From the NCBI RefSeq assembly GCF_900115285.1, contig NZ_FOYW01000003.1, positions 62,001 to 126,000 on the forward strand: a stretch of DNA of 64,000 bases, written 5' to 3'. How positions within the stretch are numbered: position 1 is the stretch's first letter; each line of letters opens with the position of its first letter. The translations under genes were made by a program, and so were the position numbers. Shown one piece after another: positions 1 through 64,000 of the stretch. Under the pieces are notes generated by a model, which was not told the origin of the DNA, did not search any database, and worked only from the letters and a program-made list of their open reading frames with translations. The stretch comes from Marinobacter daqiaonensis (lineage in GTDB: Bacteria; Pseudomonadota; Gammaproteobacteria; Pseudomonadales; Oleiphilaceae).

Positions 1-324
1 CCAGGACAGCTCAGTCGAATCGCCGTGGACGGTCTGCCAGGGCTGGTCGTCATATTCGTAGCCGGGCCAGTCATCTGCGTAGCCGTCCAGGTTTGGCGGC
101 CCCGACAGCTGGCTGGCGTAGATGATGTCGTTGCGATGCTCCACCGGCGGAACGGAGGAGAGCTCGGTTTCAGCCAGGCTGGCCATCCGTCGCGCCTGGG
201 TGCCGAGCTGCTCGGCGGCCTGGTCACGCAGGGCTTCATCCAGCTCAAGCACGAACTGCAGTCCCGCCCACGGGATCATCAGCATGAGCAGGCTGGCCAG
301 CAATAACTGACGCTTGAGGGTCAC
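1..324 (-). CDS. Sortase-system-type sensor histidine kinase (partial, N-terminal 108 residues)
   Basis: Reading the minus strand from a GTG at 324 gives a protein that runs off the left edge. It opens with a membrane segment (MTLKRQLLLASLLMLMIPWA), then a likely periplasmic region containing LDGYADDWPGY. This opening matches the histidine kinase family that accompanies the dedicated sortase system of marine proteobacteria; kinase motifs would lie outside the window. The start sits just behind the response-regulator stop (TAG at 328-330), so the two genes are almost certainly co-transcribed and translationally coupled, with the Shine-Dalgarno sequence inside the upstream gene. The family call rests on recall of the N-terminus and on the neighbouring regulator; that it is a membrane sensor kinase is the safer statement. 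Confidence 0.7.
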   Translation of the reverse strand, partial: MTLKRQLLLASLLMLMIPWAGLQFVLELDEALRDQAAEQLGTQARRMASLAETELSSVPPVEHRNDIIYASQLSGPPNLDGYADDWPGYEYDDQPWQTVHGDSTELSW

Positions 325-327
325 TTC

Positions 328-1029
328 CTAGATCTCACGGGCATTCCAGCGATACCCCATGCCATAGGCGGTCTGGATGCCGTCGAACTCTGGCGCTATC
401 TGCTGGAACTTGCGGCGAATCCGTTTTATGTGGGAGGTGACGGTATTGTCGTCCAGTACTGTGCTGGCTGCCTGCATCAGCTGATCGCGATTGCGGATGT
501 GGCCGGGGTGCTGGACGAGGGCGTGCAGCATCCAGAATTCTGTGACCGTCAGTTCCAGCGGTGTGCCGTTCCAGGCAACGGTCATGCGATCAACATTCAG
601 GGTAAGCCGCCCCCGCTCCAGCACTTCGTCCGGGCGCTGGAGTGCTTCGGCCCAGGCATCCGCCCGGCGCAGCAGGGCGGTGATGCGGGCCAGCAGGTGA
701 TCCAGACTCATGTCCTTGGTGACATAGTCGTCCGCTCCCAGGCGCAGGCCGTGAACCGAGTCGATATCGCTGTCGCGGGCGGTCAGGAAGATGATTGGCA
801 GAGTGGCGGACTGCCGACGCAGATCCTGGCACAGGTCGAAGCCTCCTTCTGGCTCGTCGCCCAGTCCCACATCGATGACGGCCAGGTCCGGCAGACTGGT
901 CCTGAGCCCCGACAGCGCAGCGTGACGGTCACCGTAGACCGACACCCTGTACCCCCGACGCTCGAAAGCATCCCGATAGTTTTCCCGGATGGCGGGCTCG
1001 TCCTCCACCAGAACAATGTGTCGTTTCAT
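328..1029 (-). CDS. OmpR-family response regulator of the proteobacterial dedicated sortase system
   Basis: This 233-residue regulator has an N-terminal receiver (acidic D10-E11, phospho-acceptor D53 in AVIDVGL, T83, K105 in YVTKD) and a C-terminal winged helix ending in RIRRKFQQ...YGMGYRW. The start at 1029 is preferred over upstream in-frame codons because GGAGAG lies just before it and the protein then begins directly with the receiver (MKRHIVLVEDE). Sequence and partner kinase fit the regulator that normally sits beside a class GN sortase and its single target. Here the divergent sortase and target genes look broken, so its present regulon is unclear. Phosphorylation should come from the kinase directly downstream. 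It probably acts on promoters in the 1030-1241 intergenic region. Confidence 0.8.
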   Translation of the reverse strand: MKRHIVLVEDEPAIRENYRDAFERRGYRVSVYGDRHAALSGLRTSLPDLAVIDVGLGDEPEGGFDLCQDLRRQSATLPIIFLTARDSDIDSVHGLRLGADDYVTKDMSLDHLLARITALLRRADAWAEALQRPDEVLERGRLTLNVDRMTVAWNGTPLELTVTEFWMLHALVQHPGHIRNRDQLMQAASTVLDDNTVTSHIKRIRRKFQQIAPEFDGIQTAYGMGYRWNAREI

Positions 1030-1241
1030 GGCTCTCCAGCTTCGGTGATCGTCAGCGTGAGCCCAATGTAACCAGCCCCCCTGCACGGTAACAAGCGTGA
1101 GGGAGCGGTTTTTGCCGGTTTGCCACAATTCATCATTTTCCGACCCGTTCCCGGACAGGTTGATGCACAGGATGGTCGTTTCGTTCCGTTTCAATGGTGC
1201 GCAGCTAAGGCACCGCACCCATTGATCACAGGAACCGAGTC

Positions 1242-1550
1242 ATGCCGCAGATAATGCTATTGCCCCTCTATCCCCGTCCGGCCCTTCGTCGCCTCTCAGC
1301 AAACCCGGAACACCAGAACCTTACCCGGCGGCGGCGATGGGAGGGCGCCAGCCTGTGGCTGGCCATGTTGATGCTGCTACTGGTGCAGCCGCTGTTCGTG
1401 GAGGCGGAAGCGCATGACAGTCGCCTTCCACAGGGCCCCGGGGAGTTTTGCTCACCGAAGCAGAGCCGAGAGGCGCCGTCCCGGACATTGGCAGGCGGAG
1501 TTGAACCGGAGCTCGCCCGGGCAGCTGGCCCTGATCGTGTGGGAGCGTAA
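1242..1550 (+). pseudogene. Probable N-terminal remnant of the sortase-target (VIT/vWA) protein gene
   Basis: The ATG at 1242 has a good ribosome-binding site (cacagga). The first residues include a basic stretch (TRRRRWEGASLW) followed by one hydrophobic segment (LAMLMLLLVQPLF), as in the N-terminus of the marine sortase-target proteins. After about residue 65 the frame appears to shift: a GEVLLTEAE-like continuation is readable only by changing frame near 1445. No VIT domain, vWA domain or LPXTG-like tail follows; an intact target would be several hundred residues, and here the frame closes after 102. Its TAA overlaps the ATG of the next frame (TAATG), the coupling expected of a target-sortase pair. 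The reading as a decayed target gene is inference from position and the N-terminal pattern; it could also be an unrelated short membrane protein. Confidence 0.4.
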
Positions 1551-1706
1551 TGATGGGCCGTATCCTTCTGCTTGCATTTTCGATGTCCGCCACGGTGCTG
1601 GTCGCCGGACTGTGGATTCCCCTGAAGGCCGTGGTCGCCCAGGAGGTGCTCACCCTGGCCTGGGCCCGCAGCCAGGCGGCCCGCTTGGAAAACCGGCCCT
1701 GGTCAG
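1550..1706 (+). pseudogene. Truncated class GN sortase remnant
   Basis: From the ATG at 1550 (overlapping the previous TAA) the frame encodes an N-terminal membrane anchor and then LWIPLKAVVAQ...LAWARS...NRPW. This resembles the start of proteobacterial class GN sortases, where an IPAKA-AQ-LL-AW segment precedes a PWPWADTWPVARL-type motif. Resemblance stops at about residue 51; the catalytic His, Cys (TLxTC-type) and Arg region is absent, although the frame stays open to 1948, inside the next gene. A sortase would need about 200 residues. A deletion removing most of the target and the sortase core would explain the arrangement. The identification rests on a short N-terminal match plus the adjacent sortase-type two-component genes. 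Confidence 0.45.
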
Positions 1707-1804
1707 GGGAAGATGCCGGGCCGGCCCCTGCCACCAACGACGGGCCAGGGCTGAGAGCTTGCATGCGCCCGCAAATCCCGGCAATCTCGGGGTCATTCTC
1801 AACC

Positions 1805-1830
1805 GATGGCCGGGCTCATACCCGGCCATC
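1805..1830 (+). terminator. Strong stem-loop between sortase remnant and glsB-like gene
   Basis: A perfect 10-bp inverted repeat (gatggccggg / cccggccatc) with a 6-base loop lies 26 bases before the GlsB-like start codon. There is no clear T-run after it, so it may be a weak terminator or an mRNA structure left from the eroded operon. Confidence 0.45.
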
Positions 1831-1856
1831 CTGTCCTGACCAGGGAGTATGCGCGG

Positions 1857-2099
1857 ATGAACCTGATTCTGTTTCTGATTATCGGTGGCGTGGCCGGCTG
1901 GCTGGCCGGACTGATTATGAAAGGCCGCGGTTTCGGTGTTCTTGCTAATGTCGGTATCGGTATCGTCGGTTCATTTCTTGGCGGATTCGTATTCAGGCTG
2001 CTGCAGCTTTCTCCCCAGGGAGCCATCGGTGAGCTTGTGACGGCGACCGTTGGCGCGGTGCTTTTGCTGGCTATTGTCGGCGCGATCAAGAAGGATTGA
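1857..2099 (+). CDS. GlsB/YeaQ/YmgE-family small membrane protein
   Basis: An 80-residue, very hydrophobic protein with three predicted membrane segments and the glycine-rich pattern GGVAGWLAGLIMKGRGFG typical of the transglycosylase-associated/GlsB family (E. coli YeaQ, YmgE). It ends in a short charged tail (IKKD). The start at 1857 follows gggag; the upstream ATG at 1849 meets a stop after three codons. Members are linked to envelope stress responses, but no enzymatic activity is established for the family. It is followed after four bases by a MAPEG protein, so the two are probably one transcript of small inner-membrane proteins. Confidence 0.85.
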   Translation: MNLILFLIIGGVAGWLAGLIMKGRGFGVLANVGIGIVGSFLGGFVFRLLQLSPQGAIGELVTATVGAVLLLAIVGAIKKD

Positions 2100-2103
2100 A
2101 TAG

Positions 2104-2505
2104 ATGTTGATGCCGGTTACTGCCATTTTCGCCGCTGTGACAGCGGTTTTACTGCTGCTTCTTTCCCTTCGGGTGTCGATGTTTCGCCTCAAATATGGCC
2201 AGGGTCTCGGAGTGAACGACGATCGTGGCTTTGAGGTGGCGGTCAGAACCCAGGGTAACCTGGTGGAATACGCCCCCATGGCACTTATCCTGATGGCGGT
2301 GGGGGAGCTCAACGGTGTCGGGGCCCAGTGGATTTACTGGGTCGGAATGGCATTTGTCGGCGGCCGCCTCCTGCATGTCTTCGGCATGTTCAACGGCAAC
2401 GGTGGCCCCCATAAGGCCCGGCTGGTGGGTACTCTGCTTACCTGGCTGAGCATTCTCGTCATGGCTGTTCTGGTGGTCTGGAACGTCATTCAGGTCCGGC
2501 CCTGA
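2104..2505 (+). CDS. MAPEG-family membrane protein
   Basis: A 133-residue protein with four predicted membrane helices. The motif RTQGNLVEYAPMAL is the MAPEG hallmark (membrane-associated proteins in eicosanoid and glutathione metabolism; compare RxxxNxxEY), and GGRLLHVFGM matches the third helix. Bacterial members are thought to be glutathione-dependent transferases or peroxidases of the inner membrane, but the substrate cannot be read from the sequence. It starts four bases after the GlsB-like stop, suggesting co-transcription, and is followed by a stem-loop at 2529-2550. Confidence 0.88.
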   Translation: MLMPVTAIFAAVTAVLLLLLSLRVSMFRLKYGQGLGVNDDRGFEVAVRTQGNLVEYAPMALILMAVGELNGVGAQWIYWVGMAFVGGRLLHVFGMFNGNGGPHKARLVGTLLTWLSILVMAVLVVWNVIQVRP

Positions 2506-2528
2506 CAATGGGGCTCCGCTAAACGGGA

Positions 2529-2550
2529 AACGCCTCCCGAAGGAGGCGTT
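2529..2550. terminator. Bidirectional stem-loop between convergent genes
   Basis: A perfect 9-bp stem (aacgcctcc / ggaggcgtt) with a cgaa tetraloop lies between the MAPEG gene and a small minus-strand gene. On the minus strand the downstream side is rich in T (gtttcccgttt), so it may work best for the minus-strand gene. Confidence 0.6.
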
Positions 2551-2571
2551 GTCGAGCCCTGATCCGCAGGG

Positions 2572-2775
2572 TTACACCATCAGCGCAAGCCCCGACGATT
2601 CCCGCTCCAAAAGTTCCTCGCTCCGTTCCAGCCGGGGCTGTGTTTCGGCTGGGATCCTGTTTTCGGGTTGCATTACCCTGGCCTGTTCCACTGGCACCTC
2701 CCTGTTGGCCTGGGCCGCTTCGAGAGCTGCTGCGCGGGCAATCAGCTCCGGCCTATCCAGTACTAGTACGGTCAT
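2572..2775 (-). CDS. Small hypothetical protein (67 aa)
   Basis: The frame begins with an ATG behind a convincing ribosome-binding site (aaggaacg) and encodes a charged, alanine- and glutamate-rich protein (MTVLVLDRPEL...RLERSEELLERESSGLALMV). There is no signal peptide or membrane helix. The middle (ARAAALEAAQANREVPVEQARV) is likely helical. I recognise no family. Support for it being real comes from the ribosome-binding site, the stem-loop just past its stop, and the free upstream region. It stands alone, with 267 bases to the divergent rhomboid gene. Confidence 0.5.
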   Translation of the reverse strand: MTVLVLDRPELIARAAALEAAQANREVPVEQARVMQPENRIPAETQPRLERSEELLERESSGLALMV

Positions 2776-3042
2776 GTCACGTTCCTTATATTATTGGGTC
2801 AGGCTATTGTTCTTATGCCCGCATACTATCGTTTGTCCCCGGGGGCTTGGCAACACCTTGTTGCCATTCGGGAAGGTGCGCCCCCACCGCTCTGCTGATT
2901 GAATGGCATTGCCGTGACATCTGTATGACATGCGCTGTTCCTCGTTCTCGTGGGTTCATGCTTATTACAGCGGGAAAAGCTGGCCCTGCTGTGTTAAAAC
3001 CCGATCAGGAAACCGATCAATTGTGCGCAATAGTGGCCGCCG

Positions 3043-4491
3043 ATGCTGATTATCCCCGCTGAAAAAAGCCTGGACTGGAAGAACCCGCCCTGGATGACCC
3101 TGGCGCTGATGCTGGCTTGCCTGGTTATTTTTGTGTTCTACCAGGGCAAGGACCCCAGGCTCCTGCACACGGCCGTCCAGCACTATCTGGATCAGGGGCT
3201 TGACCGGTTGGAAGCGCCGATCTACGAGACTTACCTGGAGCGGGAAATCCGGCTGGAAGGAGAGGCGGATCGGAGGACGGACCTCGAGGCCTTCCGTGAG
3301 ACTGTGGCGGCTGGCGAGCGGGCCAGTCTTGCAGTGACCATGCTGATGGATCGACCGTTCTTCGACTACCTGCTGGCCAACCGCGACCTGCTGATGAATG
3401 GGCGGCAACGGCAGTACTGGACCGAGGCTCGTGTTCCCATCCAGCAAAACCTGATCAATGAGATCAGTGCCTATGAGGCGGGGCTGGTGCCCGCGGAGCC
3501 AAGTCTCTACACCCTGGTGTCGTACCAGTTCCTCCACGGGGGCTGGGGCCATCTGATCGGCAACCTGGTCTTCCTGTTCCTGTTGGGATTCACGGTGGAG
3601 AAGGCTCTCGGGCCCGGGCGTTATCTGTTGGCCTATCTGATGTGCGGGGTCTTCTCGGCGCTGATCTACACGGGATTTTCCTGGGGCAGCAAGATTCCGC
3701 TGGTGGGCGCGTCCGGGTCGATCTCAGGACTGATGGGAATGTACGTCGCCTTCTTTGGAATGCGCCGGATCCGGTTCTTCTATTTCCTGGGGGTGTATTT
3801 CAACTACTTCCGGGCGCCGGCCCTTGCCATCCTGCCAGTGTGGATCGGCAAGGAGCTCTACGATTACTGGGCGGCCGGGTCCACGGGTATTGCCTACATG
3901 GCCCATGCCGGCGGCCTGGTGGCTGGTGCAGGGCTGATCCTGCTGCTGGGCAAGGGCTGGTTCCAGGCCCGGGAGGCCTTCCATGAACCGGAGCAGGAGG
4001 AGCAGGACCGGCAGTTTACCCATGACTACGCCGATGCCATGGAGGCCCTGGCGCGAATGGATTTCACTCTTGCCAGGAAACGGTTCGAAGCCCTCTGGCG
4101 GGACTATCCCGACCGGCCGGTCGTCCTGGAGCATCTTTACCAACTCGCCAAGCTGCGTCCGGACCTGGCGGAGTACCGACAGCGGACCCGTGAGCTGCTT
4201 AACCAGTATCTGAAGCTGCAACAGCCCGACAACCTCCTGCGCACCTGGCAGGAATATCTGGAACTGGGCGAAGCTATCCATCCCCTGGAGGCCGAGGAAC
4301 ATAACCGGGTACTGTTCGCGGCTTTGCGCCAGGATGACCTGAAGGTCGCTGAAAAAGCCTTTGCCCGGGTAAGGGATACCGGCCACCGGGAGCTTGTTCG
4401 GGAGGCAGGCAGGCTCCTGGCGGACGAATTCGGTAAACGGCGAATGGAACCCAAGGCCAACGAGTACCGGCTGCTGCTCAAAACACTGTAA
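3043..4491 (+). CDS. Rhomboid-family intramembrane serine protease with C-terminal TPR-like region
   Basis: A 482-residue inner-membrane protease. The core (about 150-305) carries HGGWGHLIGN (H165, H170, N174) in the second helix, the catalytic serine S224 in GASGSISG, and the catalytic histidine H288 in AHAGG. The first membrane helix (about 18-33) is separated from the core by about 115 mostly soluble residues (35-150), an unusually long loop. After the last helix, about 165 residues (315-482) form charged helices with paired repeats (ALARMDFTLARKRFEALWRDYPD) resembling TPRs, presumably cytoplasmic and recruiting a partner. It is monocistronic, with a 334-bp gap downstream. The substrate is unknown. 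Confidence 0.88.
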   Translation: MLIIPAEKSLDWKNPPWMTLALMLACLVIFVFYQGKDPRLLHTAVQHYLDQGLDRLEAPIYETYLEREIRLEGEADRRTDLEAFRETVAAGERASLAVTMLMDRPFFDYLLANRDLLMNGRQRQYWTEARVPIQQNLINEISAYEAGLVPAEPSLYTLVSYQFLHGGWGHLIGNLVFLFLLGFTVEKALGPGRYLLAYLMCGVFSALIYTGFSWGSKIPLVGASGSISGLMGMYVAFFGMRRIRFFYFLGVYFNYFRAPALAILPVWIGKELYDYWAAGSTGIAYMAHAGGLVAGAGLILLLGKGWFQAREAFHEPEQEEQDRQFTHDYADAMEALARMDFTLARKRFEALWRDYPDRPVVLEHLYQLAKLRPDLAEYRQRTRELLNQYLKLQQPDNLLRTWQEYLELGEAIHPLEAEEHNRVLFAALRQDDLKVAEKAFARVRDTGHRELVREAGRLLADEFGKRRMEPKANEYRLLLKTL

Positions 4492-4825
4492 GCCGACGTG
4501 GGGGCGGTTTCATCAGCCGGTTCATTTCCCCTGGATCGTCCGTCCCCTGAACCGGTCAGTTCCGCTTTCCGTACATTGGTGTATTGTCGCTTTTATTTAC
4601 AAATTATTGAAATTGTTGAATAAAAGTATTTTCGGCCGAATTTTGTTTCGATGGGGGCATGACAGACGCGCACTGAATAAGGCATTATTTCTGACGATTT
4701 TCCGCTCGCTGGTTTCTGCTGGGCGGAACCGTATTCCACAACCGTGACACTGGCAGCACAGTAACTCCTCGACAACATGCCTGATCGATATCTCGCAGGC
4801 CGGTGCTGCCCCAAGGAGAGCAAGC
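4492..4825. other. 334-bp intergenic region, AT-rich centre
   Basis: No gene is seen. An 8-bp inverted repeat (ccggttca at 4517-4524, tgaaccgg at 4548-4555) with a 23-base loop could weakly terminate the rhomboid transcript. The stretch 4585-4690 is clearly AT-rich against its surroundings and probably holds the promoter of the acyl-CoA dehydrogenase pair, but I could not fix a convincing -35/-10 pair. A strong ribosome-binding site (aaggaga) precedes the ATG at 4826. Confidence 0.5.
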
Positions 4826-6004
4826 ATGACTGATCTGGATACCTTCCGTCAGGAAACCCGGGCATGGCTTGAAGAGAACTGCCCCCAGAGCATGCGTTCC
4901 CCCTTCGGCAGCGAAAAAGAAGTCTGCTGGGGTGGCCGCAATTTCAAGTTCTACAGCGAAGACCAGCGCCTGTGGCTGGAGCGTATGGCGGAGAAAGGCT
5001 GGACAGCGCCGGACTGGCCCACGGAATACGGCGGTGGCGGTCTGAGCCGTGCCGAGCACAAGATTCTGCTGGAAGAAATGGCCCGCATCCAGGCTCGCCC
5101 CCCACTGAACAGCTTCGGTATCTGGATGATCGGTCCGGCCATTCTCAAGTTCGGTTCCGAGGCCCTCAAGCAGCAGCATCTGCCGCCCATCGTGCGCGGA
5201 GAGATCCGCTGGTGTCAGGGTTATTCCGAGCCAGGTGCCGGCTCTGATCTTGCCGGTCTGCAGACCAAAGCCGAGGACAGGGGCGACCACTTCATCGTCA
5301 ATGGTCAGAAGATCTGGACCTCCTATGCCGACAGGGCCGACTGGATGTTCGCCCTTGTGCGGACCAATCCGGACGTCAAGAAACAGGAAGGCATCAGCCT
5401 GGTGCTGTTCGACATGGAGACTCCCGGAGTTTCCACCCGTCCCATCAAGCTGATCTCCGGCGAATCCCCCTTCTGTGAAACCTTCCTGGATGATGTCCGG
5501 GTCGAGAAGGACCAGGTGGTGGGTGAAGTGGACAAGGGCTGGACCATTGCCAAGTACCTGTTGACCCACGAGCGCAGCATGATCGGCAACATGGGCAGCA
5601 CCGCCGCCGGCCAGAAGACCCTGCCACAGCTGGCGGCCAGTGCCGTTGGTCTGCAGGACGGCAAGCTGGCGGACACGATGCTCCGTGCTGAAGTGGCATC
5701 CTGGACCATCGACTCCATCGGCTACGAGCTGACGGCAGAGCGGGCAAGGGACGAAGCCAAGGCTGGCCAGGGCGTGGGTAATGTTTCCGCCATGCTGAAA
5801 TACGCCGGTACCGAACTGAACAAGCGTCGTTACGAGTTGCTGGTTGCCGCTTATGGCAGCGAAGGCCTGATCTGGGAGGGTGACAGCCGCCCCGCCGGCG
5901 CACTGCCCCAGCAATGGCTGCGCACGAAGGGCAACTCCATCGAAGGCGGTACCTCTGAGGTTCAGCTGAACATCATCGCCAAAAACATTCTCGGACTTGG
6001 CTAA
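4826..6004 (+). CDS. Acyl-CoA dehydrogenase, probable catalytic subunit of a two-gene enzyme
   Basis: A 392-residue FAD-dependent acyl-CoA dehydrogenase (first oxidation step of beta-oxidation or a related CoA-ester pathway). The flavin/substrate motif YSEPGAGSD is intact, followed by QKIWTSYADRADW, and the C-terminal IEGGTSEVQLNIIAKNILGLG closes the all-helical domain. The glutamate found in MCAD-type enzymes (YEGT) is replaced, since the sequence reads IEGGTS. A glutamate in HERSMIGN sits where isovaleryl-CoA-type enzymes keep theirs. Fourteen bases downstream lies a second, more degenerate dehydrogenase, so the pair may form a heteromeric complex like those acting on steroid or branched CoA esters. 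The substrate is not determinable. Confidence 0.88.
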   Translation: MTDLDTFRQETRAWLEENCPQSMRSPFGSEKEVCWGGRNFKFYSEDQRLWLERMAEKGWTAPDWPTEYGGGGLSRAEHKILLEEMARIQARPPLNSFGIWMIGPAILKFGSEALKQQHLPPIVRGEIRWCQGYSEPGAGSDLAGLQTKAEDRGDHFIVNGQKIWTSYADRADWMFALVRTNPDVKKQEGISLVLFDMETPGVSTRPIKLISGESPFCETFLDDVRVEKDQVVGEVDKGWTIAKYLLTHERSMIGNMGSTAAGQKTLPQLAASAVGLQDGKLADTMLRAEVASWTIDSIGYELTAERARDEAKAGQGVGNVSAMLKYAGTELNKRRYELLVAAYGSEGLIWEGDSRPAGALPQQWLRTKGNSIEGGTSEVQLNIIAKNILGLG

Positions 6005-6018
6005 GGGCGGAGAGAGAC

Positions 6019-7158
6019 ATGCAAAAGCTTGTACTGACTGAAGAACAACAGATGCTCAAGGATGCCGCCCAGGGTCTGTTCAGCGACCAGGCGCCGGTGT
6101 CCCAGTTGCGCAAACTGCGGGACGAGAAAGATCCTCTGGGCTACGTGCCCGAGTTCTGGAACCAGGCGGTTGAACTGGGCCTGGCCGGGACCCTGATTCC
6201 CGAAGCCTACGGTGGCTCGGAATTCGGCCACGTTGGTATGGGCCAGGTCATGGAGGAAGGGGGTCGCACCCTGGCGGCCTCACCGCTGTTTGCCTCTGGT
6301 GTTCTTGGGGCCTGCGCCCTGATGCTGGCAGGCCACGGCAGCCAGAAGGATATCCTCAAGGATATTGCCGCGGGCACCCACCTGATGGCCCTTGCCATCG
6401 ATGAAACCGGCCGTCACCAGCCTGCCCGGGTGGCTACAAAGGCAGAGGCCCAGGGCGACGGTTTCGTGCTGAACGGTAACAAGACCTTCGTGGTTGATGG
6501 CCATATTGCCAACACCCTCATCGTATCCGCTCGCACCAGCGGTGGCGAGCGGGACGAGCAGGGCATCACCCTGTTCCTGGTGGACGCCAATGCGGAAGGC
6601 GTCTCCGTCGAGCGCACCATCTTTCCGGATGGTCGTAACTACGCCAAGGTTGAGCTGCAGAACGTGGCTGTCGGTGCTGATGCCGTTCTAGGCCCGAAGG
6701 ATCAGGGCTATGAGTCGCTACAGAAGGTGCTCGATATCGGCAACGCCCATCTGGCGGCGGAGCTGCTGGGCCTGTCCAGTGAGGCTTTCGAGCGGACCGT
6801 GGCCTACATGAAGGAGCGTAAGCAGTTCGGCGTTTACATCTCCTCCTTCCAGGCGCTGCAACACCGCGCCGCCCACATGTGGAGCGAGCTGGAACAGGTG
6901 AAGTCCATGGTGCTGAAGGCCCTGATGGCGCTGGATGCCAGTGATGACCAGGCCTCCCTCCTGGTCAGTGCCGCCAAGGCCAAGGCCAGCCAGGTGGCAG
7001 AGCTGGTCACCAACGAGGGTGTGCAGCTCCACGGCGGTATGGGCATGACCGATGAATTCGATATCGGCCTGTTCATGAAGCGGGCCCGTCCGGTCCAGCT
7101 GCTGCTGGGGGATTTCCGCTATCACGCCGACCGGGTGGCCACCCTGAAGGGCTTCTGA
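6019..7158 (+). CDS. Acyl-CoA dehydrogenase-like protein, probable partner subunit
   Basis: A 379-residue acyl-CoA dehydrogenase homologue translated directly after the preceding paralogue (gap 14 bases, ribosome-binding site ggagaga). The fold is recognisable: N-terminal helices (LTEEQQMLKDAAQGLF), middle beta domain (FVLNGNKTFVVDGHIANTLIV) and C-terminal QLHGGMGMTDEFDIG. However, the usual TEPGAGSD-type segment reads ALAIDETGRH, and neither of the two usual catalytic glutamate positions is evident. This pattern fits the non-catalytic or half-site subunit of heterotetrameric acyl-CoA dehydrogenases, with the active site completed by the upstream protein. That pairing is inferred from gene order and residue loss. 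Confidence 0.85.
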   Translation: MQKLVLTEEQQMLKDAAQGLFSDQAPVSQLRKLRDEKDPLGYVPEFWNQAVELGLAGTLIPEAYGGSEFGHVGMGQVMEEGGRTLAASPLFASGVLGACALMLAGHGSQKDILKDIAAGTHLMALAIDETGRHQPARVATKAEAQGDGFVLNGNKTFVVDGHIANTLIVSARTSGGERDEQGITLFLVDANAEGVSVERTIFPDGRNYAKVELQNVAVGADAVLGPKDQGYESLQKVLDIGNAHLAAELLGLSSEAFERTVAYMKERKQFGVYISSFQALQHRAAHMWSELEQVKSMVLKALMALDASDDQASLLVSAAKAKASQVAELVTNEGVQLHGGMGMTDEFDIGLFMKRARPVQLLLGDFRYHADRVATLKGF

Positions 7159-7197
7159 CGGACCGATCCCGACCGTTGTAACAACGGACGTATCAGG

Positions 7198-7224
7198 CAG
7201 GCCGGCTCAGAATGAGCCGGCCTG
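7198..7224. terminator. Bidirectional rho-independent terminator
   Basis: A perfect 12-bp stem (caggccggctca / tgagccggcctg) with a 3-base loop is followed by tttcgtttc on the plus strand. It lies between the dehydrogenase pair and the convergent membrane-protein gene, and overlaps the last codons of the latter (stop at 7207-7209). Confidence 0.85.
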
Positions 7225-8685
7225 TTTCGTTTCTGCCGCCGGGCCAAAGCTTGCCCTGGGGCCCTTCAGTGGTTCCTGCCGTTTTGCCTGCTCAAGGTAA
7301 GTATTGATCGCCTGCAGCCGTTGCTCATCCGTCGTGCTTTTGCCCGCGAATCTGAGGAAGCTGATGGCCTTTTCCCATTGCTCGAAGCCATTGGCCAGGG
7401 TGCGCGCCACAAGGATGTAGGCCGGTGCAATCTGCTCGCTACCAGGGAACCGCTTGTGGAAGTCCTTCAGCAGGCGCAGTGCCTGGCGATAATCCTGCTG
7501 GTGGAACAATAGGTCTGCGGCGTCCACCACCAGTTCCGGGTCCTGGATCCGGAAATCCGGGTCATGGCGGGCGAGCACTGTCAGGAGGGTTCTCACTTCC
7601 TGGTGTTTGCGGTGGGCGATCATCCATCGCAACAGTTTGACGTGATGCCTGGCCAGGTCCTGAACGTCGTTTCGTGCCAGGGCCAGTTGATACAGTTGCG
7701 ACAGCCGGATCGGATTGTGGGTGTCCCTCTTCAGGGCCTCCTCCAGTATGCCGGCGACCAAGTTGTAGTTTCCTTCCTTGAGGTTCATGTCGATATCGGC
7801 ATCGACACGGCGGGTGCGGTCCCGCTGGCTGGATTCCGTTGTCGGCAGATCTTCCTGGAAGTCACTGGCGAAGCCCAGCTCCTCCTGATACTGGAACAGC
7901 AGGTATCCCAGCATGTGGAACAGCATCAGGGTGTAGGTGCTGTTGAGAAAACCCGCGAGGGGCTGGGCAATGGCAGGGTCAAGGTGACTGGCGGCGAACT
8001 CCTGGGCGGCACCGGAGGCCAGGGTGAGGAGAATCAGGAAGCCGTACAACAGGAAGTAGGGCCAGCCGATGCGGGAGATCAGGGTGGCCAGGTTCAGGGG
8101 ATTGATGGCCGCAACCACCGAATGTTCCATGGCCAGCACCATGATGGAGGCCGGCAGCGCCAGAATCGCAAAGGCGGCCACCACCATGGCCGGCAGCGGG
8201 CCCAGGAAAATGCCGGAGGCCACCACCAGAGCAACCATGGCAACAAAGACAAGAAGCTGCTGTATGACAATGGCGAAACCCTCACCGGTATAGGCGGTGG
8301 CCACCGGCGGCGGCTTCATATGACCTTCCGCGGTGTGGCGGATAACCGCGTAGGTGTACTTGAACAGCGCCAGCAGCAGCACGAAGGAGATCACCACCCC
8401 CAGGATGTCCTGCTGCAGGAACAGGGGGACAAAGGTACAGACCGCGATCACAATCAGTGGGTCCGCATGGAAGGGATAGCGGAAAAAACGGGACAGGCGC
8501 AGCCAGAACGGCTCAACCTCCGTTGCCGCCCCAAGATAACGCATCGTCCGCCCACAATGGGGACAGAGCCCGTGCTGGCGTCGGGCATCCGCGTCCGGCA
8601 TGCAGGCACTGCAGTAATGCAGCTGGCATTCGCGGCAGTGCCACTTGGCGGGGTCGCCCGGGTGGTAATGGCAGTCGTTTTTCAC
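7207..8685 (-). CDS. Membrane protein with N-terminal zinc-ribbon and C-terminal TPR region
   Basis: A 492-residue protein of unknown function. Residues 1-50 hold paired Cys/His motifs (CHYHP, WHCRECQLHYCSAC, LCPHCG) typical of a B-box-like or double zinc ribbon. Residues 65-265 contain about six membrane helices. Residues 290-480 are soluble and helical, with TPR-like units (NYNLVAGILEEALKRD, DYRQALRLLKDFHKRFPGSEQIAPAYILVARTLA). The layout suggests an inner-membrane scaffold with two cytoplasmic interaction modules. It is single and divergent from the ABC exporter at 8906, with 220 bp between. I cannot assign a named family with certainty. Confidence 0.72.
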   Translation of the reverse strand: MKNDCHYHPGDPAKWHCRECQLHYCSACMPDADARRQHGLCPHCGRTMRYLGAATEVEPFWLRLSRFFRYPFHADPLIVIAVCTFVPLFLQQDILGVVISFVLLLALFKYTYAVIRHTAEGHMKPPPVATAYTGEGFAIVIQQLLVFVAMVALVVASGIFLGPLPAMVVAAFAILALPASIMVLAMEHSVVAAINPLNLATLISRIGWPYFLLYGFLILLTLASGAAQEFAASHLDPAIAQPLAGFLNSTYTLMLFHMLGYLLFQYQEELGFASDFQEDLPTTESSQRDRTRRVDADIDMNLKEGNYNLVAGILEEALKRDTHNPIRLSQLYQLALARNDVQDLARHHVKLLRWMIAHRKHQEVRTLLTVLARHDPDFRIQDPELVVDAADLLFHQQDYRQALRLLKDFHKRFPGSEQIAPAYILVARTLANGFEQWEKAISFLRFAGKSTTDEQRLQAINTYLEQAKRQEPLKGPRASFGPAAETKQAGSF

Positions 8686-8905
8686 GGGTCGCGTCTTCCA
8701 TAAGGCAGTTAGCGGTATGATTGCAGATACGGCAAGATCGAGCCAGGTCAGGCATCATACGGTGGGGAAAAAGCAGTTTATCCGACTGTGCCGGCCAAAC
8801 TGATCGCCTTGAGCAACCCAGACCGCTGAAATCTACGTAAGCTTCAGGTAGCCTGCGCGGGAATCGTGGCATCCCGCCGATTCTCTGTCCCAGCCCGGAG
8901 CTGCC

Positions 8906-10732
8906 TTGAACGCACCTGCACCAACACCCGACCAGTCGTCGCAGTCCGCGGACCAGCGCCACTACACCTGGAGCACCATTTTCAGGCTGGCCCTGAAGCA
9001 CCGGCCACGGCTGGCGCGTGCCAATCTGCTGGCCATCTGCGCCACCCTGGTCAGTGTACCCATCCCGCTGTTGCTGCCGGTACTGGTGGACGAGGTTCTG
9101 CTGGACGAGCCCGGTCCGGTATTGCCGGTGATGAACCAGGTATTGCCTGCGGGGTGGGAGACACCGGTGGTCTACATCGGGCTGATGGTGCTGGTGGCGT
9201 TCCTGCTGCGGATTGCCGCCCTGGGTTTCAACGTCCTGCAGTCCCGGGAGTTCTCCAAAATTTCCAAGGACATCATCTTCCGCATGCGCAGCCGGCTGCT
9301 GGAGCGGGTGCAGCGGGTGTCCATGTCGGAATACGAGACCATGGGCTCGGGGGCGGTGAGCAGTCATTTCATCACCGACATGGACACCATTGACGAATTC
9401 CTCGGCACCACTATCAGCCGCTTCATCGTCGCCAGCCTGACCGTGATCGGCGTCGCCTGCGTGTTGCTGTGGGTCCACTGGCAACTGGCGCTGGTGATCA
9501 TGCTGTTCAATCCGGTGGTGATCTACATGACCATGGTGATCGGCAAGCAGGTGAAGGACCTCAAGCGCCGGGAGAACAAGGCCTACGAGGAATTCCAGGG
9601 CGACCTGACCGAGACCCTGGACGCCATTCACCAGCTGCGGGCCGCCAACCGGGAGGGACACTATATCCGCCAGCTGGTGGAGCGGGCCCGCAGTGTCCGG
9701 GACTATGCCATCACCTTCCAGTGGCGCAGCGATGCCGCCGGGCGGGCAAGTTTTGCCCTGTTCCAGTTCGGTGTGGACAGCTTTCGTGCCGCCGCCATGG
9801 TGGCGGTGCTGTTCAGCGACCTCAGTATCGGCATGATGTTCGCCATCTTCGGCTACCTCTGGTTCATGCTGACGCCGGTGCAGGAAATGCTGAACATGCA
9901 GTACGCATGGTATGCAGCCAATGCCGCGCTGGCCAGGATCAACCGGCTTCTGGACCTCAGGGAAGAGCCCCGTTACCCGGCCCTGCAGAACCCGTTTCGA
10001 AACAGGCATACGGTCAGCCTGACCCTGCGGGACGTTCATTTCCGTTATGCCGACGACGAGCAGGTGCTGGCGGGTATCAACCTGCATATAGAACCGGGAG
10101 AAAAAGTGGCGGTGGTAGGTGCCAGTGGCGGCGGAAAATCCACTCTGGTGCAGGTCATTCTTGGCATGTACACGCCGCAACAGGGAGAGGTATTGGTGGA
10201 TGATGTGCCTGTCCAGCAGATCGGATTACCCTGCCTGCGAGAGCATGTGGCCACCGTGCTCCAGCACCCGGCGCTGTTCAACGCCACCATCCGCCAGAAT
10301 CTCACCCTGGGGCGGGACAAGGCCGATGACGAACTATGGCAGGCCCTTGCCATCGCCCAGATGGACCACACCGTTGCCGAGATGCCCCGGCAGCTGGATA
10401 CCATGGTGGGACGGCAGGGCATCCGGCTCTCCGGGGGGCAACGGCAGCGACTGGCCATCGCCCGGATGATCCTCACCGATCCGTCCCTGGTGATCCTGGA
10501 TGAGGCCACCTCGGCACTGGATGCGGAAACCGAGTTCCAGCTCCACAAGGCGCTGGAGACATTCCTGGAAAAACGCACCACGCTGATCATTGCCCACCGC
10601 CTCAGTGCCGTTAAGCAGGCGGACCGCGCGGTGGTCTTCGAAGACGGGAAAATCATCGAGGAGGGGCAGCACGACGAGCTGATCGCCCAGCGTGGCCTCT
10701 ATGCCCAGTTGTATGGTGAGCGGCAGGCGTAG
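8906..10732 (+). CDS. ABC-type exporter, fused permease and ATPase (MsbA/MdlB-like)
   Basis: A 608-residue half-transporter that should work as a homodimer in the inner membrane. The permease half (about 30-330) has six predicted helices. The ATPase half has Walker A GASGGGKST near 405-412, signature LSGGQRQR near 508, Walker B LVILDEATSALD near 530-540 and the switch histidine in IIAHRLS. A TTG start at 8906 is chosen because cccggag is spaced correctly before it and no ATG precedes the conserved region. Cargo (lipid, peptide or drug) cannot be decided. The gene stands alone, without an adjacent membrane-fusion protein. Confidence 0.88.
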   Translation: MNAPAPTPDQSSQSADQRHYTWSTIFRLALKHRPRLARANLLAICATLVSVPIPLLLPVLVDEVLLDEPGPVLPVMNQVLPAGWETPVVYIGLMVLVAFLLRIAALGFNVLQSREFSKISKDIIFRMRSRLLERVQRVSMSEYETMGSGAVSSHFITDMDTIDEFLGTTISRFIVASLTVIGVACVLLWVHWQLALVIMLFNPVVIYMTMVIGKQVKDLKRRENKAYEEFQGDLTETLDAIHQLRAANREGHYIRQLVERARSVRDYAITFQWRSDAAGRASFALFQFGVDSFRAAAMVAVLFSDLSIGMMFAIFGYLWFMLTPVQEMLNMQYAWYAANAALARINRLLDLREEPRYPALQNPFRNRHTVSLTLRDVHFRYADDEQVLAGINLHIEPGEKVAVVGASGGGKSTLVQVILGMYTPQQGEVLVDDVPVQQIGLPCLREHVATVLQHPALFNATIRQNLTLGRDKADDELWQALAIAQMDHTVAEMPRQLDTMVGRQGIRLSGGQRQRLAIARMILTDPSLVILDEATSALDAETEFQLHKALETFLEKRTTLIIAHRLSAVKQADRAVVFEDGKIIEEGQHDELIAQRGLYAQLYGERQA

Positions 10733-10843
10733 CAGGCCGCCTGCTTCCGGTTTGGCGGATCCTGCCCTTTTCCCGCTACCTGCTATTCTTGAAGCTGTCT
10801 GTTTTTAAGAACAGTCATGAAAGCTCTGTGGATGGAAGAGGTT

Positions 10844-12913
10844 ATGGGAACAAGGAAAAGGCCTGGGCTGAATCCGGCGGCATTGCTGCCATTGGTGTTC
10901 GCTGGTGCGGTAAACGCGCAGGAGGAAGGCAGGGAAACTTTGGACACCCTTCCCGACATCACTGTCTCCGCTCCCCGCCTGGAGCGGGACATCTACGCTA
11001 CCCCGGCGGCGGTTTCCACCCTGAACCAGCGGGAGATCCGCCGGGGCGAGCAGGGCGTCCGGCTGGATGAGTCGCTGGAAACGGTACCGGGCCTGTATAT
11101 CCAGAACCGAAACAACTTCGCCCAGGGGCAGCGCATCTCCATCCGGGGCTTCGGGGCACGGGCGCCCTTCGGGATCCGTGGGCTGCACATCCGCGTGGAT
11201 GGCATCCCCTACACTCTGCCGGATGGCCAGGCCCAGATCGACTCGGTCGACCTGGCCGGCGCGAGGCAGATCGAGGTGATCCGGGGGCCTTCGTCGGTGC
11301 TTTACGGCAATGCCGCCGGCGGTGTCATCGACATCACCACCACCGATGGCCGCTATATCCGTCAGTCGCCGGTTATCGGATTGCAGGCTGGCAGTCATGG
11401 TCTGCGGCAGGTCAACCTGCAGGCCGGGGGCGAACAGGGTGACTGGCATTATTACGCCAGCGGAACCGCGCTCCATTCCGATGGCTACCGGGACCAGAGC
11501 GAGGTGGAGAAGTACCTGCTCAACAGCAAGCTCGGTTACCGCCTGGATAATGATCGGTCCGTGTCGGTGCTGTTGAATCTGCTGGACACCCCCAAGGCCG
11601 AGGATCCCGGCGGCCTGACCCGGGAGGCCGCCGAGGAGGATCCGAGCCAGGCCTGGCGGTTCTCCCGGTTACTGGATGCCGGCCAGAGCGTGGAACAACA
11701 GCTGGTGGGCGCCCACTACCGTGACGGGGACTTCGCCGCTGGCGCCGTTGATGTCAGGGCATTCTACAGTTGGCGGGACTTTGAGCAGCAGCTGCCGTTC
11801 CCGGGACCGAGCCTGATCAACTATCAGCGGGACTATTTTGGTGGGGGCCTTGAATACAGCCGGGACACCGAACTGGCAGGCCGTCCACTGACCTGGGTGA
11901 CCGGGCTGGATCTGGGCTGGCAGCAGGATGATCGCGGTCGCCGGTCCGTGGATGCCGATGGCAACATCACCGGTGTCACCGCTGACGAGTACCAGCAGGC
12001 CCAGAGTACCGGTGTCTTCCTGCAGGGCGAGTGGTTACTGACTAACGCTGTCGCACTGAGTGGGGGCGTCCGCCATGACCGGGTCGCGCTCGAAATCGAT
12101 GACGATTTCCTGGCCGATGGCAGCGAAGACAACGGTGAGCGCACCTTCCGGGAGTGGTCCGGCAGCATCGGCCTGAGCTTTCGCTACCGGCCCAGCCACC
12201 AACTCTATGCCACCGTTGGCAACGCCTTTGAGACGCCCACCTTCACCGAGTTCGCGCGCCCGGATGGCGGCGGCGGTTTCAACCCGAATCTCGAACCCCA
12301 GCAGGCCTGGAACTACGAAGTGGGTGCCCGGGGGCTCTTCGATAATGGCGTGGAGTACGAGCTGGCCCTGTTCTCGGCGAACGTCGAAGACGAGCTCGTA
12401 CCCTTTGAAAACTCCGATGGCCGAACTTTTTTTGAGAACGCGGGGCGCACCTCCCGGGATGGCATAGAGGCCGGTATCCGGTGGCCGTTCCACAGCGCCT
12501 GGACCGCAACCAGCAGCGTGACCTGGGCGCGGTACCGGTTCGACCGTTTTGAGGAGGAGGGCGATGACCTCTCCGGTAACGAGCTGCCCGGCCTGCCGGG
12601 TGTTCTCTGGCACGGCGGTCTCGCCTGGCAGGGGCTGGGGGGCCGCTTTGCGGAGGTTGGTGCACACTATGAGGGAGACTTCTACGCCGACAATGCCAAT
12701 ACCGAGTCGGTGGACAGCCACTGGCGCTTCGACTTCAAGGTTGGCGATAGCTGGCGCCTGGGAGGGGATAACAGTCTCGACCTGTACGCCGGTGTCCGCA
12801 ACCTGCTGGATGAGGAATACTTCGAGAACGTCCGGGTCAACGCCAACTTCGATCGGTATTACGAACCGGCGGCGGGCCGAACGTTCTATGCAGGCATCGA
12901 ACTGGGCTTTTAG
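10844..12913 (+). CDS. TonB-dependent outer-membrane receptor
   Basis: A 689-residue receptor. A signal peptide (GLNPAALLPLVFAGAVNAQ) leads to a TonB-box-like DTLPDITVSAPR segment, the plug (QREIRRGEQGVRLDESLETVPGLYIQNRNN, RISIRGFGARAPFGIRGL, VEVIRGPSS-type IEVIRGPSSVLYG) and a beta barrel ending in aromatic FYAGIELGF. The start at 10844 is favoured over ATGs at 10817 and 10832 because ggaag is correctly spaced and the signal peptide then begins at once. The plug resembles the YncD/FecA group, so a metal chelate is likely cargo, though no siderophore genes or clear Fur box are nearby. It is monocistronic. Confidence 0.88.
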   Translation: MGTRKRPGLNPAALLPLVFAGAVNAQEEGRETLDTLPDITVSAPRLERDIYATPAAVSTLNQREIRRGEQGVRLDESLETVPGLYIQNRNNFAQGQRISIRGFGARAPFGIRGLHIRVDGIPYTLPDGQAQIDSVDLAGARQIEVIRGPSSVLYGNAAGGVIDITTTDGRYIRQSPVIGLQAGSHGLRQVNLQAGGEQGDWHYYASGTALHSDGYRDQSEVEKYLLNSKLGYRLDNDRSVSVLLNLLDTPKAEDPGGLTREAAEEDPSQAWRFSRLLDAGQSVEQQLVGAHYRDGDFAAGAVDVRAFYSWRDFEQQLPFPGPSLINYQRDYFGGGLEYSRDTELAGRPLTWVTGLDLGWQQDDRGRRSVDADGNITGVTADEYQQAQSTGVFLQGEWLLTNAVALSGGVRHDRVALEIDDDFLADGSEDNGERTFREWSGSIGLSFRYRPSHQLYATVGNAFETPTFTEFARPDGGGGFNPNLEPQQAWNYEVGARGLFDNGVEYELALFSANVEDELVPFENSDGRTFFENAGRTSRDGIEAGIRWPFHSAWTATSSVTWARYRFDRFEEEGDDLSGNELPGLPGVLWHGGLAWQGLGGRFAEVGAHYEGDFYADNANTESVDSHWRFDFKVGDSWRLGGDNSLDLYAGVRNLLDEEYFENVRVNANFDRYYEPAAGRTFYAGIELGF

Positions 12914-12947
12914 GCACTCCAGTCAGGCCGTTGCACAAAAGTCTGAC

Positions 12948-13062
12948 GGCTTGAGGGGTGGCGGGGGTTTTCGCAGCAGGGCCAGGGATGGCCCGGAGCA
13001 AGGCGGGCGCCAGGGAAGGCCCCTGAATTGCGGCGAAGAAAGCCCCCGCCACCCCTCAAGCC
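12948..13062. repeat. 115-bp element bounded by 20-bp perfect inverted repeats
   Basis: The ends (12948-12967 ggcttgaggggtggcggggg and 13043-13062) are exact reverse complements. The inner 75 bases hold further near-symmetric pieces (gggccagggatggccc, gcgccagggaaggcccc), so the RNA would fold into a long branched hairpin. It fills most of the space between the convergent receptor and GGDEF-fusion genes. This looks like a small non-coding repeat of the REP/MITE kind; as a hairpin it could also end both transcripts. No second copy was noticed in this window. Confidence 0.7.
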
Positions 13063-13110
13063 AGCCCCCAAGCTTCAGCTACACTCCCCGTAACCCAGTC
13101 AGCCCCGAAT

Positions 13111-16100
13111 TCAGGCCGCCACCGTCAGCTGGTTCCGTCCGTTCGCCTTGGACTTGTACAATGCCTTGTCAGCCCGCCTGATCAGCTTCTCGGGATCCAC
13201 GTGGGAGGCGTCCGCGGTAACCAGACCAAGACTGACGGTGACCCCGAGGATCTCGTCATCAACCCGCACCTGATGTCGTTCAATGGCCTTGCGGATCCGC
13301 TCCGCCACCATGGCCGCTTCCTCCTTCCCGGCGCCGGGAAGAATGAGTACCATTTCCTCCCCGCCATAACGGGCGGCCGTATCGTTCTCCCGGGAGTTCG
13401 CCTTGATCAGGTCAGCCACTTCACGCAGCACCTGGTCTCCGAGCTGGTGACCCCAGGTGTCATTGAACTGCTTGAAATGGTCGATATCCAGCAGCACCAG
13501 GGACATCTCCCGGTCATAGCGGGCCACGCTCGCCAGTTCCTGCCGCAGCATATTCTGGAAGTAGTCGTGGTTGAAAAGGTTGGTCAGCCCATCCACCGCC
13601 GCCTTCCGGGACAGCTCCAGACGACCGGCCGCCGCCACGGCGATGATCTCCAGTGCGCCTATTCTCGCCTCCGTGAAACAGTTGCTGATGTGATTGTTTT
13701 CCAGGTACAGCAGGCCAGTGAGGGCCCTGTCCTTGCCCTTGCCGATGGCAATGGGCAGGCAGAGAATCGAGCGCACCCGCTCCCGCAGGATATATTCCTC
13801 GCGGTCGAGTCCGGGCACGCCGCTGTTGACGGCCAGGGCGTCGGCAACCACAACGCTCTCCATGGTCCGGCTGACGTAATTGATGGTGGCCTGGGAGACG
13901 GATTCGCACTGTTCGAGCGGGGAAGACTGCAGGATGACGGTTTCCTGGAGGTCCACGGAAGCCTCCGCCTCGATGCGTAGCCTGCCGTCGCCGTCCCGCA
14001 GTGCGAGGACTCCCCGCTGCGCACCAGCGAACTCCATGGCAATGTCGATGATGGCCGCCACCATCCGGCTGTGGATCTGCTCGTCGGCGATGGCCCTCAG
14101 GGCCTTCATCAGCGACGTCATGTCCACCTCAGCCATGGCCATGGCCCGGGTGCCGGCCAGGGTTACGGAGCGCCGTTCGCCGGCCTGGTCGGGATAGAGC
14201 TGTTCCAGTTGTCGCACCTTGGCGATCGCGCCCCATCGCTGGTAGAGATCCCGCGCCTTTGCGAGGTAGGGCATGGCGATGGTGATGCGGCCTGCGTTCA
14301 TGTGCATCCGACCACACAGTTCACTGGCCAGAGCCTGCTCACTCAGGAAGCCGTGTTCACGTGACAGCTCGATAGACCTGTCGAACGCCTCGTGGGCTTC
14401 AAACTCCCTGCCCTCGACCCTGAGCAGCTCCGCCTTGCATAACTCGTGCTTGTTAGGCGTATTGAACGGGTCCGTCTTTCGTCGCCGGGCCATGGCCCGG
14501 AGCTCCTTCCGGACCCCCTTGACCAGCTTCCGGGCCTGCCGGGAACCCTTGCTGTTGCCTGCACTGCGCAGGTACACGAGTACCGCTATAAAGGATGTCC
14601 AGCGCCCCCCGTAGAAACCCTGAACGCCGGACACCGTGGACCCCATGTGCTCGGCGATTTCCTGTGCCCGGTGGGTTCCGGTGTCGTCACCGAACAGGTA
14701 GCTCAGGTACATACTCCTGGCAAGCACCTGGTCTGAAAGGGCGAAGTCCTTGGCGGCCTGATGCCGGGGCAGCATCTCATCGATGTTGTAATGTTCGCCC
14801 ACCAGCCTGGCGGGATTCCGGGACAGGCCCCGGAGGTTTTGCAGCATCTGAAGCCGGGAATCCTGGTGGTACAGCATGGCCCCCATATGAAGTGCCCGGA
14901 ACTCGGCAAGATGATGGCTGGTGAGGTTTTCAATTCGCGACAGCTCCTCACCAGCGGCGAACATGGACTCTTCCAGGATGTTGGAGGCATGCACGGCATA
15001 CTCGAAATCGCCATTGTCCATGCAGTACCGGGCCCCCAGCCGGAGACTCTCGTAGGTGTTCTGGAGGGGTTCCTTCCAGTGCTGGATCACGGACCCGTAA
15101 AGATGCTGGGCGCGCCCCCGGCGGCTGTTGAACCGGTCGCTCAGCTCAATGCCCAATCTGCCCAGCGCAACCCCGGTATCGGGATCGTTCATGGACTCGG
15201 CAAACATCATGCCGATAATGGAAAAGGCGGTGGTGGTTTCCGGGCTGTGGCCATGATCCAGGGAGATCTCGGCACCTTTGAGGCACAGCAATGGCAACAG
15301 CATCGGCTCCGCGAACATAGCCGCGCTGCCGATACTGGCCCCGATACGACAGGCGGCCCGGTGCTCGGGAGACGTCATGTCCGGCAGATCCTTCACCGTT
15401 GCCAGGTTCAGTGTCTTCAGGCGGCTCCTGAACTTCAGGAAACGGAGCACAACCTGGAACTTCTTCGGATGACGGTTGTAACGATGACCCAGTTTGTTCA
15501 GCAGCGGCAGCGCGATATCGATCGCCTTTTCCAGTTCTCCCTGGGTGATGCAATGGCCGATCTCGATTTCATGGAAGGTGACCCGGCTGAGGAGGTCGCG
15601 GGCGTTCGCCAGGCCGGAATCAACAAAAATTCTCAGGGCCCGGTGATCGCCAATGTGGGCGGCGGCCTCCGCGGCGGCCCCGAAGGCGCTCAGGGCCAGG
15701 GCATAGTCATTCTCCCAGGGACGGTCGCCAAGCAGCAGGATGGCGCGCTGGAAATGACTGTAGGCAATGGGATAAGACGCGGCCTGCCTGGCCCGGTGAC
15801 CGGCTTCCAGGTTGAGGCGGCAGAGCTCGCGTTTTTCTTCCGGGTCGTCAATGAGTGCGGACGCCGTATTCAGGTGTGTGACAATGGAGAACAGGCCGTC
15901 CTTGCGGTCCGCCGCATTGAGGTTGCGCAGCATTTGTCGGCCGATCTCGAGATGCGCCGCCAGACGTGTGCGCTCGTCCACCAGGTTGTAGGCGGTCTCC
16001 TGGATCCGGTCGTGGTTGAAGGCAAACTGGACCGTGATCCTGCCGGCATCCGTGCTCTGTTCCACCTCGGTAAGCTGGTAGGCATCACGGATGGGTGTTA

Positions 16101-18096
16101 TCAGCCCCTCAAGAATCGGCTCATGGAGCGCCTCGGCCACTTTGGCGGGCGACATCTCCGCAATCAGCGACAGAACTGACAGGGAAAAGCGGTTACCGGC
16201 GCAGGAGGCGAGTCGCAGGAGTCTCAGGCTCGTTTCCGGTAACCGTTCCAGTTTGCGGGTCATCAGCTGGGCGACATTGTCTGTTATCTGCTGCTGGGTC
16301 AGGGTGGCAATGTCCCAGACCCAGCGGCCCTGCATCGGGTCGAAAGTGATGTTGCCCCGGCTGTGCTGGTCCTTGAGAAATTCCTCCACAAAAAAAGGAT
16401 TTCCCTCCGTTTTCTGATGGATTATCCGGGCCAGGGGCTCCACCTCGGTATGGCTGGTCATCAGGGTATCCGCCAGCAGCCGGCAGATATCCGGTACGGC
16501 AAGCGGTCCGAGGTCAATGTGGGTCAGGAAGACATCGGCGTCCTGCATCTGCTGGAGGGCTTTGAGCAGGGGGTGGTCCGGCGTTACCTCGTTGTCCCGG
16601 TAGGCGCCGACCACCAACAGACGGTCCCCTTCGATCTGGTCCACCAGCAGGTCAGCCAGCCGCATGGTACTGCTGTCGGCCCACTGCAGGTCATCCAGTA
16701 CCAGTACCAGGGGGTGATCCGCCTGGCTGAACACCCGGATAAAGTTGAACAGGGTCAGGCGAAAGCGTTGTTCAGCCTCGGTTGCTCCCGCCGGGGAAAC
16801 GGGCGGCTGAGGCCCCATGATCAGCTCCAGCTCCGGCAGCAGTTCAGTCATCAGGGCGCCGTTGGGCCCAAGGGCGTCCTCCAGCCTGCCTTTCCAGTAG
16901 GCGAGCCGGTCATTGCTCTCCGTGAGTATCTGTTGCACCAGGTCTCTCAGGGCCACCACCAGGCCGCTGTAGGGAATGTCCCGCTGTACCAGGTCGAACT
17001 TTCCCGAAATAAAGTAGCCCCGCCGCGCAGTGACGGGCTTGTGCAGCTCATTGATCAGGCTGCTTTTGCCAATCCCGGAACGGCCGGCCACCAGGGCCAG
17101 GGATACCTGGTCGTAGGCGGCTTCAAAGGCCGCGAGCAGTTCCGCAACCTGTTTTTCCCGACCATAGAGGCGCTGGGGAATCCGGAAATGATCAGGAATA
17201 TCCCGGCGTGCCAGGGGAAAGTCCGCTATGGCGGCGGTGGCGTTGAGCTGTCGATAGCACTCCCTCAGGTCGTGGAGCAGCCCGGTGGCACTCTGGTAGC
17301 GCTGTTCCGCGGTCTTCGAGAGGAGTTTCATGATCAGGTCGGACAGGACCCGGGGGATGTTGCTGTTCAGGTCCGCGGGCGCCACGGGTGTTCGGGCAAT
17401 GTGGCAGTGGAACCACTCGATGGGGGACTCGGCGGTAAACAGCGGACGTCCGGTTACCAGTTCGTAGAGGGTCGCTCCCAGGGAGTAGAAGTCTGACCGG
17501 GAGTCCACGGAGCGGTTCATGCGCCCGGTCTGCTCAGGCGACATGTATCCAGGCGTACCAGGCACCGATGTGGCGGCCATCATGGTCGCCTGTTCGGTGG
17601 TGTAGCGGGAGGCAATGCCGAAATCCACCAGGCGAATGGCACTGGTTTTGGGGTTGACGATGATATTGGCCGGATTGACGTCCTTGTGGATGATGCCGGC
17701 CCTGTGAACATTCCTCAGGGCCGTGGTGATGGCAACGGCAACGCCCACGCAGGCCTTCAGGGCCGGTCGCCGGTGGGCAAACAGGTGATCCAGGGACTGG
17801 CCGCCAATGTCCTCCAGGACCAGGGCCGGCAGGTCCTGGATACGGGTCTGCTGGTGGAGAGCAATGATATTGTCCCCCGCCAGCTCCGCGAGCACCTCGG
17901 CTTCATGGAGCAGCATGGCGATGTTTTCACGGCTGGCCTGGTCCGGCCTCAGGGTCTTGATGATGACCGGCTGCTGGTCGGACTCGCGGGTTGCCCGGTA
18001 GATCCGGGTGGCGCCGCCGTCGGCAATCTGCTCCCCCAGGCGGTAGCCAGCCGGAGAGTCGATGGGGGTGTGGGAGGCCTTGGTGCTCACCGCCAT
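13111..18096 (-). CDS. Ser/Thr kinase - AAA ATPase - GAF - GGDEF fusion (1661 aa)
   Basis: A giant multidomain signalling protein. Residues 17-280 form a Hanks-type kinase with lysine K47 (VIIKTL), HKD (137-139) with N144, and DFG (158-160), apparently complete. Residues 310-600 are an AAA/ORC-like ATPase with Walker A GRSGIGKS (338-345) and LVLDDLQWAD as Walker B, as in AcyA/MalT-type ATPases. A long helical-repeat region (about 650-1300) follows. A GAF domain lies near 1340-1480. The C-terminus is a diguanylate cyclase with DIDHFKQFNDTWGH and the active-site variant GGEEM near 1575. The start at 18096 has ggagag before it. It would couple protein phosphorylation and ligand sensing to c-di-GMP synthesis. 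No membrane helix is seen. Confidence 0.88.
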   Translation of the reverse strand: MAVSTKASHTPIDSPAGYRLGEQIADGGATRIYRATRESDQQPVIIKTLRPDQASRENIAMLLHEAEVLAELAGDNIIALHQQTRIQDLPALVLEDIGGQSLDHLFAHRRPALKACVGVAVAITTALRNVHRAGIIHKDVNPANIIVNPKTSAIRLVDFGIASRYTTEQATMMAATSVPGTPGYMSPEQTGRMNRSVDSRSDFYSLGATLYELVTGRPLFTAESPIEWFHCHIARTPVAPADLNSNIPRVLSDLIMKLLSKTAEQRYQSATGLLHDLRECYRQLNATAAIADFPLARRDIPDHFRIPQRLYGREKQVAELLAAFEAAYDQVSLALVAGRSGIGKSSLINELHKPVTARRGYFISGKFDLVQRDIPYSGLVVALRDLVQQILTESNDRLAYWKGRLEDALGPNGALMTELLPELELIMGPQPPVSPAGATEAEQRFRLTLFNFIRVFSQADHPLVLVLDDLQWADSSTMRLADLLVDQIEGDRLLVVGAYRDNEVTPDHPLLKALQQMQDADVFLTHIDLGPLAVPDICRLLADTLMTSHTEVEPLARIIHQKTEGNPFFVEEFLKDQHSRGNITFDPMQGRWVWDIATLTQQQITDNVAQLMTRKLERLPETSLRLLRLASCAGNRFSLSVLSLIAEMSPAKVAEALHEPILEGLITPIRDAYQLTEVEQSTDAGRITVQFAFNHDRIQETAYNLVDERTRLAAHLEIGRQMLRNLNAADRKDGLFSIVTHLNTASALIDDPEEKRELCRLNLEAGHRARQAASYPIAYSHFQRAILLLGDRPWENDYALALSAFGAAAEAAAHIGDHRALRIFVDSGLANARDLLSRVTFHEIEIGHCITQGELEKAIDIALPLLNKLGHRYNRHPKKFQVVLRFLKFRSRLKTLNLATVKDLPDMTSPEHRAACRIGASIGSAAMFAEPMLLPLLCLKGAEISLDHGHSPETTTAFSIIGMMFAESMNDPDTGVALGRLGIELSDRFNSRRGRAQHLYGSVIQHWKEPLQNTYESLRLGARYCMDNGDFEYAVHASNILEESMFAAGEELSRIENLTSHHLAEFRALHMGAMLYHQDSRLQMLQNLRGLSRNPARLVGEHYNIDEMLPRHQAAKDFALSDQVLARSMYLSYLFGDDTGTHRAQEIAEHMGSTVSGVQGFYGGRWTSFIAVLVYLRSAGNSKGSRQARKLVKGVRKELRAMARRRKTDPFNTPNKHELCKAELLRVEGREFEAHEAFDRSIELSREHGFLSEQALASELCGRMHMNAGRITIAMPYLAKARDLYQRWGAIAKVRQLEQLYPDQAGERRSVTLAGTRAMAMAEVDMTSLMKALRAIADEQIHSRMVAAIIDIAMEFAGAQRGVLALRDGDGRLRIEAEASVDLQETVILQSSPLEQCESVSQATINYVSRTMESVVVADALAVNSGVPGLDREEYILRERVRSILCLPIAIGKGKDRALTGLLYLENNHISNCFTEARIGALEIIAVAAAGRLELSRKAAVDGLTNLFNHDYFQNMLRQELASVARYDREMSLVLLDIDHFKQFNDTWGHQLGDQVLREVADLIKANSRENDTAARYGGEEMVLILPGAGKEEAAMVAERIRKAIERHQVRVDDEILGVTVSLGLVTADASHVDPEKLIRRADKALYKSKANGRNQLTVAA

Positions 18097-18413
18097 GGTG
18101 TGCGCTCTCCTGTACTGTTCCGGGTTTGCTGATATGTGTGATTATTATGTTCTTTTGTGGTGGGCAAACCTGTAAAGAAAAGTAACATATAACTTGGTAA
18201 CTAAACTGTCTACCAGCCCACGAATCCGGCATTTCGGGCCATGGGGTTGAAGTCCCGCCAATCGGTGCAATAGTTAATGAGGATTTCCCCGAAACAGACT
18301 TACCGGGCACCCTTCCGTACATCATAGACAGTTTCTTCGGTTCGGGAGGCCATGTACCGGCGGCCGGTTTCGAGCCTGCATGCATCCGACGATCACTCAG
18401 AAGGAGGCAACCC
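18097..18413. promoter_or_regulatory. 317-bp divergent promoter region of GGDEF fusion and acnA
   Basis: The region separates two divergent genes and holds no gene. The part at 18130-18215 is AT-rich and includes a direct repeat of gtaac (18182-18186 and 18197-18201), possibly a binding site. An excellent ribosome-binding site (aaggagg) precedes acnA. Promoter elements were not fixed with confidence. Confidence 0.4.
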
Positions 18414-21173
18414 ATGTCGAATGACGGAAGCAGTAACGACAGTTACAACACCCTTTCCAGCCTGGACGTGGATGGCAAGACCTACCACTACTACAGCCTG
18501 CCCAAGGCCCAGGAAGGATTGGGTGACCTCAACAGGATGCCCTTCTCACTCAAGGTGCTCACCGAGAACCTGCTACGTTTTGAAGACGGCGAGACGGTGG
18601 AGAAAAAGCACCTGGAGGCCATGGCGCAATGGCTGAAGGATCGCCGGTCCGACACCGAGATCCAGTTCCGGCCGGCCCGCGTCCTGATGCAGGACTTCAC
18701 CGGCGTGCCCGGCGTGGTGGACCTCGCGGCAATGCGCGAAGCCGTCGAGAAGGCAGGCAAGGACCCGGCCATTATCAATCCCCTCTCCCCCGTGGACCTG
18801 GTTATCGACCACTCGGTGATGGTGGACAACTTCGGCGACTCGTCCGCATTCAGGGACAATGTCACCATCGAGATGGAGCGCAACCAGGAGCGCTACGAGT
18901 TTCTGCGTTGGGGGCAGCAGGCCTTCGACAATTTCAGTGTGGTGCCACCGGGTACCGGCATCTGTCACCAGGTGAACCTGGAGTACCTCGGCCGGACGGT
19001 CTGGAGCAAGGAGCAGGGGGGTAAAACCTTCGCCTACCCCGATACGCTGGTGGGTACTGATTCCCATACCACCATGATCAATGGGCTGGGTATCCTCGGC
19101 TGGGGCGTGGGCGGCATTGAGGCCGAGGCCGCCATGCTCGGCCAGCCCGTCTCCATGCTGATCCCCGAGGTGGTGGGCTTCAAGGTCACCGGCAAGCTCC
19201 GGGAGGGCATCACCGCCACCGACCTGGTCCTCACCGTTACCGAAATGCTCCGCAAGAAAGGGGTCGTGGGGAAGTTCGTGGAATTCTATGGCGACGGCCT
19301 CAAGGACATGCCAGTGGCGGACCGGGCCACCATCGCCAACATGGCGCCCGAATACGGCGCAACCTGTGGCTTCTTCCCGGTGGACGAACAGACCATCAGG
19401 TACATGCGCCTGACCGGTCGTGAGGAGCACCAGCTCGAGCTGGTGGAAGCCTATGCCAGAGCCCAGGGACTATGGCGTGAACCGGGCCACGAACCGATCT
19501 ATAGCGACACCCTGGAACTGGATATGGGTGAGGTGGAAGCCAGCCTCGCCGGGCCCAAGCGGCCCCAGGACCGGGTCGCCCTGAGGAACATGAAGTCCTC
19601 TTTTGAGCTGCTGATGGAGACCGCCGAGGGCCCCAACGGCCAGCGCAAGGACAAACTGGAGTCCGAAGGCGGACAAACGGCAGTGGGGATCGACGACAGC
19701 TTCGAGCACCATGCCAGCCAGCACGGAGAGCTTGAAGGCGAGAAATTCCGCCTGGATCCCGGCGCGGTGGTGATCGCCGCCATCACGTCCTGCACCAACA
19801 CCTCCAACCCCAGCGTGATGATGGCCGCCGGCCTCATCGCCCGCAAGGCGGTTGAAAAGGGACTGACCACCAAGCCCTGGGTAAAGACCTCTCTGGCGCC
19901 TGGTTCCAAGGTGGTAACCGACTACCTGAAAGTGGCCGGTCTTGACGATGATCTGGACAAGCTGGGCTTCAACCTGGTGGGCTACGGCTGCACCACCTGT
20001 ATCGGCAACTCCGGCCCGCTGCCGGAAGCGGTGGAAAAGGCCATTTCCGAGGGGGATCTCACGGTAGCCTCGGTACTCTCCGGCAACCGCAACTTCGAGG
20101 GCCGGGTTCACCCGATGGTGAAAACCAACTGGCTGGCCTCGCCGCCTCTGGTGGTGGCTTTCGCCCTGGCGGGCAACGTCCGTCTGGATCTCACCAAAGA
20201 GCCACTGGGCAAGGATAAAGATGGCAACCCGGTCTACCTGAAGGACCTGTGGCCTTCCCAGGCCGAAATCGCCGAGGCGGTGGAAAAGGTCAAGACGGAC
20301 ATGTTCCGCAAGGAATATGCCGAAGTCTTCGACGGCGATGAGACCTGGCAGGCTATCAAGGTGCCCCAGAGCAAGGTATACGAGTGGTCCGACAAGTCCA
20401 CCTACATCCAGCATCCGCCCTTCTTCGAGGGCCTCGGACCGGAGCCGGACGACATCAGCGATATCAGGGACGCCCATATCCTGGCCCTGCTGGGGGACTC
20501 GGTAACCACTGACCATATTTCCCCGGCCGGCTCCTTCAAGGCCGACACCCCCGCCGGCAAGTACCTGCAGGAGCACGGTGTCGAGCCGAAGGATTTCAAT
20601 TCCTATGGCTCCCGTCGGGGCAACCACGAGGTCATGATGCGGGGCACCTTTGCCAATGTGCGCATCAGGAACGAGATGCTGGATGGTGTCGAGGGTGGCT
20701 TTACCCGGCATGTGCCTTCCGGAGAACAGATGCCCATCTATGATGCCGCCATGAAGTACCAGAAGGATGACACGCCGCTGGTGGTCATCGCCGGCAAGGA
20801 ATACGGCACCGGTTCAAGCCGGGACTGGGCCGCCAAGGGCACCCGCCTGCTGGGGGTGAAAGCCGTGGTGGCGGAATCCTACGAGCGGATCCACCGCTCC
20901 AACCTGATCGGCATGGGGGTCATGCCCCTGCAGTTCCCGGAGGGCGTGGATCGCAAGAGCCTGAAGCTTACCGGCGAGGAAACCATCAGCATTGAGGGGC
21001 TCTCCGGCGATATCCAGCCGGGGCAGACCCTGAAAATGACGGTCACCTACAAGGATGGCAGCACCGAAACCTGCGACCTGAAGTCACGGATCGATACCGC
21101 CAACGAGGCGGTCTACTACCGCCACGGCGGCATCCTGCACTACGTGGTGCGGGAGATGATCAAGGCGGCCTGA
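18414..21173 (+). CDS. acnA: Aconitate hydratase A
   Basis: A 919-residue aconitase of the AcnA/IRP type, isomerising citrate to isocitrate in the TCA and glyoxylate cycles. The three [4Fe-4S] ligands are C460 ([11 protein letters not shown]) and C526/C529 ([10 protein letters not shown]). The substrate-binding arginines lie in [12 protein letters not shown] and [10 protein letters not shown]. The order is that of a full-length AcnA (catalytic domains 1-3, then the swivel domain at the C-terminus). It is monocistronic behind a strong ribosome-binding site. A prpD/prpC context is absent, which argues against an AcnD assignment. Confidence 0.96.
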
Positions 21174-21193
21174 GGCCGCTTGTGCCGTCGGCA

Positions 21194-21227
21194 GCTGTTC
21201 AGGGCTTTCGGCCAGGCCCTGAACAGC
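21194..21227 (+). terminator. Stem-loop after acnA
   Basis: A perfect 12-bp stem (gctgttcagggc / gccctgaacagc) with a 10-base loop starts 21 bases past the acnA stop. Only a weak T-containing tail follows. Confidence 0.6.
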
Positions 21228-21391
21228 CCAGTCTATTAATGCATCACCAGACGGGAGATCAGTCCGGAGCGTCACCGCTTCGGGCGTTCCCGGGCCCTTC
21301 CATCGCAATCGGGTCGGACCGGTTTTCACTGGCGCCCACTATCGCGTAAGCTTGGGGATAACTTTGTGATTGGATCCCGAGTCGAAGCCCG

Positions 21392-21712
21392 ATGTCGTCA
21401 ATCAAGTCCCGCGATGAAATCAAGACCAGACTGAACCTGGAGACCTCCCGTATTGCCTGGCGGGAGCTGCAGACCTATTACGCCCGTGGCAATGTGGTCC
21501 GGGTGGCGCCCGAACTGGACCTGCTGAACGTGGCGGCGGAGCTGGCTGCTGACAACAAGGCCCAGTTCCAGCACTGGCTGAGCCAGGGGCAGGTAGGTGA
21601 TGTCAGTCCGGATCTGGCGCGGGCATGGTACGATCGTCAGGCAGAGGTGTGGGCCGTGGTTGTGGCGCCTTGGGTCCTGGTCCAGGACCGTAACGATCCG
21701 GGGCTGCATTGA
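21392..21712 (+). CDS. DUF2288-family protein
   Basis: A 106-residue soluble protein. The pattern KTRLNLETSRIAWRELQ...FARG-like YYARGNVVRVAPELDLLNVA and the ending WAVVVAPWVLVQDR are characteristic of the DUF2288 family. The family is common in gammaproteobacteria and cyanobacteria and has no established function. The next small gene starts eight bases after its stop, so the two are likely co-transcribed. Confidence 0.8.
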   Translation: MSSIKSRDEIKTRLNLETSRIAWRELQTYYARGNVVRVAPELDLLNVAAELAADNKAQFQHWLSQGQVGDVSPDLARAWYDRQAEVWAVVVAPWVLVQDRNDPGLH

Positions 21713-21719
21713 GAGCATT

Positions 21720-22091
21720 ATGAAACTTCACTATTTCCACGGTCGTAGCCCCCTCAGATCCCTGGTGTTGACGCTGGACCATCGGCGTGTAGAGCTCCAT
21801 GTCAAGAAAGTGGACTCGGACGTCTGGTCACTGGTGGCCATGATCGGGAGCGAACAGGGCCACCCGGACACCTCCCGCTGTCAGGGGCCCTACCGCAGCC
21901 AGGAAAAAGCGGAAGCGGCCCTGCGCAGTGCCACCGGCAGTCTTCTGGAGAAAGGCTACGAGCCCCGCCGCGATATGACGCCACAGTGGTCGGTCTGCGC
22001 CCAGCGGATGGCCAGGGATATCCGGGAGCAGGGCAAAGCGAATTCAGGCCAGTATGTGTTTGACTCGGGTCTGTTTGAACCCTCCTCCTGA
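21720..22091 (+). CDS. Hypothetical protein (123 aa)
   Basis: The ATG at 21720 lies eight bases past the DUF2288 stop, with gagag as ribosome-binding site. The protein is basic and soluble (MKLHYFHGRSPLRSLVLTLDHR at the start) with a likely beta-alpha-beta pattern and a helical segment RSQEKAEAALRSATGSLLEKGY. I recognise no family. Genomic position suggests a functional link with DUF2288 and perhaps the lysine exporter 37 bases downstream, but no role can be deduced. Confidence 0.6.
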   Translation: MKLHYFHGRSPLRSLVLTLDHRRVELHVKKVDSDVWSLVAMIGSEQGHPDTSRCQGPYRSQEKAEAALRSATGSLLEKGYEPRRDMTPQWSVCAQRMARDIREQGKANSGQYVFDSGLFEPSS

Positions 22092-22128
22092 AACCTTTCC
22101 TTTCGTCACAGTCTGACACGAGGTTTTC

Positions 22129-23055
22129 ATGCTCGCCGGTGCCCTGCTGATCCTGGTGCCCCTGTTCCTGGGTTTTGCCATTCCGCTGTACTATCGCCCT
22201 CTGGTAACGGTCGTTCATCACAGCGTCGAGGTGCTGGTGTATTTTATCCTGGCACTACTGGGCATCGGCCTTGGCCAGATGCCGGGGCTGGGCCAGCAAC
22301 TGGCCGCCATGGCGGGCCAGGTGGCCATTCTGGTGACGGGATTGCTGGCGTTGAACATGATGGGTCTGTGGCTGTGGCACCGCTGGCAACCGATGAGCGC
22401 TGATATCGCCGCCACAGCAAGTACCTCCAGCTACCGTCGTCTGTTCCTGGCGGCTGCCAGACCCCTCGCTGCGGTTCTTGCCGGGCTGCTGGCGGGTTAT
22501 TTTCTGCTACCGGATCTTGCCTGGGTGGAAGATCTTGCCACCTGGTCACTGATGCTGCTGCTGTTCCTTATCGGGCTGCAGCTGCGCAACGCCGGGCTGT
22601 CGTTGCGGCGTCTGTTGCTGAACCGGCAGGGCCTGGGTATCGCCCTGGCACTCGGGGCCAGCTCTCTGGTCGCGGGCGTTCTGCTGACACCGTTACTCGG
22701 CGTTCCACTGTTTCAGTCCCTGGCCCTGGCTTCCGGTTTTGGCTGGTACTCGCTGTCGGGCATTGTGATTGGTGATGCCCTCGGTCCGGCCTGGGGCGGG
22801 GTGGCGTTCCTCAACGATGTCATTCGCGAAATCATTGCCCTGGCAATCATTCCCATGGTGATCAGCCGGCGCCCGGCAATGGCCATCGGCTATGGTGGTG
22901 CCACGGCCATGGACTTCACCCTGCCTGTGATCCGCAGCAGTGGTGGACTCAACTGTGTGCCGGTGGCCATTGCCTCCGGCTTTATCCTCTCCTTTCTGTC
23001 GCCGGTGCTGATGGGGCTTTTTCTGGCGCTGGCTGGGGGCACGATTCCGTCCTGA
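22129..23055 (+). CDS. lysO: LysO-family lysine exporter
   Basis: A 308-residue inner-membrane protein with about eight to ten predicted helices. It carries the LysO (YbjE, formerly DUF340) signatures: GFGWYSLSGIVIGDALGP, FLNDVIREIIALAIIP and GATAMDFTLPVI, with acidic residues inside helices that are important for transport in this family. The E. coli protein exports L-lysine and its toxic analogue thialysine. It probably belongs with the two small genes just upstream. No lysine riboswitch or Arg-responsive site was recognised in the 37-bp gap. Confidence 0.88.
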   Translation: MLAGALLILVPLFLGFAIPLYYRPLVTVVHHSVEVLVYFILALLGIGLGQMPGLGQQLAAMAGQVAILVTGLLALNMMGLWLWHRWQPMSADIAATASTSSYRRLFLAAARPLAAVLAGLLAGYFLLPDLAWVEDLATWSLMLLLFLIGLQLRNAGLSLRRLLLNRQGLGIALALGASSLVAGVLLTPLLGVPLFQSLALASGFGWYSLSGIVIGDALGPAWGGVAFLNDVIREIIALAIIPMVISRRPAMAIGYGGATAMDFTLPVIRSSGGLNCVPVAIASGFILSFLSPVLMGLFLALAGGTIPS

Positions 23056-23238
23056 CTTTCCGTAGTCCTGCTACTGATGATCGGCTTCCATCGCTGCCTT
23101 CCTGAGCCAGACCCGTCGCAACAATTCTTCACCATCAGTAACGATCCATTGCTGCAAGTTTTCGTAAAAGCGTGACATCTTATTGGAAAGGCAGCCGTTA
23201 AACGGTGGGTCTTGCTGTTACCGGGTGGATGCTGACGA

Positions 23239-23886
23239 TTGAATACCCATACCCTGAAGTTCTCCCTGCCACGGCGGCTGCTGGCGACGGCCTTCGTGCT
23301 GCTGATAGCGGCTGCGGTCCTGGCACTGCCCTGGCTGCCAGCGGTGATGGATCGTGACGATTTTTACGGCCTTCGGGTCGATCTTCCCGCCGAACCGTTG
23401 CCGGGTCCCGGCGGCGAGCCGCTGACTACGCCCGAGGGCAGTCTGGATGTGGTGTTTTTTGGCTTCCAGCACTGCAACTCGGTCTGTCCCGCCCGGATGC
23501 TCAATCTGATGACCCTTCATCGCCGACTATCCTCTGCTCCGGTGCGGTTCGTGTTTGTTTCCCTGGACCCGGAGCGGGATAGTGGCGAGTCGCTCGAAAA
23601 TGCCATGGCCACAATGGGGCCCACCTTCCTGGCGGTGCGTCCGGAAACCGGGCAGCAGGCCAGGCAGCTGGCCAGTCGTTATCACGATTACAGCAGCCGC
23701 AACGGCATGGGGGACGGATATGACATCGAGCATTCCGGCCACCTGCATGTTGTCTCCAGCCGGGGGCGGCGGGAGTTGCTCTATACCTCCAGGGAGCTTG
23801 ATCTCGACCGGGTTGTGGCGGATTTGCGCCAGCTATTGTCATCCGTCCCTGCGGGGACATCGGAGATTGCACTGAATGACCACTGA
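23239..23886 (+). CDS. SCO1/SenC-family copper-binding thioredoxin-like protein
   Basis: A 215-residue membrane-anchored periplasmic protein. One N-terminal helix ([19 protein letters not shown]) precedes a thioredoxin fold with the copper-binding CxxxC (C79, C83 in QHCNSVCP) and the conserved histidine in EHS (H165). Family members deliver copper to cytochrome oxidase or act as thiol redox proteins. A TTG start at 23239 is used because a stop lies two codons upstream and the next in-frame ATG would delete the anchor. No oxidase genes adjoin it; instead its end overlaps the following chemoreceptor by 11 bases, implying coupled expression. Confidence 0.82.
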
Positions 23887-25384
23887 AAACAATCACGCAC
23901 ACAAGGACGCCTTGCGCACGGATCGCCAGATGTTGTGGATTCTGCTGGCCCATGTGCCGGTGGTTGCCTTCCTGGTGCCATTGGGATTCGGGACCCACGG
24001 TTTTGCGATCCTTGCCTCCCTTGTTGTGGGTGGAATCGTGCTTGGCGCCTACCTGTCACTTCGCGGTAGCCGCGGATTCTCACTGGTGGCCGCAGCCGCG
24101 CTGATGGGATTTTCCGCGATTATGATCCAGTCCCAGATGGGACGGATCGAGATGCATTTTCACATTTTCAGCGCCCTGGCCCTGGTAATCATCTATCGCG
24201 ACTGGCTGCCGATACTGGTGGGTGCGGGTGTGATCGCGGTGCATCACCTGGCCCTGACCGGTCTCCAGTTATCCGGCGCTACGCTTGGCGACATGCCCGT
24301 AATGATCTACAACTATGGCTGCAGCTGGCCCATCGCTTTCCTTCACGCTGCGTTTGTCGTGTTCGAAGCCGGCATCCTGGTGTTTTTCGCGGTCCGGCTC
24401 GGGCGTGAGCGCAGGATAAGCTACGACATGATGGATCTGGTGGGCCGTTTCCGTGATCAGCAGGATCTCAGCGGAAGGATTTCCGATAGCTCGGATGAGA
24501 GCGCACAGGCGTTCAACACCATGTTCGGTCAGTTCTCCGTGCTGATCCGGGAGGTGGCGGAGCTTTCCGCCCGCTTGAAAGACAGCGCCGGTTCCCTGAG
24601 CCACATGAGTGACACCACCCGGAGTATCCTCGATCAGCAGAGCAGCCAGCTTGATCAGGCCGCATCGGCAACGGAGCAGATGTCCGCCACGGTCCATGAG
24701 GTGGCGAGGAATGCCCAGCAGGCCTCGGAGTCTTCCGGTTCAGCCGCTGATGCGGCGCGTCTTGGCCAGCAGCGGGTCAAAGAAGCCGTGACGCTGACTG
24801 AGGCAACCGACACATCGATGGAAGAGTCTGCCGGAGCCGTCCAGCAGCTGATGGACAAAGTGAGCTCCATCAGTCGGGTGGTGGGCTCCATCGACGACAT
24901 TTCCGAGCAGACCAATCTGCTGGCCCTCAACGCAGCCATCGAGGCAGCACGGGCCGGCGAGCACGGCCGTGGTTTCGCGGTGGTGGCGGACGAGGTGCGC
25001 AACCTGTCCCGCCGCACCCAGGACTTCACCCGGGAAATCCGGGCCACCGTCGACGCGCTTGCTCAGGGGTCGGAGGGGGCTCTGGCGGCCATTGAGACCG
25101 GTCGGACCCGCTCGCGGCGTAACACCGAGGCCATACGAGAGACCGGCGAAGCCATCATTACCATTGAGCGGGCCATCGCGGAAGCGACGGACATGAGTTA
25201 CCAGATCGCCTCGGCGGCGGAGGAACAGGCGGCGGCCTCGTCCCAGATCAATGCCAGTGTCCAGGGCGTGGCCGGTCAGAATGGCGAGGTACTCCGTGAA
25301 GCCAATCAGGTCCGGGAGCTGGCGGTTGGGCTTGAGTCCCTGGTGGAAAGCATGAACCGGCTGGTGGCTGGTTACCGGATCTGA
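23876..25384 (+). CDS. Methyl-accepting chemotaxis protein with polytopic, histidine-containing membrane sensor
   Basis: A 502-residue chemoreceptor. Instead of the usual two helices around a periplasmic domain it has about six N-terminal helices (20-180). Membrane-face histidines occur in [19 protein letters not shown] (H94, H96) and AVHHL (H123, H124), a pattern shared with some membrane GGDEF proteins and receptors. There is a short HAMP-like linker, then the signalling domain with the conserved tip [20 protein letters not shown] and [15 protein letters not shown]. The overlapping SCO1-like gene suggests that it reports copper or redox state. That function is inference; the receptor class itself is certain. 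Confidence 0.9.
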
Positions 25385-25522
25385 GAGACCCCGGAAGCCG
25401 GCAAGAACGTGATACTATCGCGGTCAGATCGGTTGGCAGCCAGGCAGAGTGTTTCTGAGGCCTGGCCGTCGACGCCCGACAATGTGCCTTCACCATCCTG
25501 TAACTGACGGTCAGATGAAGCA

Positions 25523-26656
25523 ATGGAAGTACTGATTCTGGATGCGGACGTTCCGATTTCCGAATTGATGGAAACCCTGGTGTCCGGCCTGTTTTCCCGT
25601 CCGCGTATCCACAGTTATCGCAGTGTTGCCGATGCCCGCGCCAGCCTGGACGGGATCCGGCCAGACCTGGTCATTACAGAGTGGGACCTGCCTGATGGTC
25701 AGGGACTGGATCTTGTGCGGGCGGTCCGTCGCCTTGACCGCGACGTGCCGGTGCTGATGCTGTCCCATCGGGCCGATCGCGACCGTGTAGTGATGGCGGC
25801 GAAGTATCGTATCCAGGGTTTTGTGCCAAAGCCGTTCAGCGCCAATGCCATGCAGCAGCGCCTGCAGGCCCTGTTGCCTCAACACCGCGCTGCCGGCCCC
25901 GAGCAGAGCTTCGAGGCCATGTTGCGCAAGGCCAGCGAGACCCAGGTCTACCTGCCCATGGAGATGGATCCCGCCAGTGTCATGGCGCTGATCGAGCAGG
26001 CGGATTTCCTGTCGGCGGCCGATCTGTTCCGGGAGTGGCGCAACGAAGCCGCGCTGACCGCCCGCCTGCTTGATGTGGCCAACAGCAGTGCCTTCCGTCG
26101 CTCGGGGGAGCCCTGTGGCAGCCTGCAGGAAGCAGTGCGCCTGCTGGGGGTGCGCATGAGCCTGAACCACGCCCTGGCCCTCTCCCTTGATATTACCCAC
26201 CGCTTATCCGATCCCTACCTGCGGAAGCTTTCTGAAGAACATACCGGGAAATGCTATGAGCTGGCGGAACTGGCCGCCAGCATGGCGGCCAAGACCGGAG
26301 TTGAACCCGTTCCCTGTTATACCGCGGGCCTGCTGCACCGCATCGGTGAACTGGCGGTGATCAGCACCGCCCAGCAATTCATTGCGGCGAACGGTGCTCT
26401 GGAGAATGACGATGTGGACCTGGCCCTGCATCAGTGGAGCGGGCCCTTGGGCAACGTACTCAAGGTGGCCTGGCGTTTGCCGCTGCCGCTGCGCAACCTC
26501 ATTGGCGCCGCCTACCTGTTACCCCGGGGGAGTAGTGAGCGGGATCGGGTACTGATGCGTACCGCCTGGCTGCTGTGCAACAATCTGGAAACTGGCGAAG
26601 AGTGCTCACGCCTGTTGGCGCGGCTTGGGCTGGACGCAGCCGGCGCCCGGGCATAA
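25523..26656 (+). CDS. Receiver-HDOD signalling protein with Glu at the phosphorylation site
   Basis: A 377-residue cytoplasmic protein. Residues 1-120 are a receiver domain in which the phospho-acceptor aspartate is replaced by glutamate (E53 in LVITEWDLPDG) and the first acidic pair reads DAD; the conserved lysine K103 (PKPF) is kept. Residues 135-330 are an HDOD domain (AALTARLLDVANSSAFRRSG, GLLHRIGELAV), a non-catalytic relative of HD phosphohydrolases. The domain pair occurs in regulators of biofilm, c-di-GMP and chemotaxis. It lies 138 bp past the chemoreceptor on the same strand and is convergent with an HD-GYP gene. It is probably locked in an active-like state. Confidence 0.85.
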   Translation: MEVLILDADVPISELMETLVSGLFSRPRIHSYRSVADARASLDGIRPDLVITEWDLPDGQGLDLVRAVRRLDRDVPVLMLSHRADRDRVVMAAKYRIQGFVPKPFSANAMQQRLQALLPQHRAAGPEQSFEAMLRKASETQVYLPMEMDPASVMALIEQADFLSAADLFREWRNEAALTARLLDVANSSAFRRSGEPCGSLQEAVRLLGVRMSLNHALALSLDITHRLSDPYLRKLSEEHTGKCYELAELAASMAAKTGVEPVPCYTAGLLHRIGELAVISTAQQFIAANGALENDDVDLALHQWSGPLGNVLKVAWRLPLPLRNLIGAAYLLPRGSSERDRVLMRTAWLLCNNLETGEECSRLLARLGLDAAGARA

Positions 26657-26669
26657 CGTTGTCGCAGTA

Positions 26670-27878
26670 TCAGGCCAGGAACCTGCGGGTGTCCAGCCGG
26701 TAGTCGTCAGGGTCCACGGCCCGCAGGATCCGGTCCTGCACACCGGGTTTCGAGAGGTCGATGGTCTCCACGGTGATCGGCATTCGGAAGCGGGTGTGGT
26801 ACATCACCCGCACCACCGGCAGACGCTGGTCGTCTTCATTCCCTTCCACCACGACGCCGAGTCGCCCGCTTTCCAACAAGACCATGGACCCAACCGGGTA
26901 CATTCCCAGGCAGCGGATGAACTGCCGCACCAGTTTCGGGTCCAGATGGTCGCCACTCCATTCCAGAAGCTTCTTGAGGCCCTGGGTCGGAGTCATGCCC
27001 TTGTGGTATACGCGGTCACTGGTGATGGCATCGTACACATCGGCAATGGCGACCATTCGCCCGTAGACGGAAATCTCCTCCCCCTTCAGCCCCTTGGGAT
27101 AACCGGTTCCATCCATCCGCTCATGATGCTCCGCCGCCGTCAGCACGGAGAGCTCGCCGATGCCATGGGTGGTGGCAAGAATGCTGTGGGAGTGAGCCGC
27201 GTGCTGTTTCATGACCTCGAACTCCTCTGCCGTCAGACGCCCGGGCTTGTGGAGGACGTTGTCGGGAGTGAGAATCTTGCCGATGTCGTGGAGCAGGGCG
27301 CCGACAATGGTCTGGTGCAGTACGTCGTTGGAGTGCCCGACGGACTTCCCGAAGATTGACATGAGCACACTCAGGTTCACTGAGTGCTCCAGCAGGTAGT
27401 TGTCTTTTTCCCGGATGCGACCGAGACAGGCCAGGGCATTGTGATTCCTGAAAATGGAACCCTGCAGGCTGGCGGCCAGCTCGTGGACCGGCGCCAGGTC
27501 AATGGCCTTGCCCAGCTTCACGTTCTGCATGACATTGCCCACCAGTCCCTGGGCCTGCTGGTGAATGGCAATGGCGGCGTCCATTTCCTCGCTCATGGCG
27601 GCGCGGCGGAACGGTTCCGGCGGCTCTTCGGCTACCCTGCTGAGCCTCTCCTCATTGGCCTGGTCAATGGCCGTCGCAGGCACGCCCTCGGGCGAGTCCA
27701 GCCCGCGGGATGTGTCGATATAGACCGTCTGCACGCCCAGGCGACCGATCTTCTCCAGGGTTTCCTCGTTGCGGATGAATCCCTTGCGGCGGTTATTGTT
27801 GTGGGGAATCCAGTCGTTGTTGAGGTCGGAGATATACATTCCCACACGCAGGGCGGACAGCGGAATGCGTTTGATCAT
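26670..27878 (-). CDS. HD-GYP cyclic-di-GMP phosphodiesterase with N-terminal DUF3391
   Basis: A 402-residue cytoplasmic enzyme. The N-terminal DUF3391 (MIKRIPLSALRVGMYISDLN...VQTVYIDTSRG) is followed by a complete HD-GYP domain: LLHDIGK with the metal-binding H197-D198, HAAHSHSIL, and HHERMDGTGYPKGL (251-264) including the GYP signature. It should cleave c-di-GMP to pGpG/GMP. A C-terminal beta-rich segment (GSMVLLESGRLGVVVEGNE) follows, as is usual in this architecture. It lies 30 bp upstream of tatD-like on the minus strand, so the two may be co-transcribed. Confidence 0.93.
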   Translation of the reverse strand: MIKRIPLSALRVGMYISDLNNDWIPHNNNRRKGFIRNEETLEKIGRLGVQTVYIDTSRGLDSPEGVPATAIDQANEERLSRVAEEPPEPFRRAAMSEEMDAAIAIHQQAQGLVGNVMQNVKLGKAIDLAPVHELAASLQGSIFRNHNALACLGRIREKDNYLLEHSVNLSVLMSIFGKSVGHSNDVLHQTIVGALLHDIGKILTPDNVLHKPGRLTAEEFEVMKQHAAHSHSILATTHGIGELSVLTAAEHHERMDGTGYPKGLKGEEISVYGRMVAIADVYDAITSDRVYHKGMTPTQGLKKLLEWSGDHLDPKLVRQFIRCLGMYPVGSMVLLESGRLGVVVEGNEDDQRLPVVRVMYHTRFRMPITVETIDLSKPGVQDRILRAVDPDDYRLDTRRFLA

Positions 27879-27908
27879 GGCTACCGGTTCCAGGCAGTGC
27901 CGGCGGCG

Positions 27909-28718
27909 TCAGCCGGCAGGGAAAAAGGTGCGCAGGCTGTTCCGGTAGGTGTGCGACAGCACACTTTCCAGAGGCAGTGCCTTCACCTCGGCAATCTTTT
28001 CGGCCACGAAAGGCAGATAGAAGGGCGCGTTCTCACGGCCCCGGTAGGGCACCGGTGTCAGAAAGGGCGAGTCGGTCTCCAGGAGGATCTGCCCGATCGG
28101 CGCCATGCGGACAATATCCCGCACATTTTCCGCCTTGTTGAACGTGGTAATACCGTTGAAGCCCAGGCACCAGCCCTGGTCAAGGGCATAGCGAGCCAGG
28201 CCGGGGCCGGAGGTGAAGCTGTGGATGACGCCACGCCGCTTGAGGCTGCCTTCGAACTCGGAGAGGATTTCTATGGTGTCCTCGTCGGCCTCGCGGCTGT
28301 GGATCACCACGGGCCTGTCCAGATCGGCAGCCACCTGTAACTGGCGGCGGAACACCTCGCGCTGAACGGTCCGGTCCGCATTGTCGTAGAAATAGTCGAG
28401 GCCGATCTCCCCGATGGCGACAATCTTGTCGTCGCCGCCATGACTGCGGATCTCGTCCTCGCAGGGATCCGTGTAGGATTCGGCATCGTGGGGATGGATG
28501 CCCTGGGTACCGTACAGCCAGGGCTTTTGCTGGCTCAGTTCCCGCACCGTGGCGAGGTTGGCCGGTGACACGGCGATGGTGATCACCCGCTCGATATTGA
28601 CGCCGCGGGTCGCCGCCAGGGTTTCTTCCAGTGGCCGCTCCTTGAGGTAATCAAGGTGACAATGGGTTTCGATCAGTGGCTGATCAAATACCGGAATGTC
28701 GCGCTTCTTTCGACTCAT
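27909..28718 (-). CDS. TatD-family metal-dependent hydrolase
   Basis: A 269-residue TIM-barrel hydrolase. Metal ligands appear in ETHCHLDYL, GEIGLDYFY (with the catalytic-site Glu), VIHSRE and LETDSPFLTP. Family members are DNases/exonucleases or D-aminoacyl-tRNA deacylases. The start at 28718 gives a product of normal family length; codons farther upstream would add an unrelated basic extension. It is divergent from PPK2 with about 120 bp between. The precise substrate is undefined, and E. coli has three paralogues (TatD, YcfH, YjjV), so no symbol is given. Confidence 0.9.
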   Translation of the reverse strand: MSRKKRDIPVFDQPLIETHCHLDYLKERPLEETLAATRGVNIERVITIAVSPANLATVRELSQQKPWLYGTQGIHPHDAESYTDPCEDEIRSHGGDDKIVAIGEIGLDYFYDNADRTVQREVFRRQLQVAADLDRPVVIHSREADEDTIEILSEFEGSLKRRGVIHSFTSGPGLARYALDQGWCLGFNGITTFNKAENVRDIVRMAPIGQILLETDSPFLTPVPYRGRENAPFYLPFVAEKIAEVKALPLESVLSHTYRNSLRTFFPAG

Positions 28719-28837
28719 AACTGCTAACCTGAACCTAAAGGCTGTTACTTTAACATCACCGGACCCCGGCCTGATATGGAATCGGGCAATCGCCTCGAAA
28801 GTCCGGGCCAATGGTTTCATGGGGGAAAACGACAACA

Positions 28838-29662
28838 ATGGTCGATACGGATGACGCAAAGACCTGGTTCTTCGAGCCCGAGCGCAGGAGTCTGGCAGAC
28901 TACCCCTGCAAAGTGAACGACAGGCAGGAAGTGCCACCCCTGAAGCCGAGCCTCAAGCGCATAGGAGAGTATCAGCGAAGACTATGGGCCAACGGCCAAA
29001 AGGCGGTCCTGCTGATCGTTCACGGTCCCGACGCCTGCGGTAAGGACAGCCTCATACGGACGCTCGCCGCCTACATGGATCCCGCCGGCTTTCGTTCCTG
29101 GTCATTCAGTCGTCCCACCGGGCTTGAGGCCGCCCACGACTTCCTGTGGCGCGTGGTGCCTTCCCTGCCGGCGCTGGGTGAGCTGGTGGCGTTCAACCGC
29201 AGTCATCACGAAGCCGTGATGGCGGAGAAGCTCTGGCCAGTCAGGGAAGAGTCCCATTATGACTGGCCGGCCCGATACGCGGCGATCCGGGCCTTTGAGC
29301 GGCACCTGGTTCAGGAGGGGACCACCATCATCAAGGTGTGGCTCAATGTGTCTCCGGAGAAGCACCGGCACCGCCTGCTGAAGCGACTCGACAAACCCCG
29401 TAAACGCTGGAAATTCGACCGCTCGGATGTGGAAGGCTGGGAACGCAGGCACGAGTACCTTTCCGCGGTGGAAGAGGCCATCGCCGCCACTCACACTCCG
29501 GAAGCGCCCTGGCTGATTATCCCCGACGACAAAAAGAAGGTGGCACGGGCCCTGATAGCCAGCATCCTGGCGGAACAACTGGAACTGCTTGCCCCGGACT
29601 ATCCCCCTGAGGATGACGAAGTGCTCGAGCGTTATCGCAAGCTGCTGGAGGTGGACACCTGA
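28838..29662 (+). CDS. PPK2-family polyphosphate:nucleotide phosphotransferase-like protein
   Basis: A 274-residue P-loop kinase of the polyphosphate kinase 2 family, which transfers phosphate between polyphosphate and nucleotides. It has the family motif FNRSHHEAV (usually FNRSHYEDV), W-Y-RIRxFE-like AIRAFERHL, and a lid with RLDKPRKRWKF. The Walker A reads GPDACGKDS (63-71), differing from the common DxAGKGG by Cys and Asp, which might shift substrate preference. The start at 28838 is favoured by a ggggga site; an in-frame ATG at 28811 is possible. It ends at a stem-loop facing the TRAP permease. Confidence 0.8.
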   Translation: MVDTDDAKTWFFEPERRSLADYPCKVNDRQEVPPLKPSLKRIGEYQRRLWANGQKAVLLIVHGPDACGKDSLIRTLAAYMDPAGFRSWSFSRPTGLEAAHDFLWRVVPSLPALGELVAFNRSHHEAVMAEKLWPVREESHYDWPARYAAIRAFERHLVQEGTTIIKVWLNVSPEKHRHRLLKRLDKPRKRWKFDRSDVEGWERRHEYLSAVEEAIAATHTPEAPWLIIPDDKKKVARALIASILAEQLELLAPDYPPEDDEVLERYRKLLEVDT

Positions 29663-29669
29663 ATCGCCG

Positions 29670-29691
29670 ACCGGAGCATCCCTGCTCCGGT
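29670..29691. terminator. Bidirectional stem-loop between PPK2 and TRAP permease
   Basis: A perfect 9-bp stem (accggagca / tgctccggt) with a tccc loop sits in the 39-bp gap between two convergent genes. Confidence 0.7.
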
Positions 29692-29701
29692 ATTCCGGCG
29701 C

Positions 29702-31699
29702 TCAGACCGCCCGTGCGGCCGCGGCTCCCTGGCGTCGCACAGCCAGCCAGGCCAGTACTACCGCCGGAATGATCAACGCGGCGCTGATCAGTGACAGTTG
29801 CAGGTTGCTCAGGGGAACCGGACCGCCCCCCGGGATGGCCAGTAGCAGGCCGCCGATGATCAGGGCCAGGCGGATGGGCCACTGGAACAGCCGGCTGGCG
29901 GAGAGGTTGCCTACCCCCAGCAGCCATCCCTGCATGGCGCCGGCGATGAGCAGGACGCCCACCAGCGCCTGGCCAATCACTACAACCACTTCATTCCAGG
30001 TGCCCTGGAAGATCAGTGCGGGGTTGAGTACGAACAGGAACGGAATAAAGTAGATCACGCTGCCCAGGCGCATCGCCTGCACACCGGTTTCCATCGGCCG
30101 GGAGCCGGCCACGGTGGCGGCGGCAAAGGCCCCCAGTGCCACCGGTGGCGTGATGAAACTCAGCATGCCCCAGTAGAGGATGAACAGATGGACCGCCAGC
30201 GGGTCCATGCCGCCGCCGTTGATCAGTGCCGGGGCCAGGGCCACTGCCAGGAAAATGTAGGCGGCGGTGACGGTCATGCCGATGCCCAGGATGAAACTGG
30301 TCAGCGCCCCCATCATCAACAGTATCAGGGTATTGCCCCCCGCAAGGAAAATCAGGTCATTGGCAATGGTGCCGGACAGGCCGGTTACCGACAGAGCCCC
30401 CACCAGCAGGCCCACACCCGTCAGGATGGCAATCAGCTCCGCGAACAGTTTGCCGGATGCCGAGAAGAAGTCTTTTACCTGCTGCCAGCCCCAGCGCTGA
30501 TAGGGCAGGATCTGGTTGATTATCAGCAGCAGGGCCGTGGCGTAGAAGGGCGCCGTGGCCTCCCGGCGCAGGAAGAACAGCAGCCAGATCAGCAGCACGA
30601 AGACAAAGATGAAGTACCAACCCTCTTTCAGGGTCTGCTTCAGGGAGGGCAGTTCCTCCGCCGGCAGGCCCTTGAGATTGTGTCGTGCCGCGTAGGCATC
30701 GATCTGGATGAACAGGCCGAGAAAATAGAGGAAGGACGGAACCACAGCGGCCATGGCGATGGTGCTGTAGGGAATGTTCAGGAATGAGGCCATGATGAAG
30801 GCGGTGGCACCCATCACCGGTGGCATCAGAACGCCGCCGGTGGAGGCGCAGGCTTCAACCCCTGCGGCGTAGGACTTGCCGAAACCGACCCGGCGCATGG
30901 CGGGAATCGACAGCACACCGGTGGTCAGTACATTGGTGATAACGCTGCCGCTCATGGAACCCATCAGGCCACTGGAAAACACCGCGACCTTGGCGGGCCC
31001 GCCACGAACGTGCCCGAGCAGCGCAAAGGCCAGGTTGATGAAGAACTTGCCGCCGCCTGTCTGCTGCAGGGCCACACCGAACAGCAGGAAGCCAATCACC
31101 AGGTTGGCGAAGGCCTGCAGCGGGATGCCCATGACACTTTCGCGACTCATGGCGTGGTAGATCGCGGTCTGCTCGGGAGAGGACGGAAAGCCCTGGATCG
31201 GCCCCGGCACCATGTCCGCGAAAATCGGGTAGATACTGGCGAGGCCGACGATCACCATTATTGGAAGGCCGCCGGCCCGGCGCACCGCCTCAAGAATCGT
31301 GAACCACAGCAGGAAACTCATTACCATGGCGTAATCCGGCGCGGCGTACTCCCAGCCCCGGTCCAGGATCTGCTCGGCGTTGTAGACAAAGAAGCCGCAG
31401 ATGCCAGTGGTAGCCAGGAACAGGATAATGTCGTACCAGGGAACCCGGTTCCGGGGAGCGGAACGGTTCATGGGCCAGAGGATATAGACAAGTGGCAGCA
31501 TGAGAGCGACCACGGTATAGAAGAACTGGCTCTCCACCTGGGTAATGAAATTGATGAGCTGGAGGTTGAACAGGTAATCCAGGGTGAGCAGTGTCAGCAC
31601 CATGGTGGCGACACGGGGCACCCAGAGCCAGAACCCGGAAAGCTGGCGGATGCCGGCAATGTTTTCCCGGGAAGGGGCGTTTTCCTTGGGGGCGGTCAT
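29702..31699 (-). CDS. TRAP transporter fused 4TM/12TM permease
   Basis: A 665-residue integral membrane protein with about 16-18 helices, combining the small (DctQ) and large (DctM) subunits of TRAP transporters. Landmarks are GGLPIMVIVGLASIYPIFADMVPG, EACASTGGVLMPPVMGATAFIMA (family signature) and LSFITPPVALGAFAAATVAGS. Fused permeases typically pair with TAXI-type binding proteins, and one is encoded immediately upstream. Transport is Na+-driven uptake of an organic acid, probably a dicarboxylate or amino acid, but the substrate cannot be read from sequence. Confidence 0.93.
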   Translation of the reverse strand: MTAPKENAPSRENIAGIRQLSGFWLWVPRVATMVLTLLTLDYLFNLQLINFITQVESQFFYTVVALMLPLVYILWPMNRSAPRNRVPWYDIILFLATTGICGFFVYNAEQILDRGWEYAAPDYAMVMSFLLWFTILEAVRRAGGLPIMVIVGLASIYPIFADMVPGPIQGFPSSPEQTAIYHAMSRESVMGIPLQAFANLVIGFLLFGVALQQTGGGKFFINLAFALLGHVRGGPAKVAVFSSGLMGSMSGSVITNVLTTGVLSIPAMRRVGFGKSYAAGVEACASTGGVLMPPVMGATAFIMASFLNIPYSTIAMAAVVPSFLYFLGLFIQIDAYAARHNLKGLPAEELPSLKQTLKEGWYFIFVFVLLIWLLFFLRREATAPFYATALLLIINQILPYQRWGWQQVKDFFSASGKLFAELIAILTGVGLLVGALSVTGLSGTIANDLIFLAGGNTLILLMMGALTSFILGIGMTVTAAYIFLAVALAPALINGGGMDPLAVHLFILYWGMLSFITPPVALGAFAAATVAGSRPMETGVQAMRLGSVIYFIPFLFVLNPALIFQGTWNEVVVVIGQALVGVLLIAGAMQGWLLGVGNLSASRLFQWPIRLALIIGGLLLAIPGGGPVPLSNLQLSLISAALIIPAVVLAWLAVRRQGAAAARAV

Positions 31700-31738
31700 G
31701 GAATGTGTGGCTCCGAAATCAGGACAGGGCTCGGAAGA

Positions 31739-31758
31739 GGGAGGGGCGAACCCCTCCC
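31739..31758 (-). promoter_or_regulatory. Intercistronic stem-loop between TAXI binding protein and permease
   Basis: A perfect 8-bp GC stem (gggagggg / cccctccc) with a cgaa loop lies 20 bases past the binding-protein stop and 40 before the permease start. On the minus strand no strong T-run follows, so it more likely stabilises or attenuates the mRNA, giving excess binding protein. Confidence 0.6.
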
Positions 31759-31778
31759 GTTTTGCTAAGGTATCCCGA

Positions 31779-32939
31779 TCAACGGAAGACCGGGTTCATG
31801 CCAGCCGCCTCGAGGGCCTTGGCCCGGGCGTCCATCCAGCCTTTCTTGAAAGCCTCCTCGTCCGACGGCGGGTTGCTGCCGGTGAATTGCTTCCAGGTGT
31901 CCGTCAGAACCTGCTGGCGCTCCACCAGCTGGTCCTGATGGGCCTGCATCTCATCGGTCCAGTGGCCGATGTCCTTGTAGTACTCGACCACCTCGTCATG
32001 GAACGGAATGACCCATTTCATGTTCTGGTTTTCCAGACTGTAGCCGGCGTTGCCTGGAGCCGCATCCTTGTACTTGTCATAGTCTTCGATAAAGACACGG
32101 ACCAGGCTGCTGGCGATCTTCGGATCAGCATCGGCGTTCATGACCAGAATCGGGTACGGATAGCTGGCACCAATCCAGGGGTTATCCTTGCCGTAGTCAT
32201 CGCCGGCGGCGGAGGTGACCTTGTGGGGCTGGAAGTAGGGCGCGACGCTCTGCAGGCGCTCCCAGCCTTCCTTGTCGTCAGGGTCGAGCCGGGGCCAGAC
32301 GATTCCCCTGGGACTGGCGGCCAGCTGCTGCGCCGGTGGCGCCACGCTCATGGTGAAGCCGGTATCGCTCTGGTCGGCAATGACCCCTTCGAAGGCGCGA
32401 CCGTAGCCCGGGAACTCAACCCGCTCGACGTCGTCCCAGGTCAGCCCGCCAAAAGCCAAGAACGCTTCCGTACCGATATTCAGGGCATCGTCACCGCGAA
32501 TCCAGGAAACCCGCTTGCCTTTCAGGTCGGCGGGTGTCTCAACCCCGATGTCGCCGGCAACGGCAACGCCCAGGCCAAAAGAAGCTGTGGAGGTGACGAT
32601 CACCCGAATGGGTTGTGGTCCCCAGTCGGGACTGGCGAACATCAGCACCCCTTCAGATCCGTAGTAACTCGCTATGCCGCAGGCACATAGTGGTACCCGG
32701 CCCGTCTTCAGCGGGGTCATCCGGGAAACGTCATTTTCACCGGGCAGGATTCGAACGGAGGTGCCGTATTCGTTCTGCAACAGGTTGCCAATGGAAACCA
32801 TCTGGCTATAGCCGGCGGAGCCGGTGCCGTAGGCGGTCATGGCGAGGGTATCGGGAAGGTCCACGCCCTCGGCACTGAACGCCAGGGTGGGGGTAGCGGC
32901 TATGGCGACAGCCAGCAGGTGCTGTTTCAGCTTGTGCAT
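31779..32939 (-). CDS. TAXI-family TRAP transporter solute-binding protein
   Basis: A 386-residue periplasmic binding protein with a signal peptide (MHKLKQHLLAVAIAATPTLAFSAE). The mature part begins AMTAYGTGSAGYSQMVSIGNLL, the TAXI pattern, and includes VRILPGENDVSRMTPLKTGRVPLC. The start at 32939 is chosen because gagg precedes it and the signal peptide follows directly; longer in-frame starts would add a basic, AT-rich extension that looks like promoter sequence. It delivers the substrate to the fused permease downstream. The substrate is unknown; TAXI proteins often bind glutamate/glutamine or related acids. Confidence 0.92.
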   Translation of the reverse strand: MHKLKQHLLAVAIAATPTLAFSAEGVDLPDTLAMTAYGTGSAGYSQMVSIGNLLQNEYGTSVRILPGENDVSRMTPLKTGRVPLCACGIASYYGSEGVLMFASPDWGPQPIRVIVTSTASFGLGVAVAGDIGVETPADLKGKRVSWIRGDDALNIGTEAFLAFGGLTWDDVERVEFPGYGRAFEGVIADQSDTGFTMSVAPPAQQLAASPRGIVWPRLDPDDKEGWERLQSVAPYFQPHKVTSAAGDDYGKDNPWIGASYPYPILVMNADADPKIASSLVRVFIEDYDKYKDAAPGNAGYSLENQNMKWVIPFHDEVVEYYKDIGHWTDEMQAHQDQLVERQQVLTDTWKQFTGSNPPSDEEAFKKGWMDARAKALEAAGMNPVFR

Positions 32940-33087
32940 CGATCTTATCCTCTTGTTGTCTTTATGATTTGGATATTTTGCCAGGCGAAATATTATTTTG
33001 TTTCGCTTTATGAACATTAGCCATCAGCCTCCCGGACTGTCAACGGGCTGAACGGATAAGTTCGCGACCGTGAAGTGTGGCTTCGGC

Positions 33088-33783
33088 TCAACGGTTTCCG
33101 ATTTTGCGGGCAAGATTGGTGCAGAGTGTATGAACAAATCCGATGTCCCGGTTGCTGAGCAGGGGCAGGCGCTCAAAAACCCACCGGGAGAGCGTGCTGT
33201 CAGGCGGTGTGTCCAGTTCTGGCAATAACTGTTCAAGCCGGTTTCTGAGGGCTGAAAGCCGGGCAGTATCGGTCGTCCCGGCGGGTTTTTGCTGACCAAT
33301 GTTGTCCTTGAGGCCGGAGAGCTCCCAGGCATAGAGCATTGCCGCCTGTGAAAGGTTCAGGGAGGGGTAACTGACTGCCATGGGGATGCCCGTCAGCAGA
33401 TCGCAAAGCGCCAGTTCTTCGTTGGACAGCCCACGGTCTTCCCGGCCGAACACCAGTGCCGCCGTCGTCACCGAGTCACCCTTGTTGGCGAGGACCTTTC
33501 CCAGGCTGCCGGGGGGATGCCAATCCTGACGATTATGGCGGGGCTTGGCGGAGGTACCGATGAGCAGATCTGCGGAGTTTCTTACCGCGGCAAGATCCGG
33601 GAAAATGCGCGCATTGTCGAGGATGTGGTCGCTACCATGGGCCAGCCAGTGGGCCTCCGGACGCTGGTGCAGTTCCGAGTTGACCAGCCACAGCTCACTG
33701 AAGCCCATGGCGCACAGGGCGCGGGCGGTCGCACCGACATTTTCCGGTACCTTGGGTTCAACCAGTACAAAGGCCAGTTGCAT
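33088..33783 (-). CDS. TrmH/SpoU-family RNA 2'-O-methyltransferase, TrmJ-like
   Basis: A 231-residue SPOUT methyltransferase. Family motifs are VEPKVPENVGATARALCAMGF (motif 1), ALVFGREDRGLSNEELALCD (motif 2) and SYPSLNLSQAAMLYAWEL (motif 3), closest to TrmJ, which methylates the ribose at position 32 of tRNAs. It forms a knotted dimer in the cytoplasm. It may be TrmJ itself or a paralogue, since trmJ in related genomes often sits beside suhB/isc genes; no symbol is given. A strong ggagg precedes the start. The start codon overlaps that of the divergent methyltransferase. Confidence 0.82.
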   Translation of the reverse strand: MQLAFVLVEPKVPENVGATARALCAMGFSELWLVNSELHQRPEAHWLAHGSDHILDNARIFPDLAAVRNSADLLIGTSAKPRHNRQDWHPPGSLGKVLANKGDSVTTAALVFGREDRGLSNEELALCDLLTGIPMAVSYPSLNLSQAAMLYAWELSGLKDNIGQQKPAGTTDTARLSALRNRLEQLLPELDTPPDSTLSRWVFERLPLLSNRDIGFVHTLCTNLARKIGNR

Positions 33784-35029
33784 GACGTTACCTCCGCGGC
33801 GGAGTTTACACGACTCCGGGTCACCATTTCACCGTCAGTGGCGGCAGCTCGATGAATGGCTGCGCCAGCACCGGTCTTTCTGGCAGCCGGCGCCGTTCAT
33901 GGATCCGGAGCCGGCGTGGACCAGGGATCTGCCCGGGATGCAGCAATGGCTGGAGCAGCTGGATGAGCGGGCCTGTGCCCGCTATGAAGACGATCCTGGC
34001 GCCCTGGTGGCCGCGCTTGAGGAATGGCTTCCGGGGCTGGTGGATCGTGAGCGACTTATCGCCGTGCCTGACTGGCGTTCGGATGCTGAGGCCAGCCTGG
34101 CGTTCACCCTGCCGGAAACCCGGGCCACCGACATGCCGGGGCGAAAACGGCTGCAGTCGGGTGCCTTCGCCGCGGCGCTGGCACCACTCCAGGTGCCGGT
34201 ACTGGACTGGTGCTGTGGCAAGGGGCATCTGGCCCGTACCCTGGCGCCCCATTGCCCGGGTCCGGTCACAGGCCTGGAGTGGAATGCCGGCCTGGTGGCG
34301 GACGGAAACCGGTTGGCGACCCGTTTTGGAGATGCGGTGACGCTTCGTTGCGAGGATGTGATGGTTGCGGATCCCGGCTGGCCCGATCGCGTCCATGGAG
34401 TTGCCCTCCATGCCTGCGGCGATCTCCACCGCAAGCTGATGCGGGATGCGGTGGCCCGGACCCAGCCCCGGGTAAGCTTCTCACCCTGCTGCTATCACCT
34501 TACGGGGGCTCTTCCCTACCGGCCCCTGTCCAGCCTCGTATCCGGTGACCCGGGCAGGCTCGAACTGGAAAGCAATGACCTGAGACTGGCTGTACAGGAA
34601 ACCGTCACGGCACCGGCGCGGGTCAGAGCCCAGACAGCGCTGGTCAGTCAGTGGCGTCTCGCCTTTGACGGCCTGCAGCGTCAGGTCCGGCGGGTGAATG
34701 AGTACCTGCCGCTGCCCTCTCATCCCAAACATCTGGTGAATGAAGGCTTTGCCGCTTTTTGCCGCTGGGCGGCCAGGCAAAAGGGTATCGAGCTTCCGGG
34801 GAACGTGTCACTGGAAGAGTGGCTCGACCATGGCGCCCGGAGGCTGCAGGAGGTCCGGCAGCAGGAGCTTGTGCGCCACCTGTTCCGTCGTCCAATGGAG
34901 CTCTGGCTGGTGCTGGATTATGCCATTTACCTGGAGGAGGCAGGCTATGAGGTGCGACTGGGAACGTTTTGCGACCGGGAGCTGACGCCACGCAACCTCT
35001 TGCTGGATGCCACCAGGGGCGGGAACTGA
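33782..35029 (+). CDS. SAM-dependent methyltransferase (Methyltransf_32-like)
   Basis: A 415-residue class I methyltransferase. An N-terminal helical part (WRQLDEWLRQHRSFWQ) leads to the SAM-binding motif VLDWCCGKGHLARTL (near 140-153), then ALHACGDLHRKL and SFSPCCYHLTG, the pattern of a family of tRNA/protein methyltransferase-like proteins of unknown substrate. The Cys-rich motifs (WCCGKGH, PCCYH) are typical of the family. The start at 33782 uses aaagg; the codon shares bases with the divergent gene's ATG (cATG). Because the neighbour is an RNA methyltransferase, an RNA substrate is plausible but unproven. Confidence 0.75.
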   Translation: MTLPPRRSLHDSGSPFHRQWRQLDEWLRQHRSFWQPAPFMDPEPAWTRDLPGMQQWLEQLDERACARYEDDPGALVAALEEWLPGLVDRERLIAVPDWRSDAEASLAFTLPETRATDMPGRKRLQSGAFAAALAPLQVPVLDWCCGKGHLARTLAPHCPGPVTGLEWNAGLVADGNRLATRFGDAVTLRCEDVMVADPGWPDRVHGVALHACGDLHRKLMRDAVARTQPRVSFSPCCYHLTGALPYRPLSSLVSGDPGRLELESNDLRLAVQETVTAPARVRAQTALVSQWRLAFDGLQRQVRRVNEYLPLPSHPKHLVNEGFAAFCRWAARQKGIELPGNVSLEEWLDHGARRLQEVRQQELVRHLFRRPMELWLVLDYAIYLEEAGYEVRLGTFCDRELTPRNLLLDATRGGN

Positions 35030-35031
35030 AA

Positions 35032-35051
35032 AAGGCGCCCGAGGGCGCCTT
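35032..35051 (-). terminator. Rho-independent terminator of the ompA-like gene
   Basis: An 8-bp GC-rich stem (aaggcgcc / ggcgcctt) with a cgag loop is followed on the minus strand by TTTTTC. It ends the OmpA-family transcript and may also serve the convergent methyltransferase gene. Confidence 0.85.
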
Positions 35052-35078
35052 CTGGTTGGACTGAGGGTTGGGTCCGGT

Positions 35079-36203
35079 TTAGCGACGAACCTGGATGCGG
35101 GCTTCCACCCGACGGTTCTGCGCCCTCGCTTCTGCGGTCTCGTTGCTGGCGATGGGATCGGTTTCCCCATAGCCTACCGGCGTGACGCGGTCATCATCGA
35201 TGCCGTAGATACTGATCAGGCGCTGGGCAACCGCCTCGGCACGACGCTGGGAAAGTGCCTCATTGTACTCGGCCGGCCCCGTGCTATCCGTGTGACCCGC
35301 GATCTCCACCGTCACCTCAGGATTGGCCTGAAGAACCTCGGCAACCTCGCGGATGTCCTCATCGTACCGGTCGCCAATCTCGGAACTGTCCACCGGGAAG
35401 CTGATGTACAGAGTGAAGGTTTCCACCGTCACAACTTCGCAACCGGTCTCATCCACTTCGGTACCCCGGAGCGTGCCCGGGCACTGGTCGAGGCGGTCCA
35501 CCACGCCGTCACCGTCGCTGTCCCGTTCACAGCCGTTCTGGTCCACGGGTGCACCTGCTACGGTGCCGGGGCACTGGTCACGGCGATCGGGGACGCCGTC
35601 ATTATCGCTGTCGGGTTCCGGCGCTGGTGCAGGGGCCGGTGCTGGCGCGGGAGCCGGCTCCGAAACATCGCGGCTGAAGGCCAGGCTGATACCGAGGGAA
35701 GCCTGGGCGTCGGTGGTGCTTTCATCCACACCGTGGAAGGCGCGCAGGTCCCCTCGCAGGGAGACCCTGTCGGTCATGTTGTAGCGAACACCGCCGCCCA
35801 GGTTGAAGCGGGTTTCATCATGCATGGTGCCCGGGGTGCTGGTGGTGCCGCCGTCAAAGTCAGCGTGGCCCACACCCGCTGCCAGGTAGGGGTTTATCGC
35901 ATCGCTCTGACTGCCGAAGTAGTAAAGGCCGTCCACCCGGACCTCCTCGAAGGTCACCTCTCCGCCAACGTACTTCCGGTCGGGTTCGGATCGGGAGTAC
36001 ACCGCCTCGACTGCCCACTGTGGGAGGAAGCGGTATTCGATGCCGCCACCGTAAGTCACGGACTCATCAAGATCCCGCTTGTCGTCGAAGTACTGGTAGC
36101 CGACAAATGGATTCAGGTAGATGGTCTGGATATCCTCGGCCAGGGCCGGGGTGCTGATGGCTGCTGCAAGTACTGCAGCGCCAAGGGGGCGTAATGTTGT
36201 CAT
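35079..36203 (-). CDS. OmpA/OprF-family outer-membrane protein
   Basis: A 374-residue structural porin. After the signal peptide (MTTLRPLGAAVLAAAISTPALAE), residues 23-180 form an eight-stranded barrel. A PAPAPAPAPAPAPEP linker follows, then two thrombospondin type-3-like calcium-binding repeats (DSDNDGVPDRRDQCPG and DSDGDGVVDRLDQCPG). The C-terminal OmpA domain binds peptidoglycan through the Asp/Arg in EIAGHTDSTGP...LSQRRAEAV. The repeats suggest Ca2+-dependent stiffness, suiting seawater. The gene is monocistronic with its own terminator; 183 bp of AT-rich DNA upstream probably holds the promoter. Confidence 0.94.
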   Translation of the reverse strand: MTTLRPLGAAVLAAAISTPALAEDIQTIYLNPFVGYQYFDDKRDLDESVTYGGGIEYRFLPQWAVEAVYSRSEPDRKYVGGEVTFEEVRVDGLYYFGSQSDAINPYLAAGVGHADFDGGTTSTPGTMHDETRFNLGGGVRYNMTDRVSLRGDLRAFHGVDESTTDAQASLGISLAFSRDVSEPAPAPAPAPAPAPEPDSDNDGVPDRRDQCPGTVAGAPVDQNGCERDSDGDGVVDRLDQCPGTLRGTEVDETGCEVVTVETFTLYISFPVDSSEIGDRYDEDIREVAEVLQANPEVTVEIAGHTDSTGPAEYNEALSQRRAEAVAQRLISIYGIDDDRVTPVGYGETDPIASNETAEARAQNRRVEARIQVRR

Positions 36204-36386
36204 ATGGCATCCTCTTTCCGTGGTCCGGGGCGCCTTTTGTTCGGGCGCTCTGTCGCAAGTTAAGTTTTGTAACCTGCGACTTACAAGAAAAAACTCAGAA
36301 CCTCTCGGAATCTACTGAGTAATAGAAGGATACGAGACGGTTGCCATCGGGGCCTGCTAAATTAATGAAAATATAATGAAAAATTG

Positions 36387-36911
36387 TTAAGGGTCCCGAT
36401 ATTCGACTTCCGTGACGCACCCGTTCCGGAAATAGACGTAGGTCAGTTCATAAAGGGCACCATAGTAACGGGTCTGGTAAACCCAGGTTTCCACAGGGTG
36501 CTGATACTTCTCGGGGGGCTTGCCGAAGGCCCTCTCCACATGGTCCCGGGTCATGCCGGGTACTACCTGCTCACGGGCCAGGTACGTTCTGAGCCGGGTG
36601 GAGTTGATGTAGCGGCAGGAATTGTCCTCTTCTTCCGCTTTCGGCGGATCGTCTGGCGCGGCTTCCCTCGGGTCAGCGTCGAACTCCGGAAGGTTGTGGT
36701 TGAGGCTGCCGCCAATACGGTTGTCCGGAATGGTGATGGTCTCCGGATCAGGGCCACAGGGGCGGTCCGAGAAACGGATGCCCTCGGGCCCCTCGCAGCG
36801 ATAGACCTCCGCTGCCAGAGCAGGGCCGGGGAACAGCTCCATCAGAGCCAATAGCGCAGCGCCTGGCAGGAGGAGCCATGGGAATGGGGTGTTACGCCTT
36901 TGTGGGTTCAT
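36387..36911 (-). CDS. DUF4124-type secreted protein with BamE-like C-terminus
   Basis: A 174-residue protein with a signal peptide (LLPGAALLALMELFPGPALA). Its N-terminal EVYRCEGPEGIRFSDRPCG is the DUF4124 pattern. The C-terminal half (VVPGMTRDHVERAFGKPPE, then WVYQTRYYGALYELTYVYFRNG) resembles the BamE/SmpA-OmlA fold, where a GMTxxxVxxxxGxP motif opens the domain. Periplasmic location is likely. It sits 51 bp downstream of the helicase gene on the same strand and may share its transcript. Function is unknown. Confidence 0.65.
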   Translation of the reverse strand: MNPQRRNTPFPWLLLPGAALLALMELFPGPALAAEVYRCEGPEGIRFSDRPCGPDPETITIPDNRIGGSLNHNLPEFDADPREAAPDDPPKAEEEDNSCRYINSTRLRTYLAREQVVPGMTRDHVERAFGKPPEKYQHPVETWVYQTRYYGALYELTYVYFRNGCVTEVEYRDP

Positions 36912-36962
36912 GGGGTTGTCCTGAACGAGCTCCGGAGGGTGTGGCTGTATAGCAGGAGGCCA

Positions 36963-39251
36963 TCAATGGCCGCCGCTGCCCTCACTGGCCAGTATCCGGA
37001 AATACAGGTGTGCGCTTTTCTTGCTGAAGTTCAGGGTCCTGCCTTCGTCAAAGCGCACTTCAAAGGCACTTTCCTCCTCCCGGACCACAGTGCCGGGGCC
37101 AAAGATGGCATGGCTCAGCCTGTTGTGGCTCCAGAGGAGCGCACCGTTCCTGGACGTGGTTGCCGTCTCGCCCTCCAGATTGATCCCGGCCCGTCCGGCA
37201 TAACGCAGGCTGACGGGGGTCAGAGCCATGTCTGCGTGGAAAGTGCGGTTTTCTGGGTCTTCGCCGTTGCCATGGTCGAGCCAGCGGCCAAACTGGTCAC
37301 TCAGTTCAAAGCAGAGCTCACCGACAAAACGGCTTTGAGCCAGGTCGGCATCCACTGCCGGACGTGGGCCTCCTGGCCGGGTGATCAGGTGCAGTTCGTC
37401 ACGGGTTCTGGTGACTGCCACATACAGCAGGCGCCGTTCACTCTCGACAAAAGCCCGCAGGTCATCCTGTTGCCGGGGGCTGTAGGGCAGGTATTTTTCC
37501 TGAAGCCCGGGGATGATCACCCGCGGCCACTCCAGTCCCTTGGTGCGGTGAATGGTGGACAGCAGAACCCCCGCGGACTGTTCGTCCCCCCGGCGTTCCG
37601 CCGCCTGGCGCCGGAGCGTCTGCAGGTGTCGCAGGGCATCCGCCGGCGGAATGTCCAGGCTGGCGAGATAGGCCCTGAAACCCTGCACGGTATCGATGCG
37701 CTCATTGGCCGTATCGTGGGTCAGTGCCAGGCTGCGAATCCCCTCGAACAGCTCCGTGTGTTCGGCATAACGATCAAGCAGGGCGGCGACAGGGCCGTGG
37801 AAGTCCCGCAATGAGATCAGCGCCTCCCCAAGACGTTTGAGCTTGCGGGCCGCCATGGGCGCCAGGGCTCTATGGTCCAGGCTCAGCAGAGAGTTGCCCC
37901 AGTCACTCTCGAACCCCGCCAGCATCCGAGCAAGATGGCCCAGCTCCTGCTCCCTGAGCCCGACATGGGGGAACCGGAGCAGGTTACGGGCAATGTCCAG
38001 CCGGTCGCTTTCACTGATGTGGGGGAGCTGTCCGGTAAGCACCTGCAGCAGGCCCGTAATGGCCTCCACTTCACGGCTGAACAGTGCCCCCTTGCCGGCG
38101 TCGATGCGGTAGGGAATCTGCCGGGCAAGCAGTCTCAGCTCAATGGGAACGCTCTGGCTCCAGACCCGGAACAGAATCGCACTCCGGCATTGCTCCTCCG
38201 CCGGCAGACCTTCGAGGAGCTTCAGTGCAACGCCGCTGTCGCTCTCGCTCTGATGGAGCTGGATACGGGTCGGCGGGGTCGACGGATGGGCATGGCACAG
38301 CACATCGTTACGGCCCAGGTTGTTGGTGATCAGGTGGTTGGCCAGCAGGGCGACCCGGTGGCCATAGCGAAAGCTGTAGCTCAGGGTCTGTTGCAGGGGG
38401 TCGTCGAATTCCTCCCGGAAGCGGTGAAGGATGAACTCGGGCCTGGCGCCCCGGAACTCGTAGATGGTCTGGTCGGGATCTCCCACTACGGTCACCCGGG
38501 CTCGGTCACCGGCGACGTAACGCAACAGCAGGTGCTGGATCTCGTTGGTATCCTGATATTCGTCCACCACCACCAGGTCCATCTTGTTGGCCACGAGTCG
38601 CTGCAACGCCGGGTTCTGGTGAATCGCCATCACCGGCTCGTAGAGCATATCGGCATAGGTGATCTGACTGCGCTCCTTGCGCCACTGCTCAAAGCCGTGG
38701 AACAGGTCGATGAGATAGCGATGCCGGTCGCTGTAACCCTGCTCCTCGAACACCACCTCCACCGGTGTCAGGGTGGTTTTCACCAGGTCGATGAAGGCGG
38801 TGGCGGTTTCCACGTAATCCTTCTTGTTTCGCCGGATCTCGTCGGCGAGGTCCTCCGGCGCCAGCCGCCGGGTCAGCAGCCAGGCCTGGTAACTGATTTC
38901 CTGCTCGCCGAGGATCTGCTCGGAGAAGGCCGGCAGATACCCTTCCTGCACGAAGCGCCGATAAAGACGCAGTCCCATGGCGTGATAGGTCCGCACTTCC
39001 GGCAGGGCCACGCCCAGACCCCGGGTCACCTCCCGCAGCTTGCGCTCGAAATCCAGTCGGGCACTGCGGTTGAACATCAGTACCAGCATCCGGCGCGGAT
39101 CATGGCCCTGCTGCAACAACCAGCGCAGACGCCAGGCGAGGGTGGTGGTCTTGCCACTGCCCGCCACGGCGGTGATCAGCGCGTGCTCGTGGCCCGCGGT
39201 GATGATCTCGCGCTGCTCGTCGGTCAGGAAGTCGGGGAGTTGGCTGGTCAT
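36963..39251 (-). CDS. UvrD/Rep-like superfamily I DNA helicase
   Basis: A 762-residue SF1A helicase distinct from the UvrD encoded at 50107. Motifs: Walker A VAGSGKTTTLAWRL (29-42), MLVLMFNRSARLDFERKL, DEEx-type LVVVDEYQDTNEIQ, VVGDPDQTIYEFRGA, LSYSFRYGHR, and STIHRTKGLEW...RRLLYVAVTRTRDELHLIT. The C-terminus (FGPGTVVREEESAFEVRF...LNFSKK) resembles the small Tudor-like end found in UvrD/PcrA proteins. The start at 39251 follows ggggg and gives MTSQLPDFLTDEQR; a longer start is less likely. Role in repair or restart is inferred. Confidence 0.88.
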   Translation of the reverse strand: MTSQLPDFLTDEQREIITAGHEHALITAVAGSGKTTTLAWRLRWLLQQGHDPRRMLVLMFNRSARLDFERKLREVTRGLGVALPEVRTYHAMGLRLYRRFVQEGYLPAFSEQILGEQEISYQAWLLTRRLAPEDLADEIRRNKKDYVETATAFIDLVKTTLTPVEVVFEEQGYSDRHRYLIDLFHGFEQWRKERSQITYADMLYEPVMAIHQNPALQRLVANKMDLVVVDEYQDTNEIQHLLLRYVAGDRARVTVVGDPDQTIYEFRGARPEFILHRFREEFDDPLQQTLSYSFRYGHRVALLANHLITNNLGRNDVLCHAHPSTPPTRIQLHQSESDSGVALKLLEGLPAEEQCRSAILFRVWSQSVPIELRLLARQIPYRIDAGKGALFSREVEAITGLLQVLTGQLPHISESDRLDIARNLLRFPHVGLREQELGHLARMLAGFESDWGNSLLSLDHRALAPMAARKLKRLGEALISLRDFHGPVAALLDRYAEHTELFEGIRSLALTHDTANERIDTVQGFRAYLASLDIPPADALRHLQTLRRQAAERRGDEQSAGVLLSTIHRTKGLEWPRVIIPGLQEKYLPYSPRQQDDLRAFVESERRLLYVAVTRTRDELHLITRPGGPRPAVDADLAQSRFVGELCFELSDQFGRWLDHGNGEDPENRTFHADMALTPVSLRYAGRAGINLEGETATTSRNGALLWSHNRLSHAIFGPGTVVREEESAFEVRFDEGRTLNFSKKSAHLYFRILASEGSGGH

Positions 39252-39341
39252 GCCCCCATTGTAAAGGGCCCCTGACACCGGGTCACCCATCCCGCATAAT
39301 GGCGGCCATCGACAACACTGAATCCTTCATAGGAGGCATGT

Positions 39342-39725
39342 ATGGCAACCGCAACCAAGGAACCGGTCAACGTACTGGGTGAGACTCTGGAAACCTGTGG
39401 CAACGACCCGGTGACCGGGTTCTACCGGGACGGCTGTTGTAATACCGGCCCTGACGACCTCGGCAGTCACACCGTCTGTGCCGTGGTGACCGACGACTTT
39501 CTGGCCTTTTCCAGGGCCACGGGGAATGATCTGAGCACGCCCCGTCCGGAGTTTGGATTTCCGGGTCTCAGGGGCGGCGATGGCTGGTGCCTGTGCGCGG
39601 CACGGTGGCAGGAGGCTTTCGAGGCGGGCCACGCACCCCGGGTCAGGCTGCGCGCCACCCATCGCTCCGCTCTGGAGTACTGTGACCTGGCGGACCTGAA
39701 AAAGCACTCCATGGACCTGAGTTAG
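39342..39725 (+). CDS. DUF2237-family protein
   Basis: A 127-residue soluble protein. The family pattern is complete: NVLGETLETCGNDPVTGFYRDGCC, GSHTVCAVVTDDFLAFSRATGNDLSTP, GDGWCLCAARWQEA and the conserved ending LRATHRSALEYC. Many conserved cysteines and aspartates suggest metal binding. Function is unknown. Its TAG overlaps the GTG start of tmcA by one base, so translation is coupled. Confidence 0.92.
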   Translation: MATATKEPVNVLGETLETCGNDPVTGFYRDGCCNTGPDDLGSHTVCAVVTDDFLAFSRATGNDLSTPRPEFGFPGLRGGDGWCLCAARWQEAFEAGHAPRVRLRATHRSALEYCDLADLKKHSMDLS

Positions 39726-41836
39726 TGTCAGGGTCGGGCTGGAGGGCTTTCGCGCAACGACTCCGCGAGCGGGGCGAGCGTCGGCTGGTGGTGGTTGAAG
39801 GCAGCCGAGAGCAGGCCCTGCAGGCAGTCGGAATTATCCTTTCGTCACTGTCACCGAGCGGAGGGCTGTGGAGCGGTCCCGCGGAGGATTCGCCGCATCC
39901 GGCGCTCGCTCCCATCAAGGCCACGTCGGCCCGTCATTACCTCGGTACTGAAACGTCGCTTCTGGTCTGGGATGGGTGGCAGGGCAATCCGCCCGACAGC
40001 CTCGCCGCCCTTGCGGGCACACTGAGCGCAGGAGGGTTGTGGGTCTGGTTGATGCCGCCCATGAAGACCTGGAGGGACTTCCCGGACCCGGATTACGACC
40101 GGGTGGGGTTGGCCCATAACAGAGCTCACCCGTTCCTGGCGCGCGCGGGGCGACTGATCGCGGCCGATGGGAATGCTATCCGGCTCACCGCCGGTCAGTT
40201 ACCGGCGTCACCGGCTCTGCCACCACCACCGGATGCGGGGGTGTTCAGGCCAGCCAGCACCGACGATCAGGCCCGCGCGGTTTCCGCGATTACCGGTGCG
40301 GGCCTGGGCCGGCGGCGCCGGCCGCTGGTGATTACCGCGGATCGGGGTCGGGGCAAGTCGGCGGCACTGGGGATAGCCGCCGCGCGGCTGCTGAAGGGAG
40401 GCCGGCGCCGCATCGCCGTGGTTTCGGGGCGGCGCGACAGCGTCACCACCCTGTTCCGCCACGCCGCCGAAGAGGCAGGCGTGCCCGATGCCGGTGAGAA
40501 TACCCTGTGGGTGGCCGGGGACGCCTGCCTGAGCTGGTATCCGGTGGATGATATGCTGGATCGTCATCCCGAAGCTGAGCTGGTGATCGTGGATGAGGCA
40601 GCAGCGATACCGGCGGCGCTTTTGCGCCAGGTTCTGCTGGGTTGGCCAAGAGTGGTATTTGCCACCACGGTACACGGTTACGAGGGCTCGGGGCGTGGTT
40701 TCAACCTCCGTTTCCGCGAGGTGCTGGCCAGGGAGACGCCGCAATGGCAGGCCATCACCCTGGAACAGCCCATTCGCTGGTCATCCTCGGACCCCCTGGA
40801 GCCCCTGGTGAATCGCCTGTTCCTGCTGGATGCGGAGGCACCCGGGGGCAGAGAAGAGGGTGCGGTTACCCTGGACCTCTGGCACCCCGCTGATGCCAGT
40901 GAGGACGAATTGAGCCAGGCTTTCGGCCTGTTGGTGGATGCCCATTACCGGACCACCCCCGGAGACCTTCGCCAGTGGCTGGACGACCCTGATGGCGTCA
41001 GCGTGGTTGCCAAGTGCCAGGGACGGATCGTTGGCGTGCTCTGGGCGACAACCGAGGGTGGCCTTTCACCTGGGCTCGCGGAAAAGGTTTCCCTTGGCCA
41101 GCGACGTCTGAGAGGCCATCTCCTGCCCCAGTCCCTGGCCAATCACGGTGGCCTCCCGGCCGCTGCGACCTTGCGTCTGTTACGGGTTGTCCGGATCGCT
41201 GTGAGCGAGGCACACCGCCGTTCCGGAATAGGTCATGAGCTGTTGGCCATGGTGTGCCAGAAGGCCCGGAGCCTGGCACTGGATGCCGTGGGCACCAGCT
41301 ACGGGGGGGCGCCTGATCTGCTGGCGTTCTGGCGCTCGGCGGGGTTTGCGGTGGTGCGCCTGGGGATCCGCCATGAGGCCAGTTCCGGGGAGTATGGGGT
41401 GCAGATGATGAAGGGACTGAGTGAGAAAGGTGGCGACATCCAGCAGCGCCTCGCGTCCAGGTTCTCCGAGCAATGGTCGGTATTGCTGCCGGTGGTCTGG
41501 CCGACCCTGGCTGCCGACCTGGTGCTGGCCATCAGCGCCGACCTGCCGCCGGCACCGCGCCTGACAGCGCAGGAAATGATGGAGCTGGAGGCCTTCGCCC
41601 ACGGCCACCGGGGGTTTGAGCTGACCCTGCCGGCTCTGAAGAGACTGAGTGGTCAGCCCGGGATTGCGCTTGCGATGGAAGGCCTGGCGTCGGGACAGGA
41701 ACTCTGGGTGGCGGCCGTATTGCAGAACAGGGACTGGCAGACGTTGCGAGGGACCCGGTTGTGCCTGGGTCGCGGTGACGGTGAGCAGCGCCTTCGGGCC
41801 GAGGCCGCCACAATGCTGGCGGCGCTGTCGTCCTGA
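39725..41836 (+). CDS. tmcA: tRNA(Met) cytidine acetyltransferase
   Basis: A 703-residue enzyme making N4-acetylcytidine at the wobble base of elongator tRNA-Met from acetyl-CoA and ATP. Domains in order: DUF1726 (about 10-165), RNA-helicase module with Walker A TADRGRGKS (204-212) and Walker B LVIVDEAAAIP, GNAT acetyltransferase (LRVVRIAVSEAHRRSGIGHELLAMV), and the tRNA-binding C-terminus. The start is a GTG overlapping the DUF2237 stop. It is convergent with the enoyl-CoA hydratase-family gene, with four bases between. Confidence 0.94.
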   Translation: MSGSGWRAFAQRLRERGERRLVVVEGSREQALQAVGIILSSLSPSGGLWSGPAEDSPHPALAPIKATSARHYLGTETSLLVWDGWQGNPPDSLAALAGTLSAGGLWVWLMPPMKTWRDFPDPDYDRVGLAHNRAHPFLARAGRLIAADGNAIRLTAGQLPASPALPPPPDAGVFRPASTDDQARAVSAITGAGLGRRRRPLVITADRGRGKSAALGIAAARLLKGGRRRIAVVSGRRDSVTTLFRHAAEEAGVPDAGENTLWVAGDACLSWYPVDDMLDRHPEAELVIVDEAAAIPAALLRQVLLGWPRVVFATTVHGYEGSGRGFNLRFREVLARETPQWQAITLEQPIRWSSSDPLEPLVNRLFLLDAEAPGGREEGAVTLDLWHPADASEDELSQAFGLLVDAHYRTTPGDLRQWLDDPDGVSVVAKCQGRIVGVLWATTEGGLSPGLAEKVSLGQRRLRGHLLPQSLANHGGLPAAATLRLLRVVRIAVSEAHRRSGIGHELLAMVCQKARSLALDAVGTSYGGAPDLLAFWRSAGFAVVRLGIRHEASSGEYGVQMMKGLSEKGGDIQQRLASRFSEQWSVLLPVVWPTLAADLVLAISADLPPAPRLTAQEMMELEAFAHGHRGFELTLPALKRLSGQPGIALAMEGLASGQELWVAAVLQNRDWQTLRGTRLCLGRGDGEQRLRAEAATMLAALSS

Positions 41837-41840
41837 CCGG

Positions 41841-42944
41841 TCAGAGGTCGGCCAGTGGGTCCTGTTCGGCGGGCCAGGGCGGCTGGAAGTGGCTTTCGAC
41901 GTACTCCTCGGGCACCTCGCTCAGAGTGGGAAAAGACCATTTTGGCTCATTGTCCCGGTCGATTATCCTCGCGCGGATACCTTCCGCCAGGTCCGGCCGG
42001 CTACCGCAGTTGGCAACCATGGCCAGCTCCATGCGGAAGATGTCCTTGAGGGACATCTGCAGGCCATGGCTCAGTTGCCGTTCCAGCAGCCACAGGGAAA
42101 CCGGGCAGGCGCTGCGAAGGGAGCTGATACACCGGTTCCACCAGTCATCGGCGGTGTTACTGTCAAGCAAGCGTTCCACCACCCGAGGCAATTCATCCCG
42201 CCGGCACAGTTTCGCAATGGTCTGTTCGTGAAGCTCCAGTTCGCTGGGGGGGAGGGCCTCCGGAGTGGGTTCGGGCATCTGGTTCAGTAACCGGTAAAGC
42301 CGGTTGTCGTCGGCGGCCGTTTCGCCGCTCCAGTACTGGTCGATGATCCGGTTGACCAGCTCATCCAGGCTGTTTCGCTCAATCACCTTGTCGGCGAGGC
42401 CGATTCTCATGGTGTCAGAGGCATTGAGACGGGCGCCGGTGAGTCCCATGAACAGGCCGATGCGGCCGGGTAGCCGATTCAGGAACCAGCTCGCGCCGAC
42501 GTCTGGAAACAGCCCGATTGACGCCTCCGGCATCGCCAGCTGGGCGTTCGGCGTGACCAGCCGATAGCGGCTGGCCTGCAGCAGGCCCATGCCGCCGCCC
42601 ATGGTGATGCCGTGGGCAAGGGTGGCTACGGGTTTGGGAAAGGTGTGCAGGGTGTAATCCACCCGGTATTCCCGAGCGAATATACTGGTAACGGTTTCCG
42701 CCCCGGGGTTTTTGCGAAGGCTCTCGTACAGCTCGCGAATGTCGCCGCCGGCGGAAAACCCCCTTGATCCGTTGGCGTTGAGCAGTACCAGACAGAGGTC
42801 GTCGTCCTGTGCCCACTGGTCAAGCTGCACCTGCATGGCGGTAAACATGCTTGCAGACAGGGCGTTCAGGGTGTCTGGTGAGTCCAGGGTGATGATGCCC
42901 AGTTTGCCACCGCGGCAGGGAAGTTCCTGAGTCTGGATGCTCAT
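41841..42944 (-). CDS. Enoyl-CoA hydratase/isomerase-family protein, 3-hydroxyisobutyryl-CoA hydrolase-like
   Basis: A 367-residue crotonase-fold protein. SRGFSAGGDIRELYE and HGITMGGGMGLLQASRYRLVT form the CoA oxyanion hole, and MPEASIGLFPDVGASWFLNRLPG with its Glu/Asp is the hallmark of the ECH_2 group (3-hydroxyisobutyryl-CoA hydrolase, valine catabolism). The C-terminal extension (about 250-367) is also typical of that group and absent from ordinary enoyl-CoA hydratases. No valine-pathway genes adjoin it, so the exact thioester is uncertain. Confidence 0.85.
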   Translation of the reverse strand: MSIQTQELPCRGGKLGIITLDSPDTLNALSASMFTAMQVQLDQWAQDDDLCLVLLNANGSRGFSAGGDIRELYESLRKNPGAETVTSIFAREYRVDYTLHTFPKPVATLAHGITMGGGMGLLQASRYRLVTPNAQLAMPEASIGLFPDVGASWFLNRLPGRIGLFMGLTGARLNASDTMRIGLADKVIERNSLDELVNRIIDQYWSGETAADDNRLYRLLNQMPEPTPEALPPSELELHEQTIAKLCRRDELPRVVERLLDSNTADDWWNRCISSLRSACPVSLWLLERQLSHGLQMSLKDIFRMELAMVANCGSRPDLAEGIRARIIDRDNEPKWSFPTLSEVPEEYVESHFQPPWPAEQDPLADL

Positions 42945-43147
42945 GGTTTATTGTGGGGTCCTGAGGTTTGCGGAGATGTCGACACCTGCTACTGTGGAAT
43001 TAACTGTAACAGAAATAAAGCCTCCAAAGGTCGGAGGCCGGGGCGCCCCTGGGATCATTCCGGCGCCTTGACCTATCTCATGAGGGCCTTGAGAGCCCGT
43101 GTGATATAAAGATGTCCAATGATGTCAAATAACTGGTGGAGAGACCT

Positions 43148-43483
43148 ATGAGCTTCAAGAAACTGTTGATGGCAGCCGCACTGACCTCAGTCGCAATTGC
43201 CCCGGCCCTGGTATCGGCGGCTGATGTTGAGGCGGGCAAAAAGAAATCGGCTGTGTGTGCGGCCTGTCACGGACAGAATGGTATCGCCCAAATCCCGGGT
43301 TATCCCAACCTGGCTGGCCAGAACGCGGCTTATCTTGTCTCGGCATTGACAGCCTACAAGAACAAGCAGCGCATGGGTGGCCAGGCAGTTGTGATGCAGG
43401 GACAGGCCGCTGGCCTAAGTGATGAGGACATGGCAAACCTGGCGGCTTACTATGCCAGCCTGCCGGCGGATGGCGGCAAATAA
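43148..43483 (+). CDS. Small class I c-type cytochrome
   Basis: A 111-residue periplasmic monohaem cytochrome. The signal peptide is cleaved near SAA-D. The haem site is CAACH (37-41), with a methionine in AVVMQGQA as probable sixth ligand, and the fold closes with [17 protein letters not shown], as in cytochrome c553/c4 halves. The start at 43148 is chosen because ggagag precedes it; an ATG at 43136 would place that site inside the gene. It probably shuttles electrons to a terminal oxidase. It ends in a strong terminator. Confidence 0.92.
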
Positions 43484-43500
43484 TCTTCACCCGTAACAAA

Positions 43501-43530
43501 AAACCGGCCTCAAGGAGGCCGGTTTTTTTT
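43501..43530 (+). terminator. Rho-independent terminator after cytochrome c
   Basis: A perfect 11-bp stem (aaaccggcctc / gaggccggttt) with an aag loop is followed by a run of T. A matching A-run on the left lets it act on both strands, so it can also end ppnN, whose stop lies at 43551. Confidence 0.93.
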
Positions 43531-43550
43531 GTGCCAGCGATCCCCCGGGA

Positions 43551-44927
43551 TCACTTGACGATCCGGTAGCTCGGCCGGTAGGCGGAGTCCCCCGGCAGTT
43601 TCATCCGGTTCTGGGCGACGAATGCCGCCAGCATTTCCTCCAGCGGTGTCAGCAGCAAGGGGTCACCTGAGATCTCGAATGGCCCCTTCTCTTCAACCTG
43701 CCGGATACCCTCTGCTTTCACATTACCGGCGACGATGCCACTGAAAGCCTTGCGCAGATTGGCGGCAATCATGTGTACCGGCTGGCTGGTATGGAGTTCG
43801 AGCGCCTGCATGCTCTCGTGGGTCGGCTCGAACGGCATCTGGAAAACCGGGTCGATCTTCAGCATCCAGTTGAAGTGATAGGCATCCTGCATTGCCCGGC
43901 GGAACGCTTCCACGTCATGGATGCCTTTCTTCATGGTCTGGGCCACCCGGGCCGGGTCATCGATAATGATCTCGTACTTCTCGGCAGCCTTGTCGCCCAG
44001 GGCATTGCGGATAAAGCGGTCGATCATTTCGAAGTATTCGGCATTCTCCTTGAGGCCGGTGAAGATCACCGGGAAGGGGAGATCGGCATTGTCCGGGTGG
44101 AGTAACAGCCCCAGCAGGTAAAGGATTTCCTCGGCGGTGCCCACCCCGCCCGGGAAGACGATGATGCCGTGGCCTGCCCGCACGAAAGCTTCCAGGCGCT
44201 TTTCAATGTCCGGCATGATAACCAGCTCATTGACGATGGGGTTTGGCGCTTCCGCACCGATAATCCCGGGCTCGGTGATGCCAATGTAACGACCGTTCTT
44301 GACCCGCTGCTTGGCGTGGCCGATGGTGGCTCCCTTCATGGGGCCTTTCATGGCGCCCGGGCCGCAGCCGGTGCAGATGCTCAGGCCCCGGAGGCCGAGC
44401 TGGTGCCCGACTTCCTTGCTGTAGCTGTACTCCTCGCGGCTGATGGAGTGACCACCCCAGCAGACCACCAGATCCGGCTGACGGCCGGCCTGCAGGGTGC
44501 GGGCATTGCGAAGGATCTGGAAAATCAGGTTGGTGAGATCCTCCGGATTGTCACGGCGGAAGCCCGCCCCCGGGGTCACGAGGGTGTTGGAGTAGACGAT
44601 GTCCCGCAGTACCGCGAACAGGTGCTCCCGGATCGCGCGCATCATCTGCCCGTCCACGAAGGCGATGGCCGGAGCGTTGACGACCTCCAGCTTCAGGCCG
44701 CGGGGCTGGGGCACCAGCCGGATGTCAAAATCCGAGTAGGCCTCCATCAGATCCTTGCAGTCGTCGGTTTCCGCGCCGGTATTCAGAACCGCCAGTGCAC
44801 ACTGCCGAAACAGACGATACAGGCCTCCCTCGCTCCGGTCCTTCAGGCGGTTAACCTCATGGTTAGAGAGTATTTCCAGGCTGCCCTCGGGGGAAATCAG
44901 GGCGTTGACCGTCGGCTGTTTCTGCAT
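43551..44927 (-). CDS. ppnN: Pyrimidine/purine-5'-nucleotide nucleosidase PpnN (YgdH)
   Basis: A 458-residue nucleotide 5'-monophosphate nucleosidase of the LOG superfamily, hydrolysing NMPs to base and ribose-5-phosphate. Residues 1-140 match the N-terminal DUF4478 region, and the Rossmann LOG domain holds VVCWGGHSISREEY, GCGPGAMKGPMKGA and the catalytic motif FPGGVGTAEEI. A C-terminal DUF3412 region follows, as in E. coli PpnN (about 454 residues). The enzyme is (p)ppGpp-regulated in E. coli. The start at 44927 has agagga before it. It is divergent from thiI. Confidence 0.93.
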   Translation of the reverse strand: MQKQPTVNALISPEGSLEILSNHEVNRLKDRSEGGLYRLFRQCALAVLNTGAETDDCKDLMEAYSDFDIRLVPQPRGLKLEVVNAPAIAFVDGQMMRAIREHLFAVLRDIVYSNTLVTPGAGFRRDNPEDLTNLIFQILRNARTLQAGRQPDLVVCWGGHSISREEYSYSKEVGHQLGLRGLSICTGCGPGAMKGPMKGATIGHAKQRVKNGRYIGITEPGIIGAEAPNPIVNELVIMPDIEKRLEAFVRAGHGIIVFPGGVGTAEEILYLLGLLLHPDNADLPFPVIFTGLKENAEYFEMIDRFIRNALGDKAAEKYEIIIDDPARVAQTMKKGIHDVEAFRRAMQDAYHFNWMLKIDPVFQMPFEPTHESMQALELHTSQPVHMIAANLRKAFSGIVAGNVKAEGIRQVEEKGPFEISGDPLLLTPLEEMLAAFVAQNRMKLPGDSAYRPSYRIVK

Positions 44928-45070
44928 GAATTCCTCTGCTCCTGAACGAAGGTTTTGCGCTGGCAGGACGTGCGCTCCCGGCGAGGCCGGATTTTGAGGC
45001 ACGTCAGGAACCGGGTAGACTAAGGCCTTTGGAATCTTTACGCCAGTCAAACCAGCCCGGCCATTGTCCC

Positions 45071-46525
45071 ATGAAGTTACTGATCCGTCCGGCCCCGGAA
45101 GTGGCCATCAAGAGTAAACCCGTTCGCCGCCAGCAGATGAAGCACCTGCGCCAGAACATCAGGAAGCTGTTGGCGAGGCTCGACCATGATATCACCGTGG
45201 AGGGAAGTTGGGACCGTGTCGATGTTCACCTGCCCGATGATCGCGGGCTTCTGAGCCCGGCCCTTGACGAGTTGGGTCGTATTCCAGGCATTTCCACGAT
45301 CCAGGAAATCTCGGTCTACCCCCTGGTCAGCCTGGAGGATGTGGCGGAAAAGGCGCTGGCCGCGTTTGGGAGACGGGTGGAGGGAAAGACATTCGCGGTT
45401 CGGGCCAGGCGGATCGGCAGCCACGATTTCACCTCCAATGATGTGCAACGGCTCGTGGGCAGTGTTCTCATGGCCAACACCGGTGCCTCGGGCGTCCGTC
45501 TCAAGGACCCGGATGTAGAGGTGCGCATCGACGTTCGCGAGGACCAGTACCACCTTTCCCATCGCAAGCACCAGGGCGCAGGGGGCTATCCCCTGGGCAG
45601 CGTCGAGTCGGTAATGACACTGATCTCCGGTGGCTACGATTCCTCCGTGGCAGCCTACCTGATGATGCGCAGGGGCCTGCGGAGCCATTTCCTGTTCTTC
45701 AGCCTGGGCGGTCAGGCCCACGAGGTGGGAGTGCGGCAGGTGGTGAGTCATCTCTGGAACCGCTACGGCTCCTCCCATTCCGCCAAGTTCATTTCGGTGC
45801 CCTTCGAGGGTGTGGTGGCCGAGATCATGCGTTCGGTAAATCACCGACACTGGGGGGTGGTGCTCAAGCGGCAGATGCTCAAGGCGGCGTCCGAGATTGG
45901 CGCCGTGAACAACGTCGCGGGCCTGGTCACCGGCGATGCCGTTGCCCAGGTTTCCAGCCAGACCATGACCAACCTGAATGTGGTGGATCGGGCCAGCAAT
46001 GAAGTCGTCCTGAGACCGTTGATTGCCATGGACAAGCAGCAGATCATCCGCATCGCGGCGGAGATCGGCACCGAATCTTACGCCCGCAATATGCCGGAAT
46101 ACTGTGGCGTGATTTCCCAGAAGCCCGCCACCCGGGCGAAACTCGACCGGGTCGAGGCCGATGAGGCATTGATGGATCCCACGGCCCTTCGACGTGCCAT
46201 CGACGAGCGCAGGGAAACGCCGGTGGCTGATCTGATGAACACCGAGCTGACGCCTGATGCGGTGGAGCTGGTGTCCACTCCCGACGTGGATGATGTGATC
46301 ATCGACGTGCGTCATCCGGATGAGGAGGAGCGTTCGCCGCTGGTCCTGACCAACAACGAGGTCATTAACATCCCCTTCTACGAGCTCAACCAGCAGGTTG
46401 AGGCCCTGTCCCAGGATCGCCAGTACCTGCTCTATTGTGCCAGGGGCACCATGAGTCGCATGCATGCGGGGCACCTGAAGGCGGAAGGGCACGACAACAT
46501 CAAGGTATATGCGCCGGGACACTGA
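45071..46525 (+). CDS. thiI: tRNA 4-thiouridine synthase / sulfurtransferase ThiI
   Basis: A 484-residue enzyme that adenylates and thiolates U8 of tRNAs and supplies sulfur for thiazole synthesis. Domains: ferredoxin-like N-terminus, THUMP (about 60-165), PP-loop ATPase with SGGYDSS (186-192), and a C-terminal rhodanese with the persulfide cysteine C456 (YCARGTMSRMHA). A second conserved cysteine (C345 in PEYCGV) is kept, so both residues of the disulfide relay are present. The start is 45071 (MKLLIRPAPEVAIKSK) by analogy with the family. It lies 31 bp before the YdcF-type gene. Confidence 0.95.
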   Translation: MKLLIRPAPEVAIKSKPVRRQQMKHLRQNIRKLLARLDHDITVEGSWDRVDVHLPDDRGLLSPALDELGRIPGISTIQEISVYPLVSLEDVAEKALAAFGRRVEGKTFAVRARRIGSHDFTSNDVQRLVGSVLMANTGASGVRLKDPDVEVRIDVREDQYHLSHRKHQGAGGYPLGSVESVMTLISGGYDSSVAAYLMMRRGLRSHFLFFSLGGQAHEVGVRQVVSHLWNRYGSSHSAKFISVPFEGVVAEIMRSVNHRHWGVVLKRQMLKAASEIGAVNNVAGLVTGDAVAQVSSQTMTNLNVVDRASNEVVLRPLIAMDKQQIIRIAAEIGTESYARNMPEYCGVISQKPATRAKLDRVEADEALMDPTALRRAIDERRETPVADLMNTELTPDAVELVSTPDVDDVIIDVRHPDEEERSPLVLTNNEVINIPFYELNQQVEALSQDRQYLLYCARGTMSRMHAGHLKAEGHDNIKVYAPGH

Positions 46526-46556
46526 CCGGCGGTAGCCCCAGGGAAGACAGAAACCC

Positions 46557-47306
46557 ATGCTTCAGTTGATAAAGCTGGCGATAATGCCTCCCTTCCTGAA
46601 CATCCTGCTTCTGGCGGCAGGCTTGCTGTTAATGGGGTCCTTGCCACGGATGGGCAGGACGCTGATCCTGCTCGGGCTGGTATCGCTTTATCTCTTTTCC
46701 ATTCCGCCAGCGCAGCAGGTACTGAGCCTTGGCCTGGAGGACCACCCGGTTCCAACGGTTGAGGAGGCGTCCCGGGCCGGTGCCATTGTGGTCCTTGGTG
46801 GTGGCCGTGAAGTATCGGCGCCCCACTGGTCCGGGCAGGATGTGGTGGCGGAGGCACCCCTGGCCCGGCTGGCGGAAGCGGCCCGCTGGCACCGCAGGAC
46901 CGGATTGCCGATGCTGCTGACCGGTGGCCGCAACGGCATGCCGGAGGCGGAATCCGAAGCGCAGATCATGAACCGGATGCTTGAGGAGGCCTTTGGAGTG
47001 CAGGCACGCTGGCTGGAACATGAAAGCCGCACCACCCGGGAAAATGCCGAACTGAGCGTGCCCATTCTCAGGACCGCCGGCGTCGACACCATCCTGCTGG
47101 TCACCCACGCGGCCCACCTGACCCGCGCCATCCCCGAGTTCGAGCGCCGCGGCCTGGACGTGATCCCCGCCCCCATGGGATTTACCCACAGCAATGAGGA
47201 GCAGGCCTTCAATTTCCTGCCGCGAACCTATTACCTGTTGGAGAGTACCCGCCTGCTCCATGAGCAGGTCGGGCGGCTTTACTACTGGCTGACGCGGTCC
47301 GGCTGA
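46557..47306 (+). CDS. YdcF/ElyC-family membrane protein (DUF218)
   Basis: A 249-residue protein with two N-terminal membrane helices (FLNILLLAAGLLLMG, LILLGLVSLYLFSI) and a periplasmic DUF218 domain (AIVVLGGGREVS, LPMLLTGGRNG, ESRTTRENAELSVPIL, ILLVTHAAHLTRAIPEFERRG). Relatives such as ElyC, SanA and YdcF are tied to envelope integrity and peptidoglycan-precursor lipid recycling; the nucleotide or lipid ligand is not settled. It is probably co-transcribed with thiI. The small size and two helices fit the ElyC group. Confidence 0.85.
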   Translation: MLQLIKLAIMPPFLNILLLAAGLLLMGSLPRMGRTLILLGLVSLYLFSIPPAQQVLSLGLEDHPVPTVEEASRAGAIVVLGGGREVSAPHWSGQDVVAEAPLARLAEAARWHRRTGLPMLLTGGRNGMPEAESEAQIMNRMLEEAFGVQARWLEHESRTTRENAELSVPILRTAGVDTILLVTHAAHLTRAIPEFERRGLDVIPAPMGFTHSNEEQAFNFLPRTYYLLESTRLLHEQVGRLYYWLTRSG

Positions 47307-47314
47307 GGGCGCCT

Positions 47315-48331
47315 TCAGACCGCTCCAAGGCCCCGGAAAAACCGCTGAACATTCTCACTCAGTGACTCCAGGTCATACCCCCCTTCCTGCACCACCAGTG
47401 TCGGCAGGTGAGTGTCGGCAATGCGCTTGCCCAGCCGTGAGAAACCATCCGAGGTGACCGCCACCTTGGCCTGGGGGTCGTCCTTGTAGATATCGAAGCC
47501 CAGGCACAGCACCAGTACGTCGGGATCGTAGAGTTTGATGTCGGTCAGGGCCTGGTCCAGGGTGTCGAAGAAGTGCTCTTCACTGGAGCCGTGGGGCATG
47601 GGGTAGTTGATGTTGTAGCCATGGCCGTCGCCTTCACCGCGTTCGTTCTGGAAACCGGTCACCACCGGATAGAAGTTGGTGGGATCGCCGTGGATGGAAA
47701 CGTAGAGAACGTCACTGCGGTCGTAGAAGATCTCCTGCACCCCCTGGCCGTGATGCATGTCGGTATCGAGGATGGCTACCCGCGCAAAACGGTCCTGCAG
47801 GTGCTGGGCCGCTATGGCGGCATTGTTCAGGTAGCAGAAGCCGCCGGCGGCATCCCGGCGGGCATGGTGCCCGGGCGGGCGGCATACCGCGTAGGAGACC
47901 CGGTCGCCTGCCTTGACTGCATCGGCCGCGCCCAGGGCTGCCTGGGCCGACCAGTAGGCCGCCTCCCAGGTTCTGGCGCCGATGGGCGAGCTGCCGTCGG
48001 CCTGGTAGCGGGCGGCTTCGGCGAGAACGCCCTGGAGGTGGTTGGGCGAGCGCACGAAGATGTTGGACATGACTTCATCGCCCCAGTCCTCCTGTTCCAT
48101 CCAGCGGCGGTGGGCGGACTCCAGAAAGCGCAGGTAGCCAAGGTCGTGGATATCCGAGATCGGCCCGGCGCCCTGGTCCGCCGGCTGCAGAACCTCGACT
48201 CCCATCTCTTTCAGGCCTTCCAGCATCTGGCCGGTCCGATCGGCTACCTCCTGGGGCTGGCGCATCCGGCCCTTGGTGAAATAGGTCTTCGGTTCGTGCA
48301 GATCCTGGGAAGGATGGAAGAACGCTTTCAT
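47315..48331 (-). CDS. Acetylpolyamine amidohydrolase / histone deacetylase-family enzyme
   Basis: A 338-residue zinc deacetylase of the arginase/HDAC fold. The active-site histidine pair is in CRPPGHHARRD, the zinc ligands in LDTDMHHGQGVQ, and the oxyanion tyrosine region in VVQEGGYDLES. Length and the QEIFYDRSDVLYVSIHGDP insert match bacterial acetylpolyamine amidohydrolases (about 340 residues), which remove acetyl from N-acetylputrescine or N-acetylspermidine. The divergent neighbour is a succinate-semialdehyde dehydrogenase; together they fit polyamine use as a carbon and nitrogen source. Confidence 0.86.
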   Translation of the reverse strand: MKAFFHPSQDLHEPKTYFTKGRMRQPQEVADRTGQMLEGLKEMGVEVLQPADQGAGPISDIHDLGYLRFLESAHRRWMEQEDWGDEVMSNIFVRSPNHLQGVLAEAARYQADGSSPIGARTWEAAYWSAQAALGAADAVKAGDRVSYAVCRPPGHHARRDAAGGFCYLNNAAIAAQHLQDRFARVAILDTDMHHGQGVQEIFYDRSDVLYVSIHGDPTNFYPVVTGFQNERGEGDGHGYNINYPMPHGSSEEHFFDTLDQALTDIKLYDPDVLVLCLGFDIYKDDPQAKVAVTSDGFSRLGKRIADTHLPTLVVQEGGYDLESLSENVQRFFRGLGAV

Positions 48332-48538
48332 GTTCCGGACTCCTTAAGTCTGTGCGTATTTGGGACCAGTATAGATGTCGGCTGAGCTATTGCCCGAGAA
48401 GAAAGCTTGCTGCCTTTACACCCGGCCAAAACGCAGCCAATATGACTCAGTAGTCTCACTCCCGGACATTCTCGTCAATACCCTAGACAGCCCAGAAGAA
48501 CAAGCAAGAAATACTGTCCCTGAAACAGAGGAGCCACA

Positions 48539-49990
48539 ATGATCAAGTCAGACCTGCTCAAGAACATGAAAGGTTACATTGGCGGCCAGTGGAAGGCGTC
48601 GGGCGACCAGACCTTCGACGTCTACAATCCGGCCACCGGCCAGGTGATCGCGAAAGCACCGTCAATGCCGGCCGAGGACGTGAAAGCCGCGATCGAGTCA
48701 GGGCAGTCGGCCCTGAAGTTGACCAAGCCCTATGCCATCGAGACCCGGCGCCAGTGGCTTGAGCAGATCCGGGATGCCCTCAAGGCCAACCGGGAAGAGA
48801 TTGGCCGAATCCTGTGCATGGAGCATGGCAAGCCTCTGAACGAAGCCCAGGGCGAAGTGGATTACGCGGCCGGATTCTTCGACTACTTCTCGAAGACCAT
48901 CGGCGAGTTGAATTCCCGCACCCTGGAAGAAAAGCCCAAGGACTGTACCTGGACCGTCCACTACCGTCCCGTTGGCGTGGTGGGTCTGATTACACCCTGG
49001 AACTTCCCCATCGGCATGATCGCCAAGAAGCTGTCCGCCGCTCTGGCAGCAGGCTGTCCCTCGGTGATCAAACCGGCCAGCGAGACACCCCTGACCATGA
49101 TTGCCCTGTTCACCATCATCGACGAGGAAGTGGACCTGCCCGATGGCATGGTCAACCTGGTGATGGGTAAGGCCAGTGTGATCGGCAAGGTGCTGTGTGA
49201 ACATCCGGACGTGCCCATGCTCAGCTTTACCGGTTCCACCGAGGTGGGACGCAAGCTCATCGAGGATACGACGGAACACGTCAAGAAGCTGGCACTGGAG
49301 CTGGGTGGCAATGCGCCCTATATCATTTTCGAGGACGCCGACCTGGACAAGGCGGCGGACAACCTCATCGCCAACAAATTCCGTGGTGGCGGTCAGACCT
49401 GCGTGTGTGCCAACCGGATCTTTGTTCACGAGAAGGTCATGGACAGCTTCAGTCAGAAGCTGGCGGACCGGGTCAACAAAATGACCGTGGGCGATGGCAT
49501 CAACGGTGATGTGGATATTGGCCCGCTGATCAACAAGGCCGGCTTCAACAAGGTGAAAGACCACCTGGAAGATGCCCTGGACAAGGGCGCGACCCTGGTG
49601 GCCGGCACCAGACCGGACGATCTCCCCAGCGACACCCTGTTTTTCCCGCCCACCGTCGTTTCCGGCATCAAGCGTGATATGGCCTGCTTCCGCGAGGAAA
49701 CTTTCGGTCCGCTGGTGCCGATGGTGTCCTTCAGCTCCGAGGAGGAAGCCGTCGAGATGGGCAACGACACCGAGTTCGGCCTGGCGTCGTACCTGTTCAC
49801 CGCCGACGAAGAGCGTGCCATGCGGGTGGCAGGCGCCCTGCGCTTCGGCCACGTGGGCTGGAACACCGGCACCGGCCCGACTCCGGAAGCCCCCTTCGGC
49901 GGCATGAAGGCCTCCGGTATTGGTCGGGAAGGCGGCCTTGAGGGTCTGTTCGAGTTTGTTGAGCCGCAGACGGTACCCCGCGGTTTTTAA
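48539..49990 (+). CDS. NAD(P)-dependent succinate-semialdehyde dehydrogenase (GabD-like)
   Basis: A 483-residue aldehyde dehydrogenase. It carries the cofactor fold signature LTPWNFPIGMIAKKL-type LITPWNFPIGM, general base Glu in LALELGGNAPYI and catalytic Cys in GGGQTCVCANRIFV. The sequence MEHGKPLNEAQGEV and PFGGMKASGIGREGG are typical of SSADH/GabD. It oxidises succinate semialdehyde to succinate, closing the GABA shunt downstream of putrescine catabolism. It starts behind agagga and is divergent from the acetylpolyamine amidohydrolase, with 207 bp between. The cofactor preference (NAD or NADP) is not assigned. Confidence 0.88.
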   Translation: MIKSDLLKNMKGYIGGQWKASGDQTFDVYNPATGQVIAKAPSMPAEDVKAAIESGQSALKLTKPYAIETRRQWLEQIRDALKANREEIGRILCMEHGKPLNEAQGEVDYAAGFFDYFSKTIGELNSRTLEEKPKDCTWTVHYRPVGVVGLITPWNFPIGMIAKKLSAALAAGCPSVIKPASETPLTMIALFTIIDEEVDLPDGMVNLVMGKASVIGKVLCEHPDVPMLSFTGSTEVGRKLIEDTTEHVKKLALELGGNAPYIIFEDADLDKAADNLIANKFRGGGQTCVCANRIFVHEKVMDSFSQKLADRVNKMTVGDGINGDVDIGPLINKAGFNKVKDHLEDALDKGATLVAGTRPDDLPSDTLFFPPTVVSGIKRDMACFREETFGPLVPMVSFSSEEEAVEMGNDTEFGLASYLFTADEERAMRVAGALRFGHVGWNTGTGPTPEAPFGGMKASGIGREGGLEGLFEFVEPQTVPRGF

Positions 49991-49998
49991 GCCTGAAT

Positions 49999-50026
49999 CA
50001 GCGTCGGCCAGTGATGGCCGACGCTG
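49999..50026 (+). terminator. Stem-loop after the SSADH gene
   Basis: A perfect 12-bp stem (cagcgtcggcca / tggccgacgctg) with a gtga loop lies nine bases past the SSADH stop. No T-run follows, so termination may be partial. Confidence 0.65.
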
Positions 50027-50106
50027 GTCCCTCCAATAACCCAACCCCTTCCCATGGGTGATATACTCGTGCCTCATTTTCAACCAGGCAGCAACGGCAG
50101 AATCCC

Positions 50107-52272
50107 ATGGACGTCTCCCCCATCATCGACCCCCTGAACGACGCCCAGCGCGAAGCGGTCACCGCCCAGAATGACCACCTGCTGGTGCTCGCTGGTGCCG
50201 GCAGTGGCAAGACGCGGGTGCTGGTGCACCGCATGGCCTGGTTGATGCAGGTCGACCAGGTGCCGCCGACGGGCATCCTCGCCGTTACCTTCACCAACAA
50301 GGCGGCGAAGGAGATGCGCTATCGCATCGAGCAGATGATGAACATCCCCTCCAGGGGCATGTGGTTCGGCACCTTCCATGGCATCGCTCACCGTCTGCTG
50401 CGCTCCCACTGGCAGGACGCCGGTCTGCCGGAAAACTTCCAGGTGCTGGACAGCGACGACCAGTTGCGGCTGATCAAGCGGGTGATGCGGGAGGCACAGA
50501 TCGACGAGAGCCGCTGGCCACCGAAACAGGCCCAGTGGTTCATCAACAGCCAGAAAGACGAAGGCCTGCGGGCGGACCACATCCAGGAAAACCCTGGTGA
50601 CCATTTCACCAGCACCATGCTGCAGATCTATCGCCAGTACGAGAAGCTCTGCAACCAGGGAGGACTGGTGGACTTCGGCGAACTGTTGCTGCGCTCCCAC
50701 GAACTCTGGCTGCACCGGCCGGAGTTGTTGACCCACTACCAGCGCCGGTTCAAGCACATCCTGGTGGACGAGTTCCAGGACACCAACACCATCCAGTACG
50801 CCTGGCTGCAGGTGCTGGCCAGCAATCGGGTGCCCATTACCGTGGTGGGTGATGACGACCAGTCCATCTATGGCTGGCGGGGCGCGAAGATCGAGAATAT
50901 CCAGCAGTATCAGCGGGACTTTCCCAACGCCCGCCTGGTCCGGCTCGAACAGAATTACCGCTCAACACAGACCATCCTCAAGGCTGCCAACTCGGTGATC
51001 GCCAACAATCAGGGCCGGCTGGGCAAGGAGCTCTGGACCGATGGCCCCGAAGGGGAGCCCATCAGCCTGTATGCGGCCTTCAACGAGATGGACGAGGCCA
51101 ACTACATCGCCGATACCATCAGCACCTGGGTGAGCGAAGGCAGCCTGCGTAGCGAGAGCGCCATCCTCTATCGATCCAACGCCCAGTCCAGGGTGCTGGA
51201 AGAGGCCCTGATGCGTCAGGGTATTCCGTACCGGGTCTATGGTGGCCTGCGGTTCTACGACCGCCAGGAAATCCGCAATGCCATCGCCTACCTGCGGCTG
51301 GTTCATTACCGGCGGGATGATGCGGCGTTTGAGCGGGTGGTCAACGTGCCCACCCGGGGGATCGGCGCCAAGAGCCTGGCTGACCTTCGCGCCCATGCCA
51401 CCGAGCAGGGTATCTCCCTCTGGGAGGCATCGCAGCGGATGCTGGACGCGGGCGCGGTCAAGGGCAAGGCCCGCACCGGGCTGCAGCAGTTCATCGATAT
51501 CATCCAGGCGCTGTCGGAAAAGGTCGATCAGTCCTCCCTGCAGGGTCTGATGAAGGAAACCCTCCAGGTCAGCGGTCTCAAGGATTACCACGCCAACGAG
51601 AAAGGGGAGAAGGGCCAGGCCCGGGTTGAAAACCTGGAGGAACTGATCAATGCCCTGTCGGATTTCGAGGTGGACGACGGCGAGGACGCCCTGGCGGAAT
51701 TCATCGCTCAGGCGGCTCTGGACGCCGGCGAGGCCCAGGCGGATTCCCATGAAGACAGCGTCCAGCTGATGACCCTGCACTCCGCCAAGGGCCTGGAATT
51801 TCCGCTGGTGTTCCTGGCGGGTGTGGAAGAGGGCCTGTTCCCCCACAGTATGTCCCTGGAGGAACCCGGGCGCATGGAAGAGGAGCGCCGGCTGGCCTAT
51901 GTGGGTATCACCCGGGCCATGAAGCGGCTGATCCTCACTTACGCCGAGTCTCGTCGCCTCTACGGCCAGGAGAAATTCCACGCCCTGTCACGATTCGTGC
52001 GGGAGATCCCGGCGGACTGCATCCAGGAAGTGCGCCTGCGCAATACCGTCACCCGTCCGGCCATGGTGTCCCGGCCCAATGAAAGCCTGTTCAGTCAGGC
52101 CCCCGACGCCGGTACCGGCTTCACTTTGGGGCAACGGGTACGCCATCCCAAGTTTGGGGAAGGTATCGTGATGAACAGCGAGGGTAGCGGCCATCACACC
52201 CGGATTCAGGTGAATTTTGATGAAGGTGCCAAATGGCTTGTGTTGGCCTATGCGCCCCTGGAGGCTTGCTGA
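50107..52272 (+). CDS. uvrD: DNA helicase II UvrD
   Basis: A 721-residue SF1A 3'-5' helicase for nucleotide excision and mismatch repair. Motifs: Q motif LNDAQREAV, Walker A LAGAGSGKTRVL, Ia TFTNKAAKEM, II LVDEFQDTN, III GDDDQSIYGWRGA, IV LEQNYRST, V MTLHSAKGLEFP, VI LAYVGITRAM. The C-terminal Tudor-like segment LGQRVRHPKFGEGIV...VNFDEGAKWLVLAYAPLE binds RNA polymerase in relatives, which identifies UvrD/PcrA rather than Rep. Length matches E. coli UvrD (720). It is monocistronic and convergent with tsdA. Confidence 0.96.
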   Translation: MDVSPIIDPLNDAQREAVTAQNDHLLVLAGAGSGKTRVLVHRMAWLMQVDQVPPTGILAVTFTNKAAKEMRYRIEQMMNIPSRGMWFGTFHGIAHRLLRSHWQDAGLPENFQVLDSDDQLRLIKRVMREAQIDESRWPPKQAQWFINSQKDEGLRADHIQENPGDHFTSTMLQIYRQYEKLCNQGGLVDFGELLLRSHELWLHRPELLTHYQRRFKHILVDEFQDTNTIQYAWLQVLASNRVPITVVGDDDQSIYGWRGAKIENIQQYQRDFPNARLVRLEQNYRSTQTILKAANSVIANNQGRLGKELWTDGPEGEPISLYAAFNEMDEANYIADTISTWVSEGSLRSESAILYRSNAQSRVLEEALMRQGIPYRVYGGLRFYDRQEIRNAIAYLRLVHYRRDDAAFERVVNVPTRGIGAKSLADLRAHATEQGISLWEASQRMLDAGAVKGKARTGLQQFIDIIQALSEKVDQSSLQGLMKETLQVSGLKDYHANEKGEKGQARVENLEELINALSDFEVDDGEDALAEFIAQAALDAGEAQADSHEDSVQLMTLHSAKGLEFPLVFLAGVEEGLFPHSMSLEEPGRMEEERRLAYVGITRAMKRLILTYAESRRLYGQEKFHALSRFVREIPADCIQEVRLRNTVTRPAMVSRPNESLFSQAPDAGTGFTLGQRVRHPKFGEGIVMNSEGSGHHTRIQVNFDEGAKWLVLAYAPLEAC

Positions 52273-52294
52273 GGCGCCGGGACACCAGACACTG

Positions 52295-53305
52295 CTACTC
52301 GAAGGTTCGTGGCCGGACAGTATCCGGCTTCAGGAAATCCTTGTTTCCCGTGTTCGAGTGGTCGCCCAGCACCTTGCCGTCCGATTCCCGCTTCTGGCCG
52401 TAGAGGGAGTGTTTGTGAAAGGTAGGGCCGTACTTTTCCAGGGTTTCTGCCACGTCACCGGTATAGCGAGGGTCCTGGGGACGCTCCTGACTGTTCATGA
52501 AGTGGGCGACGTCCCAGGCCTCCTGGTCGGTCAGAGACAGTGGCTGGCCGAGGGGCATGTTGTTCTTTACGAAGCCTGCCGCGGAAGACACTCTTACCAT
52601 GCCTGCTCCCCAGTTGTACGAGTTGTTCCCCCAGGGAGCCGGAAATACCGTTGTGTCTCTTATCCGCAAGCCTTCACCATTGTCGCCGTGGCATATGGCG
52701 CATTTTTCCTTGTAGAGCTGTTCGCCACGTTGGTAGCTCACTTCCTCCGGGCGTTCCGGTGCCGGAAAACCGCGCCCATAGATGGGTTGCTCGGGATACA
52801 TCGTTACGCCCCTGGCCAGCCAATGATGATAGGCGGCCAGGGCCAGCATGTTGTCACTCCCATAGTCGGGCGGCTTGCCGTTCATGGAGTAGGTGAAGCA
52901 ACCGGCAATACGCTCCTCAAGGCTATTGACATGATCGTTCTTGCCCCGGTAGTTGGGCAGGGTGACAGCCGCGGGCCAGACCGGGGCACTGAATGGCATC
53001 CGTCCATCGCCGAGGTGACAGCTGGAGCAGTTCATGTTGTTGAAAACATTCTCGCCCCTGAGCTGCTGGGTATCGGTGAAGAGATCGTGGCCCCGCCGGA
53101 TCACGCGCTTGAGCTCAGGGTGCATGCTCGACTGCTCGAGATCTTTCAGGGTAGGAGGAATATGCACCAGCTGGTTATCCGCTGGTGCCGGATATCCGAG
53201 CTCGGTCAGGGTAGTGAGGTAATCGTCTGTCTGGTCACCGGCAAACACCAGGGCGGCGAAAAAAGCAGAGCCCGCTATCACTGAGCGGGAGAAGGTCAAT
53301 TTCAT
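52295..53305 (-). CDS. tsdA: Thiosulfate dehydrogenase TsdA (dihaem cytochrome c)
   Basis: A 336-residue periplasmic dihaem enzyme oxidising two thiosulfates to tetrathionate. After the signal peptide, haem 1 is bound by CSSCH (93-97) and haem 2 by CAICH (202-206). The diagnostic cysteine ligand of the active-site haem is C136 in EERIAGCFTYSMNG, closely matching the TsdA motif NxCxxRSxNG. Its ATG overlaps the tsdB stop by four bases (ATGA), so both are translated together. Direction (thiosulfate oxidation or tetrathionate reduction) cannot be read from sequence, but the c4-type partner favours oxidation. Confidence 0.86.
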   Translation of the reverse strand: MKLTFSRSVIAGSAFFAALVFAGDQTDDYLTTLTELGYPAPADNQLVHIPPTLKDLEQSSMHPELKRVIRRGHDLFTDTQQLRGENVFNNMNCSSCHLGDGRMPFSAPVWPAAVTLPNYRGKNDHVNSLEERIAGCFTYSMNGKPPDYGSDNMLALAAYHHWLARGVTMYPEQPIYGRGFPAPERPEEVSYQRGEQLYKEKCAICHGDNGEGLRIRDTTVFPAPWGNNSYNWGAGMVRVSSAAGFVKNNMPLGQPLSLTDQEAWDVAHFMNSQERPQDPRYTGDVAETLEKYGPTFHKHSLYGQKRESDGKVLGDHSNTGNKDFLKPDTVRPRTFE

Positions 53306-53976
53306 GGCTGGATCTCCTCCAGTTCGGCTGCGGGGGGCTGGTTTGCGAGCCAGGCGGCAACGGCACGGATATCGTCGTCGTTCATACGCCTTGCGATCGT
53401 CCCCATGAGATCCTGAGGGTCGTTCGTCCGCTCACCGGCCTGCCAGGCTTCCAGCTGTGCCACGATGTAGCCGGCGTGCTGACCGGCAATGCCGGGAAAC
53501 ACCGTGCCGACCCCCTGATTGTCCGGGCCGTGGCAGCTCTGGCACGACACGATGTAGGCGGACCAGTCGCCCCGTTGAGCCAGTATCCGGCCGCGCTGAA
53601 GCACCTCCGTGCTGGCGCTTTCGCCGCCCTGCCCGGGACGGGGTGCCATCTTGCTGTAAAACTGCGCAACATCGACGATCTGCTGATCCGAGAGCATATT
53701 GGCGAAGGGTTTCATGGTGGCGTTCTGTCGCCGCCCGGACTGGTAGTCCCGCAGTTGTTTGGCAAGATAGCCGGCATCAAGACCCGCCAGCTGCGGCCAG
53801 GATTCGCCCTGTTCGTTGTGCTTGCCGGATCCATCCGCCTGATGGCAGCTGGTACAGACCGCGGCCGCCTCGGCGCCCCGTGACGCATCGCCCTCGGTTG
53901 CGGCTTGTAGCCATCCGGGCAGCGTCAGCGTACTCAAGGCGAGAATAGTGGTCGGCAAATGTTTCACAGTCAGCAT
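53302..53976 (-). CDS. tsdB: Dihaem cytochrome c4-type electron acceptor TsdB
   Basis: A 224-residue periplasmic cytochrome with two class I domains, haem sites CTSCH (41-45) and CQSCH (145-149), and methionines ATMKPFANML and DLMGTIARRM as probable sixth ligands. A signal peptide (TTILALSTLTLPGWLQA) precedes them. Gene order tsdB-tsdA with a four-base overlap is that of characterised TsdBA systems (for example in Pseudomonas stutzeri-type bacteria), in which TsdB takes electrons from TsdA and passes them to the respiratory chain. The promoter must lie in the 165-bp gap before acr3. Confidence 0.84.
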   Translation of the reverse strand: MLTVKHLPTTILALSTLTLPGWLQAATEGDASRGAEAAAVCTSCHQADGSGKHNEQGESWPQLAGLDAGYLAKQLRDYQSGRRQNATMKPFANMLSDQQIVDVAQFYSKMAPRPGQGGESASTEVLQRGRILAQRGDWSAYIVSCQSCHGPDNQGVGTVFPGIAGQHAGYIVAQLEAWQAGERTNDPQDLMGTIARRMNDDDIRAVAAWLANQPPAAELEEIQP

Positions 53977-54141
53977 CCCTCCCGGATCCTTAAATGACCA
54001 TAACCATCGAACCTGGTGCCCACAGCGGGACTTTTACCGTCCTGTTGCGGGCACCAGTCACTTTGAGTATAGACGCCTGCTTACAGGCTCAAATGAAAAG
54101 GCAGTAATGCAACGGGTGGGGTGCCTTCGTGACGGCAAGCC

Positions 54142-55212
54142 TCAGGCCGGAAACCGGTCACGGGTCCTGTTGGCAATGCGTACCAGCACGAGCATCAGCG
54201 GCACTTCCACCAGGACCCCGACAACGGTTGCCAGGGCCGCCCCGGACTGGAGGCCAAAAAGCGCTATGGCTGCCGCTACCGCCAGTTCAAAGAAGTTACT
54301 GGCGCCTATCATGGCCCCCGGCGCCGCGATGCAGTGGCGCACCTTCCACAACCTGGCCCAGCCATAGGCCAGGAAGAAGATCAGGAAGGTCTGCACGATC
54401 AACGGCACCGCAATCAATACAATGTGCAACGGGTTATTCAGTATGACACCGCCCTGGAAGGCGAACAGCAATACCAGGGTGACAATCAGCGCCGCCGGCG
54501 TCACCGGCGCAAGCCTTTTCATGAAGACCTCGTCGAACCAGCGCTGGCCCCTGCGGGCGACGAGCACCCGGCGGGTGATGTAACCCGCAGTCAGTGGAAT
54601 GACGATATACAGCACCACCGACAGGATGACGGTGTTCCAGGGCACCTGGATATCGGAAATGCCCAGCAGGAACACCACGATGGGTGCGAACGCGAATAGC
54701 ATGATGATGTCGTTCAGGGACACCTGCACCAGGGTATAGGCGGCATCGCCCCGGGTCAGGTAGCTCCAGACGAAGACCATGGCGGTACAGGGGGCAGCGC
54801 CCAGCAGGATGGCCCCGGCCAGGTACTCGCTGGCCAGTTGCGGCGCGATAAGGGGTTCGAACACCACCATCAGGAAGAACCACGCAATGGCGAACATGGT
54901 GAAGGGCTTGATCAGCCAGTTCACCGCAGTGGTGATGGCCAGGCCCTTCGGTTCTTTTCTCACACCCACCACGGCACTGAAATCAATCTGGGCCATCATC
55001 GGGAAGATCATGGCCCAAATGAGAATGGCGATGGGGATGGAGACCTGGGCGTACTCAAGACGGGAGAGGGCATCCGGTACCGAAGGGGCCAGCTGGCCCA
55101 GAGCCACGCCGGCAATGATGGCCAGCGCCACCCATACGGAAAGATAGCGCTCGAAACGTCCCATGCCTTCGGAGGTGTCGATGTCCGTCATTGCCCGGTC
55201 GGCATTGCTCAT
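54142..55212 (-). CDS. Arsenite efflux permease Acr3
   Basis: A 356-residue inner-membrane protein with ten predicted helices and the ACR3 signatures AILLGAAPCTAMVFVWSYLTRGD (conserved Cys in helix 4) and the late helix pair NFFELAVAAAIALFG. It expels arsenite (and perhaps antimonite) by proton antiport. It is divergent from the ArsC-ArsR fusion, sharing a 125-bp region with a candidate ArsR dyad. N-terminal 30 residues are hydrophilic; a start at the second ATG (about 55191) is possible. Confidence 0.93.
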   Translation of the reverse strand: MSNADRAMTDIDTSEGMGRFERYLSVWVALAIIAGVALGQLAPSVPDALSRLEYAQVSIPIAILIWAMIFPMMAQIDFSAVVGVRKEPKGLAITTAVNWLIKPFTMFAIAWFFLMVVFEPLIAPQLASEYLAGAILLGAAPCTAMVFVWSYLTRGDAAYTLVQVSLNDIIMLFAFAPIVVFLLGISDIQVPWNTVILSVVLYIVIPLTAGYITRRVLVARRGQRWFDEVFMKRLAPVTPAALIVTLVLLFAFQGGVILNNPLHIVLIAVPLIVQTFLIFFLAYGWARLWKVRHCIAAPGAMIGASNFFELAVAAAIALFGLQSGAALATVVGVLVEVPLMLVLVRIANRTRDRFPA

Positions 55213-55303
55213 TGGTGTACCCTGGATTGATGCTGGTTTTTTTCAGTGGTGTCCCTGGCGTATTTACACCATCCTGTTGCGGGTCTATTATTCACAAAAT
55301 CAT

Positions 55304-55323
55304 ATATATGTCTAACCGTATAT
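55304..55323. promoter_or_regulatory. Candidate ArsR operator (imperfect dyad)
   Basis: The dyad ATATATG-N6-CGTATAT has one mismatch in 7-bp arms and sits 15 bases before the arsC-arsR start, inside the divergent promoter region with acr3. A weak sigma70-like pair (ttgcgg at 55277-55282 and catata at 55301-55306) overlaps it. Binding is inferred from position and symmetry. Confidence 0.45.
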
Positions 55324-55337
55324 TCGGGACAAGGAAT

Positions 55338-56102
55338 ATGAAACGACGCGTCCTTTTCGTCTGTACCGCCAACAGTGCCCGCTCTCTGATGGCGGAGGCC
55401 CTGCTCCGGGATATGGCCGGGGACCGGTTTGAAGTGGCCAGTGCCGGCACCGAACCCACCCGCCCCCACCCCATGGCTCTCCAGGTGCTGTCAGAGGCGG
55501 GAATTGCCGTGGACGGCCTGCACAGCAAGCATCTGGCGGATCTCCAGGGAGAGTACTGGGATTACGTGATTACCCTTTGCGAAAAAGCCTCCAGGGAGTG
55601 TGGCGCCGTCTGCCTGCCGGCTCAACAGATTGCCTGGGATTTTCCCGACCCGGCGCCAGCGAACCGCCACGCAACCTTCGCGCTGACACTAAAGGGTCTG
55701 AAGGAGCGCATCAGCCTGTTTGCCCTCGTCCACCAGAAGGAAACCGGTCTGAAAACGGTGAACTACAACCCGGTTACGGTATTCAAGGCATTGTCGGACG
55801 AATTGCGGCTGGCGGCCCTGCTGCTGATCCGTGAACAGGAAAAACTGTGTGTCTGCGAGCTGACCGAGGCTCTCGATGTCTCCCAGCCCAAGGTCAGTCG
55901 TCACCTGGCGACCTTCCGCGAGATCGGGTTGCTGGAAACTGAACGCCAGGGTCAATGGGTCTATTATTACCTCAACCCCCGCTTGCCCGGCTGGTTGACA
56001 CAGGTGCTTACGGAAACGGCGGCCGGCAACGCCACGCTGATCGATACGCCGCTGGCGCGCTTGCGGGCCATGGTGGACCGTCCCGGTGTCCCGTGCCCCT
56101 GA
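55338..56102 (+). CDS. Arsenate reductase - ArsR repressor fusion
   Basis: A 254-residue two-domain protein. Residues 1-130 are a thioredoxin-coupled ArsC of the low-molecular-weight phosphatase fold: P-loop C9-x5-R15 (VCTANSARS) plus C81 and C88, matching the three-cysteine relay (C10/C82/C89) of known enzymes. Residues 140-245 are an ArsR/SmtB winged helix with the arsenite-binding pair C171-x-C173 (KLCVCEL) and recognition helix QPKVSRHLATFREIG. It would reduce arsenate and derepress ars genes on sensing arsenite. The start at 55338 places the dyad upstream; an ATG at 55308 would sit inside it. Regulator and enzyme are normally separate genes. Confidence 0.85.
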   Translation: MKRRVLFVCTANSARSLMAEALLRDMAGDRFEVASAGTEPTRPHPMALQVLSEAGIAVDGLHSKHLADLQGEYWDYVITLCEKASRECGAVCLPAQQIAWDFPDPAPANRHATFALTLKGLKERISLFALVHQKETGLKTVNYNPVTVFKALSDELRLAALLLIREQEKLCVCELTEALDVSQPKVSRHLATFREIGLLETERQGQWVYYYLNPRLPGWLTQVLTETAAGNATLIDTPLARLRAMVDRPGVPCP

Positions 56103-56147
56103 TGGGCGGTCAGTCCACGAGTTTGATTCAACGGTCAGGAGAGCAAT

Positions 56148-57152
56148 ATGAGCAAGATCAAGGTAGGCATCAACGGATTCGGGCGTATTGGTCGCCTCGC
56201 CCTGCGGGCGGCCTGGGAATGGCCGGACATGGAGTTCGTCGCCATCAATGACCCGGGCGCGGACGCCGCGACCTTCGCGCACCTGCTCAACTTCGACAGT
56301 GTCCATGGCCGCTGGAGCCACGAAGCGGGTGCCGAGGGTGATGCCATTGTCATTGAGGGAAGGCGCATCCGCGTCACTGGCAACAAGACCATCGGCGACA
56401 CCGACTGGTCGAACTGTGACCTGGTGATCGAGGCCAGTGGCGTGAACAAGAAAGTGGATGTGCTGCAGGCCTATCTGGAGCAGGGGGTAAAGCGGGTCGT
56501 CGTCAGTGCTCCGGTCAAGGAAAAAGGCGCGAAGAACATCGTGATGGGTGTGAATGAGCACATCTTCGATCCGGCGCATGACCGGATCGTCACTGCCGCC
56601 TCCTGCACCACCAACTGCCTGGCACCGGTGGTGAAGGTGATCCACGAGAAGCTGGGCATCCGGCACGGTTCCATCACCACCATCCACAGCCTGACCAATA
56701 CCCAGACCATCCTCGATGCGCCTCTCAAGGACCTGCGCCGGGCCCGGGCCTGTGGCAGCTCGTTGATCCCCACTACGACCGGATCGGCCACAGCCATCAT
56801 CGAGATCTTCCCGGAACTGAAGGGGCGGATTGACGGCCACGCGGTGCGGGTGCCGCTGACCAACGCTTCCCTCACCGATTGCGTGTTCGAGGTGGAGAAA
56901 CCCACCGACCGGGATACCGTGAACCGGTTGCTGAAGGAAGCGGCAGAAGGCGAGCTGAAGGACATCCTGGGCTATGAGGAACGCCCGCTGGTGTCCATCG
57001 ACTACCGGACTGACCCCCGCTCTTCCATCGTCGACGCCCTGTCCACCATGGTGGTCAACGGCACCCAGGTGAAGATCTACGCCTGGTACGACAACGAGTG
57101 GGGCTACGCCAACCGCACCGTGGAACTGGCCCGCAAGGTGGGTTCCGCCTGA
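56148..57152 (+). CDS. Glyceraldehyde-3-phosphate dehydrogenase of the ars operon
   Basis: A 334-residue type I GAPDH with NAD-binding [16 protein letters not shown], catalytic C153 in AASCTTNC and the conserved H in [12 protein letters not shown]. It is located between arsC-arsR and arsJ (gap of one base to arsJ). In such operons it uses arsenate in place of phosphate to form 1-arseno-3-phosphoglycerate, which ArsJ exports. The substituted segment [18 protein letters not shown] differs from the glycolytic SxTxxQ...DGPS pattern, consistent with a specialised paralogue. Glycolytic use cannot be excluded. Confidence 0.9.
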
Positions 57153-57153
57153 C

Positions 57154-58350
57154 ATGAGCGCCGCCATCCGGCAGTACCTGGTCATCACCGGCAACTACTG
57201 GGCCTTTACCCTCACGGATGGCGCCCTGCGGATGCTGGTGGTGCTCCATTTCCATCAGCTGGGTTATTCGCCGCTGGAAATCGCGCTGCTGTTCATCTTC
57301 TACGAGTTCTTCGGGGTGGTGACCAACCTGGTGGGTGGCTACCTGGGTGCCCGTATGGGGCTGAACCGGACCATGAACATCGGTCTGTTCCTGCAGATTG
57401 TGGCGCTAGGCATGCTGGCGGTGCCGGCGGCCATGCTAACCGTGCCCTGGGTGATGGCGGCCCAGGCGCTTTCCGGCATTGCCAAGGATCTCAACAAGAT
57501 GTCCGCCAAGAGCGGCATCAAGCTGCTGGTGCCCGATTCAGAACAGGGCAGGCTCTACAAGTGGGTGGCCATCCTCACCGGTTCCAAGAACACCCTCAAG
57601 GGTGTGGGTTTCTTCCTTGGCGGCGTGCTGCTGATGGCAGCCGGCTTCACGGGCGCGGTGATTATCATGGGCATGGCCCTGGCGCTGGTGTGGCTGGCCA
57701 GCCTGTTCCTGCTGAAACAGGAGCTGGGCAAGAGCAAGGCCAAACCGAAGTTCAGCGAAATCCTGTCCAAGAGCCGTGCGATTAACGTGCTTTCGGCAGC
57801 GCGAATGTTCCTGTTCGGCGCTCGGGATGTGTGGTTTGTGGTGGCCCTGCCGGTCTACCTGTCCACTGTGTTTGGCTGGGATCACTGGCGGGTGGGCGGC
57901 TTCATGGCCAGCTGGATTATCGGCTACGGCTTTATCCAGACCATTGCGCCGCGCATCACCGGCAATATGGAAGGCAAACAGCCCGCCGTACTCTGGGCCA
58001 CGGCCCTGGCACTCATTCCGGCCGCCATTGCCATCGGCCTGATGGCGGGATGGTCTCCCCAGGTGATTGTGGTCGGTGGCCTGCTGCTGTTCGGCGTGCT
58101 GTTCGCCATTAATTCCTCCCTGCACAGCTACCTGATTGTCAGCTTTGCCCGGGGCGACGGCGTGTCCCTGGATGTGGGTTTCTATTACATGTCCAACGCC
58201 GCCGGCCGGCTGCTGGGGACCATGCTGTCCGGTTGGGTGTACCAGGTCTATGGGCTGGTAGCCTGCCTGTGGATTTCCGCGGGGCTGGTGGCAACGGCGG
58301 CGCTGCTGTCCCTGATGCTTCCCGAAAGGCGGTACGCGACCGTAACGTGA
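57154..58350 (+). CDS. arsJ: ArsJ organoarsenical efflux transporter
   Basis: A 398-residue major-facilitator permease with about 11-12 helices. It matches ArsJ by features such as NYWAFTLTDGALRMLVVLHFHQLGY, GIAKDLNKMSAKSGIKLLVP and GDGVSLDVGFYYMSNAAGRLLG. It is translated one base after the GAPDH stop, an arrangement typical of the GAPDH-ArsJ pair. It exports 1-arseno-3-phosphoglycerate, which breaks down outside to arsenate, giving arsenate resistance without reduction. The operon order arsC/R, gapdh, arsJ is intact. Confidence 0.94.
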   Translation: MSAAIRQYLVITGNYWAFTLTDGALRMLVVLHFHQLGYSPLEIALLFIFYEFFGVVTNLVGGYLGARMGLNRTMNIGLFLQIVALGMLAVPAAMLTVPWVMAAQALSGIAKDLNKMSAKSGIKLLVPDSEQGRLYKWVAILTGSKNTLKGVGFFLGGVLLMAAGFTGAVIIMGMALALVWLASLFLLKQELGKSKAKPKFSEILSKSRAINVLSAARMFLFGARDVWFVVALPVYLSTVFGWDHWRVGGFMASWIIGYGFIQTIAPRITGNMEGKQPAVLWATALALIPAAIAIGLMAGWSPQVIVVGGLLLFGVLFAINSSLHSYLIVSFARGDGVSLDVGFYYMSNAAGRLLGTMLSGWVYQVYGLVACLWISAGLVATAALLSLMLPERRYATVT

Positions 58351-58369
58351 TCATTAAGGGACATTGGCG

Positions 58370-58705
58370 CTACTGGGCGCACTCGATGCAATACAGGGTG
58401 GTGGGGTCGATTTCCAGGCGCTTCGGATTGATGGTCTCGCCGCATTCCACGCATTCGCCGAACTCCCCCTGATCAATGCGCTTCAGGGCTGCGTCAATCA
58501 TCAGGAGCTGGCGCTCGGCCCGCTCCTTGCCCGCTTTGGCCAGTGCCTGGCTCTGCAGTGCATCCATCCGGGAAAGCCTGCCGACACTCTGCTGGTCCAG
58601 CTGGACCGTGCTGCTGGTTTCATCACGAACGGCGGCGGTGGAAAGCAGATCTTCACGAAAATCTTCCAGAAGCTTCCGGAATCGGTCCAGATCCTGTTGT
58701 GTCAT
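58370..58705 (-). CDS. DksA/TraR-family C4 zinc-finger protein
   Basis: A 111-residue protein with a long helical part (MTQQDLDRFRKLLEDFREDLL...ERQLLMIDAALKRIDQGEFGEC) and a C4 zinc finger (CVECG...CIEC). It is shorter than DksA (about 150 residues) and lacks the DksA coiled-coil tip acidic pair DxxDxA in recognisable form, so it belongs to the TraR/YbiI-like group. Such proteins bind the RNA polymerase secondary channel. The start at 58705 has ggagag before it. It is convergent with arsJ. Confidence 0.82.
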   Translation of the reverse strand: MTQQDLDRFRKLLEDFREDLLSTAAVRDETSSTVQLDQQSVGRLSRMDALQSQALAKAGKERAERQLLMIDAALKRIDQGEFGECVECGETINPKRLEIDPTTLYCIECAQ

Positions 58706-58743
58706 GGCTGCTCTCCCAAAAGGGATAAGGTGGTCATTCGATG

Positions 58744-59712
58744 TTAGTGGATGTGGCGATCCGTGCCAACGATCAGTCCTGGCAGCCACTTGAGATACGC
58801 CGTCATACCAAACAGTTCCACCAGGGACTGGAATACGATTACCACCACGGCCGACGCCCACAAGTCCGGCAGGGCGATAGCCAGGGGCAGCACGACGAAG
58901 GAATTGCGGGTGCCAAAGCTGAACGCCAGGGTCTTTCCCCGTTGGCCAGGTAACCGGAAGACACTGCTCAGTAGCCTGGCCACCAGCACGGCAGCGACCA
59001 GGTAGAGTGAAAAAATCACGAGCAACATGGGCAGCATGCTCCCGGTCTCCAGCACCAGGCTGATCTGCGATGCCGCGATCATGAAAACCACCAAAGCCAA
59101 TATGGGCACCGGTAGCCAGCCAAGCGCCCGGATCTGGCCTGTAAGGGCGGGCCTCCTTTCGACGGCCTTCTCGGTCAGCCAGGCCAGCACCAGGGGAGCC
59201 AGGATCAGGCCGAAGAATACCGGAAGAAAATGCCCGCCAAGACTCGTGATAACCACGTCCTCCCCGAATAATAGCCAGAGATAGAGTGGCAGCATCACGA
59301 TCTGCAGAATCAGCAGGATCGGGCTGGCGGCAATGGCCCGGGCGCTGTCGCCACCGCCAAGATGGGTAAAACTGATAAACCAGTCGGTGCAGGGCACAAG
59401 CAGCACGAGCGCGATGCCCAGCCGGATGGCCGGGTCCGCGGGTGCCAGGAGCAACAACAGCCAGACGACCAGGGGCATGATCACGAAATTGCCCAGCACC
59501 AGGGCGACGTTGAAGCGCATGTCACGGAAGGCGGTGGCCAGGTGGGTGAGGGGAACCTGGGTGAAGGTGGCGTACAGCAGCAACCCCAGTACCGGCCACA
59601 GCAGGTACTCGAGGAGGGCTGTCACTTCCGGCCTGGCCCAGCCGATGGCCATTCCCGCCGCGATGGCCAGCAGGTAAAGCCAGACCTGATGCTTTTCCAG
59701 GGTGGCTCTCAT
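58744..59712 (-). CDS. Second Acr3/SBF-type permease (arsenic-resistance-like)
   Basis: A 322-residue inner-membrane protein with about ten helices from the bile acid:sodium symporter/ACR3 superfamily. The helix-4 motif LLVPCTDWFISFTHLGGGD keeps the PCT cysteine seen in Acr3 (AAPCTAMVFVWS), while the late segment FGTRNSFVVLPLAIALP resembles the SBF side. It is annotated as arsenic-resistance-like rather than as a confirmed arsenite pump. Start at 59712 (MRATLEK) has aagggg before it. It is encoded only 3.5 kb from acr3, beside the DksA-like gene. Confidence 0.75.
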   Translation of the reverse strand: MRATLEKHQVWLYLLAIAAGMAIGWARPEVTALLEYLLWPVLGLLLYATFTQVPLTHLATAFRDMRFNVALVLGNFVIMPLVVWLLLLLAPADPAIRLGIALVLLVPCTDWFISFTHLGGGDSARAIAASPILLILQIVMLPLYLWLLFGEDVVITSLGGHFLPVFFGLILAPLVLAWLTEKAVERRPALTGQIRALGWLPVPILALVVFMIAASQISLVLETGSMLPMLLVIFSLYLVAAVLVARLLSSVFRLPGQRGKTLAFSFGTRNSFVVLPLAIALPDLWASAVVVIVFQSLVELFGMTAYLKWLPGLIVGTDRHIH

Positions 59713-59788
59713 GAGGCCCCTTGGCATTTCACGATGAGAGGGTGTCTCGGCGCGGCTCAGCAGCTCAGTGAATTAACCGGGCGGGAGA

Positions 59789-60193
59789 CTAGGACAACTG
59801 CTCCGGCACCGACCGGATGCGGCCGTGCTCGTCGATGGCCACATAAACGAACAGTCCCTCGGTCACCTTGCGGGGCGGCTTGTTGTTGCGATCCCGGGTC
59901 CAGACCTCCACGTTGATCTTCATGGAGCTGCGGCCGATGTCCACCAGTTCGCAGTAGCAGCCCACCTGGGCTCCGATCCTGAGGGGCGAGAGAAACTCCA
60001 TCCGGTCCATGGCAACCGTGGCATTACGGCCCTCGGAAATACGACCCGCCAGGATGCCTGCAGCCAGGTCCATCTGCTGGACCAGCCAGCCGGCGTAGAC
60101 GTCGCCGTTGGCGTTGGTGTCGCCGGGCAGGGGCACGATCTGGAGTATCAGTTCACCACGAGGGCTGGGTCTGTCATCGTCGAGTTCGGTCAC
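59789..60193 (-). CDS. YciA-type acyl-CoA thioesterase
   Basis: A 134-residue hot-dog-fold thioesterase. The pattern GDTNANGDVYAGWLVQQMDLAAGILAGR contains the conserved NxxGDxxGGWL-type active-site segment with Asp, and NATVAMDRMEFLSPLRIGAQVGCY follows, both as in YciA. It hydrolyses medium- to long-chain acyl-CoA in the cytoplasm. It is divergent from the pst operon, with 191 bp in between. Expression with the Pho regulon is not implied. Confidence 0.88.
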   Translation of the reverse strand: MTELDDDRPSPRGELILQIVPLPGDTNANGDVYAGWLVQQMDLAAGILAGRISEGRNATVAMDRMEFLSPLRIGAQVGCYCELVDIGRSSMKINVEVWTRDRNNKPPRKVTEGLFVYVAIDEHGRIRSVPEQLS

Positions 60194-60303
60194 GGGGCGC
60201 TACCTGTGTTTTTATTGGAAGTGTTTATTTGCTGAGCATGGTAATCATCGCGCGGGCGGGTGCAAGTGAAATTGCCCGTTAAAGTGGAAATTATTTCTGC
60301 GGG

Positions 60304-60329
60304 TGTCACAAACCTGTCATAGACTGTCC
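60304..60329 (+). promoter_or_regulatory. Candidate Pho box upstream of pstS
   Basis: TGTCAC (60304), CTGTCAT (60314) and CTGTCC (60324) recur at 10-11 bp steps, the spacing of PhoB half-sites (CTGTCAT). They lie 55-80 bases before the pstS start. Confidence 0.75.
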
Positions 60330-60384
60330 GTAGTCTTCCAACCATCGGACAACCCGAGCCAATAAACGGAAGGAGACTCAACGT

Positions 60385-61437
60385 ATGAAACTGAGAGCAG
60401 CACTTGCTACCGTAGCACTGGCAGGCACAATCGCCGCCGTATCAACCCCGGCCATGGCACGGGATACCATCAGCATTGTCGGTTCCTCCACAGTTTACCC
60501 GTTCGCCACCGTGGTGGCCGAGCGCTTTGGTTCCAACACCGACTTCCCCACGCCCAAGCTTGAGTCCACCGGCTCCGGTGGAGGCCTGAAGCTTTTCTGC
60601 CAGGGCATCGGCACCCAGCATCCCGACATCACCAATGCTTCCCGTCGAATGAAGCCCTCCGAGTTCGACCTGTGCCAGAGCAACGGTGTTAAAGACATTA
60701 CCGAGTTCCGTATTGGCTCTGACGGTATCGTCATTGCCAGCTCAAAGAACGCCGAGAATCTGGAGCTGACCCTGGAGCACCTGTTCCTGGCCCTGGCGGA
60801 GAAAGTGCCTCAGGACGGCGAGTGGGTCAAGAATCCCCACAAGAACTGGAGTGATGTGGATTCCAGCCTGCCCAACAAGCCGATCCGCGTAATGGGCCCG
60901 CCCCCGACGTCCGGTACCCGTGATTCCTTCAACGAGCTGGCGCTGGCCGGTGGCTGCAAGAAACTTCCTGAGCTGGAAGGGGTCGACAAGGCAACCTACA
61001 AGGCTGAATACCGCTCACGGTGTGAAAGCATCCGCGAGGACGGTGCCTTTATCGAAGCCGGTGAAAATGACAACCTCATTGTCCAGAAGCTTATTGATGA
61101 CACCAGCATGTACGGCGTGTTCGGCTACGGCTTCCTTGAGGAGAATGCGGACCGTCTGCAAGCGGCGACCCTGAATGGTGTTGAGCCCACCGCCGAAGCC
61201 ATTTCTGCCGACGAGTACCCGGTTGCCCGCTCGCTGTTCTTCTACGTGAAGAAGGCCCACGTTGGTGTGGTCCCCGGCATCCAGGAATATGTTCAGGAGT
61301 TTGTCAGCCCGGCGGCCATGGGCCCGAACGGCTACCTGAAGAGTGTTGGTCTGATCGTTCCGCCGCGTCCTGCCCTGATGGACCTCCAGGACAAGGCCGA
61401 GAACATGCCCAATCTGTCCAGGGACGAGCTGAAGTAA
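60385..61437 (+). CDS. pstS: Phosphate ABC transporter, phosphate-binding protein
   Basis: A 350-residue periplasmic protein with signal peptide (cut near AMA-RD). The phosphate site is built from VGSSTVYPFA (Ser/Thr), ESTGSGGGLKLFC, DITNASRRMK and PTSGTRDSFNELAL. A pair of cysteines flanks the binding region (QGIG...). It captures phosphate for PstCAB. It follows a Pho box and is separated from pstC by 138 bp with a hairpin. The family is the larger PstS type of marine gammaproteobacteria, not the E. coli-length protein. Confidence 0.95.
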   Translation: MKLRAALATVALAGTIAAVSTPAMARDTISIVGSSTVYPFATVVAERFGSNTDFPTPKLESTGSGGGLKLFCQGIGTQHPDITNASRRMKPSEFDLCQSNGVKDITEFRIGSDGIVIASSKNAENLELTLEHLFLALAEKVPQDGEWVKNPHKNWSDVDSSLPNKPIRVMGPPPTSGTRDSFNELALAGGCKKLPELEGVDKATYKAEYRSRCESIREDGAFIEAGENDNLIVQKLIDDTSMYGVFGYGFLEENADRLQAATLNGVEPTAEAISADEYPVARSLFFYVKKAHVGVVPGIQEYVQEFVSPAAMGPNGYLKSVGLIVPPRPALMDLQDKAENMPNLSRDELK

Positions 61438-61458
61438 TCCCGACACCGTCGGAGTCAA

Positions 61459-61492
61459 GAAGGGTGCGGGTCCGTGAGGGCCTGCACCTTTT
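61459..61492 (+). terminator. Imperfect stem-loop between pstS and pstC
   Basis: The segment aagggtgcggg...cctgcaccttttgg pairs imperfectly (one bulge or mismatch) and is followed by T-rich sequence. As a leaky terminator or attenuator it would make pstS the most abundant product. Confidence 0.5.
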
Positions 61493-61575
61493 GGTGTTTG
61501 TCGGGGCCGCCGGTGCAGGTACCGGCCAAAGACTCTACAATGCCGCTTTTTTGTAACGTGTAAACAGGAAACGTC

Positions 61576-62964
61576 ATGCAACCGGCTAATCTGTTTCTGG
61601 TGACTATCGTTCTGGTGCTGGTCGCGTACGGGCTCGGTTATACCCGCTCCCGGTCGCTGGCCATGCCTCTGGGCGGTATCCGTCATCTCAAGTCGCTTCC
61701 CTTCTACTACGGTGCCCGGGCGGCACTCTGGTGCGGGATACCCGCACTGATCGTGCTGGCCCTGTGGGCAATGTTCCAGGGCAAAGTGATCCAGCTGCTG
61801 GTTATCGGTTCGCTGCCCCCGGAGATGATGCCTGCCTCGGAAGGCGAGGCCAGCCTCCTGCTCAGCAAGATCAGCAACGTGGCAAGCGGTGCGCTGCCTC
61901 CCGGGTTCGCCGAGCCGCCTGTGGTGGAGGCGGCGGAGCGTCTTACCGCCCTGCGCCAGCAGAGCCGGTGGTACATGACGGTTCTGGTGGTGGCGGTGGC
62001 CGTCCTTGCCGGCTTTTTCGGCTGGGTGCGCATTCGGCCAAGGCTGAACGCCAGGGCACAGGTGGAATCGACCCTAAAGTGGATTTTCTTTGCCTGTGCG
62101 GCTCTGGCCGTGCTCACTACGGCCGGCATCATTTTCTCGGTGGCATTCGAGACCATCCGCTTTTTTGGCAAGGTCTCGTTCTTTGAGTTCTTCTTTGGCA
62201 CCTCCTGGAGCCCCCAGACTGCCCTGCGGGCGGACCAGGTGGCTGCGGAAGGTGCTTTTGGCATGGTGCCCCTGTTCACCGGCACCCTGCTTATTTCGGC
62301 CATCGCCATGCTCGTGGCGGTACCGGTGGGGCTGCTCTCCGCCATCTACCTTTCCGAGTACGCCAGCAAACGGGTCCGGGGTGTGGTAAAGCCGCTCCTG
62401 GAAATGCTTGCCGGCATTCCCACGGTGGTTTACGGCTTCTTCGCCGCCCTGACGGTGGCGCCTTTTATCAGCAACCTTGCCGCCTCTCTCGGAATCGACG
62501 CTTCGTCCCAGAGCGCGCTCGCCGCCGGCGGCGTCATGGGCATCATGATCATTCCGTTCGTTTCGTCCCTGTCGGATGACGTCATCAATGCCGTACCCCA
62601 GACCCTGAGGGACGGCTCCCTGGCATTGGGCGCGACACAGTCCGAAACCATGAAGAAGGTGATCTTCCCGGCGGCCCTGCCCGGAATCATGGGGGGTATC
62701 CTGCTGGCGGTTTCCCGGGCCATTGGTGAGACCATGATCGTGGTCATGGCGGCTGGCCTGGCGGCAAACCTGACAGCCAACCCGCTGGAGTCGGTAACCA
62801 CGGTGACGGTGCAGATCGTGACCCTGCTGACCGGTGACCAGGAGTTCGACAGTGCCAAGACCCTGGCGGCCTTCGCCCTGGGCGCAATGCTCTTCCTGGC
62901 GACGCTGATTCTTAACGTGATTGCCCTTCACATCGTACGCAAATATCGGGAACAGTATGACTGA
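61576..62964 (+). CDS. pstC: Phosphate ABC transporter permease PstC, with extended N-terminus
   Basis: A 462-residue inner-membrane subunit. About 160 residues at the N-terminus add three predicted helices and a periplasmic segment not found in E. coli PstC (about 320). The permease core begins near residue 175 (FFACAALAVLTTAGIIFSVAFETIRFF) and includes ISAIAMLVAVPVGLLSAIYLSEYAS, PTVVYGFFAALTVAP and the EAA-like loop ALGATQSETMKKVIFPAALPGIMGGILLAVSRAIGET. It forms the channel with PstA and works with PstB (off window). It overlaps pstA by eight bases. Confidence 0.94.
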   Translation: MQPANLFLVTIVLVLVAYGLGYTRSRSLAMPLGGIRHLKSLPFYYGARAALWCGIPALIVLALWAMFQGKVIQLLVIGSLPPEMMPASEGEASLLLSKISNVASGALPPGFAEPPVVEAAERLTALRQQSRWYMTVLVVAVAVLAGFFGWVRIRPRLNARAQVESTLKWIFFACAALAVLTTAGIIFSVAFETIRFFGKVSFFEFFFGTSWSPQTALRADQVAAEGAFGMVPLFTGTLLISAIAMLVAVPVGLLSAIYLSEYASKRVRGVVKPLLEMLAGIPTVVYGFFAALTVAPFISNLAASLGIDASSQSALAAGGVMGIMIIPFVSSLSDDVINAVPQTLRDGSLALGATQSETMKKVIFPAALPGIMGGILLAVSRAIGETMIVVMAAGLAANLTANPLESVTTVTVQIVTLLTGDQEFDSAKTLAAFALGAMLFLATLILNVIALHIVRKYREQYD

Positions 62965-64000
62965 TCGCAATACACAGGCGGAGATCATCCGTCAGTCCCT
63001 GAAGCGCCGCTATCGGAAGGAGCGCCGCTTCCGGGCCTATGGCATTCTCGCCATAGCCATCGCCCTGAGCGCGCTGGTGGTGTTGTTTGTGGACATTATC
63101 GGCAAAGGTCACACAGCATTCATCAAGACAACCGTGACCCTGGAAGTGGATATCGACCCCGAGATGATGTATCTGGACGACGCCACGGACGAGCGTCAGC
63201 TGCGCATGGCGGATTTCGTGGAACCGCTGGTGCAGGCGCTGCTCCGGGAAGTCCCCGGGGCCACGGAGGCCAATCGGGACGCAGTTCGGGACCTGCTCAA
63301 TCCGTACGCCTCCAACCAGCTGCGGGATGCTCTCAAGGAGAACCCCGAGCTTCTGGGTACCACCCAGACCATGACATTCCTGACCCATACCAATGTGGAC
63401 GTCTACGTCAAACACGCCGGGGACGAGGATTACTCCATCAAACTCAGTGATCGTCAGCAGGCCTGGGTGGACCAGTTGTTGGACAAGGGGGTGATTGAGA
63501 CCTCCTTCAACGATGTCCTGTTCAGCCGGGGCGATTCCCGGGATCCCTCCCGGGCCGGCATCCTGGGCGCTATCGTGGGGTCCCTTCTGACCATGTTCGT
63601 AACCCTGATCCTGTCCTTCCCCATTGGTGTTGCGGCAGCCATCTATCTCGAGGAATTTGCTCCCCAGAATCGGTTCACGGACTTTATCGAGGTCAACATC
63701 AACAACCTGGCGGCGGTGCCGTCGATCATCTTCGGTCTGCTGGGCCTGGCGGTATTCATCAACCTCTTCGGCATGCCCCGGTCCGTTCCCCTGGTGGGTG
63801 GTCTGGTGCTGACCCTGATGACCCTGCCTACCATCATTATCTCGAGCCGGGCGGCCATCAAGAGTGTGCCGCCGTCGATCCGCGAAGCGGCGGAAGGCAT
63901 CGGCGCGTCCAAAATGCAGGTGGTGCTGCATCACGTGCTGCCGCTGGCACTGCCGGGCATGCTGACGGGTTCCATCATCGGCATGGCTCAGGCCCTGGGC
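62957..64000 (+). CDS. pstA: Phosphate ABC transporter permease PstA (partial, right edge)
   Basis: The ATG at 62957 overlaps the pstC stop; 348 residues are inside the window, reading off the right edge. One N-terminal helix (YGILAIAIALSALVVLFVDII) is followed by about 160 soluble residues (50-195, TAFIKTTVTLEVD...SFNDVLFSR), an insertion typical of marine gammaproteobacterial PstA (DUF3333-like). Permease helices then follow (VGSLLTMFVTLILSFPIGVAAAIYLEEFAP) with the EAA-type loop AAEGIGASKMQVVLHHVLPLALPGMLTG. The pstB and phoU genes are expected past the edge. Confidence 0.93.
   Translation, partial: MTDRNTQAEIIRQSLKRRYRKERRFRAYGILAIAIALSALVVLFVDIIGKGHTAFIKTTVTLEVDIDPEMMYLDDATDERQLRMADFVEPLVQALLREVPGATEANRDAVRDLLNPYASNQLRDALKENPELLGTTQTMTFLTHTNVDVYVKHAGDEDYSIKLSDRQQAWVDQLLDKGVIETSFNDVLFSRGDSRDPSRAGILGAIVGSLLTMFVTLILSFPIGVAAAIYLEEFAPQNRFTDFIEVNINNLAAVPSIIFGLLGLAVFINLFGMPRSVPLVGGLVLTLMTLPTIIISSRAAIKSVPPSIREAAEGIGASKMQVVLHHVLPLALPGMLTGSIIGMAQALG

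Follow-up and report, generated by a model that had tools for sequence, protein, structure and literature searches.

Organization of the SCO-chemoreceptor locus

The window, i.e. the whole stretch of 64,000 nucleotides of Marinobacter daqiaonensis DNA that was analysed, carries a gene for a SCO/SenC-family protein and, overlapping its end, a chemoreceptor gene. The pair, its putative expression signals and its neighbours are located as follows:

13111-18096, minus strand: 1661-aa protein that looks like a fusion of serine/threonine kinase, ATPase, GAF and GGDEF parts (domains assigned by eye)
18414-21173, plus strand: aconitase gene, upstream of the pair
23194..23201, plus strand: GCCGTTAA, possible sigma-28-type -10 box for the operon (weak, 3 mismatches)
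23239..23886, plus strand: SCO/SenC-family gene, TTG start, 215 aa with a single N-terminal hydrophobic segment (Pfam SCO1-SenC, E 2e-19)
23862..23865, plus strand: GGAG within the SCO gene, by its sequence the likely ribosome-binding site of the receptor gene
23876..23886, plus strand: overlap of SCO end and receptor start, 11 nt according to the ORF coordinates
23876..25384, plus strand: chemoreceptor gene, ATG start, 502 aa comprising a six-helix membrane sensor and an MCP signalling domain (Pfam MCPsignal, E 4.6e-42)
25523-26656, plus strand: response-regulator/HDOD gene, downstream of the pair

As the first-pass annotation of this DNA had stated, the SCO stop codon lies 11 bases inside the chemoreceptor frame, and both ORFs share positions 23876-23886. 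This overlap suggests that SCO and the receptor are co-translated. Overlaps recur in 37 of 71 upstream SCO-receptor pairs and comprise exactly 4 nt in 26 of the 71, with each frame mechanically taken to begin at its first start codon and an uneven sample, in which 23 pairs are from Marinobacter. Matches to what we take to be the sigma-28 consensus, with at most two mismatches, were found in 18 of 72 upstream regions compared with 2 of 72 shuffled ones (one shuffle each), many of the matching loci being from closely related Marinobacter. The best match in the window has three mismatches. These data are only suggestive of a sigma-28 control of the SCO-receptor operon.

In the window, aconitase is encoded upstream of the pair. 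Of 30 Marinobacter receptor loci inspected, 19 have it immediately downstream of the receptor, among them 9 of the 12 that lack SCO. The response-regulator/HDOD gene is also present at two other loci (L004, L005). Therefore, the locus has been rearranged.

The membrane sensor domain of the receptor

Chemoreceptors are mostly classified by their periplasmic ligand-binding domains. The window receptor has a signalling domain that matches PF00015 with 144.2 bits (cut-off 34.6), and its residues 1-200 have neither a Pfam match at E 0.1 nor an NCBIfam sensor-domain match. Therefore, receptors of this kind are recognized by these libraries only as MCPs. The AlphaFold2 model, computed from a 62-row alignment, comprises six helices (residues 2-33, 41-62, 66-86, 93-107, 110-132 and 151-195) with a mean pLDDT of 94 and does not contain a folded periplasmic domain. 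This agrees with the six-helix topology without periplasmic ligand domain that had been read from the sequence before. The histidines noticed at that time, HFH near 94-96 and HH near 123-124, are found at these places as His94, His96, His123 and His124. Among 30 aligned Marinobacter receptors, His26 and His157 are likewise invariant. The following features of the receptor are relevant:

23876..24475, plus strand: six-helix membrane sensor domain, residues 1-200 (no Pfam/NCBIfam match; AlphaFold2 pLDDT 94)
23951..23953, plus strand: His26, a conserved histidine in the periplasmic half of helix 1
24149..24163, plus strand: motif E92-M-H94-F-H96 at the periplasm-facing end of helix 4; H96 is characteristic of the SCO-linked sensors
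24242..24247, plus strand: His123-His124 in helix 5, each present in 138 of 140 loci
24320..24322, plus strand: Cys149, the sole cysteine of the receptor, in the periplasmic loop just before helix 6 and close to the His cluster; it tracks the presence of SCO
24344..24346, plus strand: His157 in helix 6 near its periplasmic end, His in 140 of 140 loci
24767..25273, plus strand: MCP signalling domain, Pfam match over residues 298-466

A cytoplasmic location of both receptor ends is suggested by the positive loops together with the C-terminal domain for signalling. Therefore, His26, Glu92, His94, His96, His123, His124, Cys149 and His157 would lie in the helix halves that face the periplasm or in periplasmic loops.

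A Foldseek search of the predicted domain against the PDB did not yield any match at E ≤0.001. The best VIA-align match was ImcA from Pseudomonas aeruginosa (8wcn), a six-helix diguanylate cyclase, with Z 11.5 and an rmsd of 3.7 over 179 residues. This Z score is higher than that of the next row (7.2), yet lower than the value of about 13 attainable by helical bundles through a common arrangement, and ImcA was absent from the PDB sequence-profile matches of the sensor domain. The iron response of ImcA runs through IsmP, according to the accessible part of the report (PMC10904736). Two PDB entries of a potassium channel that appeared in the sensor-domain profile search with E 0.14 and 0.2 were taken as chance matches.

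Distribution of the receptor and its SCO partner

Within Marinobacter, 41 of 100 genomes have a receptor match, one of which spans only residues 158-200, and just 20 of these 41 carry SCO beside the receptor. Among the matches listed, all 20 Marinobacter SCO proteins with E <1e-29 are encoded directly upstream of the receptor, and the next-best one (E 4e-17) is encoded elsewhere in its genome. In a scan with one genome per species, the best 80 of 211 loci were inspected with flanks of 4 kb each way where the contig was long enough. All of them have a chemoreceptor output except for one broken frame, and SCO is located directly upstream in 59 of the 80, in two cases as a degraded remnant in Thiorhodococcus. 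Hosts, in the majority aquatic bacteria, include Oceanospirillum, Thiomicrospira, Methylophaga, Agarivorans, Gilvimarinus, Sulfuricurvum (Campylobacterota) and Leptospiraceae (Spirochaetota). The sensor-domain superfamily as a whole was found in 25 of 369 genomes in a class-level survey and in 64 of 398 in a phylum-level survey.

Removal of duplicates left 142 loci, and 140 remained after L110 (broken receptor frame) and L150 (fragment) had been dropped. His96, as part of MHFH, is present in 102 and absent from 38 of these non-redundant loci. SCO is adjacent in 75 of the 102 His96 loci from three phyla, twice only as a remnant. It is located upstream in 73 of them, close to or overlapping the sensor gene, and, as seen in wider flanks, downstream in two (L181, L185); the downstream arrangement is documented by L256 and L257. 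For SCO-less His96 loci outside the best-80 set, the downstream sequence was covered up to a distance of about 1.5 kb from the sensor domain, with L254 and L255 as exceptions, so further downstream SCO genes could have been missed beyond this stretch. By contrast, only 3 of 77 His96-less matches from the class- and phylum-level surveys, all inspected with their flanks and some of them fragments or weak matches (e.g. L319, L335), have an adjacent SCO gene. Weak SCO-like ORFs at L287 (20 bits, 4.3 kb away), L291 (13 bits, opposite strand) and L335 (20 bits, about 1.9 kb away) were not counted. The adjacency of SCO and receptor is therefore above chance: 75/102 with His96 versus 3/77 without it. 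This means, the linkage suspected from the window alone is found in the majority of relatives with His96; in Marinobacter alone, it concerns 20 of 41 receptor-bearing genomes.

The three exceptions are L168 with an upstream SCO gene and L314 and L315 with a divergent one. L168 is a SCO-linked hybrid kinase with Phe at position 96 and Cys at position 26, L314 and L315 have Val at 96. The pairing does not strictly require His96, because these three loci have SCO without it. L168 represents a natural ligand swap (His26 to Cys, His96 to Phe). L314 and L315 are remote chemoreceptors; the divergent SCO gene is about 40 nt away at L315, and the ORF calls overlap at L314. The L315 receptor has a weak C-terminal match to the zinc-binding CZB domain below the cut-off.

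Most other positions are shared by both kinds of sensor. Glu92 (replaced by Asp in remoter rows), His94, His123/124 and His157 are found in nearly all rows with and without His96. E92 and H94 are present in 102/102 His96 loci and in 37/38 of the others, the remaining one being a gap. The conservation of the membrane histidines on which the first-pass annotation had built was borne out, as His94, His123, His124 and His157 are near-invariant over the 140 loci. Position 26 is a histidine in 63 of the 73 His96 loci with SCO and in 25 of the 29 without it, counted before two loci had been moved to the SCO-bearing group. The loci L298-L313 and L326-L334 (Pseudomonadota, mostly outside Gammaproteobacteria) form another branch of this domain. 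They mostly have Asp92 and either Tyr or Ala at position 96, some of them His26, and no adjacent SCO gene.

The sensor domain is not confined to chemoreceptors: SCO is also encoded beside hybrid histidine kinases with this domain (L258, L259, L168). At L254, a histidine kinase with the sensor domain (2509-3819) has no SCO, and a cation-efflux (CDF) gene follows 6 nt further on (3826-5037), a hint of metal sensing in this branch. When ORFs from 86 loci with 35 genus labels were clustered, using non-overlapping ORFs only, no neighbour except the receptor and SCO, whether related to copper or not, recurred in more than four genera.

The partner SCO proteins form their own branch

The window SCO matches PF02630 with 70.3 bits (cut-off 22.8), and the profile of the partner SCO proteins matches solved SCO structures (2k6v, E 3.1e-18). 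Two features of its gene represent the putative copper site:

23473..23487, plus strand: copper-site motif CxxxC at residues 79-83; its two Cys are kept in all 71 partner and all 40 ordinary SCO proteins compared
23731..23733, plus strand: copper-site His165; His in 71 of 71 partners, aligned with the His of 2k6v in the HMMER alignment

Cys79, Cys83 and His165, which we take to be a copper ligand, are present in all 71 compared partners, and Pro84 following the motif in just 53. An N-terminal hydrophobic segment was found in all 71. The upstream ORF of L105, a degraded remnant that lacks CxxxC, was excluded from this comparison. Such remnants precede intact receptor genes in two Thiorhodococcus species (L103:3611-3856 and L105:3484-3963) and are consistent with either a recent loss of the partner or assembly errors.

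In a tree of 71 partner and 40 ordinary SCO proteins, all partners group on one side of a branch with an SH-aLRT of 99. This was a quick tree with several long branches that omits L105 and four partners shorter than 150 aa, and the separation was somewhat favoured, because the partner rows came from partner-built profiles and the generic rows from the Pfam rank. The SCO protein encoded next to a RegB-family kinase (L215/L236) groups with the ordinary ones outside the partner clade. No MCP ORF was found within 1.5 kb of any of the 40 ordinary SCO loci. Receptor and partner-SCO distances correlate over 68 pairs (Mantel r 0.88, 0 of 2000 permutations as high), a value to which species history alone could contribute and from which the Mantel test does not separate coevolution. 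The genome of M. daqiaonensis encodes one other SCO protein beside COX15-CtaA and UbiA-family genes, by its neighbours an oxidase-assembly setting.

Cys149 follows the presence of SCO

The His96 loci comprise 68 with both SCO and Cys149, 7 with SCO only, 6 with Cys149 only and 21 with neither. When the Thiorhodococcus remnants are scored as SCO-absent, the numbers are 66, 7, 8 and 21. In a core clade of 92 rows, defined after the table had been seen by subtraction of ten divergent rows from the 102, they are 66, 0, 6 and 20: All seven SCO-bearing His96 loci without Cys149 are outside this clade. When phylogeny was counted, 8-9 independent pairs differed in SCO; Cys149 changed in the same way in about five of them and in the opposite way in none. 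With a median p of 0.0625 in the sign test, the association is consistent, yet falls short of significance once phylogeny is taken into account, and a co-change of Cys149 and SCO on the tree is suggestive only. L016, Thiocystis and Thiorhodococcus have Cys149 without an intact SCO gene. This may mean that SCO was lost first and Cys149 afterwards.

Comparison with known systems

The nearest precedent for the gene pair is SenC beside RegB. In the SenC/PrrC-RegB/PrrB systems of the Rhodobacter group, a SCO-family protein is, as in the window, encoded with a membrane redox sensor. RegB has six membrane helices, and a SCO gene beside a six-helix sensor gene is a feature common to both systems. In contrast to the chemoreceptor found here, RegB has a kinase/response-regulator output, and the membrane parts of its family carry a GGxxNPF loop where the window receptor has the His cluster. 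A comparison of 20 RegB-family membrane parts (11 above and 9 below the NCBIfam cut-off) with the sensor-domain alignment by hhalign yielded a probability of 6.4 over 34 columns, i.e. no detectable homology of the membrane parts. In the accessible part of PMC9147068, regA and/or regB of group 1 are described as invariably cotranscribed with senC.

MHYT domains are described, in the text available, as membrane sensors with His/Met near the periplasmic face that are combined with several outputs, which resembles the situation here. For one such His/Met membrane sensor, MHYT-CoxC, CO sensing needs copper, and the accessible part of the same source does not describe a SCO partner (PMC11347149). 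MHYT (PF03707) differs from the window receptor by seven helices with three MHYT motifs. For the latter, six helices are predicted and PF03707 is not matched at E ≤0.1, which speaks against an MHYT domain.

The plant ethylene receptor ETR1 has three helices, a Cys/His pair and a kinase-type output. Both fold and ligands differ from those of the window receptor, and the carriers are plant proteins. According to the available text, ETR1 has a copper cofactor in its membrane sensor domain, for which protein carriers deliver the copper (PMC6586836, PMC6656775). A copper chemoreceptor that uses Cys and His is McpR from Caulobacter. It is predicted to be cytoplasmic without a membrane domain, and a SCO partner is not described in the accessible part of the report (PMC10579534). 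In Pseudomonas putida, copper and chemotaxis are reported to be linked via CsoR and CheA (PMC11978298, accessible part).

The first-pass annotation had regarded the pairing as undescribed. This view may hold for chemoreceptors: No SCO-chemoreceptor pair was described among the matches listed in a literature search that covered full-text literature and few subscription papers. It does not hold for sensors in general, since SenC-RegB is a known SCO-sensor pairing in the accessible text of PMC9147068.

Proposed function and alternative explanations

SCO and the six-helix multi-histidine sensor are established as a conserved two-gene module with a SCO protein of a distinct branch. Its SCO copper site is intact, and ligand-type residues of the sensor cluster on the side facing the periplasm. 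The comparative evidence makes a functional coupling of both proteins near certain. A neighbourhood by chance or hitch-hiking without any functional tie could only invoke the absence of SCO in some lineages; it is contradicted by all pairing counts of the survey and has almost no probability.

The preferred reading, with a probability of roughly 0.5, is that SCO serves the receptor by loading or setting copper at a periplasm-facing His/Cys site, which would thus be a copper-binding site. According to this proposal, SCO would be anchored in the inner membrane, face the periplasm and be dedicated to the receptor. It would carry Cu(I) through CxxxC and His and hand it over, probably via Cys149 of the receptor. 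The copper site would be formed by histidines at the periplasmic end (from His26, His94, His96, His123/124 and His157) and by Glu92. When loaded, this site would act as the sensor that responds to a change in copper occupancy, in the copper redox state or in a copper-bound gas. The change would shift helix 6, in the AlphaFold2 model one helix from residue 151 to 195, which would extend unbroken towards the cytoplasmic signalling part. This shift would in turn alter the activity of CheA or, in the histidine-kinase relatives, the kinase activity. Copper binding, the transfer of copper or electrons via Cys149, the stimulus, the direction of taxis and the movement of helix 6 are what we infer; copper, redox or respiratory state are plausible stimuli. 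His26 and His96 persist in SCO-less receptors, hence the His site does not presuppose a linked SCO.

A different division of labour can be modelled on the redox-relay idea for SenC/PrrC and RegB/PrrB. SCO would itself detect periplasmic copper or oxidants via CxxxC and dock on Cys149 or swap thiols with it, and the membrane histidines would form a docking face or bind something else. Cys149 as the only cysteine of the window receptor, which follows SCO closer than the histidines do, would suit such a relay, and SenC is a copper-binding protein that resembles thiol-disulphide oxidoreductases (PMC9147068, accessible part). However, the bias of the pairing towards His96 (75/102 versus 3/77) is left unexplained, and His165 is as invariant as the two cysteines although a purely thiol role would not need it. 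A relay of this kind is rather unlikely, but to be taken seriously. Much less probable is that the His cluster binds a b-type haem and SCO just keeps the site or a thiol reduced. The membrane histidines are conserved, and the archaeal aerotaxis receptor HtrVIII, with six helices, has been proposed as a haem binder (PMC13401364, accessible part). Yet a dedicated SCO protein with an intact Cys-Cys-His site suits copper better, the conserved ligands are confined to the periplasmic half in the model with the proposed topology, and no other neighbour gene recurs in more than four genera.

It is also quite improbable that SCO works for cytochrome oxidase or a different cuproprotein and just shares its expression with a receptor that senses something unrelated. 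The classical role of SCO proteins and the 27 of 102 His96 receptors without a SCO found alongside can be counted in favour of this explanation. Against it, the partner SCO proteins form a clade of their own, the second SCO of the genome is already in an oxidase-assembly setting, and the pairing extends over three phyla, occurs in more than one gene order and is not accompanied by a recurrent oxidase gene.

With copper loading by SCO as the preferred reading, a wider proposal can be made tentatively, at slightly less than even odds: The receptors may belong to a new family of copper-cofactor membrane sensors, mostly equipped with their own SCO-type metallochaperone, that occurs both in chemoreceptors and in hybrid histidine kinases and uses copper to detect oxygen, CO, NO or the periplasmic redox state. 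The many homologues that lack both His96 and SCO would then represent a copper-free or SCO-independent branch.

Concluding remarks

The window receptor appears to sense within the membrane, helped by a copper chaperone. If this is true, a branch of SCO proteins has a job beyond oxidase assembly, namely as a chaperone devoted to a receptor and not to an enzyme, and the SenC-RegB link has a counterpart in chemotaxis. It would also become directly testable whether a gas or redox sensor built around copper guides the movement of bacteria. Through its kinase outputs, the module would carry this reading over to other kinds of signalling.
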